From the NCBI RefSeq assembly GCF_000430845.1, contig NZ_AUMU01000007.1, positions 62,001 to 126,000 on the forward strand: a stretch of 64,000 nt of DNA, in the 5' to 3' direction. Source of the DNA: Chryseobacterium gregarium DSM 19109 (GTDB lineage: Bacteria; Bacteroidota; Bacteroidia; Flavobacteriales; Weeksellaceae). The position numbers and the translations under genes were made by a program. Shown piece by piece: positions 1-64,000 of this stretch. The notes beneath the pieces are model-generated. The model did not search any database, was not told the DNA's origin, and worked only from the letters and a program-made list of their open reading frames with translations. How positions within the stretch are numbered: the first letter of the stretch is position 1; each line of letters opens with the position of its first letter.

Positions 1-1254
1 AAATACCTGAGAAATAGACTTACCATACGGGTCTGTTCCGGATAATGTGATTTTCAGAACATTTCCTGCCCCCGGTTTTACATTCCATTTACCAGGACCT
101 GTATTTTTCACAGCTGCTCCCGGAGCAGATAATGAAAGCTTAGCATTATCAGCACCTAAGATTGAACCTGAAACAGGGTTATCAAGGTTTCTGTACATTA
201 CATTCATTTTATCAGCAGAAAGCAATAAGCCTTTCTGAAGTTTTACTTCCTGAGGACCTGCAATTACATTATACGTATGCGTGAACGGGAAGCTTTGTGC
301 TTTACCGCTAGCATCAGTCAATGTAATATTTCCGCTTAAAGTACGCTCTCCGATTCCGCTTGTATTAAGTGAAGCATATCCTTTACCGTTTTCCTGTCTG
401 CTTACGCCGGACATTGAAATCTTGTTGCTGTTAGAATAATTTCCTAACATAATAACAGCTTCGGCCGGCTTACCGGAAACTACATCTACAGGTGCAGAAA
501 CAATAGCTTCGTAACTTGTAAATTTAATACTGGCATCCACTTTTTCCTGTAGCATCAGCGCCAATGCATCAGACTGTACGTTTCTTGCATCATTCTGAAT
601 AATTTCCAGATTAGAAATCGCAGCAATTAATGGCTGATGGTAGAATTTATTCTGGAACCATGTTTTCTCATTAGGAGATTTTCCTTTAGGATATTCTGCA
701 ATTAAAGATTTGTTAGCTCTTTCCACTAAATCTTTTAGCTGGGGATTGTTACCGAAAGTTGTATTGATATAATTTCTTACATCATCAATTTTGGCTTTTA
801 AATCCAAAGCTCCTTTTGAAGGTGTATTTTCATCACCTTCCTTAAAAAAATACTCAGTAGTTGCTTCATTGTTATTTAATGCCGCAAAGTTCTCGCTTAC
901 ATCAATATCTTTTCCTGCTGCATCTTTCTCATGAAATTCTGATTTCTTTTTAAGCTGGTCTTTAATTGTCTGAGCTGATCCTACCAATAAGTTAATCTTA
1001 TCTCTTAAAACCTGGTACTGTGCCCATGGCTGAGCATAAGTATCCGGTACCTGCTGAGCTTTAGCCTCAAGAGTTTTTTCGAAAATCTTTTCGTTCTTTT
1101 TTTCCGTTAAAGTTCTGGTCTCATTAAGAGCTTTAGTAGAATCATAATATGATCTGATGATTTCTGCATCAATATTTAGGGCCATCATCGCGATGAACAC
1201 CAAATACATCAGGTTGATCATCTTCTGACGAGGGGTCTGTTTTCCTTGTGCCAT
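1..1254 (-). CDS. gldM: Gliding motility / T9SS protein GldM (3' end cut by window)
   Basis: This gene starts at the ATG complementary to 1252-1254 and runs off the left edge, so about 418 N-terminal codons are visible and the C-terminus is missing. The protein begins MAQGKQTPRQKMINLMYLVF, a cytoplasmic tail followed by one membrane helix at about residues 13-30. A long periplasmic part follows, helical at first and then of beta-domain character. GldM (PorM) forms the proton-driven rotary motor of the type IX secretion and gliding machinery together with GldL. It lies 62 bases downstream of gldL on the same strand, in the usual gldKLMN order; gldN should follow outside the window. Identification rests on the N-terminal sequence plus the gene order. 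Confidence 0.95.
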   Translation of the reverse strand, partial: MAQGKQTPRQKMINLMYLVFIAMMALNIDAEIIRSYYDSTKALNETRTLTEKKNEKIFEKTLEAKAQQVPDTYAQPWAQYQVLRDKINLLVGSAQTIKDQLKKKSEFHEKDAAGKDIDVSENFAALNNNEATTEYFFKEGDENTPSKGALDLKAKIDDVRNYINTTFGNNPQLKDLVERANKSLIAEYPKGKSPNEKTWFQNKFYHQPLIAAISNLEIIQNDARNVQSDALALMLQEKVDASIKFTSYEAIVSAPVDVVSGKPAEAVIMLGNYSNSNKISMSGVSRQENGKGYASLNTSGIGERTLSGNITLTDASGKAQSFPFTHTYNVIAGPQEVKLQKGLLLSADKMNVMYRNLDNPVSGSILGADNAKLSLSAPGAAVKNTGPGKWNVKPGAGNVLKITLSGTDPYGKSISQVF

Positions 1255-1316
1255 TCTCTTTTCTTTGTTTGTTTAATTTTTAATTAAGTTGTTAAATTGT
1301 AGAAATGGTTTAGGAA

Positions 1317-2006
1317 TTAAGATTTCATAGCAGTTAGCATACCACCATAAACTCTGTTTAAATTGTTTAAGTTTGACGTTAAACCTTGTAATTCTTGGTT
1401 GAATTTTTCTGAATGTTCAGCAGATTTCTGCATATCCTGCACATACTTTTTAGCGAATTCAGACTGTCTCTGTCCGTTTTCCAATTGCATTGCATATAAA
1501 GCGTTCATGCTTTCCATATGCTGAGCAGCTTTGTTTAATTGCTCATTATATTTATGAGTAGAAGCTGATACGTCAACGGTCTGATTAATCTGATCAACCG
1601 AGTTTGAGAATTTATCGATTCCGCTTCTTAATCTGTCAAATAACTGAACATCAAGTTTAGCATCTGCCAGCATCTTGTCTAATTTAGATGAAAGTGAATT
1701 TTCAAGTTCAGCAAACTGAGCTGAAACATTTTTAGACGTATTTGAGTGTACCGGATTTGGGTTTGCATGTTTATCCAACAATTCAGGATATACATTTTCC
1801 CAAGCATAAGACTCTTCTGATTTTGGCGGGTCGAAAGCAAAAATGATGAAGATGATTGCTTCTGTGATAAGTCCCACTGTAAGAGCGATGTTACCGTTAA
1901 TAGGCCCTAAGGTAATGTGAGTGATTTTAAGCCAAGCTCCAAGAATTACAATTGCAGCACCGAATGAATAAAAGAAGTTCATCCAAGCATCTTTAGTCTT
2001 AAACAT
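1317..2006 (-). CDS. gldL: Gliding motility / T9SS inner-membrane motor protein GldL
   Basis: The 229-residue protein has two membrane helices at about residues 8-30 and 35-56 and then a long, mostly helical cytoplasmic domain, which is the GldL/PorL architecture. GldL is the stator-like inner-membrane partner of GldM and energises type IX secretion and gliding from the proton-motive force. A charged residue lies in the second helix region, in the segment ITEAIIFIIFAF, as expected for a proton-path glutamate; assigning it that role is inference. The gene sits between gldK (65 bases upstream) and gldM (62 bases downstream), so the three are probably one transcript. Confidence 0.95.
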   Translation of the reverse strand: MFKTKDAWMNFFYSFGAAIVILGAWLKITHITLGPINGNIALTVGLITEAIIFIIFAFDPPKSEESYAWENVYPELLDKHANPNPVHSNTSKNVSAQFAELENSLSSKLDKMLADAKLDVQLFDRLRSGIDKFSNSVDQINQTVDVSASTHKYNEQLNKAAQHMESMNALYAMQLENGQRQSEFAKKYVQDMQKSAEHSEKFNQELQGLTSNLNNLNRVYGGMLTAMKS

Positions 2007-2071
2007 ATAAGTTAGTTTTTTTTAGTGTTAAATTAAAAATTGTTATTGAAAATAAGGGTACAATGATTGAA

Positions 2072-3490
2072 TTACCTGTTAACTCTTCTTGGTTTAACAG
2101 CCGCTTCAGGAATGTCCTGTACTGTTCTGAATCCGATATAGCTTCTTGCCGAATCTTTTCTTTCCCAATCTCTAGCACCGGTCATTAACATGTATCCTAC
2201 ATCTTTCCAAGAACCACCTCTTACCGATCTTTTGTCATCAGCAATGTCTTTGGTAGAAGGATTTAAAGTCGATGAGAACCCGTATGAAGAATTGTTGTAT
2301 GCAGATAACGTCCACTCGGAAACGTTTCCAGCCATATCAAATAATCCAAATCCGTTTTTCTTAAATTTCTTTACAGGAGCCGTATAGGTATAAGTCCCTT
2401 TTTTATCGTCTTCCATATAGTTACCTCTTTTTGGCTTGAAGTTTGCTAAATAACAACCCCTGTCATCCATTAAATAAGGACCACCCCAAGGATAAGTAGC
2501 ATTTTCCATTCCGCCTCTTGCTGCATATTCCCATTCGATTTCCGTTGGAAGTCTAAATTGCAATGGTCTTTGTTTTCTTCTTTTTAAGCTTTCGTTATAG
2601 TCAGATTTCAATTTTGATCTGAAGTTACAGTAGGCTCTTGCCTGGTCCCAGGTTACCCCTACTACAGGATAGTCTTTGTATGCTTTGTGCCAGAAATACT
2701 GTTCAAACAATGGTTCGTTGTAAGCAAAGTGAAAATCTTTTGCCCAAACCGTTGTATCAGGGTAAATGGCAATGCTTTCGCTTCTAAGATAGTTTACTCC
2801 TCTTTCTTTATCAGCCAGAGCCGCATCCATATCTCCCCATCTGTACGTATATTTAAGTTTGCTAACGTCAAGGAGTCTTTCATTGCTAACTCTTGAAGAA
2901 GCCGGCAGATACATTGATTCTAAAACTTCTGCGTATTCTACATCAGGATATTTAGAGGTATTCCAATGCAATGGAACTTTCCAGTCGATTTTCTTGGTAG
3001 GATCGAATGTTGTTTCATCTCCGCCTCCCTGTGCTTCAAGATATTCCTGATAAGGTGTTAGGTTTTCTTCTTTTTGGGCAAGGTATGCGTAATCTCCGAT
3101 GCTTGTCCCTCTTCCTTTTCCTTCTCCGCCTTCTCCGGCAGCCTCAGCAAGTAAAGTTCTGGCAATAGAATCTCTTACATAATTGATAAATACCCTGTAT
3201 TCTGCATTAGTAGTTTCTGCTTCATCCATGAAGAAAGAGGAAACAGTAACCGTTTTTGCCTGAGCCTTCTCTGGACTATTGGTGAAATCCTGATCAGTTA
3301 GACCTGCAACAAACGATCCTGCAGGAATAGCCACCATTCCGTATGGCCTTTCTGCAACAAATGATTTTGTTTTTTCTCTAGGTATCAATTCTCCTTTTGT
3401 TCCCGGTTTACCTACCGAAGAGGCTCCCCCACCTGAACAAGATACCGATGCTACCGACGCAGACAATAATAAAAGAAATATCCTTTTCAT
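2072..3490 (-). CDS. gldK: Gliding motility / T9SS ring lipoprotein GldK
   Basis: The 472-residue protein starts with a lipoprotein signal peptide whose lipidated residue is probably Cys18 (motif SVSC followed by SGGG). The body has the formylglycine-generating-enzyme/SUMF1-like fold: recognisable segments are PVVGVTWDQARAYC at about residue 275, RLPTEIEWEYAARGG at about residue 315, and GNVSEW and RSVRGGSW near the end. In GldK/PorK this fold is structural, not catalytic; with GldN it makes the outer-membrane-associated ring of the type IX secretion system. It is the first gene of the gldKLM unit. The 108-base gap to glmS contains an AT-rich promoter region with a TATATTTA element. Confidence 0.95.
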   Translation of the reverse strand: MKRIFLLLLSASVASVSCSGGGASSVGKPGTKGELIPREKTKSFVAERPYGMVAIPAGSFVAGLTDQDFTNSPEKAQAKTVTVSSFFMDEAETTNAEYRVFINYVRDSIARTLLAEAAGEGGEGKGRGTSIGDYAYLAQKEENLTPYQEYLEAQGGGDETTFDPTKKIDWKVPLHWNTSKYPDVEYAEVLESMYLPASSRVSNERLLDVSKLKYTYRWGDMDAALADKERGVNYLRSESIAIYPDTTVWAKDFHFAYNEPLFEQYFWHKAYKDYPVVGVTWDQARAYCNFRSKLKSDYNESLKRRKQRPLQFRLPTEIEWEYAARGGMENATYPWGGPYLMDDRGCYLANFKPKRGNYMEDDKKGTYTYTAPVKKFKKNGFGLFDMAGNVSEWTLSAYNNSSYGFSSTLNPSTKDIADDKRSVRGGSWKDVGYMLMTGARDWERKDSARSYIGFRTVQDIPEAAVKPRRVNR

Positions 3491-3598
3491 GTTAATTTTT
3501 ATAATTAAGCCGTAAATATATAATTTTTTTAAGAAACTTTTAAGATTTTTTTTGAAATAACGGAAGAAATCTAAATTTATTTTATTTGTCTACAATTT

Positions 3599-5452
3599 TT
3601 ATTCTACCGTTACAGATTTTGCAAGGTTCCTCGGCTGGTCTACGTTTGCGCCTCTGTATACGGCGATATAATATGCCAGAAGCTGTAGCGGTACTGAAGC
3701 AATGATCGGAGAAAAACATTCTGATGTTTCCGGAATCTCAATGACATAATCTGCCATCTCGCTTACCTGGGTATCTCCTCTGTTAACTACAGCAATTACC
3801 TTCCCTTTTCGTGCCTTAATTTCCTGAACATTACTTACAATCTTATCATAATGCCCTTTCTTCGGAGCAATGATAACAATCGGCATGTTTTCATCAATTA
3901 ATGCAATAGGTCCATGCTTCATTTCTGCAGCAGGATAGCCTTCAGCATGGATATAAGAAATCTCTTTCAGTTTTAAAGCGCCTTCCAAAGCTGCAGGATA
4001 GTTATATCCTCTTCCCAAATACAGGAAATTGGTGGTATTGATAAAGTCTTTGGCAATCTCCTGAACCAGTTCATGAGTGGAAGCTAAAACGTCTTCAATC
4101 TTCTTAGGAATAGCATCCAATTCGGCGATCAGGCTCATAAAGTCGGCATTTCCAAGATTGCCGTTATGTTTCCCTAATTTAAAGGCAATTAATGTAAGAA
4201 TGGTAAGCTGTGCCGTAAATGCTTTTGTAGAAGCTACCCCGATCTCAGGACCAGCATGGGTATAGGAACCGGCATCTGTAATTCTTGCAATCGAAGAATC
4301 CACTACATTACAGATTCCATAAATAAACGCCCCTTTTTCTTTGGCCAGCTTAAGTGCTGCCATAGTGTCTGCGGTTTCTCCGGATTGGGAAATTGCAATT
4401 ACTATATCCTTATCCGTTATAATTGGATTTCTGTATCTGAACTCTGAAGCATATTCCACTTCAACCGGAATTCTGGCGTACTCCTCGATCAGGTATTCTC
4501 CGATAAGCCCTGCATGCCATGAAGTTCCACAGGCAATGATAATGATCCTGTTCGCATTTTTAAACTTTTCAATATAATCCCAGATTCCGGCCATTTTGAT
4601 TACCCCTTCTTCAACGAGTAATCTCCCTCTCATGGTATCGTGTATAGATTTCGGCTGTTCGAAAATTTCTTTTAACATAAAATGTTCGTACCCGCCTTTT
4701 TCAATCTGCTCAAGACTTACTTTAAGCTTCTGAATCTCAGGTTCAATTTTAGAATTTTCACTGATGGTTCTGATATCTACTCCTTTTTCCAAAGAAATGG
4801 TCGCCATATGACCTTCCTCAAGATAAATCGCCTCTTTGGTAAATTCCACAAAAGGAGAAGCGTCTGAAGCAATGAAATATTCCTTGTCCCCGATTCCGAT
4901 CGCTAAAGGAGAACCGAGCCTCCCTACTACCAGTACTCCAGGATAGTCTTCATGCATCACTGTAATTGCATAAGCTCCATAAACTTCATTAAGGGTATAT
5001 CTTACGGCAGTCGGAAAATCCGTTTCAGGATTCAGATCCATAAAGTACTGGATCAGATTGACCAATACTTCCGTATCCGTTTCAGATTTGAAGGTAAATC
5101 CTTTCTCAGTGAGCATTTTTTTAATGGTATCATAATTTTCAATGATTCCGTTATGAATAATGGCCAGTTTACCGTTATTAGATAAATGCGGATGCGAATT
5201 CCTGTCGCTTGGAACTCCATGGGTTGCCCAACGGGTATGTCCCATACCGATATGGGCTGTTCCTTTTAAATTTCCGGAAATACTAACCAAGTCATCTACT
5301 TTCCCTTTGGTCTTCTCAACCTCCAATTTATTATTATTCCCCTCCAGAACAATTCCGGCACTGTCATACCCTCTGTATTCCAATCTTCTCAGACCGTTAA
5401 TTACTATATCGTAAGCATCCTGAAAGCCTGTATATCCAACTATTCCACACAT
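3599..5452 (-). CDS. glmS: Glutamine--fructose-6-phosphate aminotransferase (isomerizing)
   Basis: GlmS makes glucosamine-6-phosphate from fructose-6-phosphate and glutamine, the committed step to peptidoglycan and lipopolysaccharide amino sugars. The 617-residue length is typical. The N-terminal glutaminase nucleophile is Cys2 (MCGIVGYTG). Two SIS sugar-isomerase domains follow, with the sugar-phosphate loop ISQSGETADT at about residue 354. The C-terminus ends AKSVTVE, the conserved tail that shapes the active site. It is the last gene of a three-gene operon (glycogen-synthase-like, DUF4270, glmS) with a 28-base gap to the gene before it. I see no glmS ribozyme upstream, which fits a Gram-negative host. 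Confidence 0.98.
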   Translation of the reverse strand: MCGIVGYTGFQDAYDIVINGLRRLEYRGYDSAGIVLEGNNNKLEVEKTKGKVDDLVSISGNLKGTAHIGMGHTRWATHGVPSDRNSHPHLSNNGKLAIIHNGIIENYDTIKKMLTEKGFTFKSETDTEVLVNLIQYFMDLNPETDFPTAVRYTLNEVYGAYAITVMHEDYPGVLVVGRLGSPLAIGIGDKEYFIASDASPFVEFTKEAIYLEEGHMATISLEKGVDIRTISENSKIEPEIQKLKVSLEQIEKGGYEHFMLKEIFEQPKSIHDTMRGRLLVEEGVIKMAGIWDYIEKFKNANRIIIIACGTSWHAGLIGEYLIEEYARIPVEVEYASEFRYRNPIITDKDIVIAISQSGETADTMAALKLAKEKGAFIYGICNVVDSSIARITDAGSYTHAGPEIGVASTKAFTAQLTILTLIAFKLGKHNGNLGNADFMSLIAELDAIPKKIEDVLASTHELVQEIAKDFINTTNFLYLGRGYNYPAALEGALKLKEISYIHAEGYPAAEMKHGPIALIDENMPIVIIAPKKGHYDKIVSNVQEIKARKGKVIAVVNRGDTQVSEMADYVIEIPETSECFSPIIASVPLQLLAYYIAVYRGANVDQPRNLAKSVTVE

Positions 5453-5480
5453 AATCTGTCGTGTATTTTTTTTAAAATTT

Positions 5481-7049
5481 TTATTTTGTACCGTAGGTAA
5501 CTCTTAGCTTTACTCTTTTTGCATCACCTAAATTTGTTCCTACAAATACAGCTCTGCTTGTATTATAAGATGTAGTGGTAAATTTATATCCGGCTAAACC
5601 TGTTCCTGCAGAATTGCTCTGAAAAGAACCTAAATCTATTTTAAAGTATTTTGTTTCAGTCACATCTGTCGCCGCTTTACTTTCCGGTTCGACAAGTTCT
5701 TTTATAGACTGTGTTACAGAAAACTCATAATATGCAGGATTTTTATCCAGATCATAAGCTTTATAAATTGTATATCCTGTAACTCCTGCCAGCTTTAATA
5801 AGTCATTTGTAAAATTAGTTTTTATCTTAGTGGGAGTAGTAGTATCTACATATTTGCGTAGCAAAGTAAATGCTGTTGGTTTCGCATAATTGCTGTTATT
5901 CCATGAAGCATCCGTATAAATTCTTATTTTGGCACTGATGATCGCAGCTTTATCATTTGCATACATCTGTTTCAGTGAATCAATTGTTTGCTGTTTAAGA
6001 CTGATTCCAACAGAAGGACCACCCATCCCCTGTAAATAGAGTTTTGTATCGCCAGACACCCTGTTATAGCCAGCATTTTTTACAGCTGCGTCAGCCCTAT
6101 TATATTGATATTGGCCAATGTGTGTATTAGAAGAACTTAAATCAAATGAATAGGTTGCCGGAGTTTTTGTTGTTCCCGTTCCGTTTTTATAATACATGAT
6201 CAACTCCATTGTATTCGGAGCGAACTGGAACAGATAACCGTCACTTTCCTCTACAGAAATTCTGAGTCCTTTGATATGTCTGATGAAATTGGATGCATCC
6301 TGAAGTTCAGGCTGACCTTTTTTAGCAATAATCTTTTCCTGGAAAAAAGTTTTGTCTAACTGAATTCTGATTCCCGGAGTGGAAGCTGTAAATAACGCGC
6401 TCCCGTCACCGTCTTTGGTAATCGCTACCGAACTGACATCTCCTTTAAATTCTTTTGAGCCCAAAACCTTTGTATTATCATAATCAAAAATTTGGTTAGA
6501 TTTTACTGTATCTGAAGGGCCTTTTAAAAATTCCTTAACTTCATTTACATGAATAGTAAATGTTCTTTTAGCTTTCCCGAACTTTAAAACAGGATAAGTA
6601 TTCACTACCTTTTTAGCATTTACCGTTTCGTCAGCAGTTGTTTTATAGGTGTAATTATCGTCTAAAGTAGTGGTTTTAACAGTATCAGAAGCATAAGTCG
6701 GCTTCATCACCAACACTACAGAATCTACAACGGCATTTGCTCCGAAGTCCGGATTATAGGTAGATAATCTTAATTGGGTCAAATAGGATGCTTTCTGCAT
6801 CCCGAACTGTCCTTCTGAAAACGCTCCTAAAGTGGCTAATCCTAATTTCGAAGCATCACTCCTGATACTGTCATTATTATTGATATTAAAAGCAATAACA
6901 TCGAAAGGCGTTTCCTTACCCTGCGCTGCTCCGTCTAAAAACAGTTGTTCCCCAAGCGTATCAGCATCCGGCTCACAATTATAAAGGAACGCGCTTCCAA
7001 AAATCACCAGTGAAAATATGGTGACCGCTTTTTTAATAGTATGAATCAT
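5481..7049 (-). CDS. DUF4270 family putative lipoprotein
   Basis: The 522-residue exported protein has a hydrophobic leader ending in LYNC at about residue 26, followed by acidic residues, so it is probably a lipoprotein. The remainder is beta-rich, with motifs typical of the DUF4270 family of Bacteroidetes: an N-terminal segment about a GEQLFLDG-type start, repeated Ser/Thr-rich strands and a C-terminal AGYKF...RVTYG ending. The biochemical role of DUF4270 is unknown. The gene sits 16 bases after the glycogen-synthase-like gene and 28 bases before glmS on the same strand, so it is probably co-transcribed with them. Such a neighbourhood hints at the cell envelope, but that is inference. Confidence 0.8.
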   Translation of the reverse strand: MIHTIKKAVTIFSLVIFGSAFLYNCEPDADTLGEQLFLDGAAQGKETPFDVIAFNINNNDSIRSDASKLGLATLGAFSEGQFGMQKASYLTQLRLSTYNPDFGANAVVDSVVLVMKPTYASDTVKTTTLDDNYTYKTTADETVNAKKVVNTYPVLKFGKAKRTFTIHVNEVKEFLKGPSDTVKSNQIFDYDNTKVLGSKEFKGDVSSVAITKDGDGSALFTASTPGIRIQLDKTFFQEKIIAKKGQPELQDASNFIRHIKGLRISVEESDGYLFQFAPNTMELIMYYKNGTGTTKTPATYSFDLSSSNTHIGQYQYNRADAAVKNAGYNRVSGDTKLYLQGMGGPSVGISLKQQTIDSLKQMYANDKAAIISAKIRIYTDASWNNSNYAKPTAFTLLRKYVDTTTPTKIKTNFTNDLLKLAGVTGYTIYKAYDLDKNPAYYEFSVTQSIKELVEPESKAATDVTETKYFKIDLGSFQSNSAGTGLAGYKFTTTSYNTSRAVFVGTNLGDAKRVKLRVTYGTK

Positions 7050-7065
7050 TAAAAATATAGGTGTT

Positions 7066-7836
7066 TTAATAAAGTTGATTGATTGAATTTACATCAAGAT
7101 ATTCCGATTTTGGAGTAGCGGTTTCGTTGAAGGCTTTGTCTAAATCTTCATCCAGAAACTCATCTCCCTTCACTACCATATCCACATAATTCATGCTGTC
7201 TGCCACAAAAGTTTTCACACTCGGATTATCCAATGCTTTTAAGCCTGAAATATTATCAAATTTAAGTTTTGCCGCGATATTCTGATCCAATGCCGCATCT
7301 TTTTCATTATATAATGAAAGTACAATTTTAGCGTCTTTGAAATACGCATCAGATTCGTAATATGTTTTTAGGTAAATCGGAACGAAAGAAGCCATCCAGC
7401 CGTTCAAATGAATAACGTCCGGAACCCAGTTCAGTTTTTTAATGGTCTCTATGACCCCTCTGGCAAAGAAAATAGCCCTTTCATCATTATCATCAAAAGC
7501 TTTACCCTCATCATCAAAATAATATTGTTTTCTTTTGAAGTATTCGTCATTGTCGATAAAGTATACCTGAAGCCTTTCTCCCGGGAGGGATGCCACTTTG
7601 ATGATAAGGGGCTGATCCAGATCATTAATAATAATATTCATTCCTGAAAGGCGGATTACCTCATGCAGCTGGAACTTTCTTTCACTGATCTGTCCAAATC
7701 TTGGCATAAAAACTCTTACATCATTGCCTTCATTGTGCATCTTAAGTGCCATTTTGTTTACCACAGACGCCATATTGGTATCTTCCTGGTATGGATACAT
7801 CTCCGTAGTAATGTACAGTATTTTTTGATTCGGCAT
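7066..7836 (-). CDS. Orphan N-terminal (GT5) domain of glycogen/starch synthase
   Basis: The 256-residue protein aligns by eye with only the first Rossmann domain of GT5 glycogen synthases: a start of ILYITTEMYPY type, a VRVFMPRFG segment near residue 40, and PDVIHLNGWMASFVPIYLK near residue 137. The second, nucleotide-sugar-binding half is absent. The Lys-x-Gly-Gly loop that binds ADP-glucose is replaced by QEDTNMASVV. It is therefore unlikely to make glycogen and may be a binding or regulatory protein. It heads the operon with DUF4270 and glmS and is divergent from panC. A TAATTTTG -7-like element lies 40-47 bases upstream of its ATG on the minus strand. Confidence 0.8.
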   Translation of the reverse strand: MPNQKILYITTEMYPYQEDTNMASVVNKMALKMHNEGNDVRVFMPRFGQISERKFQLHEVIRLSGMNIIINDLDQPLIIKVASLPGERLQVYFIDNDEYFKRKQYYFDDEGKAFDDNDERAIFFARGVIETIKKLNWVPDVIHLNGWMASFVPIYLKTYYESDAYFKDAKIVLSLYNEKDAALDQNIAAKLKFDNISGLKALDNPSVKTFVADSMNYVDMVVKGDEFLDEDLDKAFNETATPKSEYLDVNSINQLY

Positions 7837-8017
7837 AAACTTTTATCTAATTTTTTGTAAAAATGCTTTAATGTGCAAAATTACGAAAAAACATCCAACA
7901 TTAATTTAATTAACATTTTTTTACGATAATTCCCTTACTGAGATTAGCAATACGATTTATATTCTATTATAATTATATGATATTTTTAGTATTTTTGAAT
8001 TAAGATTAAAATAAACT

Positions 8018-8866
8018 ATGGAAGTTCTAAAAAGTAAAAAAGTTCTTCAGGATTTCATTGAAAGACAGAAAGAAATGGGTAAAAAGATAGGTTTTGCCCC
8101 CACGATGGGTGCCCTGCACAACGGCCATTTATCTCTCTATACAGAAGCCAGACAGGAGAATGACCTTGTGGTTTCATCCATTTTTGTTAATCCGACTCAA
8201 TTTAACAACGCCGAGGACCTTGAAAAATATCCGAGAGATATCAACAGGGATATTTTGATTCTTGAAAAATCAGGCTTGGTAGATGCCGTATACATCCCTG
8301 AAGTCACTGATATTTATCCTGAAAAAACAGAAAGCCGGCATTATGAATTTGACGGTCTGGAAAACGAGATGGAGGGAAAATCAAGACCGGGACATTTTGA
8401 CGGGGTTGGAACTGTAGTGGAAGAGCTGTTCAGGCAGGTAAAACCGGACAGTGCCTATTTTGGTGAAAAAGACTTTCAGCAGCTGGCGATTATTAAAAAG
8501 ATGGTTGAAAAAAATAAAATTCCGGTTAAAATTAAGGGCGTTTCTATTTTCAGGGCAGAGAACGGACTGGCATTAAGCTCCAGAAACCAACGGCTCCTGG
8601 AGGACCGGAGAGAAACTTCTAAAGTAATCTTTGAAACCTTAAAAAAAGTAAATGAGTGGTTCAGGATCGTAACAGTCCCTGAAATTAAGGAAAGGGTTCA
8701 GGATATTTTTGATCACCAGAGAGGCATGCAGCTTGAATATTTCTTAATTGCTGACGAGAAAACTTTAAAAGAAACGGATTTCTTTTATAAAGACAGGAAC
8801 TTCAGGGCATTTATTGTAGTGGTAGTAGACGGAGTAAGATTAATTGATAATATGCATCTGGATTAA
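8018..8866 (+). CDS. panC: Pantoate--beta-alanine ligase (pantothenate synthetase)
   Basis: PanC joins pantoate and beta-alanine with ATP to make pantothenate, the coenzyme A precursor. The 282-residue protein shows the nucleotidyl-transferase HIGH-type motif MGALHNGH at about residue 30 and FVNPTQFN at about residue 57. It also has the pantoate-binding GEKDFQQL segment near residue 149 and the KMSKS-like ALSSRN loop near residue 187. The C-terminal dimerisation domain is present (ends IDNMHLD). The gene is monocistronic, divergent from the glycogen-synthase-like gene and followed by a hairpin terminator at 8908-8932. Confidence 0.97.
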   Translation: MEVLKSKKVLQDFIERQKEMGKKIGFAPTMGALHNGHLSLYTEARQENDLVVSSIFVNPTQFNNAEDLEKYPRDINRDILILEKSGLVDAVYIPEVTDIYPEKTESRHYEFDGLENEMEGKSRPGHFDGVGTVVEELFRQVKPDSAYFGEKDFQQLAIIKKMVEKNKIPVKIKGVSIFRAENGLALSSRNQRLLEDRRETSKVIFETLKKVNEWFRIVTVPEIKERVQDIFDHQRGMQLEYFLIADEKTLKETDFFYKDRNFRAFIVVVVDGVRLIDNMHLD

Positions 8867-8907
8867 TTGAAGAATAAAATTCTATAAGAATTGAGAGTTT
8901 ATCATAG

Positions 8908-8932
8908 GCGTTACTTTTAAGTAGCGCTTTTT
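8908..8932 (+). terminator. Terminator after panC
   Basis: A 7-base-pair stem (GCGTTAC with GTAGCGC, one G-U pair) closes a six-base TTTTAA loop and is followed by TTTTT. It lies 42 bases after the panC stop. Confidence 0.7.
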
Positions 8933-9060
8933 GGGCATCCTGAAAATCAAATTGAATTTTTCCTATTGATTTATTAAACCACTTTTTGCAACATCTTTAT
9001 TGTGCTTACATTGCAATGAAAGTAATAAAAAACTGCCAAATTACAGACATATAAAAAAAT

Positions 9061-9086
9061 CAAAGGCTTCCTGTAGGAAGCCTTTG
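9061..9086 (-). terminator. Terminator of the tRNA operon
   Basis: A perfect 12-base-pair inverted repeat (CAAAGGCTTCCT and its complement) has only two bases between its arms. On the minus strand it is followed by an interrupted T tract, so it most likely ends the tRNA-Lys/Leu/Lys transcript 56 bases after the last tRNA. Confidence 0.75.
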
Positions 9087-9141
9087 AAACACCAAATCAC
9101 AAAATATTAATATGAAAAAAATTTACTTTTCAGTAAACTTG

Positions 9142-9214
9142 TGACCCGGCTGGGATTCGAACCCAGGACCCATACATTAAAAGTGTATTGCTCTACCAGC
9201 TGAGCTACCGAGTC
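9142..9214 (-). tRNA. tRNA-Lys (anticodon TTT)
   Basis: This 73-base cloverleaf has acceptor stem GACTCGG/CCGGGTC and discriminator A. It also has the D-arm GCTCAGCTGGTAGAGC, anticodon loop CTTTTAA (anticodon TTT) and T-arm GGTTCGAATCC. The CCA end is not encoded. Its sequence is identical to the second tRNA-Lys at 9386-9458. It is the last tRNA of a three-tRNA minus-strand unit. Confidence 0.95.
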
Positions 9215-9265
9215 GGCCACAATTAAAAGTGAAGATTTCACTTTAATCATTAATTTTCTTTGCAG

Positions 9266-9348
9266 TGCCTGCGACTGGACTCGAACCAGCACATCCTTAG
9301 GAAACCACCCCCTCAAGATGGCGTGTCTACCAATTTCACCACGCAGGC
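9266..9348 (-). tRNA. tRNA-Leu (anticodon GAG)
   Basis: This 83-base class II tRNA has acceptor stem GCCTGCG/CGCAGGC, anticodon loop TTGAGGG (anticodon GAG), a long variable arm typical of tRNA-Leu and T-arm GGTTCGAGTCC. It lies between the two identical tRNA-Lys genes. Confidence 0.95.
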
Positions 9349-9385
9349 AATAAAATTACAAAAATCCAGTAATTTATTTTGCTAG

Positions 9386-9458
9386 TGACCCGGCTGGGAT
9401 TCGAACCCAGGACCCATACATTAAAAGTGTATTGCTCTACCAGCTGAGCTACCGAGTC
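9386..9458 (-). tRNA. tRNA-Lys (anticodon TTT), first of the cluster
   Basis: This 73-base tRNA is identical to the one at 9142-9214 (anticodon loop CTTTTAA). It is the promoter-proximal gene of the cluster, 55 bases downstream of a good Bacteroidetes -7 element on the minus strand. Confidence 0.95.
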
Positions 9459-9512
9459 GGTCACTTTATTATCAAGTTTTCATTTGAGTAATGTCCCTTG
9501 TTTTAAGTGGTG

Positions 9513-9542
9513 CAAAGATATAGCTTTTTTTTATTTCTCAAA
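9513..9542 (-). promoter_or_regulatory. Promoter of the tRNA-Lys/Leu/Lys operon
   Basis: On the minus strand TTTG (9539-9542) and TATCTTTG (9513-9520) are separated by 18 bases. This matches the Bacteroidetes primary-sigma consensus of -33 TTTG and -7 TAnnTTTG. It lies just upstream of the first tRNA and inside the longest reading frame of aroK, which supports the shorter aroK start. Confidence 0.7.
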
Positions 9543-9573
9543 ACTTTTTTGCAAATTTGTTCAAAAAAAATTC

Positions 9574-10089
9574 ATGATAATTTCACTGGTCGGATACATG
9601 GGGAGTGGCAAAACTCACATTTCCAAAATATTAAGCGAAAAACTCAATTTTAAATTTATTGACCTCGATAAAGAGATTTTTCAGAGAAACAAATTAACCA
9701 TTCCCGAAATATTTGAAAAAAAGGGAGAACTGTACTTCAGGAAGCTGGAACGGGAAACTTTGGAAGAGATTCTGGCAAAGGAAAAAAATACGGTTTTAAG
9801 CCTGGGAGGCGGAACCCCTGTTTATTATAACAATATGGAAATTATCAACAATAACTCAAAAAGCATATTTCTGAAGGCTTCCGTAGGCACTTTATCCGAA
9901 AGGCTTTCCAAACAGAAAGACAAGCGGCCGTTGATTGCCCATATTTCTGATGAAAACCTTCCTGAATTTATTGCCAAACACCTGTTTGAAAGGAATTCTT
10001 TTTACGGCAAGGCGCAATTCAGTGTGAGTACGGATCAACGGCAGCCTGATGATATTGTGGACGAAATCATAGAAAAGCTCTATCTCTAG
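9574..10089 (+). CDS. aroK: Shikimate kinase
   Basis: AroK phosphorylates shikimate at O3 in the chorismate pathway. The 171-residue protein has the P-loop GYMGSGKT at about residue 7, the shikimate-binding LDKEIFQR near residue 33, the SLGGGTP motif near residue 76 and the lid segment KDKRPL near residue 115. I start it at the ATG at 9574, which gives the family's normal N-terminus (MIISLVGYMG). The frame extends upstream to a TTG at 9484, but that part overlaps the tRNA promoter. It is convergent with the S4-domain gene, and its last codons form half of a hairpin terminator. Confidence 0.95.
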   Translation: MIISLVGYMGSGKTHISKILSEKLNFKFIDLDKEIFQRNKLTIPEIFEKKGELYFRKLERETLEEILAKEKNTVLSLGGGTPVYYNNMEIINNNSKSIFLKASVGTLSERLSKQKDKRPLIAHISDENLPEFIAKHLFERNSFYGKAQFSVSTDQRQPDDIVDEIIEKLYL

Positions 10090-10097
10090 AGCTTTTC
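10072..10097. terminator. Bidirectional terminator between aroK and the S4-domain gene
   Basis: The arms GAAAAGCTC (10072-10080) and GAGCTTTTC (10089-10097) are perfectly complementary around an eight-base loop. The left arm is within the last codons of aroK, and the right arm abuts the stop codon of the convergent gene. Confidence 0.55.
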
Positions 10098-10538
10098 TTA
10101 ATCTTCCTTTTTATCGGTGTCATCATTGGTTTCCCCAAAGAAATCGTCCCAATCTGTAAAATCTGATGCGATATCATTTCCTACATAATCATCCATTTCC
10201 CTCCTGTCTTTCTTGGTAGGCCTTCCTTCTCCCCTGGTCCGGTAATAATCCTGAGACATTTTGCGCATTTTCAGCAGTTCATACTGCTCTTTATCCGTAA
10301 CATCCTTGATATGAAGCGGTACCAGCTTAGCTCCCATTCTGCTTTTAGGAATCTGAATGACTTTAATTTTGTAATCAATCTGATTCTTACGGATCTTGAT
10401 GACATCTCCTTCTTTCACCTCTTTAGAAGACTTCACCACAGAATCACCGATGGCTACCCTGTTCTTTTTAATTTCTTCTGTAGCAATGGTTCTTGTCTTA
10501 TAAAAACGAATACTCCATAAAAATTTATCTATTCTCAT
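10098..10538 (-). CDS. S4-domain RNA-binding protein (Hsp15/HslR-like)
   Basis: The 146-residue protein begins MRIDKFLWSIRFYKTRT, the signature of the S4 RNA-binding domain of Hsp15-type proteins, and continues with VAIGDSVVKSSKEVKEGDVI at about residues 28-47. The middle is basic. The C-terminal third (RPTKKDRREMDDY, then many Asp/Glu) is a low-complexity acidic tail. Relatives such as Hsp15 bind stalled 50S subunits that still carry peptidyl-tRNA; the exact role here is inferred from that. It is divergent from the FKBP-like lipoprotein gene, with only 54 bases between the two starts. Confidence 0.9.
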   Translation of the reverse strand: MRIDKFLWSIRFYKTRTIATEEIKKNRVAIGDSVVKSSKEVKEGDVIKIRKNQIDYKIKVIQIPKSRMGAKLVPLHIKDVTDKEQYELLKMRKMSQDYYRTRGEGRPTKKDRREMDDYVGNDIASDFTDWDDFFGETNDDTDKKED

Positions 10539-10592
10539 AATTTTTTATACTTTTGCCGTTATATTATTTGTAAAGTAATTAAAGTTTTTGAA

Positions 10593-11339
10593 ATGAAAAA
10601 AATATTTTTATATATCCTTGCGGGATCTCTGTGTTTTTCTGCCTGTAAAAAGGATGATGATGAAGTGGCAACTTTCGTTGAACCGGATGACATAGGGGTA
10701 AGAAATTCATATGATGACCAGGCCATCCAGAAGTATATGGATGATAATTATCTGGATGTTCAGGGAAATATAAAAGCGTTCAGTTCTACAGATACGGCTG
10801 ATGACAATCAGAAAAAGCTTTCCGAACTTAATCCGGTAAAACTTCCTTCAGGCGTAATTTACATCATAAGAAACGGTGTGCAGCCTACAACAGGTGTGAC
10901 ACTAGATACCAATCCTGAATCAAATACAGCTACCCAGATCAGAACAATGATCAGAGCAAACTACTATCTTGCTACCGATACAGACGGAAAAGTAGCATTT
11001 TCAGCAACAGGAAGCCTGGTTAACACTATTAATGGCGGTGGTTCCCCTTTAACCGATCCTTTGTTTTATTATGTAAAGAAAAATGAAATTGCCTCTGATA
11101 AAAACCGAAGCTATTATGAAATTGAAGGACTTCAGGAAGGACTTAAATATTTCAAAGGCTTTGCCAATAAAGCAGATGGAGATCCATACAATCTGCAAGG
11201 TGTTATTATCGTACCTTCCAGAGCAGCCTTTGCAAGAGATGCTCATTACAACTACAACAATTTCTCTTTAAAAAATATTTCGTTCGTATTTAATTTCGAG
11301 ATCTACAAGGCTAATGCAAGGCCTACAGGTGACCAATAA
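10593..11339 (+). CDS. FKBP-like lipoprotein, possibly surface exposed
   Basis: The 248-residue protein has a lipoprotein signal peptide with lipobox FSAC and Cys18 as the lipidated residue. KKDDDE follows directly, resembling the lysine-plus-acid lipoprotein export signal described for surface lipoproteins of Bacteroidetes. The segment DDQAIQKYMDDNYLD and the later strand and loop pattern (VKLPSGVIYIIRNG, GLQEGLKYFKGF, VIIVPSRAAFAR) resemble FKBP-type isomerase lipoproteins of Flavobacteria (GldI-like). A TACTTTTG -7 element lies at 10548-10555. A terminator follows at 11345. Isomerase activity is uncertain because the canonical active-site residues are not obvious. Confidence 0.75.
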   Translation: MKKIFLYILAGSLCFSACKKDDDEVATFVEPDDIGVRNSYDDQAIQKYMDDNYLDVQGNIKAFSSTDTADDNQKKLSELNPVKLPSGVIYIIRNGVQPTTGVTLDTNPESNTATQIRTMIRANYYLATDTDGKVAFSATGSLVNTINGGGSPLTDPLFYYVKKNEIASDKNRSYYEIEGLQEGLKYFKGFANKADGDPYNLQGVIIVPSRAAFARDAHYNYNNFSLKNISFVFNFEIYKANARPTGDQ

Positions 11340-11344
11340 AAATC

Positions 11345-11379
11345 AAAAGCGCTTCTGAAAAATCAGGAGCGCTTTTTTA
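11345..11379 (+). terminator. Terminator after the FKBP-like lipoprotein
   Basis: The hairpin AAAAGCGCTTCTGA/TCAGGAGCGCTTTT has a four-base A loop and a run of six T, and begins six bases after the stop codon. Confidence 0.8.
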
Positions 11380-11384
11380 TACTT

Positions 11385-12902
11385 TTAAAATGTAGTTTTA
11401 TGCTTTACATTTCCTAAAATGTCCGGGAAATAATGATCTGACAGATGATCAAATTCATCACCCCTCATAAACATTGTGGCATCTACTTCTTCATAAGAAC
11501 TTCTTCCCGCTGCTGCAATCAACTCATTACAGGTATGAAGCGTATTTTTATGGAAATGGTATACCCTTTCAGCTTTGTCGGTTACATCAAGACCTTTAAC
11601 CAGCATTTTATCCTGAGTAGCAACACCTGTCGGACAATTATTGGTATTGCATCTTAAAGCCTGGATACAGCCTAAAGAGAACATAAATCCTCTTGCATTA
11701 TTACACATATCTGCTCCCATAGCAACAGCTCTTAAAATATCCAAGCTTGTAAGCACTTTTCCGCTGGCGATAACTCTCAGCTTATTTCTTACATTATAAT
11801 TCTTAAGTGTTTTATTAACGAAAATCAAAGCAGGTTCCAGAGGCATTCCTACTCCGTCGGAAAACTCAGGCGGTGCGGCTCCCGTTCCTCCTTCAGCACC
11901 GTCAATGGTGATAAAATCAGGATAAATCTTCAGTACATTCATCTGAACGCAGATATCTTCAAATTCTTTCGTATCGCCGATGCAAAGTTTAAATCCAACG
12001 GGTTTTCCTCCGGAAAGTTCTCTTAGCTGCTGTACAAACCTCAATAATCCTGCAGCATCAGAAAATGATGAATGCGATGGCGGGGAAATAATTGTCAAAC
12101 CCGGTTGTACGTGGCGGATCTTTGCAATTTCCGGTGTATTTTTTACTCCCGGCAGGACACCGCCATGACCTGGTTTTGCGCCTTGGGACAATTTAATCTC
12201 AACCATTTTTACATTAGGCAGATTTGAATATTTTGCAAACAATTCTGGGCTGAATTTTCCTTCATCATCCCTGCATCCGAAATATCCGGTCCCGATCTGC
12301 CAGCACAGGTCGCCGCCCTCCAGATGGTATGGGGAAATTCCACCTTCACCCGTATTGTGATAAAAATTTCCCTTTTTGGCCCCTCTGTTTAACGAAATCT
12401 GAGCCCTGTCGCTTAAAGATCCGAAACTCATAGCCGAAATATTTAATAACGAAGCATGATAAGGTTGCGTACACTGCTCTCCACCTACCCATACCCTGGG
12501 AAGTTCTTCTGCCGGAGACTTGGCATAGATGGAATGCTTAATGCCTTCATATTTCCTGTGATTGATTTCCAGTTGTGTCCCGAAAGGTACGGTATCGCTC
12601 AGGTTTTTAGCCCTTCTGTATACTGCTGAACGCTGGTTTCTCGGAAAAGGTTTTCCATCCGTCTCTCTTTCAATAAAATACTGTTGCATCTCCGGGGAAA
12701 TATCTTCAAAAAAATATCTGAAATACCCTAGTACAGGGAAGTTTCGCAGAATCGCATGTTTTGTCTGGTAGGTATTATAAACCCCTAAAGCATATACTGC
12801 CGTTAGAAAAATGGGAATCCAGTAATGCGCTCTGATCAGCAATGCCACGATCCAGGTAACAATTACCAATACCAATCCCCAAGATAAAAACTTATCTCTC
12901 AT
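11385..12902 (-). CDS. FMN-binding glutamate synthase family protein
   Basis: The 505-residue protein has one or two membrane helices in the first 45 residues and then the FMN/TIM-barrel domain of the glutamate synthase large subunit. Recognisable parts are SMSFGSLSDRAQISLNRGA near residue 155, the QGAKPGHGG loop near residue 240, and IDGAEGGTGAAP near residue 335. A cysteine cluster CIQALRCNTNNCPTG near residue 412 matches the [3Fe-4S]-type site. It lacks the glutaminase domain and the C-terminal beta-helix of GltB. The substrate of these stand-alone membrane-linked proteins is not known; electron transfer from FMN to an iron-sulfur cluster is the likely chemistry. Confidence 0.9.
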   Translation of the reverse strand: MRDKFLSWGLVLVIVTWIVALLIRAHYWIPIFLTAVYALGVYNTYQTKHAILRNFPVLGYFRYFFEDISPEMQQYFIERETDGKPFPRNQRSAVYRRAKNLSDTVPFGTQLEINHRKYEGIKHSIYAKSPAEELPRVWVGGEQCTQPYHASLLNISAMSFGSLSDRAQISLNRGAKKGNFYHNTGEGGISPYHLEGGDLCWQIGTGYFGCRDDEGKFSPELFAKYSNLPNVKMVEIKLSQGAKPGHGGVLPGVKNTPEIAKIRHVQPGLTIISPPSHSSFSDAAGLLRFVQQLRELSGGKPVGFKLCIGDTKEFEDICVQMNVLKIYPDFITIDGAEGGTGAAPPEFSDGVGMPLEPALIFVNKTLKNYNVRNKLRVIASGKVLTSLDILRAVAMGADMCNNARGFMFSLGCIQALRCNTNNCPTGVATQDKMLVKGLDVTDKAERVYHFHKNTLHTCNELIAAAGRSSYEEVDATMFMRGDEFDHLSDHYFPDILGNVKHKTTF

Positions 12903-12956
12903 AAGAATGTAGATTTAATAGTTAGAATTAAATGTAGTGGAAATAAAGCAAACAGG

Positions 12957-14303
12957 CTATGCCTTTGCTAAAAAACTTTCGTAAGACGATTGCACAGAAA
13001 CCGTGCCATCTGACAGAATTTTTTCTAAATTCAAAAATTCAATCTGATTAACGGAAGCCGGATCAAAATCTTTTTGTACCCTCACATAATTCTCGGTGAA
13101 GCCGTACATTTTTCCGTCTTTATTTTCATGCTCCCAAAGAACGGGAAGCGTTTGTCCAAGCTGCGTTTGGTAGAAGGCCATCTTTTTCTTTTCAGAAAGG
13201 ATCCTCAGCATTTTATTGCGTCGCTTCCGTTCAGGAATCGGTACACCACCATCCATTCCGGCAGCTTCGGTATTTTCTCTTTCGGAATATGTGAAAACAT
13301 GAAGATAAGAAATCGGAAGCTCATTCAGGAAATGATAGGTTTCCATAAATAATTCTTCAGTCTCGCCGGGAAAACCAACGATAACATCAACCCCGATCGC
13401 CGCATGAGGCATCACTTCACGGATTTTATTCACCCGGTCTTTATAAAGAACGGTCAGATAGCGGCGTTTCATTTTTTTCAGTAAATCGTCGCTTCCTGAC
13501 TGTAAAGGAATATGAAAATGCGGAACAAAACTTCTGCTTTTAGAAACCAATTCGATGCTTTCATTTTTTAAAAGATTGGGTTCGATGGAAGAAATACGGA
13601 TCCTTTCAATACCCTCCACCTCATCTAATTCTTTAATCAAATCTAAAAAGGTATGCTCATGTCTTTTGTTCCCGAATTCGCCTTTTCCGTAATCACCTAT
13701 ATTCACACCTGTCAGAACAATTTCCCTGATGTCTCGGGCAGCAATCTCTTTGGCGTTTTTCACCACATTTTCAATGGTATCTGAACGTGAAATCCCTCTG
13801 GCTAAAGGAATTGTACAGTATGTACATTTGTAATCACAACCATCCTGAACCTTTAAAAAAGCTCTTGTTCGGTCACCGATCGAATAACTTCCGATAAAGA
13901 AATCGGCTTCTTCAATTTCACAGGAATGGACGATCCCTTCACTTCCGGATTTCTCCAGATCATCCAGGTAACTTAAAATATTGAATTTCTCTTTAGCACC
14001 TAATACAAGGTCTACTCCCGTAATCCGGGAAATTTCTTCAGGCTTCAGCTGGGCATAGCATCCTACAATGACAACAAGTCCTTCAGGGTTGGCTTTCATT
14101 GCCCTTCTTACATGAAGTTTACATTCCCGGTCTGCATTTTCCGTCACCGAACAGGTATTGATCACATAAATATCGGCTTTCTCATCAAAGCTCACCTTAT
14201 CATATCCTGCATCGGTTAACTGACGGGCAATGGTAGATGTTTCCGCAAAATTTAATTTGCAGCCAAGGGTATGAAATGCGGCAGTTCTGTGAAATTGAGA
14301 CAT
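12957..14303 (-). CDS. mtaB: tRNA t6A37 methylthiotransferase MtaB
   Basis: MtaB adds a methylthio group to N6-threonylcarbamoyladenosine at position 37 of ANN-decoding tRNAs. The 448-residue protein has the three cysteines of the N-terminal cluster domain (LGCKLN, NTCSVTE, VGCYAQ). The radical-SAM motif follows at about residue 158 (CDYKCTYC), then the RISSIEP and GVDVIVGFPGETEE segments. A TRAM-like tail ends the protein. The RISSIEP context and length fit MtaB better than MiaB. A TATCTTTG -7 element lies at 14329-14336 on the minus strand. Confidence 0.93.
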   Translation of the reverse strand: MSQFHRTAAFHTLGCKLNFAETSTIARQLTDAGYDKVSFDEKADIYVINTCSVTENADRECKLHVRRAMKANPEGLVVIVGCYAQLKPEEISRITGVDLVLGAKEKFNILSYLDDLEKSGSEGIVHSCEIEEADFFIGSYSIGDRTRAFLKVQDGCDYKCTYCTIPLARGISRSDTIENVVKNAKEIAARDIREIVLTGVNIGDYGKGEFGNKRHEHTFLDLIKELDEVEGIERIRISSIEPNLLKNESIELVSKSRSFVPHFHIPLQSGSDDLLKKMKRRYLTVLYKDRVNKIREVMPHAAIGVDVIVGFPGETEELFMETYHFLNELPISYLHVFTYSERENTEAAGMDGGVPIPERKRRNKMLRILSEKKKMAFYQTQLGQTLPVLWEHENKDGKMYGFTENYVRVQKDFDPASVNQIEFLNLEKILSDGTVSVQSSYESFLAKA

Positions 14304-14445
14304 TTATTGATTCTGAATTTTGTGGTTGCAAAGATAATAATTTAATATGAAATCTGAATTGATTGAATCTATTGCTTAAATTCATCCTTTATCTACGGAC
14401 TGTCCAGATCGTAAAACCATTAAAAATTTAAATCTGAACTGATTG

Positions 14446-14759
14446 TTAATGAGTTTTCATATCAGAATTAAATTCTTCCGGTTTATTGTTTGCAATGGAC
14501 TTTCCAGTAACCCTACCCATCTTGCTTGGTATAATAGTATTGACCGATTCTCTGCCCCGGTTCCGCCGGGATTTTTCCTGTTTATATAGAAAATAGGTCT
14601 ATCAGTACAACATATATCATGTTAGATGTTTAACATCAATAGCTGTTGAATTATTTTCTTCGTCGAATTTCCAGAATATTTCTCATCGGAGAGCTGTTCA
14701 AATAACCGGCTGCCTGATGTTTTATAGTATTCAAAACGTTTTGTAAATGATTCTTTCAT
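14446..14759 (-). pseudogene. Remnant of a DUF1572 (DinB-like) gene
   Basis: The minus strand opens with an ATG (14757-14759) and MKESFTKRFEYYKTSG, which resembles the start of DUF1572 proteins, four-helix relatives of DinB. After DEKY the frame breaks. Adding one T restores FWKFDEENNSTAIDVKHL, the conserved FW..(N/D)EE.NS.A..VKHL segment of the family. Most of the middle is gone, and the end (IGQYYYTKQDG, then KSIANNKPEEFNS in a shifted frame) matches the family's C-terminal GQIVYLAK...KSLSIPKGKSEEFN pattern. I call it decayed because two frame changes and a deletion are needed. The assignment comes from pattern memory, not from a search. Confidence 0.55.
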
Positions 14760-14817
14760 CAATAGAAATTTAAAACCAAACCAGGGTTTTTAACGTATAT
14801 TATTTTAAACAGAAGAT

Positions 14818-15177
14818 ATGAATTGTAAAATCAGTCATTTTATGAAAGATTTAAATTCTTTAAATACGGAACATCTTGAAAAATGGTTTACTGATGAAAG
14901 TGTGATCTGGATCCCGCCTTTGAAGGAAATTTCCGGCAAAAACAGGATTTTAGCTTTGTTCAGAGCTATCTTCAAGCGTTATGAAAAAATAGAATGGCAT
15001 GTTTCTGAAATTTTCCATCTGGGAGGTGACAAATATTTCTATCAGACTAATTCCTTGGGAAGCAGGTTAGGAAAAGGAAGTTATCATAATGAAATCTGTA
15101 CTATCATCCAGTTTTCGGAGAAAGGGAAGATATTGTACCTCTCCGATTATTTTAAAGATACCAATGCCTTTACTTAA
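14818..15177 (+). CDS. NTF2/SnoaL-like small protein
   Basis: The 119-residue soluble protein has the cone-shaped NTF2/SnoaL layout: an N-terminal helix (MKDLNSLNTEHLEKWF), a strand with WIPP, a helix (ALFRAIFKRYEKIEWHV) and then curved beta strands ending with LSDYFKDT. Families of this type range from isomerases to polyketide cyclases, so no substrate can be given. It is a single gene on the plus strand between the DUF1572 remnant and a palindromic terminator. Confidence 0.7.
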   Translation: MNCKISHFMKDLNSLNTEHLEKWFTDESVIWIPPLKEISGKNRILALFRAIFKRYEKIEWHVSEIFHLGGDKYFYQTNSLGSRLGKGSYHNEICTIIQFSEKGKILYLSDYFKDTNAFT

Positions 15178-15203
15178 AAAGCCATCTTCCGGAAGATGGC
15201 TTT
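15178..15203. terminator. Palindromic bidirectional terminator
   Basis: A perfect palindrome (GCCATCTTCC/GGAAGATGGC at 15181-15200), flanked by AAA and TTT, sits between the convergent NTF2-like and T9SS cargo genes. Confidence 0.7.
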
Positions 15204-15221
15204 GTTGTAATCTGATATACT

Positions 15222-17315
15222 CTATTCCCTGTTCTTTACCATAACCCAGCCGGAATATTTGAATAAGGTATTTTTCTTATCATTTTCATTCCATGTTACG
15301 GAATACCAATACGTACCGGTAGGAACTTTCTTGCCGGCAATGGTTCCATTCCATTTATAGCCATTGAATTTATTGGCCTCAAATATTTTATTTCCATACC
15401 GGTCAAAAATATTGAATACCAGATTCTGTTTGCTTCCTAATGCAGAATAATCAATGACATCATTGATCCCATCCCCGTTGGGCGTAATCACATTAACAAG
15501 ATTCGGTACTACAATGGTAATATCAATAGGTTCGCAGTCGTAAGCATCTTTTACCATGACATGATGATCACCTCTGGTTACATTGGTAAAGACATTGGAA
15601 TCCTGCCAGTTGATGCCGTCCATTGAATATTGATAGGCTGGTGTTCCGCCTTTAACATTCACCGTAACCGTAGTATTGGCAATATCCACATCTGAAATTA
15701 CCGGCTGTTCAGAAGGATACACTTTTACAGTTTGCCGGGTAATACATTCACCGGTCTTCAGTTTTACCCAATAGGTACCTACGCCCACATTATTAATCGT
15801 TTGAGTAGTAGCACCGGTACTCCATTCATAAGATGTAAAGCCGGGGCCAGCATCCAGGGTTGTTTTATCCTCTATACAGATTATTTTATCCTGCAGGATA
15901 TTTGAATATACGGGAGGCAGCACCAACAGATTTACTTTTGCGATGGCGAAACACCCGTTTCCGTCAATGACTTTTATAAAAATTACTCCGCTTGGTGCTA
16001 TATAAGCCGTGGGGTTCACAATTTCATTGGTCCCGTTTTGGGCATCTGCCAAAGAAGCATAATATTTTTTGGTGCCCGGTTGTGTGGTTACCGCAGCGGT
16101 GGTTAAGTTAAATAAGGCTGTTGAAGGGTTTGATTCTATGAAACATGATCTTAAGCTGGCTTCAGTTACCACCACCACCGGATAAAATTTAAGAGAAATG
16201 ACTGCTGTTGCCGTACATCCGAATTGTGAGATTATTTTTACATAAACGGTTCCTTCTGCAGACACAAAAGCGGTCGTATTGGTAATTTCATTAGTTCCCG
16301 CATTGAGGTCAGTCAGTGTAGGATAATATTTTTTAATAGCTGCCGGATCACCGAATACAGCGGCGGAAGTAAGATCAAACGTGCCCAGACCGGCGTTGTT
16401 ATTGTTACAACTGAAAAGGGTTACATTCGTTCCTGTAATATTTCCCTGTTTAAACCTGAAAGTGCCCACTTGTCTGCACAAATTCAGCGGGTTATTCGGG
16501 TTTGCCGGATCCTGATAATGAATACTGTAATAATAAACGGCAGTGGTGCTCACAGTTTGCGGCGTCATAATTGGGTTGGCTCCCGAAAGGGCATCATTCT
16601 GAGAAATATGATAACTGATCTGAAAATTAGTATTCCCGTTCAGGATTCCGGAAGATAAGGTGCTGAAATCAAAAACTGCAGGATTCTGGCAGATAATTAT
16701 TTCCCTGGGATCCGCAGGATTTGCGGCTGGGACTCCCGGCGGAGTGAATGGCTGGGTCTGAATGGCCGGATTGGTAAACGGTGAAGCCAGAGTAGCTGTT
16801 CCGCCCCAGGTCAAGGAAAAAGGAGCCAGGGTGGGATTAAATACATCAACCCAGTTGTCTATATATAAATAATAAGTCTGACCGGGCAAAACATCCAGAT
16901 ATTTACAATAAGGGGTAGGTGAGCCTCCCGCAGCACTGATAACCGTGCTGGTCATATTCAGTCCTGTGGATGCCCCTACTCCGATGACGGTGGCTGCATT
17001 ACAGCGTATAGCAGCTCCTAGGTTTGCACAGGAAACGCTGGGTCCGTAAATAGCCCAGTCATAATCGGCATCCGGATCTCCGGGAACCAGATCAAAGGTA
17101 AGTGTCCCGCTTGTAGCAATGGTAATTTTATACCAGATCGAATTATGTTCCCCGGTAATCAGACACCCGCCCAGGCTTTCATTGACGGCTCCAATTCCCG
17201 ACGGGGAATAGGTTATACTGGAATTTCCACATACGGCAAGGGCCGTAGAACAATCTGCCTGAGAAAAAAGAATCCTTGAAATCAGCAGAAAGAAAAGTAA
17301 TAAATATTTCTTCAT
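15222..17315 (-). CDS. T9SS type B sorting-domain protein (large secreted adhesin-like)
   Basis: The 697-residue protein starts at the ATG complementary to 17313-17315, giving a classic signal peptide (MKKYLLLFFLLISRILFSQA). Upstream codons to 17390 are not needed. The N-terminal third contains a domain with paired cysteines and WYKITIATSGTLTFD/YYLYIDNW segments, and tandem Ig/PKD-like repeats follow. The last about 90 residues form the gliding-motility-associated C-terminal domain: NVITPNGDGINDVIDY, FNIFDRYGNKIFE, NGTIAGKKVPTGTYWY. This targets the protein through the type IX system as a type B substrate. Function on the surface (adhesion or matrix) is inferred only. Confidence 0.9.
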   Translation of the reverse strand: MKKYLLLFFLLISRILFSQADCSTALAVCGNSSITYSPSGIGAVNESLGGCLITGEHNSIWYKITIATSGTLTFDLVPGDPDADYDWAIYGPSVSCANLGAAIRCNAATVIGVGASTGLNMTSTVISAAGGSPTPYCKYLDVLPGQTYYLYIDNWVDVFNPTLAPFSLTWGGTATLASPFTNPAIQTQPFTPPGVPAANPADPREIIICQNPAVFDFSTLSSGILNGNTNFQISYHISQNDALSGANPIMTPQTVSTTAVYYYSIHYQDPANPNNPLNLCRQVGTFRFKQGNITGTNVTLFSCNNNNAGLGTFDLTSAAVFGDPAAIKKYYPTLTDLNAGTNEITNTTAFVSAEGTVYVKIISQFGCTATAVISLKFYPVVVVTEASLRSCFIESNPSTALFNLTTAAVTTQPGTKKYYASLADAQNGTNEIVNPTAYIAPSGVIFIKVIDGNGCFAIAKVNLLVLPPVYSNILQDKIICIEDKTTLDAGPGFTSYEWSTGATTQTINNVGVGTYWVKLKTGECITRQTVKVYPSEQPVISDVDIANTTVTVNVKGGTPAYQYSMDGINWQDSNVFTNVTRGDHHVMVKDAYDCEPIDITIVVPNLVNVITPNGDGINDVIDYSALGSKQNLVFNIFDRYGNKIFEANKFNGYKWNGTIAGKKVPTGTYWYSVTWNENDKKNTLFKYSGWVMVKNRE

Positions 17316-17447
17316 ATTTTTCAATTTGGTTGCAATAAACTGATATAACACCGTGTTTATCAAATATAAACATTTCACATCAATAATCACATCATCCAGG
17401 AAAATAATTCATAAAAAAATATAAATTTTTAGTATATCGGCAACAAA

Positions 17448-18275
17448 TCACTTTATACTCGTTATATTTCCGCAAAGGTTCTCAAGATGAAAAATTTTAT
17501 GAAAAGGGCTCTCTACCTGCTGCAGATGTTCTTTATCCCGGATGAAAGTGTACCGTGACGCAATAGAATTCATATCTGAAACGATCACCAGCCAGCACTC
17601 ATCAACAGTAGTGTCATAATACGGGAATTTCTCATTCTTTTTATTAATCAGTTCCACAATCTTATCCGAACACAGTTCATCAAACAGGTTCATATTATAT
17701 TCATTGGCAATGAAAACATTCCTCCGGTGAAAGGACTTCCTGATCTTCTTCACGCAGCCGGCAGGTTTTCCCTTTTTAATGCTCCTGCAGATTGTTAAAA
17801 TGATTTCCTGCTGATTTTCTAAAGCACTCCACTCTATATCCGGATGAAATTCTAAAAAATAAACACCACGATACTTCGTGGTGTCTTCCTGTTCCAATAT
17901 GATTTCAGCCTGGCGAAACATTTTATTCAGGCTGCTTTCTGCCTTTTTCATTTCCATGTGGTTGATAACTTCGGTCAGTTCTATTCCGATTTTTTTACCA
18001 TTGAATTGTGCAATGAAGTCAGGGCTCTCACACGTCAAATCGTGAAACTTAACTTCAGGAAAATGGTGCATGAAAGAATTAAGCAATAGGATCTCTGCTT
18101 TCTTTCTGTATTTTTCCCGGTCGTGAAGATGGGACTCGTCTATGGTACGGTGGTACTTTTCGATCGGCTTCTTTTTCAGATGCCGGTTCAAATAATATAA
18201 ACTCAGGTTCTTGATTAAATCTTCATCAGAAAATGTTTTTTTCATGTGCTTCATTTTTATGATTGCGGAACACAT
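17448..18275 (-). CDS. Conserved-looking hypothetical protein, possible PD-(D/E)xK fold
   Basis: I do not recognise this protein of up to 275 residues. Three in-frame ATGs exist (18275, 18254, 18245); the last gives MKKTFSDEDLIKN and I cannot decide between them. The first half is very basic. Residues about 85-100 read PDFIAQFNGKKIGIELTEV, where the Asp and the Glu-x-Thr strand resemble the core of restriction-endonuclease-like proteins, followed by a helix that could supply the Lys. It lacks a signal peptide and membrane segments. The neighbours (T9SS cargo and glucan phosphorylase) do not suggest a function. A nuclease role is speculative. Confidence 0.6.
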   Translation of the reverse strand: MCSAIIKMKHMKKTFSDEDLIKNLSLYYLNRHLKKKPIEKYHRTIDESHLHDREKYRKKAEILLLNSFMHHFPEVKFHDLTCESPDFIAQFNGKKIGIELTEVINHMEMKKAESSLNKMFRQAEIILEQEDTTKYRGVYFLEFHPDIEWSALENQQEIILTICRSIKKGKPAGCVKKIRKSFHRRNVFIANEYNMNLFDELCSDKIVELINKKNEKFPYYDTTVDECWLVIVSDMNSIASRYTFIRDKEHLQQVESPFHKIFHLENLCGNITSIK

Positions 18276-18438
18276 ATGAGCTTCACTTTAAATCATGAAG
18301 TTTTTGATTATCAAAATTTTACATTTAAAGGTACTTAAAAAAACAGCAGGCAGGGGTTTTTAAAAGTAATTTATTGAATAATTAACATAGAGTTTGTTTT
18401 CATATTTAATATCTTTATATAAATATAAAACAGTATGT

Positions 18439-20103
18439 ATGGATTTTAATAACTTTAAAATACCTTTTACCATTAATCCAAAATATTCTAAAAAAGCAGC
18501 CTATTTCTCAATGGAATTTGCCATTGAACAGGTTCTGAAAATATACTCGGGCGGCCTCGGGTTTTTGGCAGGATCCCATATGAGAAGTGCTTACAACCTT
18601 AAACAGGACCTTATCGGGATAGGAATTCTCTGGAAATTCGGATACTATGATCAGGCAAGGAATCACGATCAGACCCTGCAGCCTGTCTGGACAAAAAAAA
18701 TGTACAGTTTCCTTGAAGATACGGGAATTAAGTTTCAGATTGAAATCCACAGTGCTCCGGTATGGGTAAAAGTATGGTACCTTGATCCTGAGATCTTCCA
18801 TACGGCTCCTATGTTTTTCCTTTCAACAGATGTCCCGGAAAATGATCATGTCTCCAAAACGATTTGTCACCGGTTATACGATGCCAATGAAGCGACCAAA
18901 GTGGCCCAGTATATCCTTCTAGGAAAAGGCGGAGCCCAATTGCTGGATGAATTGAACATGGAAAGGGAGATTTATCATTTAAACGAGGCCCACGGACTTC
19001 CTGCTGCATTTCATTTACTGAAAAAATATAACGGAGACCTGAGCAAAGTAAAAGAAAAACTGGTTTTCACCACCCACACGCCTGAAGAAGCCGGAAATGA
19101 AAAACACAGCCTGAAACTTTGTCATGACATGTCTTATTTCTCAGGATTAAGCATGGAAGAAGTGAAGCGCATTGAAGGTTCTGATGATGACAGCTTCAAC
19201 CATTCACTCTGCGCACTGAAAATGGCAAAAATAGCCAATGGGGTTTCTAAGCTTCACGGGACCGTTTCAAAGACCATCTGGGGCAAGTATGAAGGAATCT
19301 GTGAAATTACCACCATCACAAACGCTCAGGAATTTAAATACTGGGCAGACCAGCCTTTATATGAAGCTAAAGACGGAAATGATGAAGCTGGTTTTGATAC
19401 CCGTAAAAAGCATCTGAAGGAAAAACTGTTTGAAACGGTAGCGGACCAGACCGGAAATTTATTCGATCCCGATATTTTCACGATTGTCTGGGCAAGGAGA
19501 TTTGCCGGCTACAAGCGTGCTGATCTGCTTCTGCATGATAAAAAAAGATTTTCTAAACTGCTCAACCATCCGAAATATCCGGTCCAGATCATCTGGGCAG
19601 GAAAGCCTTACCCGATGGATTATTCTGCGATTTCCACGTTCAATTCCCTGGTGGAAGAAAGTAAAAATTATAAGAGCATGGCAGTTCTTACAGGATATGA
19701 GCTGGCATTAAGCAAATCTTTGAAGCAGGGCTCTGACCTTTGGCTTAACAACCCAAGGGTTCCGAGAGAAGCTTCAGGAACTTCAGGGATGACCGCAGCG
19801 ATGAACGGTTCTATCAATCTTTCTACGGACGACGGATGGATTCCCGAATTTGCAAAACACGGAGAAAATTCTTTTGTGGTCCCTAAATGCGATTATGAAA
19901 ACATGAGCATCTATGAACAGGATAATTATGACCTGAACGCGTTGTATGAAATTCTCGAAAACGAAATCCTTCCGGCTTATTATGATCATCCGGATCAGTG
20001 GAGGCAGATCCAATACAATTCCATGAATGATGTGAAAGACCAGTTCAACAGTGACAGGATGGCGGATGAATATTATGAAGTTCTTTACCATCATAAAGGT
20101 TAA
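18439..20103 (+). CDS. glgP: Alpha-glucan phosphorylase (short GT35 type)
   Basis: The 554-residue protein releases glucose-1-phosphate from glycogen or maltodextrins. The start MDFNNFKIPF at 18439 is preferred over the frame's upstream TTG at 18394. Visible family features are AAYFSMEFAIEQVLKIYSGGLG at the N-terminus, HLNEAHG near residue 185, and FTTHTPEEAGNE near residue 215. The pyridoxal-phosphate region TIVWARRFAGYKRADL lies near residue 345, and VPREASGTSGMTAAMNG near residue 445. Length and motifs fit the short TIGR02094-type family. It stands alone, divergent from the previous gene, and ends at a strong terminator. No full glycogen synthase is visible nearby. Confidence 0.92.
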   Translation: MDFNNFKIPFTINPKYSKKAAYFSMEFAIEQVLKIYSGGLGFLAGSHMRSAYNLKQDLIGIGILWKFGYYDQARNHDQTLQPVWTKKMYSFLEDTGIKFQIEIHSAPVWVKVWYLDPEIFHTAPMFFLSTDVPENDHVSKTICHRLYDANEATKVAQYILLGKGGAQLLDELNMEREIYHLNEAHGLPAAFHLLKKYNGDLSKVKEKLVFTTHTPEEAGNEKHSLKLCHDMSYFSGLSMEEVKRIEGSDDDSFNHSLCALKMAKIANGVSKLHGTVSKTIWGKYEGICEITTITNAQEFKYWADQPLYEAKDGNDEAGFDTRKKHLKEKLFETVADQTGNLFDPDIFTIVWARRFAGYKRADLLLHDKKRFSKLLNHPKYPVQIIWAGKPYPMDYSAISTFNSLVEESKNYKSMAVLTGYELALSKSLKQGSDLWLNNPRVPREASGTSGMTAAMNGSINLSTDDGWIPEFAKHGENSFVVPKCDYENMSIYEQDNYDLNALYEILENEILPAYYDHPDQWRQIQYNSMNDVKDQFNSDRMADEYYEVLYHHKG

Positions 20104-20137
20104 TCTGATTACAAGCCAGCTTATTTCAATAGAATAT

Positions 20138-20170
20138 AAAACCGGCCTGAACTAAGTTCAGGCCGGTTTT
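20138..20170. terminator. Strong terminator between glgP and the DUF6496 gene
   Basis: A perfect 15-base-pair stem (20138-20152 with 20156-20170, GC-rich core CCGGCCTGAAC) with a three-base loop serves the convergent genes on both sides. Confidence 0.85.
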
Positions 20171-20176
20171 ATATGA

Positions 20177-20368
20177 TTAATCATTTTTCTTTTTCTGTTT
20201 CGGGACTTTCAATTCCTCTTCCCGTGCTTCGGAAATACCGATAGCTACGGCCTGTTTCCTGTCAGTCACTTTATCGCCGGAAGAAGACTCCAGTTTTCCT
20301 TCCTTGAATTCCTTCATGACCTCTTCTACCTTCTCCTGAGCTTTTTTTGAATACTTTGTCTTGCTCAT
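20177..20368 (-). CDS. Small basic protein, DUF6496-like
   Basis: The 63-residue protein has the pattern KYSKKAQEKVEEVMKEFKEG, then an SGDKVT-R-KQAVAIGISEAR segment. This is the KYS.KA...V..VM.E...G.L.SG....V..R.QAIAI..SEAR signature of small DUF6496-type proteins, often next to general-stress genes. Its function is unknown. It follows the 157-residue gene by 12 bases and is probably co-transcribed with it. Confidence 0.75.
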   Translation of the reverse strand: MSKTKYSKKAQEKVEEVMKEFKEGKLESSSGDKVTDRKQAVAIGISEAREEELKVPKQKKKND

Positions 20369-20380
20369 TATTGCTATATT

Positions 20381-20854
20381 TTAAGATTTAGGTACTGATA
20401 CAGCGATCTCATATACTTTAGCGTTCTTCAGGTATTTTGAACGCTCACGTGAAGTTACGGATTCAAAATGCCCGTTCTTGATTACCACAATCGGATCTTC
20501 TGCATTTTCTATTTCAAAATTGGTAATATAACGCTCATCGGGAGCATCTTCACGTAATTTGGCCTTTATTTTCTGAAGTTCATCCGCATAGTCTTTAAAA
20601 GCGGGGTCTGAAGAATGGATAAATTTATATTCCTCACCTGCATCTACAAAGTAATGCAGCTTTTTATCCAAAAGGCCCGCTTCACTTGTAATGGCCGGAT
20701 TATCGTTTCCATCCCTGAAAGCTGCTTCTACCAGTTTTCCGCCTTTTTCCTCAGCTGTTTTCTGAGCATCCTCGTAACTGGAAAATCCGGTGTATAGAAT
20801 TTGATCTTCTAATTCATACCGGTTCAGCTTCTGGTCATGTGCATTCGTTTCCAT
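20381..20854 (-). CDS. Hypothetical soluble protein
   Basis: I do not recognise this 157-residue, highly charged protein. It has no signal peptide or membrane segment. The segments LEDQILYTGFSSYEDAQKTAEEKGGKLVEAAF and FIHSSDPAFKDYADEL look like a compact alpha/beta fold. It is the first gene of a two-gene unit with the DUF6496-like gene and is divergent from the dipeptidyl peptidase gene. A general-stress role is a guess from its partner only. Confidence 0.6.
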   Translation of the reverse strand: METNAHDQKLNRYELEDQILYTGFSSYEDAQKTAEEKGGKLVEAAFRDGNDNPAITSEAGLLDKKLHYFVDAGEEYKFIHSSDPAFKDYADELQKIKAKLREDAPDERYITNFEIENAEDPIVVIKNGHFESVTSRERSKYLKNAKVYEIAVSVPKS

Positions 20855-20970
20855 AATTATTATTGAATTTGATTATTCTTTAACTATTCAATTTTTTTGC
20901 CAATATCTCATTCAAATGCTTTTTTATGCATATAATAAAATTGTTATATTTGAAATCTTTAAAATTAGAA

Positions 20971-23100
20971 ATGAAAAAATTCTTATTAACACTTGCAGTG
21001 GCTGTTGTATTTCAGGGTATATCTGCCCAGGAAATCACATTAGATAAAATATATTCAGGATACTACCGCGGAAAAGGCATTGCCGGAATCACTTCTATGA
21101 AAAACGGTGAAAATTATCTGGTGATCGAACAGGGCGGAATTGCAAAGTATGCTTATAAAACCTCACAGAAAGAGGGAAATATTGTTGACGGGAAATTCGA
21201 GAGTTATGAGTTTTCCGATGATGAATCCAAGATCCTTCTGCTAAAAGAGAGCCAGCCGATTTACAGGCATTCTTTTTTAGGGAAATTTGAGGTTAAAGAT
21301 CTGAAATCAGGCAAGATTATTTCTTTAAATGAAGGAAAATTCGTTCAGGAGCCGAGGTTTTCACCTGACGGAACCAAAGTGGCTTTTATTTCAGATAATA
21401 ACTTATTCTACCAAAGCCTTGATTCCGGGAAAATCACCCAGATTACGAACGACGGAAAGAAAAACGCGGTGATCAACGGTTTGGCCGACTGGGTGTATGA
21501 AGAAGAATTCGGGCATGCAAGATTGTATGAATGGACGAAGAATTCCAATGCCCTTGTGTTTGTGAGATCAGAAGAAAGCGAAGTCCCTGAAATCTACATT
21601 CCCATCTACGGAAAAACACTGTATCCAGGTGAGATGCGCTACAAATACCCTAAAGCAGGAGAAAAGAACTCGGTAGTTTCCGCGCACATTTATCTTTTGG
21701 ATAGTAACAATAAAACAAAGATAAACCTGGATAGCTTTAAAAAATATTATATTCCGAACGTTATTCAGACCGCAAAAGCCGATGAAATTGTCTTGATCAC
21801 TTCTGAAAGGATACAAAATGCTTCTGACGTTTTGAAAGTGAATACAAAAACCGGTGAAGTAAAAAAACTGTTTACTGAAACGGATGACAAATGGGTAGAT
21901 ACCGACAATGTGATTTTGGAATTCATGAACGACAACAGTTTCCTATGGAGTTCTGAAAGAGATGGAAACCGTCATTTATACTGGTACAACCAGGATGGAA
22001 AGCTAAAAAAGCAGGTAACGAAAGGCAATTGGGAAGTAACCGATTATTATGGATTCAATCCGAAATCAAAGGAAATTTATGTACAGACTACAGAGAAAGG
22101 AAGCATCAATAAAGTAATTTCCAAAATCAATATCGAAAACGGAAAAGCACAGCTGATTTCAAACGGGGACGGAAACAACTCGGCAAACTTCAGCAAAAAT
22201 TATAATTATTTCATTGAGACATCTTCCACCGCTTCAAAACCTTATACTTTTATTTTAAAAGACGGCAACGGAAAAATGGTGAAAGAGCTTCAAAACAATA
22301 ATGACCAGCTTCAGAAATTAAAGGCTGACAATTTCATTGACAAAGAATTCATCACCATTCCGAATGAAGCCGGAGACCAGATGAATGCCTGGATCATGAA
22401 GCCTAAAAACTTTGACAAAAATAAAAAATATCCGCTGTTTATGTACCAGTATTCAGGCCCGGGTTCCCAGCAGGTTTCGAATTCATGGGATAACGGAAAT
22501 GCATTGTGGTTCAACCACCTGGTACAGAAAGGCTATATCGTAGCCTGTGTAGACGGGCGAGGAACCGGCTATAAAGGAACTCAATTCAAGAAAGTCACCT
22601 ACATGAATTTAGGAAAATATGAAATTGAAGACCAGATTTCTGCAGCCAAATGGCTTGGAAATCAGTCATACATCGATAAATCAAGAATCGGGATGTTCGG
22701 ATGGAGTTTCGGCGGATATATGACGAGTCTTGCTATGACCAAAGGTGCTGATGTTTTCAAAGCGGGAATTGCCGTGGCACCGGTGACCAACTGGAGGTAT
22801 TATGACTCGGTATACACTGAAAGATTTTTAAGAACCCCACAGGAAAACCCTGACGGGTATGACAAGAACTCTCCTACTGAATACGCCAATTTACTGAAAG
22901 GAAAATTTTTACTGATTCATGGAACGGCTGATGACAATGTACATTTCCAGAATTCCATGGAATTTTCGGAAGCCTTGATTCAGAATAAAAAGCAGTTTGA
23001 ATTTATGGCCTATCCTGATAAAAACCACGGAATCTATGGCGGGCAGACCAGGCCTCAGCTGTATCAGAAAATGACAGACTTTATCTTGGAAAATCTGTAA
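20971..23100 (+). CDS. Dipeptidyl peptidase IV (S9 family), periplasmic
   Basis: The 709-residue enzyme removes X-Pro or X-Ala dipeptides from peptide N-termini. The start at 20971 gives a signal peptide (MKKFLLTLAVAVVFQGISAQ); the frame's earlier ATG at 20926 would bury it. An eight-bladed propeller precedes the alpha/beta-hydrolase domain. The propeller carries DWVYEEEFG near residue 173, the Glu pair that binds the free substrate amine in true DPP IV. The catalytic triad is Ser579 in GWSFGGY, Asp654 or Asp655 in GTADDNVHF and His686 in DKNHGIYGG. It lies upstream of three peptide transporter genes, which fits a peptide-feeding role. A hairpin at about 23123-23154 ends it. Confidence 0.95.
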   Translation: MKKFLLTLAVAVVFQGISAQEITLDKIYSGYYRGKGIAGITSMKNGENYLVIEQGGIAKYAYKTSQKEGNIVDGKFESYEFSDDESKILLLKESQPIYRHSFLGKFEVKDLKSGKIISLNEGKFVQEPRFSPDGTKVAFISDNNLFYQSLDSGKITQITNDGKKNAVINGLADWVYEEEFGHARLYEWTKNSNALVFVRSEESEVPEIYIPIYGKTLYPGEMRYKYPKAGEKNSVVSAHIYLLDSNNKTKINLDSFKKYYIPNVIQTAKADEIVLITSERIQNASDVLKVNTKTGEVKKLFTETDDKWVDTDNVILEFMNDNSFLWSSERDGNRHLYWYNQDGKLKKQVTKGNWEVTDYYGFNPKSKEIYVQTTEKGSINKVISKINIENGKAQLISNGDGNNSANFSKNYNYFIETSSTASKPYTFILKDGNGKMVKELQNNNDQLQKLKADNFIDKEFITIPNEAGDQMNAWIMKPKNFDKNKKYPLFMYQYSGPGSQQVSNSWDNGNALWFNHLVQKGYIVACVDGRGTGYKGTQFKKVTYMNLGKYEIEDQISAAKWLGNQSYIDKSRIGMFGWSFGGYMTSLAMTKGADVFKAGIAVAPVTNWRYYDSVYTERFLRTPQENPDGYDKNSPTEYANLLKGKFLLIHGTADDNVHFQNSMEFSEALIQNKKQFEFMAYPDKNHGIYGGQTRPQLYQKMTDFILENL

Positions 23101-23122
23101 ATCTAAAATTAATGTAAAAACT

Positions 23123-23154
23123 AAAAAATCACTCAAAAATTTGGGTGATTTTCA
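23123..23154 (+). terminator. Terminator after dipeptidyl peptidase IV
   Basis: An AAAATCACTC/GGGTGATTTT hairpin with an A/T loop begins about 22 bases after the stop. The T run is short. It overlaps the tail region of the convergent broken toxin gene. Confidence 0.5.
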
Positions 23155-23157
23155 CTT

Positions 23158-23436
23158 TTAATACTGGTGTAAACTTTTATTATTGATGAAAGCTATCAGG
23201 AAAATTACATCATTAACTTCCTGATAAATTAATGAGTTATTTTTATCTATCAAACACTTTCTATAATTCAGAAGCAGAGATTTAGGACAGATTTCTTTAT
23301 GTTATTTTAGTCTTGCAATTAAATCATCAAATGTACTTTCAAAACTTTCGATCTCCTTCACAGAACAATGTTCGAATAAATAATCCAAGACACCCAAATA
23401 GTTTCGTAAAATTTCTTCAGACCAAACAATCTCCAT
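23158..23436 (-). pseudogene. RelE/ParE-type toxin gene interrupted by one stop codon
   Basis: The minus frame from the ATG at 23434-23436 reads MEIVWSEEILRNYLGVLDYL, typical of RelE/ParE-superfamily toxins. It meets TAA at codon 45 (23302-23304) and then continues in the same frame for 47 more codons (NYRKCLIDKNNSLIYQ, then a VIFLIAFINN strand) to a second TAA at 23158. The reconstructed 92-residue chain has the family's size and the YR..L...N.LIY pattern. The antitoxin's stop and this ATG overlap as TAATG. One C-to-T change from CAA would explain the lesion. Alternatively only a 44-residue truncated product is made. Confidence 0.65.
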
Positions 23437-23693
23437 TATTTCGACTTTTCTGAAAGGTACTGCCTGATTTTCTGTTTCGCTTCTTCATGAGAATAAGTTT
23501 TCTCATTTTTAATATTCTCAATCCTTTTTTCAATTGATATTTTTTGAGAATTGGTTAAATTCTCTGCCCAATCTTTGGTTTTCGCTTCTGTATATTTTGA
23601 TTTCAAAAACTCAATATAATCATTTACCTGCCCAAAAAGTTCTTTGGGAAGCGATTTCAGACTTTTTTCAATTTCTTTAATGGTAATCTCCAT
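23436..23693 (-). CDS. Antitoxin-like protein (partner of the broken toxin)
   Basis: This small charged helical protein is read from MEITIKEIEKSLKSLPKEL (85 residues, start 23693); an upstream in-frame start at 23711 would add six residues. It has the LP.EL..QV.DYIEFLKSK pattern of DUF2281-like antitoxins, followed by a hydrophilic tail that would wrap the toxin. Its stop codon overlaps the toxin ATG by one base. With the toxin interrupted, the antitoxin may now be an orphan that autoregulates or buffers related toxins; that is inference. Confidence 0.65.
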   Translation of the reverse strand: MEITIKEIEKSLKSLPKELFGQVNDYIEFLKSKYTEAKTKDWAENLTNSQKISIEKRIENIKNEKTYSHEEAKQKIRQYLSEKSK

Positions 23694-23774
23694 TTCATAA
23701 GTTTTATCCAAAGTTAATAAAATTCAATTATTGTTTTTAAAATTTTATATTTGTGAAATTTGAAATTCGAAACT

Positions 23775-25430
23775 ATGAAGACCAAACATCCTAAAGGGTT
23801 GCCTTTTCTATTCTTTACTGAAATGTGGGAGCGTTTCGGGTATTACCTGATTCTCGGAATTTTCGTATTGTACGTTATTGAACCGACCGGTATGAAAGGT
23901 GGCTTAGGACTGCCTGATAAAACGGCAGATGATATTTTTGGGACTTATATCGCACTGACTTACCTTACTCCGTTCATCGGAGGATTTTTAGCCGACCGGG
24001 TTTTAGGATACATCAAATCCATTTATCTTGGAGGCATCCTGATGGCTGCCGGATATATCGGAATGGGCATTTTCAAAGACCTTCCCCTGTTTTATTCTTC
24101 ATTGGCCTTAATTATCATCGGAAACGGTTTCTTTAAACCGACCATTTCCACCCTCTTAGGAAACTTATATTCAGAAGAACCTTATAAAGCCAACAAAGAT
24201 TCGGGATATAATATTTTTTATATGGGAATCAATATTGGAGCCTTCATCTGTAATATTATTGCTGCTTTCATGCGGAATAAATTCGGTTGGGGCGAGGCTT
24301 TTATCACGGCAGGAGTCGGGATGCTGGTAGGCCTCGTTATCTTCACGATCGGCCGGAAACATTACCTCCATGCCGCTCAGATGAAGCCTGTACAGGAAGG
24401 CGATACGAAGCTTTCTGAAATCATGCTTAAGGTTTTTGTCCCTGCCATTATTGCCGGGGTCATCGGCTGGATCATTCCCGGAAATATTTTCGGAAGCGAC
24501 AGTACAGATGCCTTCATTTTCGCCTGTGTGCCGGTTATTTATTTTTATGCTTCGCTGTACTTTAAGGCTAAACCTGCTGAAAAAGCGTCCATAGGTGCTT
24601 TATTATCCGTATTTTTGATTAGTATGTTCTTCTGGGCAGTCTTCAAACAGAATGGCACCGCCCTGACCCGATGGGCCAATTATTATACGGACAGAAGCGT
24701 TCCCGCTTCTATGGAAAAGCCTTTGGAAGGAATCTATATGGTGGACGGGAAAAGCTATGCAGATAAAGAAGCCCCTGTTTACGACGAACAGTATCAGTCT
24801 CAGAAAGACAAGGATGGAAAAGCTGTAAAAACAACCGGAAAAGATATTTATTTCAGGAATATTTCTCCCGGACAAAAAGCTGAACTGGAAAAGGATCCGG
24901 AAAGCAAAGTCTATCTGTATAATACCGAGCTGTTTCAGTCTATTAATCCGTTTTGGGTGATTGCTCTGACACCTTTAGTAGTAGGAGTCTGGGCTTTATT
25001 AAGAAGGAAAGGGAAAGAACCTCTGACGCCTACGAAAATCGTATTGGGATTATTTATTTCAGCCCTTTCCTGCCTGGTGATGGTTCTGGCGGTCTGGGCC
25101 GGAGACAATGGTGCCGTAAAAGTATCGCCGTGGTGGCTGATTGCCGGTTACGGGGTTATTACCGTCGGGGAATTATGTCTTTCCCCGATGGGCCTGTCAT
25201 TTGTTTCAAAACTTTCGCCGGCAAGGATTACCGCTTTAATGATGGGCGGTTTCTTCCTGGCCAACTCTGTAGGAAATAAGCTTTCAGGCATTCTGGCCAG
25301 TACCTGGTACAGCTATGATAACAAGATGAATTATTTTCTGGTGAATTTTGCTCTGCTGATATTTGCTACACTGTTAGGGGTATCCATGCTGAAAAGGCTC
25401 AATAAAATCATGAAAGAGAAAGGGCATTAA
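23775..25430 (+). CDS. POT/PTR2 family proton-coupled peptide transporter (first of three)
   Basis: The 551-residue inner-membrane protein has about 12-14 helices. The start is the ATG at 23775 (MKTKHPKGLPFLFF). The family proton-coupling motif E-x-x-E-R is in TEMWERFGYY at the first helix, and the PTR2 signature FYMGINIGAF is near residue 155. An unusually long hydrophilic insert of about 90 residues (roughly 305-395) lies between two late helices. A TATATTTG -7 element is at 23746-23753. It imports di- and tripeptides with protons. It follows the dipeptidyl peptidase gene after the toxin-antitoxin remnant and ends with a terminator at 25456. Confidence 0.93.
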   Translation: MKTKHPKGLPFLFFTEMWERFGYYLILGIFVLYVIEPTGMKGGLGLPDKTADDIFGTYIALTYLTPFIGGFLADRVLGYIKSIYLGGILMAAGYIGMGIFKDLPLFYSSLALIIIGNGFFKPTISTLLGNLYSEEPYKANKDSGYNIFYMGINIGAFICNIIAAFMRNKFGWGEAFITAGVGMLVGLVIFTIGRKHYLHAAQMKPVQEGDTKLSEIMLKVFVPAIIAGVIGWIIPGNIFGSDSTDAFIFACVPVIYFYASLYFKAKPAEKASIGALLSVFLISMFFWAVFKQNGTALTRWANYYTDRSVPASMEKPLEGIYMVDGKSYADKEAPVYDEQYQSQKDKDGKAVKTTGKDIYFRNISPGQKAELEKDPESKVYLYNTELFQSINPFWVIALTPLVVGVWALLRRKGKEPLTPTKIVLGLFISALSCLVMVLAVWAGDNGAVKVSPWWLIAGYGVITVGELCLSPMGLSFVSKLSPARITALMMGGFFLANSVGNKLSGILASTWYSYDNKMNYFLVNFALLIFATLLGVSMLKRLNKIMKEKGH

Positions 25431-25455
25431 AACGATCATTAATAGACAAAATCAG

Positions 25456-25482
25456 GCTGCAGAAATATTCTGCAGCTTTTTT
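25456..25482 (+). terminator. Terminator after the first POT gene
   Basis: The stem GCTGCAGAA/TTCTGCAGC with a three-base loop is followed by six T. Confidence 0.85.
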
Positions 25483-25503
25483 ATTTAAATATAAAATTAA
25501 ACC

Positions 25504-25533
25504 TTGCTGAAAACACAAAAAAAACTATATTTG
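25504..25533 (+). promoter_or_regulatory. Promoter of the second POT gene
   Basis: TTGC at 25504 and TATATTTG at 25526-25533 are separated by 18 bases, a near-consensus Bacteroidetes promoter. It lies 30 bases upstream of the ATG, so this transporter has its own transcript. Confidence 0.7.
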
Positions 25534-25562
25534 TCAGTCTTAACAAAAATTAACAATAAAAA

Positions 25563-27314
25563 ATGGATAATATTGAAGCATTAAGTCCGAAGCAGGATGA
25601 ATTTGTAGAGAATAAGGGTTCCAGACATCCGAAAGGGTTATGGGTGCTGTTCGGAACAGAAATGTGGGAGCGTTTCAACTTTTATGGGATGAGGGCACTT
25701 TTGACGCTCTTTATGGTAAATTCATTATTGATAAAAGAAGCGGATGCAGCAATCATCTATGGAGGATTCTTAGCTTTATGTTATCTTACGCCTCTTTTAG
25801 GAGGCTTCATTGCCGATAAATACATCGGTAACAGAAATGCAATTTTGGTAGGAGGAAGTTTGATGGCCATCGGACAGCTGCTTTTATTCTTCAGTGCTTC
25901 AACGTTTTCGTCTGACCTTGTTAGTGCAAAGACCTTAATGTGGCTGGCTCTGTTCATTATTATTTTCGGAAACGGTTTCTTTAAACCGAATATTTCCTCA
26001 ATGGTGGGAAGTCTCTATCCGAAACAGGAAAAATCTAAATTGGATTCTGCATTTACCATTTTCTACATGGGTATCAATATCGGGGCATTCTTAGGGCAGT
26101 TTATCTGTCCGTATTTAGGGGATGTTAAAGATTCTGCAGGAGTAAGAGATATCTTCGCATTTAAATGGGGATTCTTAGCGGCTTCTATCGCAATGCTTGT
26201 GGGTACAGTAACATTCTTTATTCTTAAAAACAAGTATGTGGTAACACCGGAAGGAAGGCCAATCGGCGGATTACCGAAGAATAATACAAGCGAGGATTTT
26301 GAAGAAGGAGAAACCCAGACTGCAAAATTTTCAAGTAAAAATATGGGAATTGCTGCCCTGTTATTTGTTGCCCTTTTCTTTGTATTCAGATACATTTTGG
26401 TAGGAGAATTCGGATTCAGTTCTGTAGGGATGGGACAATTGATAAAAGGAATTATTTATCCTTTCATCTATGCTGCGGGTATTTCACTGGCATTTTTAAT
26501 TATGAGCTCGGCCGAAAACAAGGTGGAAAGACATAGAATCTGGGTAATTTACATCGTTTCATTTTTTATTATTTTCTTTTGGGCTGCATTTGAGCAGGCC
26601 GGGTCTTCATTAACCTTCATTGCAGATAATCAGACCGACAGAAATATCTTCGGATGGAATATGCCGCCGTCAATGGTACAGATTTTCAACGGATTATTTG
26701 TTGTGGCCCTGGCTTTACCTTTCAGTATCCTTTGGGATAAATTGAGAGCAAAAGGAAAAGAGCCGGTTTCTCCGATGAAACAGGCAATGGGTCTTGCATT
26801 GATTGCTTTATCCTATTTCATTATTGCATACAATGTAAAAGATCTCGGAAACACCGGATTATTAGCCATTAAATGGTTAATGTTACTATATCTTATCCAG
26901 ACCATGGGTGAACTTTGCTTGTCTCCGATCGGATTATCATTGGTGGGTAAACTGGCCCCGAAAAGATTCGCTTCTTTATTGTATGGCGTTTTCTTCATTT
27001 CAAATGCTGCAGGTTATGCTTTGGCAGGTTCTTTAGGAGCAATTATTCCGGCAACCGGGGATAAATTCGTAAAAGCAGAAAAATTAGGGATCAACCTTCA
27101 GGACGTTTTAGATAAAAAAGTGACACTTACACCAGAGCAGGTAGCTTTATTTGAAAAGGAACAGTTACCTGTTGCCAACACAACATTTGCAGGAGTGGAA
27201 ATTCATAATTTATTTGAATTCTTTATGGTATTTGTTGTATTGTGTGGTATTGCTGCTGTAATTTTAGCAATTTTATCACCTAGATTAAAGAAAATGATGC
27301 ATGGTGTCAACTAA
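25563..27314 (+). CDS. POT/PTR2 family peptide transporter (second of three)
   Basis: The 583-residue membrane protein carries EMWERFNFYGMR (E-x-x-E-R plus FYGMR) in helix 1 and FYMGINIGAFLG near residue 160. WAAFEQAGSSL near residue 343 corresponds to the peptide-binding region of bacterial peptide transporters, and GELCLSPIGLSLVGKLAP is near residue 455. A 50-residue extracytoplasmic loop precedes the last helix. It has its own promoter and terminator. Compared with the first copy it lacks the long insert in the same place. Confidence 0.93.
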   Translation: MDNIEALSPKQDEFVENKGSRHPKGLWVLFGTEMWERFNFYGMRALLTLFMVNSLLIKEADAAIIYGGFLALCYLTPLLGGFIADKYIGNRNAILVGGSLMAIGQLLLFFSASTFSSDLVSAKTLMWLALFIIIFGNGFFKPNISSMVGSLYPKQEKSKLDSAFTIFYMGINIGAFLGQFICPYLGDVKDSAGVRDIFAFKWGFLAASIAMLVGTVTFFILKNKYVVTPEGRPIGGLPKNNTSEDFEEGETQTAKFSSKNMGIAALLFVALFFVFRYILVGEFGFSSVGMGQLIKGIIYPFIYAAGISLAFLIMSSAENKVERHRIWVIYIVSFFIIFFWAAFEQAGSSLTFIADNQTDRNIFGWNMPPSMVQIFNGLFVVALALPFSILWDKLRAKGKEPVSPMKQAMGLALIALSYFIIAYNVKDLGNTGLLAIKWLMLLYLIQTMGELCLSPIGLSLVGKLAPKRFASLLYGVFFISNAAGYALAGSLGAIIPATGDKFVKAEKLGINLQDVLDKKVTLTPEQVALFEKEQLPVANTTFAGVEIHNLFEFFMVFVVLCGIAAVILAILSPRLKKMMHGVN

Positions 27315-27336
27315 TTTGTATCAATAAAATATACTC

Positions 27337-27367
27337 AAAAACCTCTGCCAAGTCAGAGGTTTTTTTT
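27337..27367 (+). terminator. Terminator after the second POT gene
   Basis: The stem AAAAACCTCTG/CAGAGGTTTTT has a six-base loop and ends in a run of T that continues to the start of the broken YhcG gene region. Confidence 0.8.
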
Positions 27368-27378
27368 ATTTTCGTACG

Positions 27379-28373
27379 ATGGAAGTTTCCGAAGATTCTT
27401 TATTTCAGTTGGTAAAAGAGATTATTACCCAATCGCGCGAAAAGGTATTCCGCATCGCGAACTCTACCCTTCTGCTCACCTATTGGCAGATCGGAAAACT
27501 TATTGTGGAAGATGAACAGAAAGGAAAGGAACGTGCAGAATATGGGAAACATACCTTAAAAACCTCTCTTGGAAGCTGACTTTGGAATTCGGAAAAGGGT
27601 TTGATTATACCAACCTTTCTAATATGCGCAAGTTTTATATGCCTTTCCCAATTGTTTACGCAATGCGTCAACAATTGAGCTGGACGCACTACAGACTGCT
27701 GATAAGATTGAATAATTAAGACAAAATGAATTATTACATTAACGAATCTATTCAAGACAACTGGAACTACAGGGATCTGAAAAGACAGATCAATTCCCTT
27801 GCTTATGAACGGGTTTTAGAACATAAAAAACCTCCTGATGAAACCATTCACAATATTTTAAAGGATTCTTATATTTTTGAATTTCTAGGACTGAAGCCTA
27901 ATGAAAAGATCTCTGAAAAAGATATTGAAACCGTCATTATAGATCACATCCAAAAATTTTTGCTGGAGTTCGGAAAAGGCTTCGCTTTCATGGCCAGGCA
28001 GCAGCACATCTCTACAGACACTTCTGATTTCTACATTGACCTGGTTTTTTACAATTATATTTTAAAGTGCTTTGTGATTATTGATTTAAAAACAGGCGAA
28101 CTTTCCCATCAGGATATCGGACAGATCGATATGGATGTAAGAATGTATGATGATCTGAAAGGGGGCGAAGGCGACAATCCTACAATAGGAATTTTACTTT
28201 GCTCGGAGAAAGATGAAACCATTGTAAAATATTCTGTTTTAAACGACAAAAACAATCTTTTGGCAAGCAAATATTTATTGTACCTTCCGAAAGAAGAAGA
28301 ATTAAAACACATTATTGATCAGGACAGGATACGTTTCGAACTCGATCAGGAAAATAATAACAACCCAAACTAA
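27379..28373 (+). pseudogene. Broken YhcG-type (DUF1016) PDDEXK nuclease gene
   Basis: Three frame pieces together give one complete DUF1016 protein of about 331 codons. The N-terminal domain (27379-27579) has the family hallmark STLLLTYWQIGKLIVE and YGKHTLKTS, then stops. One missing base near 27567 would restore KTLSWKLTLEFGKGFDY. The middle piece (YTNLSNMRKFY, QQLSWTHYRLLIRL) is in the frame of the C-terminal piece but ends in TAA just before 27726. The C-terminal nuclease domain (27726-28373) still shows DFYIDLVFYN and FVIIDLKTG, the D...D-L-K core. So one frameshift and one nonsense codon are present. The 215-residue nuclease half could still be translated alone. Confidence 0.75.
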
Positions 28374-28386
28374 ATAATTATAAGCA

Positions 28387-29901
28387 ATGATGAGCTTAAC
28401 GCTGGAAGAAATACAAAATTTCAAAGGGAAATACCCTAAACAGATCTGGAGCCTCTTCTTTTCTGAAATGTGGGAGCGTTTCTGTTTCTACGGAATGAGA
28501 GGAATGCTGGTCTTCTTTATGATTTCACAACTCAATTTTCATGAACGTGAAGCCAATCTCCAATATGGAGCCACTCAGGCTTTTGTGTATGCTTTTACCT
28601 TTGTAGGAGGTTTATTCGCCGATAAAATTCTGGGATTTAGGAAATCACTTTTCTGGGGTGGCCTTTTAATGATTGTGGGAAGTTTAATCCTGGCCGCAGA
28701 CCCGCATAAATTTTTCTTTCTCGGTATTGCATTTACTGTTGTGGGAACCGGTTTTTTTAAGCCTAATATTTCTTCAATGGTCGGCCAGCTGTATAAGCCT
28801 AATGATTCAAGGGCTGATGCCGGATTTTCCCTGTTCTATGCAGGCATTAATCTTGGTGCCCTGCTTGGCGGGTACTTATGTATTGCCATCGGGAAAGGAG
28901 AAATTTTCACAAAAATAATCTCTGAAAGCATGAGATGGAATGTCGCTTTCGGTCTTGCTGCTATTGTAATGGTTATCAGTCTGATCAATTTCGTCTTTAC
29001 ACAAAAAAGCCTGGGCACCATCGGGCTTCAGCCCGGGCATCCTGATCACGACGTAAAATCCGCACCCATCCCGAAATGGATCGAATACGGAGTGTATGTC
29101 TTATCCTTAATTTTCGTTCCCATCATCATGGTAATGGTTGCGAAAACGGAATATACCGATTATTTCATGTGGACCATAGGGCCATTAACCCTGATCTATC
29201 TATTCTATGAAATGACCAAAGTAACAGCTTCGGAAAGAAAAAAACTGTGGGCGGCCCTTGTATTCATTCTGTTCTCCATTTTATTCTGGGGGATTTACGA
29301 GCAAAGCGGAGGCTCATTAAGTATTTTTGCTGCAAAAAACTTGAATCAGGATCTTTTGGGATTAGATCCGAACGGTGTCAATAATTCCGGAGGTGCCTTT
29401 TTTATTATCTTTCTGGCTCCATTGATTGGGTTGCTCTGGATCTGGATGAACAAAAGAAAAATTGAACCCAACACCATTATTAAGTTTGGTCTAGGATTTA
29501 TCTTTTTAGGATTGGGATATTATGTTTTATTTGCGACCCGTTTATTTGTGAATGCAGCAGGAATTACCTCACTTAATTTCTTTACCATTGCCTTGCTGGT
29601 TATCACCTTGGGAGAGCTGTGCCTTTCACCGATCGGATTATCGATCATGACCAAACTTTCAACCAAAAACCTTCAGGGAATGATGATGGGAATGTGGTTT
29701 TTAGCCTCCGCTTACGGACAGTACGTTGCCGGTATAATCGGAGCGGGACTTGCCACTGCTAAAAAAGGTTCTACTAATTATGATGCTTTTATCACTTATA
29801 CCGATGGATACAAGCAATTAGGTTTATATGCGGTAATTGCCGGAGTAGTATTAATTTTGATCTCTCCGTTTGTAAAAAAATTAATGCAGGATGTAAAATA
29901 G
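28387..29901 (+). CDS. POT/PTR2 family peptide transporter (third of three)
   Basis: The 504-residue membrane protein has SEMWERFCFYGMRGM in helix 1, FYAGINLGALLGGY near residue 155, GIYEQSGGSLSIFA near residue 305 and GELCLSPIGLSIMTKLS near residue 400. It starts only 13 bases after the DUF1016 gene without an obvious promoter of its own, so it may depend on readthrough from that broken gene. It is followed after 40 bases by a secreted thioredoxin gene on the same strand. Confidence 0.93.
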   Translation: MMSLTLEEIQNFKGKYPKQIWSLFFSEMWERFCFYGMRGMLVFFMISQLNFHEREANLQYGATQAFVYAFTFVGGLFADKILGFRKSLFWGGLLMIVGSLILAADPHKFFFLGIAFTVVGTGFFKPNISSMVGQLYKPNDSRADAGFSLFYAGINLGALLGGYLCIAIGKGEIFTKIISESMRWNVAFGLAAIVMVISLINFVFTQKSLGTIGLQPGHPDHDVKSAPIPKWIEYGVYVLSLIFVPIIMVMVAKTEYTDYFMWTIGPLTLIYLFYEMTKVTASERKKLWAALVFILFSILFWGIYEQSGGSLSIFAAKNLNQDLLGLDPNGVNNSGGAFFIIFLAPLIGLLWIWMNKRKIEPNTIIKFGLGFIFLGLGYYVLFATRLFVNAAGITSLNFFTIALLVITLGELCLSPIGLSIMTKLSTKNLQGMMMGMWFLASAYGQYVAGIIGAGLATAKKGSTNYDAFITYTDGYKQLGLYAVIAGVVLILISPFVKKLMQDVK

Positions 29902-29941
29902 TCATACACAATTATGCTTATTTTTACTTAAATATCAAATC

Positions 29942-30475
29942 ATGAAGAAAATCATAAGCATAATCTGTCTTTTTATATTGACCCTGAGTTCTGCCCAGGT
30001 CAGATGGATGACCATTGAAGAAGCTTTAAAAGCCCAGAAAGAAAATCCTAAAAAAATACTTGTTGATTTTTATGCAGACTGGTGTGGCCCGTGTAAGATA
30101 ATGGATAAGAAAACGTATGGACACCCGGTTATTGCTGAAATCTTAAACGAAAATTATTACGCGGTTAAGTTCAATGCAGAGGAAAAAAATAAAGTTGAAA
30201 TTTTCGGAAGAACGTTTTCAAACCCGAATACAGAACATAAAAAAGGCCGTAATTCTTTACACGAATTTACCCAGTACATGAATGTGGGCGCAGTTCCGAG
30301 TACGGTTTTCCTCGATGAAAAAGGAGGTCCGATTACCATTCTTCAGGGAGAGCTGTCGGCCAAAGAGCTGGAACCTTATCTGGATTTCATCTGCAAGGAC
30401 CTTTTTAAAAAAATACGTTCAAGGGAACAGTGGGAAGATTACCAGAAAAAATTTAAATCTAAAATAAAAGAATAA
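29942..30475 (+). CDS. Secreted thioredoxin-family protein
   Basis: The 177-residue protein has a signal peptide (MKKIISIICLFILTLSSAQ) and a thioredoxin fold with the redox motif WCGPCK at about residue 46. VDFYAD comes before it and the cis-proline loop GAVPSTVFLD is near residue 120. An insert with KKGRNSLHEFTQYMN precedes the cis-proline, as in DUF255/thioredoxin-7-like periplasmic proteins. It probably reduces or oxidises cysteines of exported proteins. It lies 40 bases after the third transporter, and a weak hairpin with six T follows at 30481-30507. Confidence 0.9.
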   Translation: MKKIISIICLFILTLSSAQVRWMTIEEALKAQKENPKKILVDFYADWCGPCKIMDKKTYGHPVIAEILNENYYAVKFNAEEKNKVEIFGRTFSNPNTEHKKGRNSLHEFTQYMNVGAVPSTVFLDEKGGPITILQGELSAKELEPYLDFICKDLFKKIRSREQWEDYQKKFKSKIKE

Positions 30476-30480
30476 AATAC

Positions 30481-30507
30481 AGGCTTTCACCCATGAAGGC
30501 CTTTTTT
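30481..30507 (+). terminator. Terminator after the thioredoxin gene
   Basis: The stem GGCTTTCA/TGAAGGCC (one G-U pair) with a four-base loop is followed by six T, just after the stop codon. Confidence 0.7.
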
Positions 30508-30544
30508 AATTTCTAATTTTTCCCGAAATTCGTGGACCTTTTAA

Positions 30545-32629
30545 ATGAATTTAGAAACTTCCATAGAATACGTCAAGGGAATAGGTCCTGAAAAAGCAAA
30601 ACTCATCAGAAATGTACTGGGGGTTTCTACCGTTGAAGACCTGCTGAACTTCTTCCCTATCCGCTACCTTGATAAAAGTAAAGTTCATAAAGTCGCTCAG
30701 CTTCACGAGGTAAGTACTGATGTTCAGCTTAAAGGAAGAATTACCGGTGTCCAGGAAATACAGACCGGAAAAATAAAACGCCTGTCTGCAAAATTCAATG
30801 ATGATACAGGTACCATGGACTTGGTCTGGTTTCAGTATTCAAAATGGCTGAAAGAACAGCTTACGATTAATCAGGAAATTTATATCTACGGAAAGATTAA
30901 TATTTTCAACAGCCAGTTTTCTATGGCGCATCCGGAAATAGAAATTGAAGAAAAAAAAGATACGGATATGCGGCTGAAGCCTATTTATCCAAGCTCGGAA
31001 AAGCTCACCAAAAGAGGACTGAATCAGAAATTCTTTCAGATGATCTTAAAAAACATCTGCAAAGAAATTCCAAACCTTATTGAAGAAAATTTTCCGGATT
31101 ACCTGATGAAAGCTTTTTCATTCCTGTCAAGGCAGCATACTTATCTGAACATTCATTTCCCAAAAGATACAGAATATTTTGAGCGGGCCAATTACCGGCT
31201 GAAATTTGAAGAATCTTTTTTCTTCCAGTTGGGGTATGCTTTAAAAAAGCTCCATCACAAAAGCCATACGACAGGAAACCCTTTCCCGGTAGTGGGTGAC
31301 TGTTTCAATGATTTCTACAATAACCATCTTCCGTTTGACCTTACCGGTGCCCAGAAAAGAGTGCTTAAAGAGATCCGGCTGGATATGAAGCGCCCGGTCC
31401 AGATGAACAGGCTTCTGCAGGGTGATGTAGGGTCAGGAAAAACAATGGTTGCCTTATTGACGATGCTTATTGCAAAGGACAACGGTTTTCAGAGCTGCAT
31501 CATGGCACCGACGGAGATTCTTGCACAGCAGCATTACAACGGAATTAAAGACCTTCTGAAAGAAACCCAGGTGAAAATCAGGCTTCTTACCGGTTCTGTA
31601 AAAGCCTCCGAACGGAAAATCATTCATCAGGAATTAGAAAATGGGGAGCTTTCGATCTTGGTGGGGACCCATGCCGTTCTTGAAGATAAAGTTAAGTTTC
31701 AGAATCTCGGGTTGGCGATTATCGATGAACAGCACAGATTCGGGGTTGCCCAGCGGGCAAAGCTTTGGGCCAAGAATAAAATTCCGCCGCATATCCTGAT
31801 TATGACGGCCACTCCTATTCCGAGAACTCTAGCCATGAGCTTTTATTCTGATCTGGATGTTTCGGTGATTGATGAGCTGCCGGTGGGAAGAAAACCGATT
31901 ATTACGGCCCACAGGAGGGAAAAAGACAGGGCCTACGTGTATAATTTCTGCCGTGAAGAAATCCAGAAAGGCCGGCAGGTTTATTTTGTCTATCCGTTAA
32001 TTGAAGAATCTGAGACGTTAGATTATAAAAACTTAATGACAGGACTGGAAAATGTTATGGACAATTTCCCGCATTATAATGTCACCATGCTTCACGGAAA
32101 GATGCGGCCTGATGAAAAAGATGCGGCCATGAGTTATTTTGCTTCCGGAAAAGCGGAAATCATGGTTGCTACAACAGTCATTGAAGTGGGAGTGAATGTG
32201 CCGAATGCTTCGGTCATGGTTATTGAAAGTTCGGAAAGATTCGGTTTGTCACAGCTCCACCAGCTTCGCGGGCGCGTGGGCCGGGGCGCCGAACAGAGCT
32301 ATTGTATCCTGATGACTTCCGACAAACTGTCATCCGACAGCAGAACCCGGATTAAAACTATGGTAGAAACCAATGACGGTTTTAAAATTTCAGAAGTGGA
32401 TATGCAGCTTCGCGGACCGGGCGACATTCTGGGTACGCAGCAAAGCGGGGTCGTAGATTTCAAAAAACTTGATTTGATCAATGATTCAGCAATTATCAAA
32501 ACAACAAAAAGTTCAGTAGAAAAAATCCTTAAAAAAGACCCTCTGTTAGCCATGCCGGATCATCAGATTATTAAAAGTTATTACCTGAGACTGTACAAAG
32601 GAAAAAATAAATGGAGTAAAATCTCATAA
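30545..32629 (+). CDS. recG: ATP-dependent DNA helicase RecG
   Basis: RecG remodels stalled replication forks and Holliday junctions. The 694-residue protein has the N-terminal wedge/OB domain (DVQLKGRITGVQ at about residue 60) and Walker A LLQGDVGSGKT near residue 295. Motif II is DEQHRFGV near residue 393, followed by MTATPIPRTL. The helicase C-terminal motifs are ATTVIEVGVNVPNA and QLRGRVGRG. Length is normal for the family. It is monocistronic. Confidence 0.97.
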   Translation: MNLETSIEYVKGIGPEKAKLIRNVLGVSTVEDLLNFFPIRYLDKSKVHKVAQLHEVSTDVQLKGRITGVQEIQTGKIKRLSAKFNDDTGTMDLVWFQYSKWLKEQLTINQEIYIYGKINIFNSQFSMAHPEIEIEEKKDTDMRLKPIYPSSEKLTKRGLNQKFFQMILKNICKEIPNLIEENFPDYLMKAFSFLSRQHTYLNIHFPKDTEYFERANYRLKFEESFFFQLGYALKKLHHKSHTTGNPFPVVGDCFNDFYNNHLPFDLTGAQKRVLKEIRLDMKRPVQMNRLLQGDVGSGKTMVALLTMLIAKDNGFQSCIMAPTEILAQQHYNGIKDLLKETQVKIRLLTGSVKASERKIIHQELENGELSILVGTHAVLEDKVKFQNLGLAIIDEQHRFGVAQRAKLWAKNKIPPHILIMTATPIPRTLAMSFYSDLDVSVIDELPVGRKPIITAHRREKDRAYVYNFCREEIQKGRQVYFVYPLIEESETLDYKNLMTGLENVMDNFPHYNVTMLHGKMRPDEKDAAMSYFASGKAEIMVATTVIEVGVNVPNASVMVIESSERFGLSQLHQLRGRVGRGAEQSYCILMTSDKLSSDSRTRIKTMVETNDGFKISEVDMQLRGPGDILGTQQSGVVDFKKLDLINDSAIIKTTKSSVEKILKKDPLLAMPDHQIIKSYYLRLYKGKNKWSKIS

Positions 32630-32634
32630 AAAAA

Positions 32635-32658
32635 CCGCGGGAAATAATTCTCCCGCGG
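32635..32658. terminator. GC-rich hairpin after recG, oriented as a minus-strand terminator
   Basis: CCGCGGGA and TCCCGCGG pair perfectly around an eight-base loop, six bases after the recG stop. On the plus strand no T run follows (CCTCCCC). On the minus strand the hairpin is followed by seven T. It may stop transcripts from the AraC/receiver operon as well as, less efficiently, recG transcripts. Confidence 0.6.
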
Positions 32659-32659
32659 C

Positions 32660-33151
32660 CTCCCCTTATAGAACTGTTATTTGAAGAAATTACTTACTTC
32701 GTTGATAAGTATCCTTATTTTTCGGCTTAATATTTTGTGATTTGGTGTAAATGATAATATGATTTTATTTGGTGTTAAGCCTGAAATAAAGTAAAAAAAC
32801 AAAATGAATTATGTTTCCAACTTGCTTATTTATAAAAACTAACTTGTTGTTGCTAAAGGATTTCAAATGAAATAAAATGAAATGAAACAAATGTAGTTCC
32901 TTTAACCCTTCCGAGTTCTCATGATTGTACCGTTTTGCTTAAAGATCTGCTGCGCTTATGGTTGGAAATGATATAATTCATTTTGTTAACTAACATTGTA
33001 ATTACATAATTTAGTTTAAAATCCATAATATAATGAAAACGTTCTGTAAAATCTGCAATACAAACCTCACTAAGTTTTCACTATTCCGTGAATATTATAC
33101 AGCAAATATAAACATTTAATTTTAATGTCAAAATATCCTGACGTTAATTTT
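32660..33151. other. 492-base gap with no recognised gene
   Basis: The stretch between the recG hairpin and the receiver-like gene is AT-rich and has no convincing frame. A 28-codon plus frame at 33033 starts MKTFCKICNTN but lacks a ribosome-binding context and is not supported. It may be the 3' untranslated region of the minus-strand AraC/receiver transcript, because the only T-flanked hairpin for that strand is at 32635. Confidence 0.4.
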
Positions 33152-33598
33152 TCACACTTTCATGATAAAATTATCTTTACTAAATCCTGATGTATGATAT
33201 TGCCAGTTCACAGTCATTATTTCGGTAAGTGATTTTTTAAGATCTTTATAGTGTTCAGGTATTTTCATCAAAACATTTGCTCCTTTTACAAAAATCCCAT
33301 CTTCTTCCTCCGGTAAAAAATCTCCGGAACAAACGACAACAGTCATATCACTGAATCTGTAATATGATTTGATTTTATCCAGCAAGTCCAAAGTTTTTTT
33401 TTCAGGATGGTCGTGATTTAAGAATAGAACTTCTGGAATCAGAGCTTTTTCATTATTTAGATATCCCATCAGTTCCTCTCCAGTAAAAAATACCTGAACC
33501 TTTATTCTGAACTTATGATCATTAAAGATATTTTTAAACAAAATATGGTTCCTTTCATCATGATCCATTAAAATAACATTAAGACAGTCCCTGGTCAT
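33152..33598 (-). CDS. Receiver-like protein lacking the phospho-acceptor Asp
   Basis: The 148-residue protein has the response-regulator receiver pattern: an acidic patch VILMDHDE near residue 10, the beta-3 strand EVLFLNHDHP near residue 57, a Ser in VVVCSGD near residue 88 and the switch Lys in VLMKIPE near residue 110. In beta-3 the position four before the Pro, normally Asp, is Asn, so ordinary phosphorylation is unlikely. No output domain is attached. Its ATG overlaps the stop of the AraC-type gene by four bases (ATGA), so the two are translationally coupled and probably act together. Confidence 0.75.
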   Translation of the reverse strand: MTRDCLNVILMDHDERNHILFKNIFNDHKFRIKVQVFFTGEELMGYLNNEKALIPEVLFLNHDHPEKKTLDLLDKIKSYYRFSDMTVVVCSGDFLPEEEDGIFVKGANVLMKIPEHYKDLKKSLTEIMTVNWQYHTSGFSKDNFIMKV

Positions 33599-34170
33599 AC
33601 CGCATCAGAATATTGCTGATTAAAACTATTTGTCCTTTTTTTTGCAATGATTTTCTGAAAATAAGAAGGGGTTATTCCTGTGGTATTTTTAAACTGAGTA
33701 CTCAAATGTGCTACACTGGAATATTGCAGTTTTTCAGCAATTTCGGTAAGACTGTGCTGTTTGCTGATCATTAATTCCTTTGCATATTCGATCTTTTGTA
33801 GTATGATGAAATTTTCTATGGATGTAAATTCAATTTCTGAAAACAGGTTAGACAGATAACCGTAACTGTGGTTCAGTCTTTCTGAAATATAAACTGAAGC
33901 TTTTACCGAAAGTATTTCATCAGAAAAAATAAGTCCTGCGATCGCATCTTTAATCTTTTGTACTAATGCAGTTTTTTGTCCTTCTATAATTTCTATTCCG
34001 TATTCTTCAAGGCTGTTTTTAATTGCCGTCTGTTGTTCGCTGGTAAAGGAATCATAAAATTCTACTTCCCCAAAGTTCAGCAAGCGGTATTTCAGCCCGT
34101 GCTCTTTAAGTTTTTCATTCAATATTTTCTTATAAAGGGTATTGAAATCAAATCGGACATACATTTTCAT
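33595..34170 (-). CDS. AraC-family transcriptional regulator
   Basis: The 191-residue protein has a C-terminal AraC/XylS DNA-binding domain with both helix-turn-helices: SLTEIAEKLQYSSVAHLSTQFKNTTGITPSYF at about residues 140-172. The N-terminal 85 residues do not look like the usual cupin; they contain LKYRLLNFGEVEF and QTAIKNSLEEYGIEI, a small alpha/beta module common in short flavobacterial AraC regulators. It is the first gene of a two-gene unit with the receiver-like gene. Its targets are unknown. Confidence 0.88.
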   Translation of the reverse strand: MKMYVRFDFNTLYKKILNEKLKEHGLKYRLLNFGEVEFYDSFTSEQQTAIKNSLEEYGIEIIEGQKTALVQKIKDAIAGLIFSDEILSVKASVYISERLNHSYGYLSNLFSEIEFTSIENFIILQKIEYAKELMISKQHSLTEIAEKLQYSSVAHLSTQFKNTTGITPSYFQKIIAKKRTNSFNQQYSDAV

Positions 34171-34256
34171 TTGTTAATGTATTTAATATTTAAGTAAATA
34201 TATGAATTTTATTCAATGCAATGTGAAATAGAAAGATTCCTGTTATTGCCATACAA

Positions 34257-34285
34257 AAATCCCTGTATCATAAATACAGGGATTT
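34257..34285 (-). terminator. Terminator downstream of the GNAT gene
   Basis: A 12-base-pair perfect stem (AAATCCCTGTAT/ATACAGGGATTT) has a five-base loop and a minus-strand T run. It is 158 bases beyond the end of the acetyltransferase gene and 87 bases before the start of the AraC gene. Confidence 0.75.
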
Positions 34286-34442
34286 AAACACTAAGGATGA
34301 AAAAAATATACTGATTAAAAGCCAAAGCCTGTAACCAAGCATATGAATATTGTGATAAGTGATTTGGTTCTGTTGCAAATATACATAAAATAAATATATC
34401 ACAATGTATAGAATTGAATAAATATTATAAATTTTTAATTTG

Positions 34443-34946
34443 TTACAATTCAACTAAAAATTCCATTAGATAATCGTCCATTACAAAGCCATTTCCAATA
34501 TCCAATATCACTTCACCATACACTTTGAAACCCTGTAATTCATAAAATTTCCTGGCGCTGTTTATTTTATTGACATTCAGGATAATTTTTGTATCGCCCT
34601 TGTCTGACACCTTCATTTTCAAAAAATCAAGTGCTTTTTTTCCGAAACCTTTGCCTTTACTTTCAGGAACCAGATAAATCCTGTGAAGCTTTGTTGTTTT
34701 CTCTTCATATCCATGCTCATATCCGATAAATCCTTCGAAAGAGTTATTGTTTTCATCTTTGATCAGATAATAATAGTAATCAGGATGCTGTAAATGAGTG
34801 AGAATTTCTTCTGCCGAGTACATGGTGGTCAGCATAAATTCCATTTGCTCTATGGAAAGAATATCTGCATAAGCATTTTCCCAAGATCTCTTTGCCAGAT
34901 CCTGAATTAAGGGAATGTCTTTTTCTGTTGCTGTTATTAATTGCAT
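34443..34946 (-). CDS. GNAT family N-acetyltransferase
   Basis: The 167-residue protein has the GNAT fold: an N-terminal LITATEKDIPLIQDLAKRSWENAY segment, the central strand HRIYLVPESKGKGFGKKAL (acetyl-CoA pyrophosphate loop KGKGFG near residue 97) and LNVNKINSARKFYELQGF near residue 125. The substrate cannot be told. It stands alone between two terminators on the minus strand. Confidence 0.9.
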   Translation of the reverse strand: MQLITATEKDIPLIQDLAKRSWENAYADILSIEQMEFMLTTMYSAEEILTHLQHPDYYYYLIKDENNNSFEGFIGYEHGYEEKTTKLHRIYLVPESKGKGFGKKALDFLKMKVSDKGDTKIILNVNKINSARKFYELQGFKVYGEVILDIGNGFVMDDYLMEFLVEL

Positions 34947-35051
34947 TCTTTAAATCGTTTAATTTTAATACAAAGGTCGGTAAGATTTCTCTAGTATAAA
35001 ATAGTTTTACGCCTGCAAAGGCTTCCACAATAATAAAAATTCCAAATAAAA

Positions 35052-35079
35052 AAGGTAAAAGACTCACGTCTTTTACCTT
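35052..35079 (-). terminator. Terminator after dapA
   Basis: A perfect 12-base-pair stem (AAGGTAAAAGAC/GTCTTTTACCTT) has a four-base loop and is followed on the minus strand by a T-rich run. Confidence 0.8.
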
Positions 35080-35186
35080 AATGTATTTAGTAATTGCAAA
35101 ATCTATTTTGAAGTGAATAATCAATTCCAAAAGCTAATGTATGCATTCACAATTGGATGATTATTTTTTTAATTATTTTGATTTAA

Positions 35187-36065
35187 TTATTTTTCAATAT
35201 TTGCCATTTCAGTTTTAATCCTGTCATATAATCCCTCTGAAGCGGGAACTAAAGGAAGCCTTAAATAGTTTTTAATAATTCCTTTTTCTGCCAGAACCAC
35301 TTTGATGCCGCAAGGATTTCCTTCTGCAAATATCAATCTTGTAATTTCAACCAGTTTATTGTGAATCTCGTAAGCCTCTTTTATTTTCCCTTCAAAAGCC
35401 AGCTGAACCATGGTGGAGAATTCTTTCGGATATCCCTGGCCAATCACTGAAATAACCCCGTTGCCTCCGGCTAAAGTCACGGGAAGGGTAAATTCATCAT
35501 CACCGGAAACCAGTGAAAAGCCTTCAGGCTTCTTTCTTAAAATATCGAAATACTGAAGAATGTTCGGGGAAGCTTCCTTGATCAGGAATAAATTCGGGAA
35601 TTCTTTTGCCAGGCGCAACGTTGTTTCGGCTTCAACATTCTGTCCCGTTCTTGACGGAACATTGTAAATAATAATGTTTTTTCCTGTAGAAGCCAATGCT
35701 TTATAATGCTGGTAAAGCCCTTCCTGGTTAGGTTTATTGTAATAGGGAGATACGGAAAGCACGGCTTCAAAAGCGGTAAGATCTGTTTCTTCAATCTGTT
35801 TTTTAACGTCAAGGGTATTATTTCCGCCAATCCCCAATACAAGAGGCAGACGTTTATTATTCACCTTAATGATATGATCCACTATCTGTTTCTTTTCTTC
35901 ATCGGAAAGCGTTGCCGCTTCTGCGGTAGTTCCTAAAACAACTAAATAACTGGTTCCGTTTTCAATATTGTATTCCACAAGTTTTGTCAAACTATCGAAA
36001 TCTACGGATAAATCTTCATTAAAGGGTGTTACCAAGGCTACACCTACTCCTTTTAAAATGCTCAT
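35187..36065 (-). CDS. dapA: 4-hydroxy-tetrahydrodipicolinate synthase
   Basis: DapA condenses aspartate semialdehyde and pyruvate in the lysine/diaminopimelate pathway. The 292-residue TIM barrel shows GTTAEAATLS near residue 45, the Tyr in VSPYYNKPNQEGLYQHY near residue 107, the catalytic Tyr in IYNVPSRTG near residue 134 and the Schiff-base Lys in LIKEAS near residue 162. It is monocistronic and divergent from the 5'-nucleotidase pair. Confidence 0.96.
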   Translation of the reverse strand: MSILKGVGVALVTPFNEDLSVDFDSLTKLVEYNIENGTSYLVVLGTTAEAATLSDEEKKQIVDHIIKVNNKRLPLVLGIGGNNTLDVKKQIEETDLTAFEAVLSVSPYYNKPNQEGLYQHYKALASTGKNIIIYNVPSRTGQNVEAETTLRLAKEFPNLFLIKEASPNILQYFDILRKKPEGFSLVSGDDEFTLPVTLAGGNGVISVIGQGYPKEFSTMVQLAFEGKIKEAYEIHNKLVEITRLIFAEGNPCGIKVVLAEKGIIKNYLRLPLVPASEGLYDRIKTEMANIEK

Positions 36066-36256
36066 CTGTCAGAATTATTTTGTCAAATTTAATAATTTAG
36101 GATAAGAATTTATTATAAATAATAATGTTTTATTATACATATAATTATATTTGCATATACTAAAGATATTAAGAAATCGCTATTACTGAAATTGCTTATC
36201 AAGACACAGGAAAAATTGGTGATGATATAGCTTTTATAAAAAATAATTTGTTACAT

Positions 36257-37015
36257 ATGAAAAATAAATTCTTGTTATTAGGAATTTCACTGGCTGTTCT
36301 CTCTGCCTGCAAGACGGCTTCTTCGCTTCAGGTAGCAGATGTACAGACCCGGAAAAATATTTCTATTAATAATGAACTGAAGAATGATGAGGAGTTTGTA
36401 AAAGTGATCGAACCTTATAAGCAAAAGCTGGATAAAGAGATGAATCAGAAGATTTCCCATACGGATACAGATCTTACCAAGCAGGGGGACAACAGCAATC
36501 TTGGGAACCTTTTGGCAGATTACACCTTTGACGGAGCGGATCAATGGGCTAAAACCAATCTTCATAAAAATGTGGATGCCGCACTGATCAATATCGGAGG
36601 GATCCGTACCACCATCGGCAAAGGAGATATCTTACTTAAAAGTGTCTTCGAAGTGATGCCTTTTGAAAATGAGGTGATTATTGTGAAAATGAAAGGTTCA
36701 GATCTGCAGGGGCTTTTTGATTATTATGCAAAAACACAGGTGAATAACCCGGTTTCTCATTTGTATATCGAAACCGATAACGGACAGTTGACCAAAACTT
36801 TAATTAACGGCAACGCGGTAAATCCGGCCCAGGATTACTATATTGCCACATCTGATTACTTAGCTTTGGGCGGCGACAATATGAAGTTTTTCGCCAAAGG
36901 AGAAGCTATTCCCACAGGAATCAAATTAAGAGATCTTTTCATTGAATATTTCAAAAAAACTCCTGAAGTAACAGCTAATACAGATATTCGTTTAAATTTT
37001 ACCGGTAAGAAGTGA
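36257..37015 (+). CDS. 5'-nucleotidase C-terminal domain lipoprotein
   Basis: The protein starts at the ATG at 36257 (MKNKFLLLGISLAVLSACKT); the frame's earlier TTG at 36248 is not needed. Lipobox LSAC makes it a lipoprotein. The mature part is only the substrate-binding domain of UshA-type 5'-nucleotidases: GNLLADYTFDGAD, VDAALINIGGIRTTIGKGDI, FEVMPFENEVIIVKMKG, and YIATSDYLALGGDNMKFF. Its stop overlaps the ATG of the metallophosphatase gene by one base (TGATG), so the two halves of the enzyme are separate, coupled genes in reversed domain order. A TATATTTG -7 element lies at 36146-36153. Confidence 0.88.
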   Translation: MKNKFLLLGISLAVLSACKTASSLQVADVQTRKNISINNELKNDEEFVKVIEPYKQKLDKEMNQKISHTDTDLTKQGDNSNLGNLLADYTFDGADQWAKTNLHKNVDAALINIGGIRTTIGKGDILLKSVFEVMPFENEVIIVKMKGSDLQGLFDYYAKTQVNNPVSHLYIETDNGQLTKTLINGNAVNPAQDYYIATSDYLALGGDNMKFFAKGEAIPTGIKLRDLFIEYFKKTPEVTANTDIRLNFTGKK

Positions 37016-37965
37016 TGGATAGAAAAAGTTTTTTAAAAGCAATAGGCGGCGGAACTCTGGCCATGGCCCTGGCTCCGAATTTGATGATGGCGGAAGAATT
37101 GAAAATTCCTGGTGTAAAATCTGCAAACCGGCTGACTATTCTTCATACCAATGACCAGCACAGCAGGATAGAGCCTTTTGATGCAAGTTATACCAAAAAT
37201 CCTAATCAGGGAGGCTTCGCAAGGAGAGCAGGCCTGATTCAGCAAATCAGAAATCAGGAAAACAATGTCCTGCTTCTTGATTCAGGAGATATTTTCCAGG
37301 GAACCCCTTACTTTAATTTTTTCGGAGGCGAGCTGGAGTTTAGATTAATGTCTATGATGAAGTACGATGCTTCTACCATGGGGAATCATGACTTTGACAA
37401 TGGCCTGGATGGATTCTTAAAAGTATTGCCCAATGCGAAATTCCCTTTTATCTGTTCGAATTACAACTTTAAGAATACCGTTCTTGACGGAAAAACATCT
37501 CCATACAAGATTTTCAATAAAAACGGAATTAAAGTAGGGCTTTTCGGAGTGGGGATTCAGTTAGACGGATTGGTTGGTAAAAAGCAATATGGAGAAACGG
37601 TCTATTCAGATCCGGTTGAGGTTGCCCAACATTACTCAAGCTTTCTGAAAAATGATCAGAAATGTGATCTTGTGATCTGCCTCTCACATATCGGCTACGA
37701 TTACACAGACGAACCGAATAAAATCTGTGATAAAATCCTGGCTTCCCAAACAGAAAATATTGATCTTATCCTGGGAGGCCATACGCATACGTTCTTGCCG
37801 GAGCCTCAGAATTTCACAAACAGACAGGGCAAAAATGTACTGGTCAACCAGGTAGGCTGGGCCGGACTTCTTCTAGGCAGAATAGACTTCTTCTTTGATA
37901 CAGATAAAAATATAAAACACATTTCCTGGAATAATCAGGTCATTGACAGCAGCATAATAGCATAA
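37015..37965 (+). CDS. Exported metallophosphatase (5'-nucleotidase N-terminal domain)
   Basis: The 316-residue protein has a leader with RKSFLKAIGGGTLAMALAP, resembling a Tat signal but with Arg-Lys in place of Arg-Arg. The calcineurin-like domain has the metal motifs LHTNDQHSR near residue 40, DSGDIFQG near residue 84, MGNHDFDNG near residue 118, CLSHIGYD and LGGHTHTF. The nucleotide-binding C-terminal half is encoded by the preceding gene. Together they would hydrolyse nucleotides or other phosphomonoesters in the periplasm. porZ follows two bases after its stop. Confidence 0.9.
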   Translation: MDRKSFLKAIGGGTLAMALAPNLMMAEELKIPGVKSANRLTILHTNDQHSRIEPFDASYTKNPNQGGFARRAGLIQQIRNQENNVLLLDSGDIFQGTPYFNFFGGELEFRLMSMMKYDASTMGNHDFDNGLDGFLKVLPNAKFPFICSNYNFKNTVLDGKTSPYKIFNKNGIKVGLFGVGIQLDGLVGKKQYGETVYSDPVEVAQHYSSFLKNDQKCDLVICLSHIGYDYTDEPNKICDKILASQTENIDLILGGHTHTFLPEPQNFTNRQGKNVLVNQVGWAGLLLGRIDFFFDTDKNIKHISWNNQVIDSSIIA

Positions 37966-37967
37966 GC

Positions 37968-40253
37968 ATGAAAAAACTCTCTTTAATTTCTCTTGGTATT
38001 CTGGCATCTCTGCCGTTGGCAAATGCACAGACTATTTCTTCAAAAAAATGGGCAGACCTGTTTTCTTACAATAACGTTCTGGCCATGAAGGAGGATAATG
38101 GAAAACTCGTTGCAGCAGCAGAAAACGGAATCTTCTATTATACTATTTCAACCGGCGAAATTACCAAGCTTTCAAAGGCCAACGGCCTGCATGAAGTAAA
38201 AATTTCAGCTTTTGATTACAATTCCCAGACGAAAGTTGCTTTAATCGGATACCAAAACGGATCTCTGGATGTGGTTTCTCCGGATGGAGTAAAATATGTA
38301 GTTGATATTCCGATTGCAACGGGATATAGCGGAAGTAAAAGCATCAATCATATTTCCATTACAGGAGACCTGGCTGTTATTTCCGCAGGCTACGGTGTTT
38401 CAATATTTGATCTGAAGAAAAAAGAATTTAAAGATTCAGCATTCTTTTTATCCGGCGGTGTCTATGAAGCAAGCAATGAAGCAACGATTTTCGGGAATAA
38501 AGTCTATGCGGTAACCAATACCGGATTGAAAAGCCATGAAATGAATACTACTTTCCCGGTATTCACAACATGGACGACTGACATGGCGGGCTCTTTCAAA
38601 CATATTGATTCGGAAGGTGTGTTAAGCTTTTCTTCAGCGACCACAGGATATGTTTACAACGGCGGAACTCCGGCAGCTCTTTCACAGAACTTCAGCAATG
38701 TCCGTGACATCGTGGTAAATACCAATAATATTATTGTAACGGATCTGAACAGGGTGTATACATTCAATACGAACGGCAACTTCAACAATACGGTCAGTTT
38801 CGGAGAAGACTGCAATACGGCTACTACGGTCGGAAGCAGTGTGTACGGAGGAACGGTTCTGTCAGGGATAAAAAATGAAAGCAGCAATTCTTTCAAGCCG
38901 GATGGCCCTTATTTAAACTATGCGTATAAGATCAGTCTGTACGGTGAAAATCAGATCCTGGTTTCTACCGGAAGAAGAGAGGGAAGGTTCAATACAGGCG
39001 TTATAAATCCCAAAAATCCGGGATTCTATTATTTTAACGGAATGGAATGGATTTATCCTTCCTATTTTATTGGAAACACCACAAGATTTAATGTACTGGA
39101 TGTAGTTTCTGATCCGGTGAATGCCGATGATGTTTTTTTTACAAACTATACTACTGCAGGCGGACGTGGTGTTTATAAAATGAAGTACAATTCTGGCAGT
39201 AAAGATTTTACATTTACTAAAAATTACAATCTTGGTACCAATGATATTACCGCAAGGCGGGCTGTAGGTCTTACATTTGATGATTCAAATAATTTATTTG
39301 TGACGATTGCTTTTTCGAATGACGGAACAGCATTCGGACCGTTTACAGCTATCGGTGCCTATGACAGAGCTACTGATGATTTTCTGATAAAAAATACAAA
39401 CCAGAATTTAGGGGCGGCACAAAAAGCACTCTATTATGAAGGATTACTTTGGATTCCTACTCCGAGAGTAAATAACTTTATAGCCTATGATGCGAACAAG
39501 ACCGTAAATACTTCTGATGATAAAGAATATATTCTAACCCAGGCCAATGGTTTTGCTTCAAACTCCGGAGGAACAATTTCGGTAGCCATTGATAAATCAG
39601 GAGATGCATGGATCGGCGGAGATGTCGGTTTAAGGGTTTTACCCAATGCGGTTTCAGCCGTAAAGAGCCCAGCTACCGCAACTGTTGAGCCTATCATTAT
39701 CGAACAAAACGGCCTTGGCGAAGAACTTTTCAGAGATTCCCAGATTCTTCAGATTGAAGTAGATGCAGGAGATCATAAATGGGTTTCTGTAGACGGCGGC
39801 GGCGTGTACTATGTATCTGCCGACGGACAACAGACTATTAAACATTTTACGAAAGAAAATTCCCCGCTTCCTACCAATTCGATTACGGATATCAAAGTGG
39901 ACAGAAAAACCGGAAAGGTATACTTCGTTTCTTATGACGGAATTGTAACCTATCAGGGGGATGTTGCTGATGTTACTTCAGATTTCGGTAATGTTCTGGT
40001 GTACCCGAACCCTGTAGTATACAATAATTTCAAAGGGAAAGTAACCATCAAAGGATTAGCAGAAGTGACCAATATCAGAATTGCTGATACAGCCGGGAAT
40101 GTAATACACTCTGCAGTGGCAAGAGGGGGTTACTATGAATGGGATCTTAATAATCAAAGAGGCTCGAGAGTGGCTTCAGGAGTGTATTTTGTACTCATGA
40201 CTAATGAAGACGGATCTGATAAAGCAACGGCTAAGATTGCGGTAGTCAATTAA
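37968..40253 (+). CDS. porZ: T9SS attachment-complex protein PorZ
   Basis: The 761-residue protein has a signal peptide (MKKLSLISLGILASLPLANAQ), two beta-propeller-like domains (NNVLAMKEDNGKLVAAAENGIFYY at the start, DNITDIKVDRKTGKVYF-type blades later) and a C-terminal type A sorting domain (VLVYPNPV... ASGVYFVLMTNEDG... KIAVVN). This composition, and its position directly before recO, fit PorZ, the surface protein of the T9SS attachment complex that delivers anionic LPS to the sortase. Its stop overlaps the recO ATG by one base. Confidence 0.85.
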   Translation: MKKLSLISLGILASLPLANAQTISSKKWADLFSYNNVLAMKEDNGKLVAAAENGIFYYTISTGEITKLSKANGLHEVKISAFDYNSQTKVALIGYQNGSLDVVSPDGVKYVVDIPIATGYSGSKSINHISITGDLAVISAGYGVSIFDLKKKEFKDSAFFLSGGVYEASNEATIFGNKVYAVTNTGLKSHEMNTTFPVFTTWTTDMAGSFKHIDSEGVLSFSSATTGYVYNGGTPAALSQNFSNVRDIVVNTNNIIVTDLNRVYTFNTNGNFNNTVSFGEDCNTATTVGSSVYGGTVLSGIKNESSNSFKPDGPYLNYAYKISLYGENQILVSTGRREGRFNTGVINPKNPGFYYFNGMEWIYPSYFIGNTTRFNVLDVVSDPVNADDVFFTNYTTAGGRGVYKMKYNSGSKDFTFTKNYNLGTNDITARRAVGLTFDDSNNLFVTIAFSNDGTAFGPFTAIGAYDRATDDFLIKNTNQNLGAAQKALYYEGLLWIPTPRVNNFIAYDANKTVNTSDDKEYILTQANGFASNSGGTISVAIDKSGDAWIGGDVGLRVLPNAVSAVKSPATATVEPIIIEQNGLGEELFRDSQILQIEVDAGDHKWVSVDGGGVYYVSADGQQTIKHFTKENSPLPTNSITDIKVDRKTGKVYFVSYDGIVTYQGDVADVTSDFGNVLVYPNPVVYNNFKGKVTIKGLAEVTNIRIADTAGNVIHSAVARGGYYEWDLNNQRGSRVASGVYFVLMTNEDGSDKATAKIAVVN

Positions 40254-40939
40254 TGAATTCACAAAACGGTTTTTTACTGTCCTACATAAAATATGGTGAA
40301 AATGACGCGGTTCTGCATTGTTTTACAGAAGAAGACGGTTTCCAGTCTTACTTTTTAAAAGGAATCTATACAAAAAAAAATAAGAAAAAAGCCCTGCTCC
40401 TGCCATTAGGCCATTTGAGTTTTTCTCTGCTTCCGGTAAAAGGAAACGGCATACAGACCATCTCAAAATTTGAGCTGGTAAAAAGCAATGATATTTACAC
40501 AGATATAAGATGCAGCACCGTCGTATTCTTTATTTCAGATTTTTTAAATCAGAATTTAAGGCATGAAAATAAAAATCACAATATTTTCTTCAGTATTAAT
40601 GAGTTTATTGATGAACTGGAAAACCGGAATTATCAGTCGCATTACATTTTTCTCATTAAGATTTTAAAAATCCAGGGGGTTGCACCTCTGCTGAATCCCG
40701 GGAATTTCCTTGACCCTGAAACCGGAACGTTTACTGCTCAACCTATGCACCAGTTGTTCGGAGAAGCTATTTCTGCAGTATGGAAAATGATTCTTTCCAG
40801 CACAGACCCTTATCGCATCAAAATCCCGTCGGCTTACAGAAAAGATTTTTTAGACAGCCTTCTGGTGTATTATCATTATCATATCACGGATTTCCAGACA
40901 CCGCTCTCGCTGGAAGTAATCCAGCAGATATTTGATTAA
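40253..40939 (+). CDS. recO: DNA repair protein RecO
   Basis: RecO loads RecA onto SSB-coated single-stranded DNA. The 228-residue protein has the N-terminal OB-fold (GFLLSYIKYGENDAVLHCFTEEDG) with a basic KNKKKALLLPLGHLSF strand and the helical C-terminal domain ending in EVIQQIF. The zinc-finger cysteines seen in some RecO proteins are absent. The ATG shares one base with the porZ stop, so translation is coupled. Confidence 0.92.
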   Translation: MNSQNGFLLSYIKYGENDAVLHCFTEEDGFQSYFLKGIYTKKNKKKALLLPLGHLSFSLLPVKGNGIQTISKFELVKSNDIYTDIRCSTVVFFISDFLNQNLRHENKNHNIFFSINEFIDELENRNYQSHYIFLIKILKIQGVAPLLNPGNFLDPETGTFTAQPMHQLFGEAISAVWKMILSSTDPYRIKIPSAYRKDFLDSLLVYYHYHITDFQTPLSLEVIQQIFD

Positions 40940-41063
40940 ATCGAATTATTAAGGTTTCAATGCTGAATTTAAACAGGTCTAAACTTTAATTAAAAATCAT
41001 ACTTAAAAATCAGAAAGAATTAAAAGTCTCCGGTTGATGTTCAGCCATATTTTGACCTTATGA

Positions 41064-43718
41064 TCATTTCGCATCATTTGGTAATTCCGTTTCCGATTCT
41101 GCAATTTTCTTTTTTGAAAACCGGGGCATCAGGATTTTAGTGATCAGGCCGGTCCATCCCGTCTGGTGGGAAGCCCCTACTCCACGGCCGTTGTCCCCGT
41201 GAAAATATTCATAAAACAGGATATAGTCTTTAAAATCGGGATCGGTCTGAAATCTCGGGTATTGTCCGTTGAAAGGGCGGTTTCCGTTTTCATCTTTTAA
41301 AAATAAATTTGAAAGCCGTTTACTCAAAGCATCGGCAATCTCATCTAAGTTCAGATACTTTCCGCTTCCTGTAGGATATTCTACCAGAAAATCGGGACTG
41401 TAATAAAAGAAAAAACGCTGCAGGCTTTCAATAATTAAAAAATTAATCGGAAACCAGACCGGGCCGCGCCAGTTACTGTTCCCTCCGAAAAGCGAACTGT
41501 CGCTTTCTGCAGGAGTATACTTAACAGTATAATCGGTTCCGTTTAATTGCAAAGTATAAGGATTCTTTTCATATTCCTTCGATAAGGCACGAACCCCAAA
41601 GTCGCTTAAAAATTCTTCAGGATTCAGCATCCTGTGCAGCAGCCTTTTCAACCGGTGTCCTCTGAGAAGCGAAAGCAGATGCTTGGAATCCTGTCCTTTT
41701 ACTTCCCAATGGGAAACCAAAGCGGCGAGTTCCGGCTTGTTTTCCAGTACCCACTGCATCCTTTTTTTAAAATTCGGGAGATTCTCAATCATGGCATCAT
41801 CGATTACCTCAACCGCGAACATCGGGATTAGACCAACAATCGTCCTTAATTTCAGATACATATGATTACCGTCTCTTGAAGAAATCGCATCATAGAAAAA
41901 CTCGTCCTGCCCATCCCACAAGCTAAAGCATTCTTCACCCATATTGTCCAGAGAGTTTGCAATGGAAAGAAAATGTTCGAAGAACTTGATGGCCATCTCT
42001 TCATATACCTTATTATACAGGGCCAGTTCAAGGGCGATTCTCATCATATTTAAGGCAAACATCGCCATCCAGCTTGTCCCGTCAGACTGTTCAAGATGTT
42101 CGCCGTTAGGCAGTTCCACGTTACGGTCAAAAGCACCGATATTATCCAGTCCGAGAAAGCCGCCTTCAAAAATATTATTCCCGTTGCTGTCTTTTTTATT
42201 GACCCACCATGTGAAATTTATCAGCAGTTTCTGGAATGCACTTTCCAGGAATTCTATATCCGGTTCATCTTTTAGATATTCATCAATTTTGAAAACCCGG
42301 AAGACTGACCAGGCATGAACCGGAGGATTTACGTCACTCAGATCCCACTCATAAGCTGGAAGCTGCCCGTTCGGATGCATATACCATTCGAAAAGAAAGA
42401 GTTTCAGCTGATGTTTTGCAAAATCAGGGTCAATCAGTGCGAAACTGATCGCATGAAAAGCAAGATCCCAGGTAGCATACCAGGGATATTCCCATTTATC
42501 CGGCATTGAAATAATATGCTCATTGTTAAGGTGCTTCCATCCGGAATTCCGGATTTTCTCACGTGACTTTGGCGGAGGCATCTGTGCCGGATCGCCTTTC
42601 AGCCATTTTTCAACATTATAATGGTAAAACATTTTGTTCCAGAGCATCCCTGCAAAAGCCTGGCGCTGAACCATTTTTTCATCATCCGTTTCTATGCCGT
42701 CCTGAATTTCCTCATAAAACTCATCCGTTTCCTGTTTTCTGACTTCAAAAATATTTTCAAAGTCATTGAAAGGCTGTAACAGGTCTTGGTCCGAAATCCT
42801 GAATTCAAAAATTTTTGTTTGTTCCGGCTGAAATATCTCTTCTAATAAAAATGATGCTTTGGTTCCTGTATTATACGGATTGACTGCCTGGGTATTCCCG
42901 TTAATGATACAGTCATTGATGCCGTCTTTGCTGTACGTTGTTGCATTGGGGCATTGGTACAGGTACTCATTATTCGTTTCATTATCACAAAAAAGAACCC
43001 TTCCCGATTGACGGGCATAGATATTTTTAACCTCCAGATCTTTATGGCTGACGCTAATCCTATCCGGACTTTCGGAATTCATCTGCGGCCTGTACGAATC
43101 ATATCCCCAGTTCCAGGTATTTCTGAACCAGACGGTGGGCAAAATGGTCAGCGGGGCTTCTTTTCCAGATTTATTGACAATGGTGAGTTTAACCAGTATA
43201 TCATTCTGACTTTCTTTTGCATATTCTATGAAAATATCAAAATATTCATTCTGATCAAAAATTCCGGTATCGATAAGTTCGTATTCAGGATCCTGCTTGG
43301 TTCTTTCAGCATTGGTATTGATCAGATCTTCATAAGGAAAAGCGTTCTGAGGATATTTGTATAACATCTTCATATAAGAATGCGTTGGGGAAGAATCAAG
43401 ATAATAGAAATATTCCTTGACATCTTCACCGTGGTTGCCCTGCCCGTTGGAAAGACCGAAAAACCTTTCTTTGACCATTTTATCTTTTTTATTCCAGAAT
43501 CCAACGGAAAAAACCAGCTTCTGCAGGTCATCACAGATCCCACAGATCCCTTCTTCACCCCAACGGTAGGTCTTGGCTTCTGCCGTATCATGGTTGGTAT
43601 AGTTCCAGGCATCACCGTTCTCACTGTAATCTTCACGTACAAGCCCCCATTCCCTGTTGCTTACATAGGGTCCCCATTTTTTCCATGAAACATCTGCTAA
43701 CCGGTCTTTTTCTTTCAT
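41064..43718 (-). CDS. GH63-type glucosidase / glucosylglycerate-hydrolase-like protein
   Basis: The 884-residue cytoplasmic protein has the (alpha/alpha)6-barrel of glycoside hydrolase family 63: an N-terminal beta domain with NREWGLVREDYS, then FAGMLWNKMFYHYNVEKWL near residue 365, YPWYATWDLAFHA near residue 420 (general-acid Asp region), PAYEWDLSDVNPPVHAW near residue 455 and SNWRGPVWFPINFLI near residue 755. It probably removes glucose from a small alpha-glucoside; the substrate is open. The SDR gene lies 162 bases upstream on the same strand. A short overlapping frame with a strong ribosome site precedes the ATG. Confidence 0.9.
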   Translation of the reverse strand: MKEKDRLADVSWKKWGPYVSNREWGLVREDYSENGDAWNYTNHDTAEAKTYRWGEEGICGICDDLQKLVFSVGFWNKKDKMVKERFFGLSNGQGNHGEDVKEYFYYLDSSPTHSYMKMLYKYPQNAFPYEDLINTNAERTKQDPEYELIDTGIFDQNEYFDIFIEYAKESQNDILVKLTIVNKSGKEAPLTILPTVWFRNTWNWGYDSYRPQMNSESPDRISVSHKDLEVKNIYARQSGRVLFCDNETNNEYLYQCPNATTYSKDGINDCIINGNTQAVNPYNTGTKASFLLEEIFQPEQTKIFEFRISDQDLLQPFNDFENIFEVRKQETDEFYEEIQDGIETDDEKMVQRQAFAGMLWNKMFYHYNVEKWLKGDPAQMPPPKSREKIRNSGWKHLNNEHIISMPDKWEYPWYATWDLAFHAISFALIDPDFAKHQLKLFLFEWYMHPNGQLPAYEWDLSDVNPPVHAWSVFRVFKIDEYLKDEPDIEFLESAFQKLLINFTWWVNKKDSNGNNIFEGGFLGLDNIGAFDRNVELPNGEHLEQSDGTSWMAMFALNMMRIALELALYNKVYEEMAIKFFEHFLSIANSLDNMGEECFSLWDGQDEFFYDAISSRDGNHMYLKLRTIVGLIPMFAVEVIDDAMIENLPNFKKRMQWVLENKPELAALVSHWEVKGQDSKHLLSLLRGHRLKRLLHRMLNPEEFLSDFGVRALSKEYEKNPYTLQLNGTDYTVKYTPAESDSSLFGGNSNWRGPVWFPINFLIIESLQRFFFYYSPDFLVEYPTGSGKYLNLDEIADALSKRLSNLFLKDENGNRPFNGQYPRFQTDPDFKDYILFYEYFHGDNGRGVGASHQTGWTGLITKILMPRFSKKKIAESETELPNDAK

Positions 43719-43880
43719 AAATCTTTAAATAATATTGCTTCGTAAGCATCAAATGCCTCCTTTTCTTTTATTTACTCTCTGCGCCCCGGATTGAACGGCA
43801 TGTCTGAGCTCTTTTTGTAAGCTGCGGAAATGCCGGGCATAAAAAAGCGAGTAGTGAAAGCCGGAAATGTGCGCCCGAAT

Positions 43881-44690
43881 CTATCCTCCTGTTGAAAAAC
43901 TCTCAAACGTGGTCATCCCGCCATCAACGAAAACACTGGTTCCGGTAATATAATCTGCCAGGTCACTTGCCAGGAAAACAGCAAGGTTCCCGATATCCCC
44001 GGGCTGCCCGATTCTGTTGTAAGGGATGAGGTTCATCAATGAGTTTAATGCATCGGGAGTACTCCAGGCACTCTTATTGATCGGCGTCTGAATGGCACCG
44101 GGACAAATGGAATTGACACGGATCTTATCCGCTCCATATTCCTGAGCCAGTGTCTGCATCAGCATCCTGATCGCTCCTTTGCTGGCAGCATAGTTGGCAT
44201 GGCCTGCCCAGGGGATAATTTCGTGCACTGAACTGATATGAATAATTTTTCCGCAGGCTACGGAACGCGAAGTATCGATACCACGGCGGAGAAATTCTTT
44301 GATGGCTTCTCTGGCACAAAGAAACTGACCTGTTAAGTTGATCCCGATAACCGTGTTCCACTGATCGAGGGTCATTTCAGTAAATTTGGCATCTTTCTGC
44401 ACGCCTGCGTTGTTGACCAGGATATCCACGGTCCCGAATTGTGAAACGGTATCCTGAAACATTTTTATCACCTGATCTTCTTTGGAAACATCGCACTGGT
44501 AGACGATTCCTTTTCCGCCGGCTTCGGTAATTTCTTTTAAAACGGCTTCGGCCTCACCGGCTGACCTTTCAGAGGAATGGTTAACTACCACAGTTGCGCC
44601 GGCTGAAGCCAGTGATTTTGCGATTCCGGAGCCGATTCCACTGGAGCTTCCTGTGACTACCGCTACCTGATTTTGAAGAGAGATTTCCAT
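43881..44690 (-). CDS. SDR-family glucose 1-dehydrogenase-like oxidoreductase
   Basis: The 269-residue protein has the short-chain dehydrogenase hallmarks: TGSSSGIGSGIA at the N-terminus, VNNAGVQ near residue 90, catalytic Ser in HISSVHE and YAASK (Tyr-x-x-x-Lys) near residue 165, PGAIQTPIN, and a C-terminal FVDGGMTTFESFSTGG. It fits NAD(P)-dependent glucose 1-dehydrogenases. Placement before the GH63 gene suggests a route that liberates and oxidises glucose, but co-transcription is unproven. Confidence 0.9.
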   Translation of the reverse strand: MEISLQNQVAVVTGSSSGIGSGIAKSLASAGATVVVNHSSERSAGEAEAVLKEITEAGGKGIVYQCDVSKEDQVIKMFQDTVSQFGTVDILVNNAGVQKDAKFTEMTLDQWNTVIGINLTGQFLCAREAIKEFLRRGIDTSRSVACGKIIHISSVHEIIPWAGHANYAASKGAIRMLMQTLAQEYGADKIRVNSICPGAIQTPINKSAWSTPDALNSLMNLIPYNRIGQPGDIGNLAVFLASDLADYITGTSVFVDGGMTTFESFSTGG

Positions 44691-44764
44691 GTTTTATAAT
44701 TTGATATTACCCAAATTTAGAAGAAAGGATCACGCCAAACATGAAAATAGGGATTAAAAATTTC

Positions 44765-45238
44765 TTAAAGTTTCTTATACATCAGATATTGCAGGCCTTT
44801 TCTGCCCATCCGGGTCCTGCCTTCATCGTGATATCCTGCTTTACGGTACAATTCATACGCTGAACTATTGTCCCGGTTGACAGCCAGGACAATTTCATTG
44901 CAGTTTTTAAAATTTTCCCGGATAAAATCATCGATCTGCAGCATAAGGGATTTCCCTATTCCTTTGCCCTGGAATTCCGGATTAACGGATAAAGACCTCA
45001 ACAATACAGAATCCGGGTTTACCGTTAAATCAAATTTATCGTCTCCAAAATCCAGGGTGAGAAATCCGGCAGGCTTTTTATTACTGAAAACCGTAACGGC
45101 AAATTCCAATCCGGTGTGTCTTTCGGAGATTCTGTTTAATGCAAGCGGTGCCGTGGAAGTATATCCCGTCTGAACCTGATCGAGGATATAATTAACATCC
45201 GGAAAATCTTTTTCACTGTAAAACCTGAGGCTCACCAT
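44765..45238 (-). CDS. GNAT family N-acetyltransferase
   Basis: The 157-residue protein has the GNAT pattern: LRFYSEKDFPDVNYIL, LRSLSVNPEFQGKGIGKSLM (pyrophosphate loop QGKGIG near residue 97) and VNRDNSSAYELYRKAGYHDEGR. The substrate is unknown. It follows the DUF1684 gene by three bases and is probably co-translated with it. Confidence 0.9.
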   Translation of the reverse strand: MVSLRFYSEKDFPDVNYILDQVQTGYTSTAPLALNRISERHTGLEFAVTVFSNKKPAGFLTLDFGDDKFDLTVNPDSVLLRSLSVNPEFQGKGIGKSLMLQIDDFIRENFKNCNEIVLAVNRDNSSAYELYRKAGYHDEGRTRMGRKGLQYLMYKKL

Positions 45239-45241
45239 AGA

Positions 45242-45853
45242 TCAATGGTATTTATCCTCATACATAACCCCGGCACGAATTTCTACCGGCAGCCTGTTTT
45301 CTTCAGGCACGATCGGACAGTTGTAATCATAGGCATTATACGCGCAATAGGGGTGATAGGATTTATTAAAATCCAGTACGATGGTATTGCCTTTCGGAAT
45401 GGTAAGGTCCAGGTATTTTCCGCCGCCATAGGTTTCTTTTTCATTGGTCATATCCCGGAAAGGAAGGAAAAGATGATCCCTGTATTTTGCCTGTTTTATT
45501 AAATCCAGGCTTTGGTATAGGGTTAAAGTATATGATTTCCCGTCTAAAGTAAAGGTGGCCTTACCATATTCCCTGTAAGGTTTTGTTTTGCCGGATGAAG
45601 TGGGAAGATCAAAAGGTTCTGCATTTTCCGTTCTTAAAAATTTTGCAGTAAACCTGTATTTTAAATCAACAGGAAAGAAAGGATGTGCTTTAAAATCCGT
45701 AAAATGATCTCCACGCAAAGGCGTTTCTTTCGGATCCAGATATTTTTCGTTCAGTGCTTTCTGAAATTTTTTCACTTCCAGGTCTTCTTTAGAAGCCTTT
45801 TGTGAAAAAATAATCAGCGGGAACAGTAAAAAGATGAACAGGTAATTTTTCAT
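45242..45853 (-). CDS. Exported DUF1684 protein
   Basis: The 203-residue protein has a signal peptide (MKNYLFIFLLFPLIIFSQ) and the DUF1684 pattern: SPLRGDHFTDF-type start, FFPVDLKYRFTAKF, GKATFTLDGKSYTLTLYQ, LFLPFRDMTNEKETYGGGKYLDL and NKSYHPYCAYNAYDYNCPI..NRLPVEIRAG. Its function is unknown. The GNAT gene follows after three bases. Confidence 0.88.
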   Translation of the reverse strand: MKNYLFIFLLFPLIIFSQKASKEDLEVKKFQKALNEKYLDPKETPLRGDHFTDFKAHPFFPVDLKYRFTAKFLRTENAEPFDLPTSSGKTKPYREYGKATFTLDGKSYTLTLYQSLDLIKQAKYRDHLFLPFRDMTNEKETYGGGKYLDLTIPKGNTIVLDFNKSYHPYCAYNAYDYNCPIVPEENRLPVEIRAGVMYEDKYH

Positions 45854-45923
45854 TGATTGAACTTATTAAAGTTTAATTTTTTAATAGTTTAGTTTTAATG
45901 TCCGACAGCATTGAAAGTTTGTA

Positions 45924-46352
45924 TTAACAATCATTCATTTCATAACTTACCTGATCATATTGTTCTTCGTAAGACTGCATGGTTTTGCTGTTGGCCGGAA
46001 CTTTTTTGAGATTTACATTTAGTTTTTTACTTCCGTCCGGCGAAATCCAGTAACCCGTAAAATGTTCACCGTTTCTTTTTACACTGATGATTCCGGTAAT
46101 TCCCCCTTCCACCATGACCAGTTTATTTTCTTCATCGTCGGAAATTTCGAGATACAGCCATTGGCTTGCGTTGTCATATTTATACATGCCGCTGTAATGA
46201 GTGGTCGGGCATCCTGAGATTTCTTCAACAAGATATAAGGTTACCGGATATTTATCAATGTTGCCTTTATAAAGATGCTTTTTCATTTCCTGTGCAGACA
46301 TATTTCCAAAGAAAAACAGCATCATTATAAAAGACAGAATTTTAATTTTCAT
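45924..46352 (-). CDS. Secreted hypothetical protein
   Basis: I do not recognise this 142-residue protein. It has a signal peptide (MKIKILSFIMMLFFFGNMSAQ) and a compact beta fold with YPVTLYLVEE, GMYKYDNASQWLYLEI and HFTGYWISPDGSKKLNV. These look like a small beta-barrel that reports on displayed content, similar to short exported proteins with a GxYxY and F.GxW pattern. Two cysteines (GCPT, MNDC at the end) could form a disulfide. Confidence 0.65.
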   Translation of the reverse strand: MKIKILSFIMMLFFFGNMSAQEMKKHLYKGNIDKYPVTLYLVEEISGCPTTHYSGMYKYDNASQWLYLEISDDEENKLVMVEGGITGIISVKRNGEHFTGYWISPDGSKKLNVNLKKVPANSKTMQSYEEQYDQVSYEMNDC

Positions 46353-46442
46353 ATTTTGGTTTTTAGGTTAAGCTTTTCCCGAATTGATAAAATTTTAAAT
46401 CAAGACTGCTTTTGCAGCTGTACCGTTAAATTAACGAAGTAT

Positions 46443-46844
46443 TTAATAAGATTCGGAGATTTTCACACGATACACATCGGATGAATTTCTTTTAATTGAT
46501 TCTACAAAAAAACCGCCTTCTTCAGGAATAACCTCCTGTAAATCAAAACTTTTACAACCCTTAGGAAGTCCTGAAAAAACCAGGGTGAACCAAAAGTCCC
46601 TCATGAAAGGTACGGGGGTCCAATTCGGATAAATGGTAATATTTTCAGCATGAATCAGCCGGCTCTTGTGCTCAGACTGGTTATCCAGAAGATAAGTGGT
46701 ATTCCAGATCCTGATCAGGTTTCCTAAAAACGGTGATGCCGGGAAACAGCAATGGACAATCACCTGCTGTTTCTCTTCTATTTTTGCCTTAAGGGATTCC
46801 AGAAGTTCTTTTACGATGACCGGTTTTACAAGGGTATCAGACAT
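46443..46844 (-). CDS. Hypothetical cytoplasmic protein
   Basis: I do not recognise this 133-residue protein without signal peptide. It has VIVHCCFPASPFLGNLIRIW near residue 28 and HAENITIYPNWTPVPF near residue 65. FTLVFSGLPKGCKSFDL near residue 86 resembles structural parts of helper or chaperone-like proteins. Its reading frame is long for its size, and codon use is like its neighbours. It is flanked upstream by an imperfect inverted repeat (46854-46925). Confidence 0.6.
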   Translation of the reverse strand: MSDTLVKPVIVKELLESLKAKIEEKQQVIVHCCFPASPFLGNLIRIWNTTYLLDNQSEHKSRLIHAENITIYPNWTPVPFMRDFWFTLVFSGLPKGCKSFDLQEVIPEEGGFFVESIKRNSSDVYRVKISESY

Positions 46845-46853
46845 TTCAATGAT

Positions 46854-46925
46854 AATGATAAGTAATGGACAATAAGTAATCAGTAAAGATAATTGATTAT
46901 TACATATTGCCCATTGCTTATTACT
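46854..46925. repeat. Imperfect 27-base inverted repeat (palindromic element)
   Basis: The left arm (46854-46880) and right arm (46899-46925) match in 22 of 27 positions when one is reverse-complemented (core ATTACnTATTGnCCATTnCTTAT), with an 18-base loop. It fills the gap between mqo and the hypothetical gene. It has no T run directly after it, so it is more like a dispersed palindromic repeat than an ordinary terminator. Confidence 0.6.
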
Positions 46926-46930
46926 GATGT

Positions 46931-48436
46931 TTAATATTCAAGTTTTAATTTTTCCTTCGTATAATTCCTTACTTTTTCAGTAAGTTCAGGGTTTCCGGAA
47001 AGTTTTTGCCCATAGGAAGGAACCATTTCCAATAATTTCTCTTTCCATTCTCCGTTCAGTTTTTCAGGGAAGCATCTTTCAAGGACATTCAGCATGGCAT
47101 AAACTGCTGTAGAGGCACCGGGAGAGGCACCTAACAGGGAAGCAATGGTTCCCGATTTGTTGACCACCACTTCAGTACCAAACTCCAGCTTGCCGCCTGT
47201 TTTTTCATCTTTTTTGATGATCTGGACCCTTTGTCCGGCTACTTTCAATTCCCAGTCCTCCGCTTTGGCATCTTTAATAAATTCTCTTAAATGCTGTATT
47301 CTCTGTGCTTTCGTCATCGCCACCTGCTGAACCAGATATTTTGTCAGCGGGATGTTATGCCACCATGCTCCGAAAAGCGATTTTAAGTTTTTTGTATTGA
47401 CGCTTTCAGGAAGATCCAGATAGCTGCCCTCTTTCAGGAATTTTGTTGAAAATCCGGCAAAAGGTCCGAAAAGCAGGGCTTTCTGGCCATCAATAATCCT
47501 AAGGTCCAGATGAGGAACAGACATTGGCGGCGCATCAACAGTAGCCTGGGTATATACTTTTGCCTGATGCTTTTCCACCAGCTCCTGGTTATGAGTAACC
47601 AGCCATTCTCCGGAAACCGGGAATCCCCCGTAGCCTTCACTTTCTTTGATATCGGAACTTTCCAGCAAGGGCAGCGCATACCCTCCTGCACCGATGAAAA
47701 CGAAATCAGCCTCGACTTCCTGTTTATGGTTGTGGATCCTGTCTTTCACCTTCATTTCCCAGGTTCCGTCTTCTTTCGGATCGATATCTTTGACTTCATG
47801 GTATAGGAATACCTCAACATTGGAATCTTCCAGCAGATGCCTGCCCATTTTTCTGGTCAGGGTCCCGAAATTGACATCTGTCCCCAGGTCCATTTTTGTA
47901 GCCGCCATCACCTCTGAAGGATTTCTTTTGCTCATCACCAGAGGAATCCATTCTTTCAGCTTTTCATGGTCCGTAGAAAACTGCATTTCTTTGAACAGCG
48001 TTGAGCCCGACATTTTTTCATGACGCTTTTTTAAATATTCAGCATCTTTTTCACCGAATACTAAGCTCATGTGCGGACATGAATTGATAAAGTCTTTAGG
48101 CTCCTGGATATATCCTTTGGTAATTAAATAAGACCAGAACTGTTTTGAAATCTCAAACTGTTCCGCAATACTTTCCGCTTTTGAAATATCAATGGTTCCG
48201 TCAGGTTTTTCGGGCGTATAGTTAAGCTCACAAAATGCGGAATGCCCGGTCCCTGCATTATTCCAGGCTGCGGTACTTTCCTTGGCAAACCTGCCCAGTC
48301 TTTCAAATATGGCAATATCCAGATCCGGATTGAATTCATGTAATAAAGTAGCTAAAGTGGCACTCATAATTCCGCCACCGATAAGAACAATGTCGTATTT
48401 CGGTTTTGGCGTTCTGCTTGTAAGCGATTGTGACAT
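46931..48436 (-). CDS. mqo: Malate:quinone oxidoreductase
   Basis: Mqo oxidises malate to oxaloacetate and passes electrons to quinone at the membrane. The 501-residue protein has the FAD-binding GGGIMSATLATLL at the N-terminus, ERLGRFAKESTAAWNNAGTGHSA near residue 45, and the conserved MDLGTDVNFGTLTR, GGFPVSGEWL and GASPGASTAVYAML segments. It is preceded by a 307-base gap containing a possible gene remnant. Confidence 0.95.
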   Translation of the reverse strand: MSQSLTSRTPKPKYDIVLIGGGIMSATLATLLHEFNPDLDIAIFERLGRFAKESTAAWNNAGTGHSAFCELNYTPEKPDGTIDISKAESIAEQFEISKQFWSYLITKGYIQEPKDFINSCPHMSLVFGEKDAEYLKKRHEKMSGSTLFKEMQFSTDHEKLKEWIPLVMSKRNPSEVMAATKMDLGTDVNFGTLTRKMGRHLLEDSNVEVFLYHEVKDIDPKEDGTWEMKVKDRIHNHKQEVEADFVFIGAGGYALPLLESSDIKESEGYGGFPVSGEWLVTHNQELVEKHQAKVYTQATVDAPPMSVPHLDLRIIDGQKALLFGPFAGFSTKFLKEGSYLDLPESVNTKNLKSLFGAWWHNIPLTKYLVQQVAMTKAQRIQHLREFIKDAKAEDWELKVAGQRVQIIKKDEKTGGKLEFGTEVVVNKSGTIASLLGASPGASTAVYAMLNVLERCFPEKLNGEWKEKLLEMVPSYGQKLSGNPELTEKVRNYTKEKLKLEY

Positions 48437-48541
48437 AATTTAAAATTTGAATTGATGATATCAAATTTCGTGAAAAGTTCTCAGAGTAAAGACTTGTTTA
48501 AAAATTTTAACAGTGTTATTTTATATGAAAACAAACATTCC

Positions 48542-48700
48542 TTATCCGGCATAGATAAAGTAATTGGACCTCAAAAACATGCTAATGCCTAAGTCATTAC
48601 CATGATTCATTTTAATTCCGTTTTCAACTTTATAAGCAAAAGTGCACCCGATTGTCTGACTCCGGAGTACAGTACAGAATATACTATTGAAAAAACAGCA
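48542..48700 (-). other. Unassigned reading-frame fragment in the mqo-gpsA gap
   Basis: On the minus strand an open frame of about 50 codons ends at the TAA 48542-48544. It has no start codon and no family match. Its end reads TFAYKVENGIKMNHGNDLG and then ISMFLRSNYFIYAG, an alternating beta-strand pattern like the tail of a small outer-membrane barrel. It may be the remnant of a lost gene. The rest of the 48437-48743 gap shows nothing else recognisable. Confidence 0.25.
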
Positions 48701-48743
48701 TTAAGAATATAAGAAACCAAGCCGGAAAAGTCGTCTGCCTGAA

Positions 48744-49781
48744 TTAATTAAGCTTTGTTGTGAGCTTTTTGAATTGCTTTTCCGCATTTTTTCCTTCATA
48801 CAGGATTCCGTAGATGGTATCGATAATCGGAAGGGTCAATCCTTTTTCCTTCGAGGTTTTATAAATAGAATCTGCCGCATAATACCCTTCTGCCACCATG
48901 TTCATAGACTGAATTGCCGATTTGACGGTATAGCCTTTTCCGATCAGGTTTCCGAGGTTCCTGTTTCTTGAGAACAGGGAATAGGCCGTTACCAGTAAAT
49001 CCCCCAGATAGGCACTTTCATTAACATCTCTTGGCGCTTCATAAATGGCTTCAAGAAAGGTTTCCATTTCCCTAATTGCATTTGAAACGAAAACAGCTGT
49101 AAAGTTGTCTCCGTATCCCAGGCCGCTGGCAATCCCGGCCCCGATGGCAAAAATATTTTTAAGAATTGCGCTGTATTCATTTCCCAGGATATCTTTGCTG
49201 GAACGCATCTTAATAAAATCAGAATTGAATATATCCACTAATTTCTGAGAGGTCTCTTCTTCTACGGTTGCTACCGTAAGGTATGAGAGTCTCTCCATAG
49301 CGACTTCTTCCGCATGGCACGGCCCGGCAATCACGGCCTGATTCCTGAAACCGATCTTGAATTCATCTCTCAGGTAATGGGCGACCACATCGTTTACTTT
49401 AGGGATAATCCCTTTGATGGCAGAAACGAAAATCTTGTCTTTGTACGCACAGGTCATCTTCTCCAGCATATCGGAAAGGTAAATTGAAGGTGTCGCCAGC
49501 ACAATCGTATCACAGGCAGAAACCAGCTCATTGATATCGGTGGTCAGCTTTAAATTTTTAAGATTGAAATTAACTGCCGTAAGATAGGTGGGGTTATGCC
49601 CTCTCTGCTCAATGGCTCCCTTTACATATTCGCTTCTTACGCACCAATGCACCACTTTACAGTTTTCAACAAGCATTTTTACAATAGCCGTTGCAAAACT
49701 CCCGCTTCCGACAACGCCTACCGCAACATCATTTTTGCTTTTTTTCGTATTAGATTCCGTATTCGTTTTCTTTTTAGCCAT
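48744..49781 (-). CDS. gpsA: Glycerol-3-phosphate dehydrogenase [NAD(P)+]
   Basis: GpsA makes sn-glycerol-3-phosphate for phospholipid synthesis. The start is the ATG at 49779-49781 (MAKKKTNTES); the longer frame uses a TTG. The 345-residue protein has a Lys/Asn/Thr-rich leader of about 20 residues, then the NAD-binding VGSGSFATAIVKML. Further on come the conserved SAIKGI, the GPCHAEEVA motif with Cys in place of the usual Ser, and NEYSAILKNIFAIGAGIASGLGYGDN. It is a single gene. Confidence 0.95.
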   Translation of the reverse strand: MAKKKTNTESNTKKSKNDVAVGVVGSGSFATAIVKMLVENCKVVHWCVRSEYVKGAIEQRGHNPTYLTAVNFNLKNLKLTTDINELVSACDTIVLATPSIYLSDMLEKMTCAYKDKIFVSAIKGIIPKVNDVVAHYLRDEFKIGFRNQAVIAGPCHAEEVAMERLSYLTVATVEEETSQKLVDIFNSDFIKMRSSKDILGNEYSAILKNIFAIGAGIASGLGYGDNFTAVFVSNAIREMETFLEAIYEAPRDVNESAYLGDLLVTAYSLFSRNRNLGNLIGKGYTVKSAIQSMNMVAEGYYAADSIYKTSKEKGLTLPIIDTIYGILYEGKNAEKQFKKLTTKLN

Positions 49782-50008
49782 AATAAAACATGTGAACTGC
49801 AAATATATTAAAACAAAGACTGAAGCAAGCCTTTCCGCCCATGATAAAATCTGTTTTCAGACAAAATTAATATTTAAAGACAATTAAATATTTAATTCCC
49901 CGTTAATTATAGAAATACTTAAAGTGTTGTTAAAAATATGCCGTAAAATATATTTTTAATTAAATTTGCAGGCTTAAAACCGTTTTGTAATATACTAAGA
50001 GAAGAAAA

Positions 50009-51016
50009 ATGAAAAACTTTCTAAGCAGCAAAAGGAACGTAAACATCCTTCTGGGAGGGCTTTTACTGGTAGTTTTTGCACAGGGCATGTTCATTGCCAG
50101 GTTGTATTCTGAAAAGGACGACAAAAATTATGAAGTGAACCTTGTTAAAATAAACACTGAAAAAGACAGTGTCGATTACTTAAAAATGAAAACGGATCTT
50201 ACGTTGGTAGATCAGACTGTTACCCAGCTTAATTCTTTCCTGAAATCTAAAGATGTCCCTAATGAAAAGCTGACGATCCTGAGCAAAGACAGCATCTCAA
50301 ATTCCATTTACCTGGCTAAACAGGCCAACCGCTACAGCCAGTATCTGATGGACCTTCAAAAGAAACTGATGCAGGTGCCTCTGGGAATGCCAACCGAAGG
50401 ATATATTTCATCGAATTTCGGGATCAGAAAAAACCCGATTCCATTTAAAACCGTTTTTGCTTCTGTGAAATCTGTTACGGGAAATACAATAAAACCTGCC
50501 GCTGTCCCGGAAGTAAAGGCTGAACCTGTGGAAAGAATTATTGAAGTCACCGACAGTTACGGAGATAAAAGACAGGTGAAAGTAATGGTCACGCCAAAAG
50601 CAGCTCCTGTAGCTGCCGCTCCGGTAACGAATGCTCCTACAAAAGCCGTGGCTTCCGCTACTAAGCCCGCAGAAAAAGACAATGCCCCTGCAGAAGCTGA
50701 CCAGATGCAGTTTCATAAAGGATTGGATATTGCGGTCCCTTTCGGTTCCGATGTGGTAGCAACAGCGGCCGGAACGGTCATTTTCTCAGGGCAGAAAGGC
50801 GGTTACGGAAATTGTGTCATTGTATCCCACGGAAACGGCCTGGCAACGCTTTACGGGCATTTATCCCAGCTGGTAGCTAAAGTGAATGATAAAATAAAAG
50901 TAGGACAGGTAATTGCCAAATCAGGAAATTCCGGGCGTTCCACCGGTCCGCACCTTCATTATGAAGTGCATAAAAACAACACGCCTGTGAATCCGAAATT
51001 GTTTATGAATTTATAA
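50009..51016 (+). CDS. M23 family peptidase (LytM-type), membrane anchored
   Basis: The 335-residue protein has one N-terminal membrane helix (VNILLGGLLLVVFAQGMFIA) and then a helical/coiled region to about residue 120. A Pro/Ala/Lys-rich linker (about residues 190-235) leads to a LytM domain. The zinc ligands are in FHKGLDIAVPFG (His and Asp) and GPHLHYEVHKN (the last His pair), so catalysis is possible. It probably trims peptidoglycan in the periplasm. A TAAATTTG -7 element is at 49961-49968 and a very strong hairpin follows. Confidence 0.9.
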   Translation: MKNFLSSKRNVNILLGGLLLVVFAQGMFIARLYSEKDDKNYEVNLVKINTEKDSVDYLKMKTDLTLVDQTVTQLNSFLKSKDVPNEKLTILSKDSISNSIYLAKQANRYSQYLMDLQKKLMQVPLGMPTEGYISSNFGIRKNPIPFKTVFASVKSVTGNTIKPAAVPEVKAEPVERIIEVTDSYGDKRQVKVMVTPKAAPVAAAPVTNAPTKAVASATKPAEKDNAPAEADQMQFHKGLDIAVPFGSDVVATAAGTVIFSGQKGGYGNCVIVSHGNGLATLYGHLSQLVAKVNDKIKVGQVIAKSGNSGRSTGPHLHYEVHKNNTPVNPKLFMNL

Positions 51017-51040
51017 AGAGATTAAATGATTATATTGCAG

Positions 51041-51083
51041 AATTACGGCGGCCTCGTTCAGAACGAGGCCGCCGTAATTTTTT
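51041..51083 (+). terminator. Long perfect hairpin terminator after the M23 gene
   Basis: A 19-base-pair perfect inverted repeat (51041-51059 with 51061-51079, core CGGCGGCCTCGTTC) leaves only one base between its arms and is followed by T. It also lies between convergent genes and may act both ways. Confidence 0.85.
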
Positions 51084-51104
51084 AAGCCGATTCTATAAAA
51101 AGTC

Positions 51105-51755
51105 TTAGTAAGCCGCTGTAAAACGCTCACGGATGTGATTATTCTGCTCCAGCTCATCTACTAAAGCCACCGCAACATCTTCAACAGACAGTACACTTCG
51201 TCCGTTCTCATCAAATACCGGGTTTTCAAGGGCTGTTCTGTAGCTTCCCGTTCTTACGCCCGCTGTTCCGGGATGCATTTCGATAGCCGGGCTGAAGAAT
51301 GTCCAGTCTAATGTCGTATTTTCTTTAATTTTATCCAGATAATCTCTTGCGGCAGTAGCTCCCGGCTTGATGTCGGCAGGGAAATCCGGACCGTCAACCA
51401 ATTGTTTCCCGTCGATAAACAGGCTTCCTGCCCCGCCAACGGTAATGAACCTTTTTACCCCTGACTGTTCTACTGCTTTTTCAATATTCACTGAACCGTT
51501 CAGGAAATCATCATACAGGTTTGGATTCGTCCAGCCTGCATTGAATGTACTGATGATGGCATCATTTCCCTTTAAAGCTTCTGACAATTCTTCCACATGA
51601 TTTACATCAACGCTTTTCGCCGTCACTTTTTCATTTTCCTCAACTTTTGAAGCGTCTCTTACAATAGCTTCCACTTCATATCCCCGGTTTGACAATTCTT
51701 TAACCACCTGTGTTCCAACAAATCCTGTGGCACCGATTACTGCTACTTTTTTCAT
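51105..51755 (-). CDS. NAD(P)H-binding oxidoreductase (YwnB-like)
   Basis: The 216-residue protein is an atypical short-chain dehydrogenase: IGATGFVGTQVVKEL at the N-terminus, NDAIISTFNAGW near residue 65 and RFITVGGAGSLFIDG near residue 105. It has no Tyr-x-x-x-Lys. Such proteins resemble Bacillus YwnB and the NmrA-type family. It follows an Rrf2-family regulator gene by 56 bases on the same strand, the same pairing as ywnA-ywnB, so it is probably the regulator's target. Confidence 0.85.
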   Translation of the reverse strand: MKKVAVIGATGFVGTQVVKELSNRGYEVEAIVRDASKVEENEKVTAKSVDVNHVEELSEALKGNDAIISTFNAGWTNPNLYDDFLNGSVNIEKAVEQSGVKRFITVGGAGSLFIDGKQLVDGPDFPADIKPGATAARDYLDKIKENTTLDWTFFSPAIEMHPGTAGVRTGSYRTALENPVFDENGRSVLSVEDVAVALVDELEQNNHIRERFTAAY

Positions 51756-51811
51756 ACTTTTTTATTTAAATTAATTGTAATACATTTTGTTACATTTATA
51801 GCTAAAAAAAT

Positions 51812-52222
51812 TTAACTGAAATGATCCGTAAATTCTCTAAGGGTTTTATTCCCGAGAAATTTTGTAACCAGCTGATCTGTTTCTGTAAACAGGTTATTCA
51901 GATGATCATTGATCTCTTTTCCAACCGGACAGAGGGGATTGGGATTTAGGTTCTTTTTCCCTAAAACATCCGTATTTTTCACCGCAGCATAAATCTCCTC
52001 AATGGTAATGGCTTCTGCATTTCTGGACAGCCGGCTGCCTCCTTCTTTCCCCTGCCGGCTGGTTACTAAACCGGCTTCCCTCAAAACACTCAGCTCTTTA
52101 CGGACCATTGCAGGATTGATATTAATACTTCCTGCCATCCACTCGGACGTAAGCCAATCCTGCGAACTGTCTGCCAGTAAAGTCATGATATGTACTGCTG
52201 TTGCAAATCTTGTATTGTTCAT
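51812..52222 (-). CDS. Rrf2-family transcriptional regulator
   Basis: The 136-residue protein is read from the ATG at 52220-52222 (MNNTRFATAVHIMTLL); upstream codons to 52294 are dispensable. It has the winged helix of the Rrf2 family (VRKELSVLREAGLVTSRQGKEGGSRL near residue 40) and the EEIYAAV dimerisation helix. The three-cysteine iron-sulfur site is not present: only one Cys (NPLCPVG) is seen, so it probably responds to redox or small molecules by another route, as YwnA-type members do. Confidence 0.88.
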   Translation of the reverse strand: MNNTRFATAVHIMTLLADSSQDWLTSEWMAGSININPAMVRKELSVLREAGLVTSRQGKEGGSRLSRNAEAITIEEIYAAVKNTDVLGKKNLNPNPLCPVGKEINDHLNNLFTETDQLVTKFLGNKTLREFTDHFS

Positions 52223-52308
52223 TCTGATTACCTGACAAAGGTAAGATAAATTTAAATTGTAACAAAAAATATTACAGTTAAAATTTAACTTCACTATTTT
52301 TCCGAATT

Positions 52309-53775
52309 TTATTTAGTTTCTATATCTACAATCTTTCTCCCGGTTTCTCCGAAGTATTGATTGATGACAGCTTCATAAACGGTATATCCATTTTCAACAT
52401 TAGTGAAAATCAGCAGTCCCTGTTTCGTCTTTGGCAACAGAAAAGCAATGGTGTTGACGCCTTTATCAGAACCGCCGTGTGAAAGAGCAATCTCATTGTT
52501 TCCAAGGTCATATATTTCAAAGCCGAGCCCGAAATATTTATCCTGTTTGATTTTAACCTGCCTGGTTTTTACAGCTTCAAAAACGGCTGGTGACAGCAGG
52601 TCGTTATTCATTACAGCCGCTAAAAAATTACCGTAATCTTCTACAGAGGTGATAAGATCATCTGCTGCATTTGCTGTTTTATTCTTTACCGTTTCGTAAG
52701 GCTTCCTGTTTTTATCATAACCTGTAACTATTCTCTCCGAATCTTTTTTCTCACTCCAGACATAGCTGGTGTCATTCATATTCAGAGGCCGGAAAATAAG
52801 TTCTTTGGCCAACTGTTCCAGACTTTTATGAAATTTATTTTCGATTGCTTTCCGCAGGTATTCAAAGCCCTCTCCTGAATATTGGTATCGGGTTCCCGGA
52901 TCAGATTCAAAACTTAACTTGTTATCTTTACGCTGCCATCTCCAGTTTGGGAAACCGGTCTGATGGCTTAAAACCAACCGTGTCATTAATTTTTTATGCC
53001 TTGGATCTTTTGCAATATCCGGATCGGTCCAGTAATGGTAAAGCGGCTCATCAAGATTCCATTTTCCCAGGCTTACCAGGTGTAAAGCAATCATTGCAGT
53101 TATTGGTTTGGTCAAAGACGCAACATTAAAAAGGCTGTTATAAGGCGCTGTTTTTTTGCCGTCAAGAGTTCCGTATACTTTGATCTGGGTCAGCTTTCCA
53201 TCTTCAATAACGCCTAAACCTAAAGTCGGGATCTTATTATCTTTCATCAGCTGCTCCAGATTATCCGTTATTTTTGCTTTACCGGGCTCATGATGATCAT
53301 AACTAAGAACCTCACTCATTATCCAGTTTCCCTCTTTTTTTATCCAGACTGTGGTGAATTTGGCCTGGCCACCTAACAGATCTTCTTTATTCTTTTCACG
53401 GATATAAAACTGATGTTCCCCGGACTGTATCGCACCATACAAATCCCCGTTATTATACAGAGGAAAAACCTCCAGGCTGTTTTCTATCACTTTACGGATA
53501 GGCTTTTGGTTGGGATTTGAACATATATTCTGCTTTGTCCTTTCCAAAAACGTTTTTTTGTCCTGAAAGCCGCCTTTGTCATGGTAAAATTTAAGATCTC
53601 CGGCTACTGATTTTTCCAGATACAACATATCACAGTTATTGAACCCGCGTTCAAAAAAGAGGCTGTCCTGCTTTTTAAGTTCTAAAAACAGCGGTGATTT
53701 TTTATCAATCTGGGCCTGCAGGCTTCCGATGAACATGAAGAAAATAAGAATGCCGGAGCGAAAACATTTTGTCAT
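52309..53775 (-). CDS. Serine hydrolase (class C beta-lactamase fold) with N-terminal NTF2-like domain
   Basis: The 488-residue exported protein (signal MTKCFRSGILIFFMFIGSLQ) has an N-terminal DUF4440/NTF2-like domain (GFNNCDMLYLEKSVAGDLKF... WIKKEGNWIMSEVLSYDHH, about residues 40-160). The beta-lactamase/penicillin-binding fold follows: catalytic SLTK in FNVASLTKPITAM near residue 222, a YSGEGFEYL segment near residue 296 and a late HGGSDKG box near residue 435. The role may be esterase or D-aminopeptidase-like; no antibiotic-resistance claim is justified. Confidence 0.88.
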   Translation of the reverse strand: MTKCFRSGILIFFMFIGSLQAQIDKKSPLFLELKKQDSLFFERGFNNCDMLYLEKSVAGDLKFYHDKGGFQDKKTFLERTKQNICSNPNQKPIRKVIENSLEVFPLYNNGDLYGAIQSGEHQFYIREKNKEDLLGGQAKFTTVWIKKEGNWIMSEVLSYDHHEPGKAKITDNLEQLMKDNKIPTLGLGVIEDGKLTQIKVYGTLDGKKTAPYNSLFNVASLTKPITAMIALHLVSLGKWNLDEPLYHYWTDPDIAKDPRHKKLMTRLVLSHQTGFPNWRWQRKDNKLSFESDPGTRYQYSGEGFEYLRKAIENKFHKSLEQLAKELIFRPLNMNDTSYVWSEKKDSERIVTGYDKNRKPYETVKNKTANAADDLITSVEDYGNFLAAVMNNDLLSPAVFEAVKTRQVKIKQDKYFGLGFEIYDLGNNEIALSHGGSDKGVNTIAFLLPKTKQGLLIFTNVENGYTVYEAVINQYFGETGRKIVDIETK

Positions 53776-53859
53776 TTATTTTTTTTGACAAAGATTCGGA
53801 ATTATTTGATTTTAGCTAAAAAAACAACCCGACAAAGACCCGACAATTACCTGTCAGGA

Positions 53860-54432
53860 TCATATCATATTGAAATTCAGTTTATAAAAAAGCTTCTGCC
53901 TTTTATCAATTTCATACGCATTTCTCAGGATTATATACAGATTGGCCAGTGCCAGAAGAATCATGGTAATCAAAACAGATCCTGAACCGAGTTTCATAAG
54001 AGCGACAATCATAAATATAACCGGTGCTATAACCGCTGAAAATATCTGGAGAGAAATAATCTGTTTGACCATTGAAGATTTCTGTTTTGTGAACAGCATG
54101 ATCAACAACGGCAAAAGGAAATTAGCAATCGGGAACCATGCAAAAGGAATCGAGGAAAGATTAATTATTTTGACCAGGCTGTAATGTACAGTCTCTGTTT
54201 CTTCCTGTATTAAGACAGGTTGTTCATCTGTAACTTCTTCTTCATGAACCTCCGGAGATAATACATCTTTTTCATGAACACCAAGACCTGAAGCCAAGGC
54301 TTTCAATGTATATCCTTTGGGCGTTATTCCGCTTTCAATCCTTTGGATCGTCCTGACGGAAAGTCCTGACTTTTCGGCCAGTTCTTCCTGAGTGAGGTTC
54401 TGCTCTTCCCTGATTCTTCTTAATTCTGACAT
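53860..54432 (-). CDS. XRE-family regulator with membrane domain
   Basis: The 190-residue protein is read from the ATG at 54430-54432 (MSELRRIREEQN). It has an N-terminal helix-turn-helix of the lambda-repressor type (NLTQEELAEKSGLSVRTIQRIESGITPKGYTL) and then about three membrane helices of DUF4870-like type (ISSIPFAWFPIANFLLPLLI, VIAPVIFMIVALM, MILLALANLYIIL). It would bind DNA while anchored in the inner membrane. It is a single gene divergent from nothing obvious; its ligand is unknown. Confidence 0.85.
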   Translation of the reverse strand: MSELRRIREEQNLTQEELAEKSGLSVRTIQRIESGITPKGYTLKALASGLGVHEKDVLSPEVHEEEVTDEQPVLIQEETETVHYSLVKIINLSSIPFAWFPIANFLLPLLIMLFTKQKSSMVKQIISLQIFSAVIAPVIFMIVALMKLGSGSVLITMILLALANLYIILRNAYEIDKRQKLFYKLNFNMI

Positions 54433-54538
54433 GGGTAAAAATAACAGACGCAATTTACAGATTTAAATGCTAAATGTTTACCTTAAAAACTGAAGAAATT
54501 ATTGTTTCCATTCCAGACTTTATAAACTTTGCCTGAAG

Positions 54539-55489
54539 CTATAAAATCAATTTATCAAGATCCAGCAGCAGATAATTAATGTTCTGATTGATGGTTCGGG
54601 TTGCCGACTGCATCTGGTTCAGCATAGCCGCCCTGTTGTGCAGGTCATCGGAACGGTAATATCCGCCGTCACTGAAAATAACGGAATGGTCTGCTGCGTT
54701 CTGATCATCATCAAACTGATAATGCAGCCATCTCTGTTTCATACTGCTGATAATGGAATGCTTTTCCTTATTAGAAAATTTTTTCTCCGTGTACATGTAC
54801 CAGATAAAAGGCGGGAAATTAGGGGATTCCAGTCTTTCTTTCCAGATGTCCCTCAACAAGTTCCTCTGGTGAATGAATTCCACTTTTTTTCCTTTCGGAT
54901 TGAAGGTGGCCAGACCGAATCCAGCGCCCAGCGCACCGCCGCCGATGTCAATCGCACTGCTCCACGCATCATCCTTCACAATCCCGCCTGCGATGGATGC
55001 GGCAGCTCCTGTAATAATGGAATATAAAATCAATTTATTGTTCCGGGAATCATTGAGGTTATCCACATAATGTCCGATTTGCGCGACCCGTTCCCCTTCA
55101 CAGTCAAATTCTGCAGCTACCGCATCCAGTTCCGTTAAAGCAATGGTTATTTTGCTGTTGATTTTACTTTTGAGCTGTAAAACCTTTACCTGGGAAGCCA
55201 GGGAAGTATCTTTTTTAAGCTCCATGATCTCATGAACCTCATCCAGATTGTCCAATGCATTTAAAATCAGGATGCTCTGATCAGAAAAATTTACCGTCAG
55301 TTCATGGTTGGCCGCAATAATGGAATCTGAATTGTAAGAGGGTATTTTATCTGAATAATTATATTTAAAGGGTGCTTTGCAGTAACTGTCTCTTAAAGTC
55401 AGGATATTCTGCCTGATGGCCTGGTTTTTTCTGGAAATACAGGAAGTCAGCATAAAGAAAGCCGTTAAAAGGCAAATCAGCTTTTTCAT
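54539..55489 (-). CDS. Hypothetical lipoprotein
   Basis: I do not recognise this 316-residue protein. The ATG at 55487-55489 gives a lipoprotein signal (MKKLICLLTAFFMLTSC); the longer frame to 55537 is unlikely. Helical segments follow (LDNLDEVHEIMELKKDTSLASQVKVL), then a glycine/alanine-rich stretch (IITGAAASIAGGIVKDDAWS, then GGGALGAGFGL, near residues 160-195) that could be a membrane or oligomer segment. The C-terminus is helical. Confidence 0.65.
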   Translation of the reverse strand: MKKLICLLTAFFMLTSCISRKNQAIRQNILTLRDSYCKAPFKYNYSDKIPSYNSDSIIAANHELTVNFSDQSILILNALDNLDEVHEIMELKKDTSLASQVKVLQLKSKINSKITIALTELDAVAAEFDCEGERVAQIGHYVDNLNDSRNNKLILYSIITGAAASIAGGIVKDDAWSSAIDIGGGALGAGFGLATFNPKGKKVEFIHQRNLLRDIWKERLESPNFPPFIWYMYTEKKFSNKEKHSIISSMKQRWLHYQFDDDQNAADHSVIFSDGGYYRSDDLHNRAAMLNQMQSATRTINQNINYLLLDLDKLIL

Positions 55490-55651
55490 TTCATTGTATT
55501 TTATCAAGTCATCATACAGTTTTCGCCGTATTATCATTACACGCTTCAGACTTACTAAAAGTCTGACGGGTTTCGATTACGACAAACCATGTTCAACTTT
55601 GATCACTTCGTTGTTTCTAATTAATCTCATGACTAAAATACGGAAATAAAA

Positions 55652-55678
55652 AAATTTACCCGGAATCCAGGTAAATTT
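55652..55678 (-). terminator. Terminator after the FKBP gene
   Basis: The stem AAATTTACC/GGTAAATTT (nine base pairs) is followed on the minus strand by a T run; it lies just downstream of the FKBP stop. Confidence 0.65.
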
Positions 55679-55699
55679 TAAGCTATTTTTAAGGTCAGG

Positions 55700-56134
55700 T
55701 TACTTAATCTCCAGCAATTCCACTTCAAAAACAAGCGTGCTGTTCGGTCCGATTTCTTTACTGATCTGTTGGTCTCCATACGCTAAATGCGGAGGGATAA
55801 TCAGTCTCCATTTGCTTCCTGCTGGCATCAGCTGTAAAGCTTCCGTCCATCCTTTAATCACTTTATTTAAAGGGAATGAAGCCGGAGTTCCTCTTTTTAC
55901 GGAACTGTCGAAAACTTTTCCGGAAATCGTGGTTCCGTGGTAATGGCATTTTACGGTAGACCTCGGGCCCGGCTTTTCGCCGTCTCCTTCTTTGATGATC
56001 TCATACTGCAGGCCGCTCGGCAACTGAACTACCGTTTCGCGCTTGCCATATTCTTCCATATACTCTTTACCGTCATTCAGGTTCTTTTCTGCCTGCTCTT
56101 TTTTACGTTTAAATAACATATCTGCTACGCCCAT
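55700..56134 (-). CDS. Cytoplasmic FKBP-type peptidyl-prolyl isomerase
   Basis: The 144-residue protein lacks a signal peptide and has the FKBP domain: LPSGLQYEIIKEGDGEKPGP near residue 40, VKCHYHGTTISGKVFDSS, VIKGWTEALQLMPAGSKWRL and PPHLAYG...NSTLVFEVELLEI at the end. Active-site residues (Tyr in CHYHG, Phe-Asp in VFDSS, Trp in VIKGW) are present, so it should be an active isomerase. Confidence 0.93.
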   Translation of the reverse strand: MGVADMLFKRKKEQAEKNLNDGKEYMEEYGKRETVVQLPSGLQYEIIKEGDGEKPGPRSTVKCHYHGTTISGKVFDSSVKRGTPASFPLNKVIKGWTEALQLMPAGSKWRLIIPPHLAYGDQQISKEIGPNSTLVFEVELLEIK

Positions 56135-56360
56135 AATTGATATTTTTTACAAATATAGTATTTTTAAGGCTGGAAGATAAAGATTGGAAAATGAAAGCTG
56201 TCCATTACAATTCTATTTCAATCTTATAAAACACTTATTTTCAGGCTTCTAAATTCCTTTCTTTTAATATTAACCTTCAGTCATTAAAAGTTCAAATATC
56301 TTTAATACTCTATTAACACCGTTTTAAAAACTTGGCGTTATAATTGGACTTAAAAACTAA

Positions 56361-57359
56361 ATGCCAGATCCATTAAAATATAACAAAGAATACGATAAGC
56401 TGACTGCAGACGAAGAGCAACTTCTTGAAATCAATAAAAAGAGCATTTCAGATTTCGTTGAACAGTCACCAACCACCAGTGATGTCCATTATGCCACCCG
56501 GAATGCGCATGCAAAGACCTATGCGGTTGTAAAAGGTGAATTTTTAATCGCTGAAAATATTCCTGAAAGATTCCAGCCGTTTTTTGATCAGGAAAAATAT
56601 GACCTGACAATCAGGTTTTCCAATGCCCACCTTAAGGTTACGCGTGGGAAAAAAGATATTCCTGCCTATGGCTTTGCGGTTAAGATAAAAGACAGTAAAG
56701 GTACACTTATCGCCAATTACCCTTTGGTAAATTTTCCTTTATTCCCGATTAATTCCGTGAGTACTTTTTTAAAACTGTTTACTTCTGTGAATCAGTTCTT
56801 TGTCAAGAAATGGAGCTCTTTTTCGTTAATGCTTCAGATTATTAGAGTAATCCCTTCCACCTTTACCGGCTCCTTTGTGAAGAATATGATAAAACTCTGG
56901 AACAAAAGGAATGATTTCATCTTATCATTTGATTTTCATTCCGTTGGCGTATACCGCCTGGGCGACCATATGATGAAGATTAAACTGAAACCCCAGTCTG
57001 TCGACCGGCATTTCGGGAAAAAATTAAAAATAAAGGATGCCGTTGAAAATTATTTAACCGATCACAACTTTACCGCTGATGTTTTGGTCCAGATCTGTTA
57101 CGATTTAAAGAACCAGCCTGTTAACCAGCTGAACGTAGAATGGAAAAAGTCGCCCTTCATCAAAATCGGGGAAGTGAAAATCGATAAAAACGCTCTGCTG
57201 GATGCTCAATCCTGTGATAATGAAATGCTGTCATTCAATCCTTTTGAAAACAAAGTTTTCTTTCAGCCGGTAGGGAAAATCCAGAAGCTGAGGGATGAAG
57301 CGTATAAAGTTTCAATACAGACCCGGCGTAAGATGAACAAGCTGCTGAAATACCAATAG
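56361..57359 (+). CDS. Catalase-like (heme) protein, short form
   Basis: The 332-residue protein has the catalase-family fold in reduced form: HATRNAHAKTYAVVKGEFLI near residue 45 (the distal His region), TIRFSNAHLKVTRGKKDIPAYGFAVKI near residue 78 and VGVYRLGDHMMKIKLKPQ near residue 195. NEMLSFNPFENKVFFQPVG near residue 290 is close to the LSFNPW...HRPLG end of catalase-related peroxidases. Whether it disproportionates peroxide or does peroxidase chemistry is unclear. It is a single gene, convergent with terC. Confidence 0.82.
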   Translation: MPDPLKYNKEYDKLTADEEQLLEINKKSISDFVEQSPTTSDVHYATRNAHAKTYAVVKGEFLIAENIPERFQPFFDQEKYDLTIRFSNAHLKVTRGKKDIPAYGFAVKIKDSKGTLIANYPLVNFPLFPINSVSTFLKLFTSVNQFFVKKWSSFSLMLQIIRVIPSTFTGSFVKNMIKLWNKRNDFILSFDFHSVGVYRLGDHMMKIKLKPQSVDRHFGKKLKIKDAVENYLTDHNFTADVLVQICYDLKNQPVNQLNVEWKKSPFIKIGEVKIDKNALLDAQSCDNEMLSFNPFENKVFFQPVGKIQKLRDEAYKVSIQTRRKMNKLLKYQ

Positions 57360-57438
57360 TAAATACTAAGCCTGCTTTACGAACTGTAATTATTCAGGAA
57401 GTGCATTGTTTATTTAATCAATTCAGGCATACATAAAA

Positions 57439-57465
57439 AAAGGCTTTACTTATCGTAAAGCCTTT
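57439..57465. terminator. Bidirectional terminator between the catalase-like gene and terC
   Basis: A perfect 11-base-pair stem (AAAGGCTTTAC/GTAAAGCCTTT, loop TTATC) sits between the two convergent genes, with A on the left and T on the right. Confidence 0.8.
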
Positions 57466-57475
57466 CTATTTAATT

Positions 57476-58522
57476 TTATTGTCCGATTTCTTCTTTTTCT
57501 TCATCATCTTTTTTATCAGGGAAAATCACTGATAACAGAACGGAGATGACCAATACTCCACCTACGATTCCCAATGAAACAGGAGACGAAATATGAAACC
57601 ACGGTGCAATGAGCATCTTGATACCGATAAAGGTCAGGATCACCGCCAGCCCGTAAGGCAGTTTGCTGAACATATGAATAAAGTTCGCCAGCAGGAAGTA
57701 CAGAGATCTTAATCCTAAAATCGCAAAAATATTGGACGTATATAGGATAAACGGATCATTGGAGATGGCAAAGATCGCAGGGATGGAGTCCACTGCAAAA
57801 AGGACATCCGTAAATTCAATAACCGCAACCACCACTAAAAGCGGCGTGGCCATTTTGATACCGTTCTGAACGGTAAAGAATTTATCCCCTACGTAATTAT
57901 CGGAAACCTTCCAGAATCTTTTAATCAGTCTTGCCCCTGCGGTATTGCTGTAATCTTCATCATCACCATCGTCACCGCCACCCCAGGATTTAATTCCGGC
58001 ATAGACCAGGAACAGGCCAAACAGGGCCATCACAACATTAATCTTCACCGGATGCCCGAAAATATTCATTTCAGGAAGGTAGGTCAGATTAATCAGGCCG
58101 ACTCCCGCAAAGATGAATACCGCCCTGAAAATCAGGGCCCCGATAATACCCCAGAACAGCACTTTGTGGTGAAGGTATTTCGGGACTTTAAAGAACCCGA
58201 AAACCAATATGAATACAAATAAATTATCCACTGAAAGCGCTTTTTCAATCCAGTATGCTGCCTGATACTGGGTAAATTTCTCTACCGCCAGTGCATGGCT
58301 TCCGGGACCTATATCTGAATTATAAACCCAATAGACCACTCCGGAAAAAGCCATAGACAGCGAGATCCAGACAATTGACCAGATAGTCGCTTCCTTGGAG
58401 GAAACCTCATGACTCTTTTTATTGAAAACCCCTAAGTCAAGGAGCAACATGATAACCACGGTTACCGCAAATCCCCAGACCAGACCGGGATGAAGATCTA
58501 AAATACTTTGATGTGTGTCCAC
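57476..58522 (-). CDS. TerC-family integral membrane protein
   Basis: The 348-residue membrane protein begins with GTG at 58520-58522 (an in-frame stop lies just upstream). About eight helices are visible. Conserved TerC acids occur in KALSVDNLFVFILVF near residue 92 and FTDVLFAVDSIPAIFAIS near residue 240. A cytoplasmic loop rich in Asp (GGGDDGDDEDYS) is near residue 180. Bacterial TerC/Alx proteins export manganese or support exported-protein metalation. It is the last gene of the Ter operon, 162 bases after the second TerD. Confidence 0.92.
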   Translation of the reverse strand: MDTHQSILDLHPGLVWGFAVTVVIMLLLDLGVFNKKSHEVSSKEATIWSIVWISLSMAFSGVVYWVYNSDIGPGSHALAVEKFTQYQAAYWIEKALSVDNLFVFILVFGFFKVPKYLHHKVLFWGIIGALIFRAVFIFAGVGLINLTYLPEMNIFGHPVKINVVMALFGLFLVYAGIKSWGGGDDGDDEDYSNTAGARLIKRFWKVSDNYVGDKFFTVQNGIKMATPLLVVVAVIEFTDVLFAVDSIPAIFAISNDPFILYTSNIFAILGLRSLYFLLANFIHMFSKLPYGLAVILTFIGIKMLIAPWFHISSPVSLGIVGGVLVISVLLSVIFPDKKDDEEKEEIGQ

Positions 58523-58684
58523 TTTCTAATGTGCTTATGATACGATAAAAGCAATAGCTGTACAACAGACAGTTATTGCTGAATTTAATATTTAAATTTT
58601 ATCAATAGTAAAAACCGGATTAAGCCTGTTGATTAATATGCTTACCTCTGTTTATACTGATAAAATATTTAACCGTTTCTATGT

Positions 58685-59296
58685 TTACAAATACTTCTGC
58701 TTTACAGTTTCAATGGTCTCCTCCAGTTTCCTGTCTTTTGTAGGATCTCCGACCGCATTGAACTTCCATTCTCCGTTTCTTTTGTAGAATACCCCCATGA
58801 CCATCGCCACATGACCCTTGAAAGAGGCATCATTGGCAATATCATACTTGGCGAACACTTCCCTCACATTGGTAGGCGTTCCTTCATAAATCCTGATCGA
58901 AGCAAAAGGAATGGTTCCGAAATCCTGCCCTTTGTAGCTGTTTAAAACCAGGGCAACATGTTCAACATTGGAATCCAGATTGCTGAAATCTACGGTGATT
59001 ACTTCATTGTCAAGCCCGTCATCCCCGTTCACGTCACCTGTCAGGTCATCCCCGCTGTGTTTTACAGATCCGTTTTTTGATTTCAGGTTACCGAAGTAGA
59101 TCACTTCCGTAGCATTTTTATTTGAATCATATAAAATACAGCTTCCGTCAAGATCCACAGCTTCTTTTGATGTTCCGCCGAAGAAGCTTTTTTTCTCTAT
59201 TGCTCCCCAGTTGATTCCTACACAGGCCTGCGTAAGTGCCGTTCCGTTTTCTTTTGTCAGGTTAATTCTCTGACCTTTCTGTAAGTTAATCGCCAT
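58685..59296 (-). CDS. TerD-family calcium-binding stress protein (second copy)
   Basis: The 203-residue protein has the TerD beta-sandwich signature: MAINLQKGQRINLTKENG start, VGINWGAIEKKSFFGG, VDLDGSCILYDSN and HSGDDLTGDVNGDDGLDNEVITVD, with the Asp cluster that binds calcium. It differs from the first TerD by an FFGG insertion. It shares its first ten residues almost exactly with that TerD, suggesting duplication. It follows the unknown 315-residue gene by 82 bases. Confidence 0.92.
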   Translation of the reverse strand: MAINLQKGQRINLTKENGTALTQACVGINWGAIEKKSFFGGTSKEAVDLDGSCILYDSNKNATEVIYFGNLKSKNGSVKHSGDDLTGDVNGDDGLDNEVITVDFSNLDSNVEHVALVLNSYKGQDFGTIPFASIRIYEGTPTNVREVFAKYDIANDASFKGHVAMVMGVFYKRNGEWKFNAVGDPTKDRKLEETIETVKQKYL

Positions 59297-59378
59297 ATTT
59301 TGATGTTTAGTGTTATTATTTCCTGCAAAACCGCTACCTAATATTTTACGGTTTTACTGTTTTGTTTGGGTTTCATTA

Positions 59379-60326
59379 TTAATTATTAAGATTTAAATTC
59401 AGCATCGCACGAAGGATATTGGTTTCTTCATTAATGTCGAATATCTTGCTCATGATGTCTACATTTTCCAGATTTCTCAGATAATCCTGCAAGACGGTAA
59501 TTACCTGGTCCGGCAGTACTTTCTTTCTTTCGCTGATGGTTTCCTCAAGCTTCTCATTTTTACTTCTCAGCTGATGGACAAGGGTCTGCTGGTTTGATTC
59601 ATTGGGCATCATATCCAGTTTTTCCAGTTTTTTAGGATCAATCAGATACATTTTCCTGCCTTCAATGTCAAAGATAAAATAATCATCAGTCTGAAATAAC
59701 TTGAACAGTTCATACTCATTCCCCGAAATATTGTACCCGCAGACAAAACGGACTTTAAAGTTCTGGATATTAAGCCTTCCCAATAATTTCCTTTCCACCT
59801 GATAGTCGAGGTACTGATATGCAGGAAATGATCCCGACTTCAGCAATTCTTCATCCACCCCGGTCTTGTAGAATTCAGCTGCATATTTTTTATAGAAATA
59901 CAGCACATTTTCCCAATTCAGCCGGAACTTGTCTTCCGTAAGGTCTTTATACAGGCTTTTTAACTGATTGGAAAATATACCGCTGTACATTCTCCGTTCC
60001 GTTTCAAAACCATCGGCCTGTTTTTCTTCAAAACCTGAAATATATTTGTTGTTGACATCAATTTCATTGATGACCGCCAGCATGTCATTTTCCTTCTGTC
60101 TTTTGATTTTCGTCAGAAGCTCAATAAGGCTGTCGGTATACTGAAGGTGGAACAATTCAAGCTTACTGTAATCAAGGGCTTTATTCTCCTGAAAAAGATG
60201 ATGGATAACATCGGTTTTAATGTAGATCGATATTATATTAGCATTTTCAAAAAAATTGGCAAGAAGTTTAAGTTTCGTTAATCTTCTTTTACTTTGGGAC
60301 AGTATGTTTACAGCTTCATCATCCAC
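59379..60326 (-). CDS. Unknown protein of the Ter operon
   Basis: I do not recognise this 315-residue protein. It begins with GTG (60324-60326), because TAA lies in frame four codons upstream and no ATG follows soon. The N-terminal 130 residues are helical (QSKRRLTKLKLLANFF, LHQLQYTDSLIELLTKIK-type segments). A central compact region (RFVCGYNISGNEYELFKLF, YFIFDIEGRKMYLIDPKK) is followed by a C-terminal coiled coil (HQLRSKNEKLEETISERKK). It starts 15 bases after telA, so it is surely co-transcribed. A partner or adaptor of TelA is the likeliest role; this is inference from position only. Confidence 0.75.
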   Translation of the reverse strand: MDDEAVNILSQSKRRLTKLKLLANFFENANIISIYIKTDVIHHLFQENKALDYSKLELFHLQYTDSLIELLTKIKRQKENDMLAVINEIDVNNKYISGFEEKQADGFETERRMYSGIFSNQLKSLYKDLTEDKFRLNWENVLYFYKKYAAEFYKTGVDEELLKSGSFPAYQYLDYQVERKLLGRLNIQNFKVRFVCGYNISGNEYELFKLFQTDDYFIFDIEGRKMYLIDPKKLEKLDMMPNESNQQTLVHQLRSKNEKLEETISERKKVLPDQVITVLQDYLRNLENVDIMSKIFDINEETNILRAMLNLNLNN

Positions 60327-60341
60327 CTTTTCAGGGTATTA

Positions 60342-61511
60342 TTATCCTCTTACGTTTGCTTTCAGTTCGTGTTCCAGCGTCATCAGATCCTGATCCAGCT
60401 TTCTTCTGCCTTCCGCTCCCTGCTTCTGGATCTGTTTTACCTCATTTAAGGTACTGATCAGTTTGGAAGTGGTTTCTCTTAACGTCTCCACGGAAACGAC
60501 CGTCTGTTCATTGGCTCTGGCCACATTGATCGAATTCTGGCCCAGACGCTCGGCATTCTTCTTTAAGATCTCTTCAGTGGTGGCAGAAACTTTCTGCTGG
60601 ATTTCAATGCTCTGCTGCTGCCTGTACATGGCAACGGCTAGCGAAAGCTGGTTCTTCCAGAGCGGCAGCGTGGTCGTTAAGATGGTCTGCGCTTTTTCAG
60701 CAATGGAAACGTTATTGTTCTGCACCAGCCTGATCTGCGGAAGCGACTGCATCATGATCAGACGGACCACTTTAAGGTCTGCCAGCCTGCGGTCCAGCCT
60801 TGCGATAAAATCCCTTTTGTCTGCAATCTCATAATCCTGGTAATTCTGCGGGGCGGCCTCCATGGTCGCAAGCTCGGCGGCTGCTTTTTCCATTCTCAGG
60901 TTTCCGGCAATCACCAGTCCTTCGATCTGTTTGATCGCATTGACATTGCTTTCAAAAATTGTCTGCAGTACTGCGTTGTCTTTTGTAGAAGTGATGATTC
61001 CCGCATTTACTTTATAGGCAATCTGGTCGATATTGTTGACGATCTTGTCATATTTTGCAAATAAATTCTCCACCTGCGTTATCAGTGTTTTCATGAACGG
61101 CAGCTTGCTTAAAAAGCTTTTGAATTTATTCTGGTTGAGTTCTTCAACATCCACGTAATTAAGCTCAACCAATAAATTATTGATCAGCTCTCCCACTTCT
61201 CCGGAATTGGAACGTCTTACATTCCCTAAGAAACTGTCACTCTGGTTAGAGAGTGTCCTCTGAAGATCGGCTCCGAAGTTGACGATTGATCCCGGATTGG
61301 TTTCATCGATGGAATCGGCAAGAACTTCATATTTTTTGCGTTCTTCTACCTGCAGCTGAGCCAGGTTAACGTTGCCGTCCCTGTCTACGACTACCGGTGC
61401 CGCTCCCTGAGATGCTGCCGGTGCAGGCTGTTGCTGTGGTGCAGGTTCAAAGGTTTTAAGCGGTTCAATCGACTGAAGCGGGTCTATAGGTTGGTTGGGT
61501 TGATTATCCAT
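60342..61511 (-). CDS. telA: TelA-family toxic-anion resistance protein
   Basis: The 389-residue cytoplasmic protein has a Pro/Gln/Ala-rich leader (about residues 1-45) and the TelA/KlaA helical fold: ILADSIDETNPGSIVNFGADLQ near residue 62, FLSKLPFMKTLITQVENLFAKYD near residue 140, MEAAPQNYQDYEIADKRDFIARLDRRLADL near residue 220, and QSLPQIRLVQNNNVSIAEKAQTIL. TelA proteins occur with TerD-type proteins in stress and metal-response operons; the exact biochemistry is not settled. It starts five bases after the TerD gene. Confidence 0.92.
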   Translation of the reverse strand: MDNQPNQPIDPLQSIEPLKTFEPAPQQQPAPAASQGAAPVVVDRDGNVNLAQLQVEERKKYEVLADSIDETNPGSIVNFGADLQRTLSNQSDSFLGNVRRSNSGEVGELINNLLVELNYVDVEELNQNKFKSFLSKLPFMKTLITQVENLFAKYDKIVNNIDQIAYKVNAGIITSTKDNAVLQTIFESNVNAIKQIEGLVIAGNLRMEKAAAELATMEAAPQNYQDYEIADKRDFIARLDRRLADLKVVRLIMMQSLPQIRLVQNNNVSIAEKAQTILTTTLPLWKNQLSLAVAMYRQQQSIEIQQKVSATTEEILKKNAERLGQNSINVARANEQTVVSVETLRETTSKLISTLNEVKQIQKQGAEGRRKLDQDLMTLEHELKANVRG

Positions 61512-61516
61512 AGTGA

Positions 61517-62071
61517 TTATTGATACATTGATACAAATTTGTCAAGGCCTTCTCTCTGTCCGCTTCCTACAGCTTCGAATTTCCATTCACCGTTTCTGTT
61601 ATAGATCCTTCCGAATTCCACAGCAGTCTCAATGGAGAAATCTTCGTCCAGTTCATATTTTAAAATCTCTTCATTGGTCTCGGTATTGAAAATCCTGATA
61701 AAAGAATTTCTTACCTGTCCGAAATTCTGTCTTCTGGCATCTGCTTCGTGAATGGTCACCACAATTGTGATTTCCTTTATGGCCTCATCAATTTTGGTCA
61801 AATCAATATTAATCTGCTCATCATCTCCTGATCCGTCTCCTGTCAGGTTATCTCCTGTGTGAATAACCGCTTTGTCCGGAGATTCCAGGTTATTATAAAA
61901 AATAAAGTGGTTGTCGGAAACCAGTTTCTTATTTTCGCCCAGTAAAAATAAGGAAGCATCCAGGTCGAAGCCTGTTCCCGTTGAGGTATTGTTGACATCC
62001 CATCCCAATCCCACGGTAAATTTGGGAGCGTTTATATTTTCTCTCTGTCCTTTCTGTAAGTTAATAGCCAT
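61517..62071 (-). CDS. TerD-family calcium-binding stress protein (first copy)
   Basis: The 184-residue protein shows VGLGWDVNNTSTGTGFDLDASLFLL at about residues 20-45 and HTGDNLTGDGSGDDEQINIDL near residue 85, the two aspartate-rich calcium sites of TerD. It ends VGSGQREGLDKFVSMYQ. Its ATG lies inside the end of the phosphoribosyltransferase gene (11-base overlap), so translation is coupled to it. The five-base gap to telA shows one transcript. Confidence 0.93.
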   Translation of the reverse strand: MAINLQKGQRENINAPKFTVGLGWDVNNTSTGTGFDLDASLFLLGENKKLVSDNHFIFYNNLESPDKAVIHTGDNLTGDGSGDDEQINIDLTKIDEAIKEITIVVTIHEADARRQNFGQVRNSFIRIFNTETNEEILKYELDEDFSIETAVEFGRIYNRNGEWKFEAVGSGQREGLDKFVSMYQ

Positions 62072-62885
62072 AATATAATTCAGTTTGTGTTAAAGTGTTT
62101 ATATTGTTTTCGTATTCTTTTATTAAATGATAATTGTTGCTGATCGCCAGTTCAAGCAGGTGATCCATGTGTTCTTTTTTTACTTTAGACGAAAGATAGT
62201 CAAATTTACCTGATTCCAGGCCCAAAATATATTTTACAATCCGTGTATTGAACTGGAAACTCGGTCTCATCATCACTTCTGCAATATGTTCCACAGTGTT
62301 CACCGCATAATAATTAAAGAAGTTTTCAATTTTCGGATCGATATCAAAGTTCATCAGCTCAGCATAATACATAAAAAGGAAGTCTCCTTCCACGTCATAC
62401 TGCTCCAGAATTTTATTCACGGTATATTCATGACTTCCCGTAATTTTAATGTCGTCTATAAAAATACAAAGTTTTCCCCTGAGAAAATCTTTATCCAGAT
62501 AATACGTATCGTTGGAGATTAAATTTTTCCGGTCTTCAAAACTCAGATTTCCATAATCAGTCGTATAGGTATGGTTTCTGTTTATTTTTGATAAAATGCT
62601 TGATTTTTTTCCTTTTTTAAACAGATAAAAATCAAGATGCTTTTTAAAGTAAAAACACAAAAAATTGGAAGCCGTAGGAATGGCCATGTAAGGACTCGGC
62701 AGCACTACGATTTCTTTTTCGGAATCCAGGAGGCGGTTGTGCTCAAAAACAAAACCATTGAATAATTCTTTGGCAAATTTCTCTGCATACGCCTTGTCGC
62801 CATATTTAAAATAGCTGTATTCTTCAGGCGAAAAAGTAAACTCATCCGCCGAATGAATGGGATGTAAGCTGTATCTTTTATTCAT
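62061..62885 (-). CDS. Phosphoribosyltransferase-like protein of the Ter operon
   Basis: The 274-residue protein is read from the ATG at 62883-62885 (MNKRYSLHPIHSADEF); the longer frame to 62990 overlaps the HAD gene and is unlikely. The PRPP-binding motif of type I phosphoribosyltransferases is present in LCIFIDDIKITGSHEYT near residue 140. VVLPSPYMAIPTASNFLCFYF near residue 65 is the pyrophosphate loop region. Published comparative work on Ter systems describes associated PRTase/HAD genes that may make a nucleoside-like metabolite. It follows the HAD gene by one base. Confidence 0.88.
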   Translation of the reverse strand: MNKRYSLHPIHSADEFTFSPEEYSYFKYGDKAYAEKFAKELFNGFVFEHNRLLDSEKEIVVLPSPYMAIPTASNFLCFYFKKHLDFYLFKKGKKSSILSKINRNHTYTTDYGNLSFEDRKNLISNDTYYLDKDFLRGKLCIFIDDIKITGSHEYTVNKILEQYDVEGDFLFMYYAELMNFDIDPKIENFFNYYAVNTVEHIAEVMMRPSFQFNTRIVKYILGLESGKFDYLSSKVKKEHMDHLLELAISNNYHLIKEYENNINTLTQTELYYGY

Positions 62886-62886
62886 A

Positions 62887-63561
62887 TTATATTGGGTGTT
62901 TGAGTAGGTGTGCATTAAAGCCGAAATCCTTTGCGCCTTTATAATCCGCAACGGGATTGTCACCGACATGCAGAATCCGGTGTAAGTCAAGCGCCTGGTC
63001 TTTGATTAAAGATTTTACTTCCTGGAATATCCGGGGACTGGGTTTTGAACAGTTCATTTCATCGGAATACACATGAAAATCAATATACTGATCAAGATTT
63101 TCATTAATCAGGAATTTCCGCATCGTTTTGCCTTTGATAAAACCGGTATTGCTCAGAATACTGATCGTTTTCCCCTGATTTCTGATTTCTTCAAAAAACT
63201 GGTGTAAATTTTCAAAAATCACAACCGGTTTGTACTCGAGGAACAGGTCTTCGCTTTGCTGATAGAATTGATTTAATTTTTCTTTATCTAACTGCTTAAG
63301 ATCCACATCCAGTGCACCCAGAATGAGCAGATAGATTTCAAAAGTATCCACATTACCGCCGATAACTTCATTGATGGTATTGCAGAGATCATCATAATAT
63401 TTTACGACTTCCGCAACCTGGTCAATTGGTTTATTAACCTCAAAAAAAGAGGAGAACAGCTCCACTCTTTTGGCTTTGAATTCAGGATGGGATTTGATGA
63501 GGGTAAGCCACAGATCAAAAGAAAAATGTGAGTGATTACGGATGTCTATATCTGTTTTCAA
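62887..63561 (-). CDS. HAD-family hydrolase of the Ter operon
   Basis: The 224-residue protein probably starts with TTG at 63559-63561; no ATG is near, and the frame gives HFSFDLWLTLIKSHPEFK at residue 14. This is HAD motif I, but the usual D-x-D-x-T reads D-L-W-L-T, so the second (acid-base) Asp is Trp. Motif II is ILSNTG near residue 137, motif III Lys is in NCSKPSPRIF near residue 170, and motif IV is LHVGDNPVADYKGAKD near residue 193. It is the first gene of the operon and is followed after one base by the phosphoribosyltransferase gene. Confidence 0.85.
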   Translation of the reverse strand: MKTDIDIRNHSHFSFDLWLTLIKSHPEFKAKRVELFSSFFEVNKPIDQVAEVVKYYDDLCNTINEVIGGNVDTFEIYLLILGALDVDLKQLDKEKLNQFYQQSEDLFLEYKPVVIFENLHQFFEEIRNQGKTISILSNTGFIKGKTMRKFLINENLDQYIDFHVYSDEMNCSKPSPRIFQEVKSLIKDQALDLHRILHVGDNPVADYKGAKDFGFNAHLLKHPI

Positions 63562-63750
63562 AATCTTATAAGTTAAAGTTTTATTTAGCTTTTTCTTAGA
63601 AAAGTTGAATTGATTTCAAGTTTCATCATTAGTTTTTAACCGAATCAGGCCAATTCTTCCCAAAGATAGAATTTTTAGTGATAAACTATAATTTTTTATA
63701 ACTTTTTAAGATTATCGAAATCCGTACCAGAAAAATATTTTTAAAAAGCT
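63562..63750. other. Divergent upstream region between the Ter operon and the leader unit
   Basis: This AT-rich stretch carries no frame I can support. It must hold the minus-strand promoter of the Ter operon and then the plus-strand promoter at 63751. I could not pick a convincing minus-strand -7/-33 pair. Confidence 0.35.
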
Positions 63751-63780
63751 TTTGACATTTAAATATTTTTTATAATTTCG
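63751..63780 (+). promoter_or_regulatory. Promoter of the leader-peptide/attenuator unit
   Basis: TTTGAC at 63751 and TAATTTCG at 63773-63780 are spaced by 18 bases, which fits -33 TTTG and -7 TAnnTTTG with one mismatch. The start of transcription would fall at about 63785-63790, shortly before the leader ATG. Confidence 0.6.
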
Positions 63781-63800
63781 CAATCGATTAACAATCAATA

Positions 63801-63887
63801 ATGTCAACAAAAATGATAAATATAATTACTTTAAACCACCCTATCAGAGCTGTGTACTTTGGTAGCACTAAATATTTATCTGAATAA
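63801..63887 (+). CDS. Putative 28-residue leader peptide
   Basis: A short open frame of 28 codons (ATG 63801, TAA 63885-63887) reads MSTKMINIITLNHPIRAVYF and then ends GSTKYLSE; an internal ATG at 63813 is an alternative start. It lies directly after the promoter, and 30 bases before an intrinsic terminator. The bases covering its last codons (TATCTGAA) are complementary to the terminator. I do not recognise the peptide. There is no run of a single amino acid as in classic biosynthetic leaders, so stalling could be specific to the nascent chain or to a few codons. Confidence 0.45.
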   Translation: MSTKMINIITLNHPIRAVYFGSTKYLSE

Positions 63888-63917
63888 CGATCGACCTTTA
63901 TAAATAAAAATATAACG

Positions 63918-63948
63918 AAGGCCCGTCTGTTCAGATAGGCCTTTTTTG
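63918..63948 (+). terminator. Intrinsic terminator of the leader unit (attenuator)
   Basis: AAGGCC (63918-63923) and GGCCTT (63938-63943) form the base of a hairpin, with TCTG/CAGA above an internal mismatch, followed by six T. The 3' side contains TTCAGATA (63930-63937), which can instead pair with TATCTGAA (63877-63884) at the end of the leader frame. Confidence 0.75.
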
Positions 63949-64000
63949 CTACCCCTACTTTCAGCTTTCGAATATTCGAGTTCGCCGTCTTTAATTTTAA

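Follow-up and report, generated by a model that had tools for sequence, protein, structure and literature searches.

A probable ribosome-mediated transcription attenuator upstream of a second, genus-specific elongation factor G gene in Chryseobacterium

Near the end of a 64,000-nucleotide stretch of the Chryseobacterium gregarium DSM 19109 genome (C6:62001-126000; the window, meaning the whole stretch that was analysed), a short open reading frame is followed by an intrinsic terminator. This arrangement raises the question of which gene is controlled and whether translation of the frame could decide if the terminator forms. A sequence-only reading had proposed a translation-controlled attenuator acting on a gene outside the window. 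Our analysis makes it very probable that the locus is a ribosome-mediated transcription attenuator controlling a second, genus-specific elongation factor G (EF-G), here called EF-G2.

Leader elements and the controlled gene

The following elements were annotated at the locus:

63752..63780, + strand: promoter, with the -33 TTG in TTGACA (63752-63757) and the flavobacterial -7 box TAATTTCG (63773-63780); from sequence
63801..63887, + strand: leader ORF, 28 codons and stop, MSTKMINIITLNHPIRAVYFGSTKYLSE; ORF translation, kept in 89 loci
63815..63823, + strand: outer stem, 5' arm GATAAATAT, codons 5-8; from folding, partner 63872-63880
63841..63849, + strand: inner (protector) hairpin, 5' arm CTATCAGAG, codons 14-17; from folding, partner 63857-63865
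63857..63865, + strand: inner hairpin, 3' arm CTTTGGTAG; from folding, overlaps the start of the antiterminator strand
63861..63884, + strand: antiterminator, 5' strand GGTAGCACTAAATATTTATCTGAA, codons 21-28, including TATCTGAA at 63877-63884
63872..63880, + strand: outer stem, 3' arm ATATTTATC; from folding, overlaps the antiterminator strand
63918..63947, + strand: intrinsic terminator, 12-bp hairpin (63918-63929/63932-63943) and T-run to 63947; from sequence and folding
63930..63953, + strand: antiterminator, 3' strand, comprising the terminator 3' arm, the T-run and the post-terminator TGCTACC (63947-63953)

The promoter-like pair described earlier is present, with TTGACA at 63752-63757 and, 3' of it by sequence inspection, TATAAT at 63771-63776, but the -7 box TAATTTCG is a better fit than TATAAT, the flavobacterial consensus being TAnnTTTG (PMC9723704). 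The 28-codon frame (63801-63887) and the terminator with its T-run were likewise confirmed. Sigma-70 and terminator consensus scans of the locus were uninformative for this phylum, and the terminator at 63918-63947 is missing from the consensus-scanner list, probably because its loop has only 2 nt.

The controlled gene, which had been placed beyond position 64,000, encodes an EF-G paralogue of 688 amino acids on the same strand. It starts at the equivalent of 64184 (L002:2184-4250), 184 bases from the window end and about 235 bases past the terminator, and a same-orientation EF-G paralogue is the downstream gene in every species checked. EF-G2 scored 830 bits against the elongation factor G model TIGR00484 (cut-off 659.4) and carries all EF-G domains in Pfam, including II-V, while the GKTT and NKMD GTPase motifs occur in 23 of 23 orthologues. 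The housekeeping EF-G of the same genome lies elsewhere (C8:190420-192522) and scored 1032 bits. Within Chryseobacterium, EF-G2 proteins are about 80-89% identical; the rest of the order showed only EF-Gs of ~52% identity or less, taken as housekeeping, and no EF-G2 was found outside the genus at E<=1e-230 in 395 Bacteroidota genomes. Three other identities or origins were rejected: the Bacteroides EF-G2 family (NF058620; 439.6 bits, cut-off 1000), a TetM-type tetracycline ribosomal protection protein (NF012153; 369.4 bits, cut-off 775), and a mobile origin, given that the best plasmid-borne EF-G relatives share less than 60% identity and that no match in those 395 genomes lies outside the genus at E<=1e-230.

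Two side observations concern the surroundings of the gene. Divergent neighbours on the minus strand (60342-63561), named by eye from sequence, comprise a HAD-type hydrolase and phosphoribosyltransferase-like, TerD-like and TelA-like proteins, so that by the same by-eye reading a tellurite-resistance (ter-type) stress cluster adjoins the EF-G2 module. In species with short spacers of 68-72 nt (L029, L143, L149, L151, L066), another inverted repeat, e.g. GAGAATAC..GTATTCTC, lies just upstream of the EF-G2 start, with a conserved AAAATCAACAATTTAAATT between this repeat and the ATG.

A covariance model of the leader matched 63 of 116 Chryseobacterium genomes at 163-207 bits, the next best score being 37 bits; matches at 27-37 bits were rejected as chance level. 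EF-G2 exceeded the threshold in 62 of the 116 genomes, all of them among the 63 with a leader, and in the remaining leader genome (G063) the start of EF-G2 is found 3' of the leader. Conversely, the leader is present at all 25 further EF-G2 loci that came from a protein search and were chosen regardless of the leader. Among 11 EF-G2-less genomes examined, nine have the two genes that otherwise flank the locus, for a SulP-type transporter and for a hydrolase of HAD type, directly adjoining, with EF-G2 absent between them. The tenth (G004) retains between the same two genes an EF-G2 remnant (L200:2405-2848; residues 541-688, 83% identical) without a leader, which is a joint loss of the leader and the front of EF-G2. 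Five pattern matches outside Chryseobacterium (L100, L108, L110, L117, L120) fall in unrelated sequence, have neither leader nor terminator and were dismissed as chance. On this genomic evidence, leader and EF-G2 behave as one unit.

The conserved terminator sits between the leader ORF and EF-G2. We searched for TTG or TTT followed after 17-23 bases by TAnnTTYG, and this motif occurs within 70 bases 5' of the leader in 86 of 88 species and within the terminator-to-EF-G2 spacer (68-337 nt) in one of 88. Judged from these motifs, EF-G2 is most simply transcribed by read-through and probably needs it. Alternatively, the leader and its terminator could form an independent gene for a small protein or a small RNA, EF-G2 having a promoter of its own. 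Such a gene would account for a conserved peptide, a canonical terminator and a spacer of up to 337 nt, but the near-absence of promoter motifs from the spacer and the joint presence and joint absence of leader and EF-G2 speak against it, as do two features of the pairing described below; we consider it very unlikely.

Competing pairings and constraint on the leader

The sequence-only reading rested on an octamer over the last leader codons, TATCTGAA (63877-63884), which is indeed exactly complementary to TTCAGATA (63930-63937) in the terminator 3' arm. Taken alone, this complement is not beyond chance, as the window leader still pairs equally well in 620 of 3000 synonymous recodings, and with a chance rate of ~20% we rejected the octamer as evidence in its own right. 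The full pairing is longer than had been noted: it spans 24 positions (63861-63884/63930-63953), and was matched by only 24 of 3000 recodings of the window sequence and by 119 and 26 of 3000 for two relatives. This extended pairing, together with its conservation, places the complementarity above chance. In folding, the antiterminator forms once the inner hairpin and the outer stem are blocked, both of which compete with it for the same strand; these two stems and the extension past the terminator had escaped the earlier reading.

Pairing was scored over 84 distinct sequences, with 21 of 24 positions counted for the antiterminator (ON) structure and the three mismatched ones omitted. The ON structure had 98.1% of cells paired, compared with 42-52% when the partner was slid by 1-3 columns, and the OFF structure had 96.8% of cells in standard pairs; for both structures together, the slid-partner control gave 37-52%. 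Among the individual OFF elements, the terminator hairpin had 94.4% of cells paired, with both-side changes at three pairs, the inner hairpin 97.6%, where 35 of the 84 rows carry an A-U<->G-C double change, and the outer stem 99.2%, with a single, independent compensatory UA->CG change in one sequence (L023). The antiterminator, whose 5' strand lies within the leader ORF, cannot coexist with the terminator, and these mutually exclusive pairings are conserved in evolution. The locus survived both refutation tests that the sequence-only reading had set: the frame and the octamer are kept across the genus, and a gene in the same orientation lies soon past the terminator.

The third base of codon 21 takes part in both folds, pairing with 63843 in one and with 63951 in the other. 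This base and its two partners change together in 89 of 89 leaders (A-U/U-A in 35 rows and G-C/C-G in 54), including that of L024, which is one codon shorter and was aligned in register. The covariation corresponds to two changes on the EF-G2 tree, which cannot firmly exclude a single event, the two whole-triplet events hinging on one weakly placed species pair.

The post-terminator TGCTRCC (63947-63953) is conserved in 89 species and pairs with codons 21-23; these bases are invariant except for the covarying A/G in GCTRCC. Because this pairing past the T-run can form only after polymerase has read through, it comes too late to influence termination. The fact that it is conserved suggests that it serves the read-through RNA in some other way, such as a locked fold, processing or protection. 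Pairing that extends past the terminator is the first of the two features that an independent leader gene would leave without explanation.

The second is the pattern of substitutions, which were counted by parsimony on the EF-G2 tree. Codons 9-13, which are unpaired, underwent 36 synonymous and 14 non-synonymous changes, an excess of synonymous changes over an expected share of 0.21-0.27 (p<1e-10 under independence), and this pattern shows that the leader frame is translated. By contrast, codons 23-24, opposite the antiterminator mismatches, show one synonymous and 23 non-synonymous changes, and codons 25-28 show no changes at all, synonymous ones included, in 88 aligned species. Counted by segment, selection thus preserves the peptide in the unpaired middle part of the leader and the RNA at its end. 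A functional peptide from an independent gene would need no such pattern, in which codons 23-24 lack peptide constraint while the pairing bases are fixed. As a separate observation, codons 2-3 (TCA ACA, 63804-63809) are near-invariant, synonymous sites included, and find no partner in the stems described; they perhaps serve accessibility of the start region or a small hairpin with UGAUA.

The same data bear on an attenuator controlled by a ligand or a protein and independent of leader translation. Large, conserved and mutually exclusive RNA structures would be expected of such an element, but the frame is kept and the synonymous preference (36/14) in codons 9-13 is strong. Moreover, every Rfam family stayed below its gathering score, the best cis-regulatory families reaching 13-21 bits against gathering scores of 47-115. 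We regard control of this kind as extremely unlikely.

Also as noted earlier, the peptide has no run of one amino acid, and a codon run for a single end-product amino acid is absent from all 89 leaders. This absence fits the target, which is a translation factor and not a biosynthetic operon. A classical attenuator sensing charged tRNA in amino-acid starvation, e.g. through the Ile/Thr codons 6-10, nevertheless has some points in its favour: in the window, Ile occurs at codons 6, 8, 9 and 15, synonymous changes preserve Ile-Thr at codons 9-10, and leader-peptide attenuation has been proposed upstream of amino-acid operons in Flavobacterium (PMC9723704). However, most species have Val at codon 15, an RNA stem overlaps with Ile codons 6 and 8, and the regulated gene has no biosynthetic function, so that starvation sensing appears unlikely. 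Under ribosome-mediated attenuation of EF-G2, what is sensed is probably the nascent peptide, over about residues 1-13, or the overall speed of elongation, and not one tRNA.

Ribosome position and the candidate trigger

The effect of a translating ribosome was modelled by setting a 30-nt footprint at each codon of 89 sequences, using equilibrium folding as distinct from co-transcriptional folding. The mean terminator probability was 0.91-0.98 with the A-site at codons 23-29 and 0.18-0.55 at codons 2-22, compared with 0.53 for free RNA. The constrained folding thus reproduces the proposal that a ribosome at the stop codon lets the terminator form whereas one held earlier permits read-through. 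A late-minus-early difference above 0.5 was obtained for 67% of sampled species, as opposed to 22% of synonymous recodings, and the switch is therefore not predicted in every species. Its operation in cells is what these models would lead one to expect.

The proposed mechanism would run as follows. Transcription would start just 5' of the leader frame. A lead ribosome that reached codons 23-29 would cover codons 21-28, the terminator would form and EF-G2 would stay off. With no ribosome on the leader, the inner hairpin and the outer stem would partly sequester the antiterminator strand, giving an intermediate state. A ribosome that was slow or arrested on earlier codons, especially on 10-16, where it would in addition occlude the inner hairpin at its 5' arm, would leave codons 21-28 free to pair with the terminator 3' arm, then with the T-run and the bases beyond. 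Polymerase would then read into EF-G2, whose product would help to restore elongation. The inducer would accordingly be a translocation or elongation block, with fusidic acid as one candidate, and EF-G2 may act as a bypass factor. Beyond the switch itself, we tentatively propose a negative feedback in which ribosomes whose translocation along the leader is slowed or blocked induce a block-tolerant EF-G paralogue, and in which the 24-position duplex, specific to read-through RNA, may have a second role, for example in the processing or protection of the EF-G2 message.

A narrower version of the attenuator would be a drug-specific switch, in which stalling of the leader ribosome by an EF-G inhibitor such as fusidic acid induces a resistant EF-G2. 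The 461-equivalent position of EF-G2 is Thr in 23 of 23 orthologues and Ile in three canonical, housekeeping EF-Gs checked, and the 464-equivalent is Lys; I461T, L461K and R464L have been reported in fusidic-acid-resistant staphylococci (PMC13295663, PMC12493156). Further precedents are the induction of fusB by fusidic acid via a ribosome stalled on its leader (PMC12493156) and the fusidic-acid resistance of one of the two EF-Gs of P. aeruginosa (PMC3832671). On these grounds, a response to EF-G inhibitors is a plausible candidate trigger. On the other hand, the other main contact residues, F88 and H457, are unchanged, and about half of the positions differ between EF-G2 and canonical EF-G, so single residues prove little. 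In addition, any ribosome at codons 2-22 gives antitermination in the fold scan, as a general elongation sensor would, and a general slow-elongation response, of the kind described for toiL (PMC12121999), would fit the scan at least as well as a response to EF-G inhibitors. Drug specificity is thus possible but doubtful.

Known attenuators and the meaning of the circuit

The locus shares with attenuators of the trp/his/thr type a short translated leader, the set of protector, antiterminator and terminator pairings, and the preference for termination when the ribosome is at the stop codon. It differs in the absence of a regulatory codon run, in its translation-factor target and in an antiterminator that continues past the T-run. 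It cannot be assigned to the amino-acid-operon attenuators, given that the codon run is absent from 89 leaders and the target is an EF-G and not a biosynthetic or tRNA-ligase gene.

Other systems respond to stalled ribosomes. The antibiotic-inducible attenuator of tet(M) in Tn916 has a short leader ORF and the same logic of a stall that disrupts a terminator. Similarly, in the antibiotic-inducible hflXr/rli80 system of Listeria, ribosomes that stall on a small ORF disrupt the intrinsic terminator before a ribosome-acting GTPase gene (PMC6310831). In contrast to both, the leader described here lacks the RLR motif, is confined to Chryseobacterium and precedes an EF-G recognized by the canonical model in place of HflX or a tetracycline protection protein. 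The fusB leader of S. aureus pUB101 is alike in that a leader arrest in the EF-G cycle controls a gene relieving an EF-G block, but its control is translational and its product an EF-G-binding protein, whereas here control would be transcriptional and the product is an EF-G (PMC12493156). The toiL uORF of E. coli topAI is likewise a multipurpose uORF at which stalls at different positions all relieve repression, though it acts on a ribosome-binding site and Rho and not on an intrinsic terminator (PMC12121999). Bacteroides EF-G2 (fusA2, BT2167) is also a second, non-housekeeping Bacteroidota EF-G under stress control, but it is controlled by the transcription factor Cur/BT4338 (PMC10294740), and the score of the Chryseobacterium protein in that family (440 against a cut-off of 1000) marks it as a different lineage.

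The open-licence papers searched contained no description of an EF-G gene regulated by ribosome-mediated attenuation, and the combination of an EF-G target, a leader without a codon run and an antiterminator reaching past the terminator is absent from Rfam and from the same literature. The principle of attenuation is already known; the combination of features is new within these sources. Overall, the observation made by the sequence-only reading is confirmed and its interpretation largely supported.

Most likely, Chryseobacterium keeps a spare EF-G that is switched on only when ribosomes slow or stall. If true, the circuit directly couples the speed of elongation to the supply of an elongation factor, and would give a testable function to the second EF-G kept by about half of the sampled Chryseobacterium species. 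The short leader, with its cleanly separated peptide- and RNA-constrained segments, would be a handy case of one sequence serving both a peptide and alternative folds. Chryseobacterium is known for multidrug resistance, and the circuit could point to a tolerance to translation inhibitors that is intrinsic to this genus and inducible.
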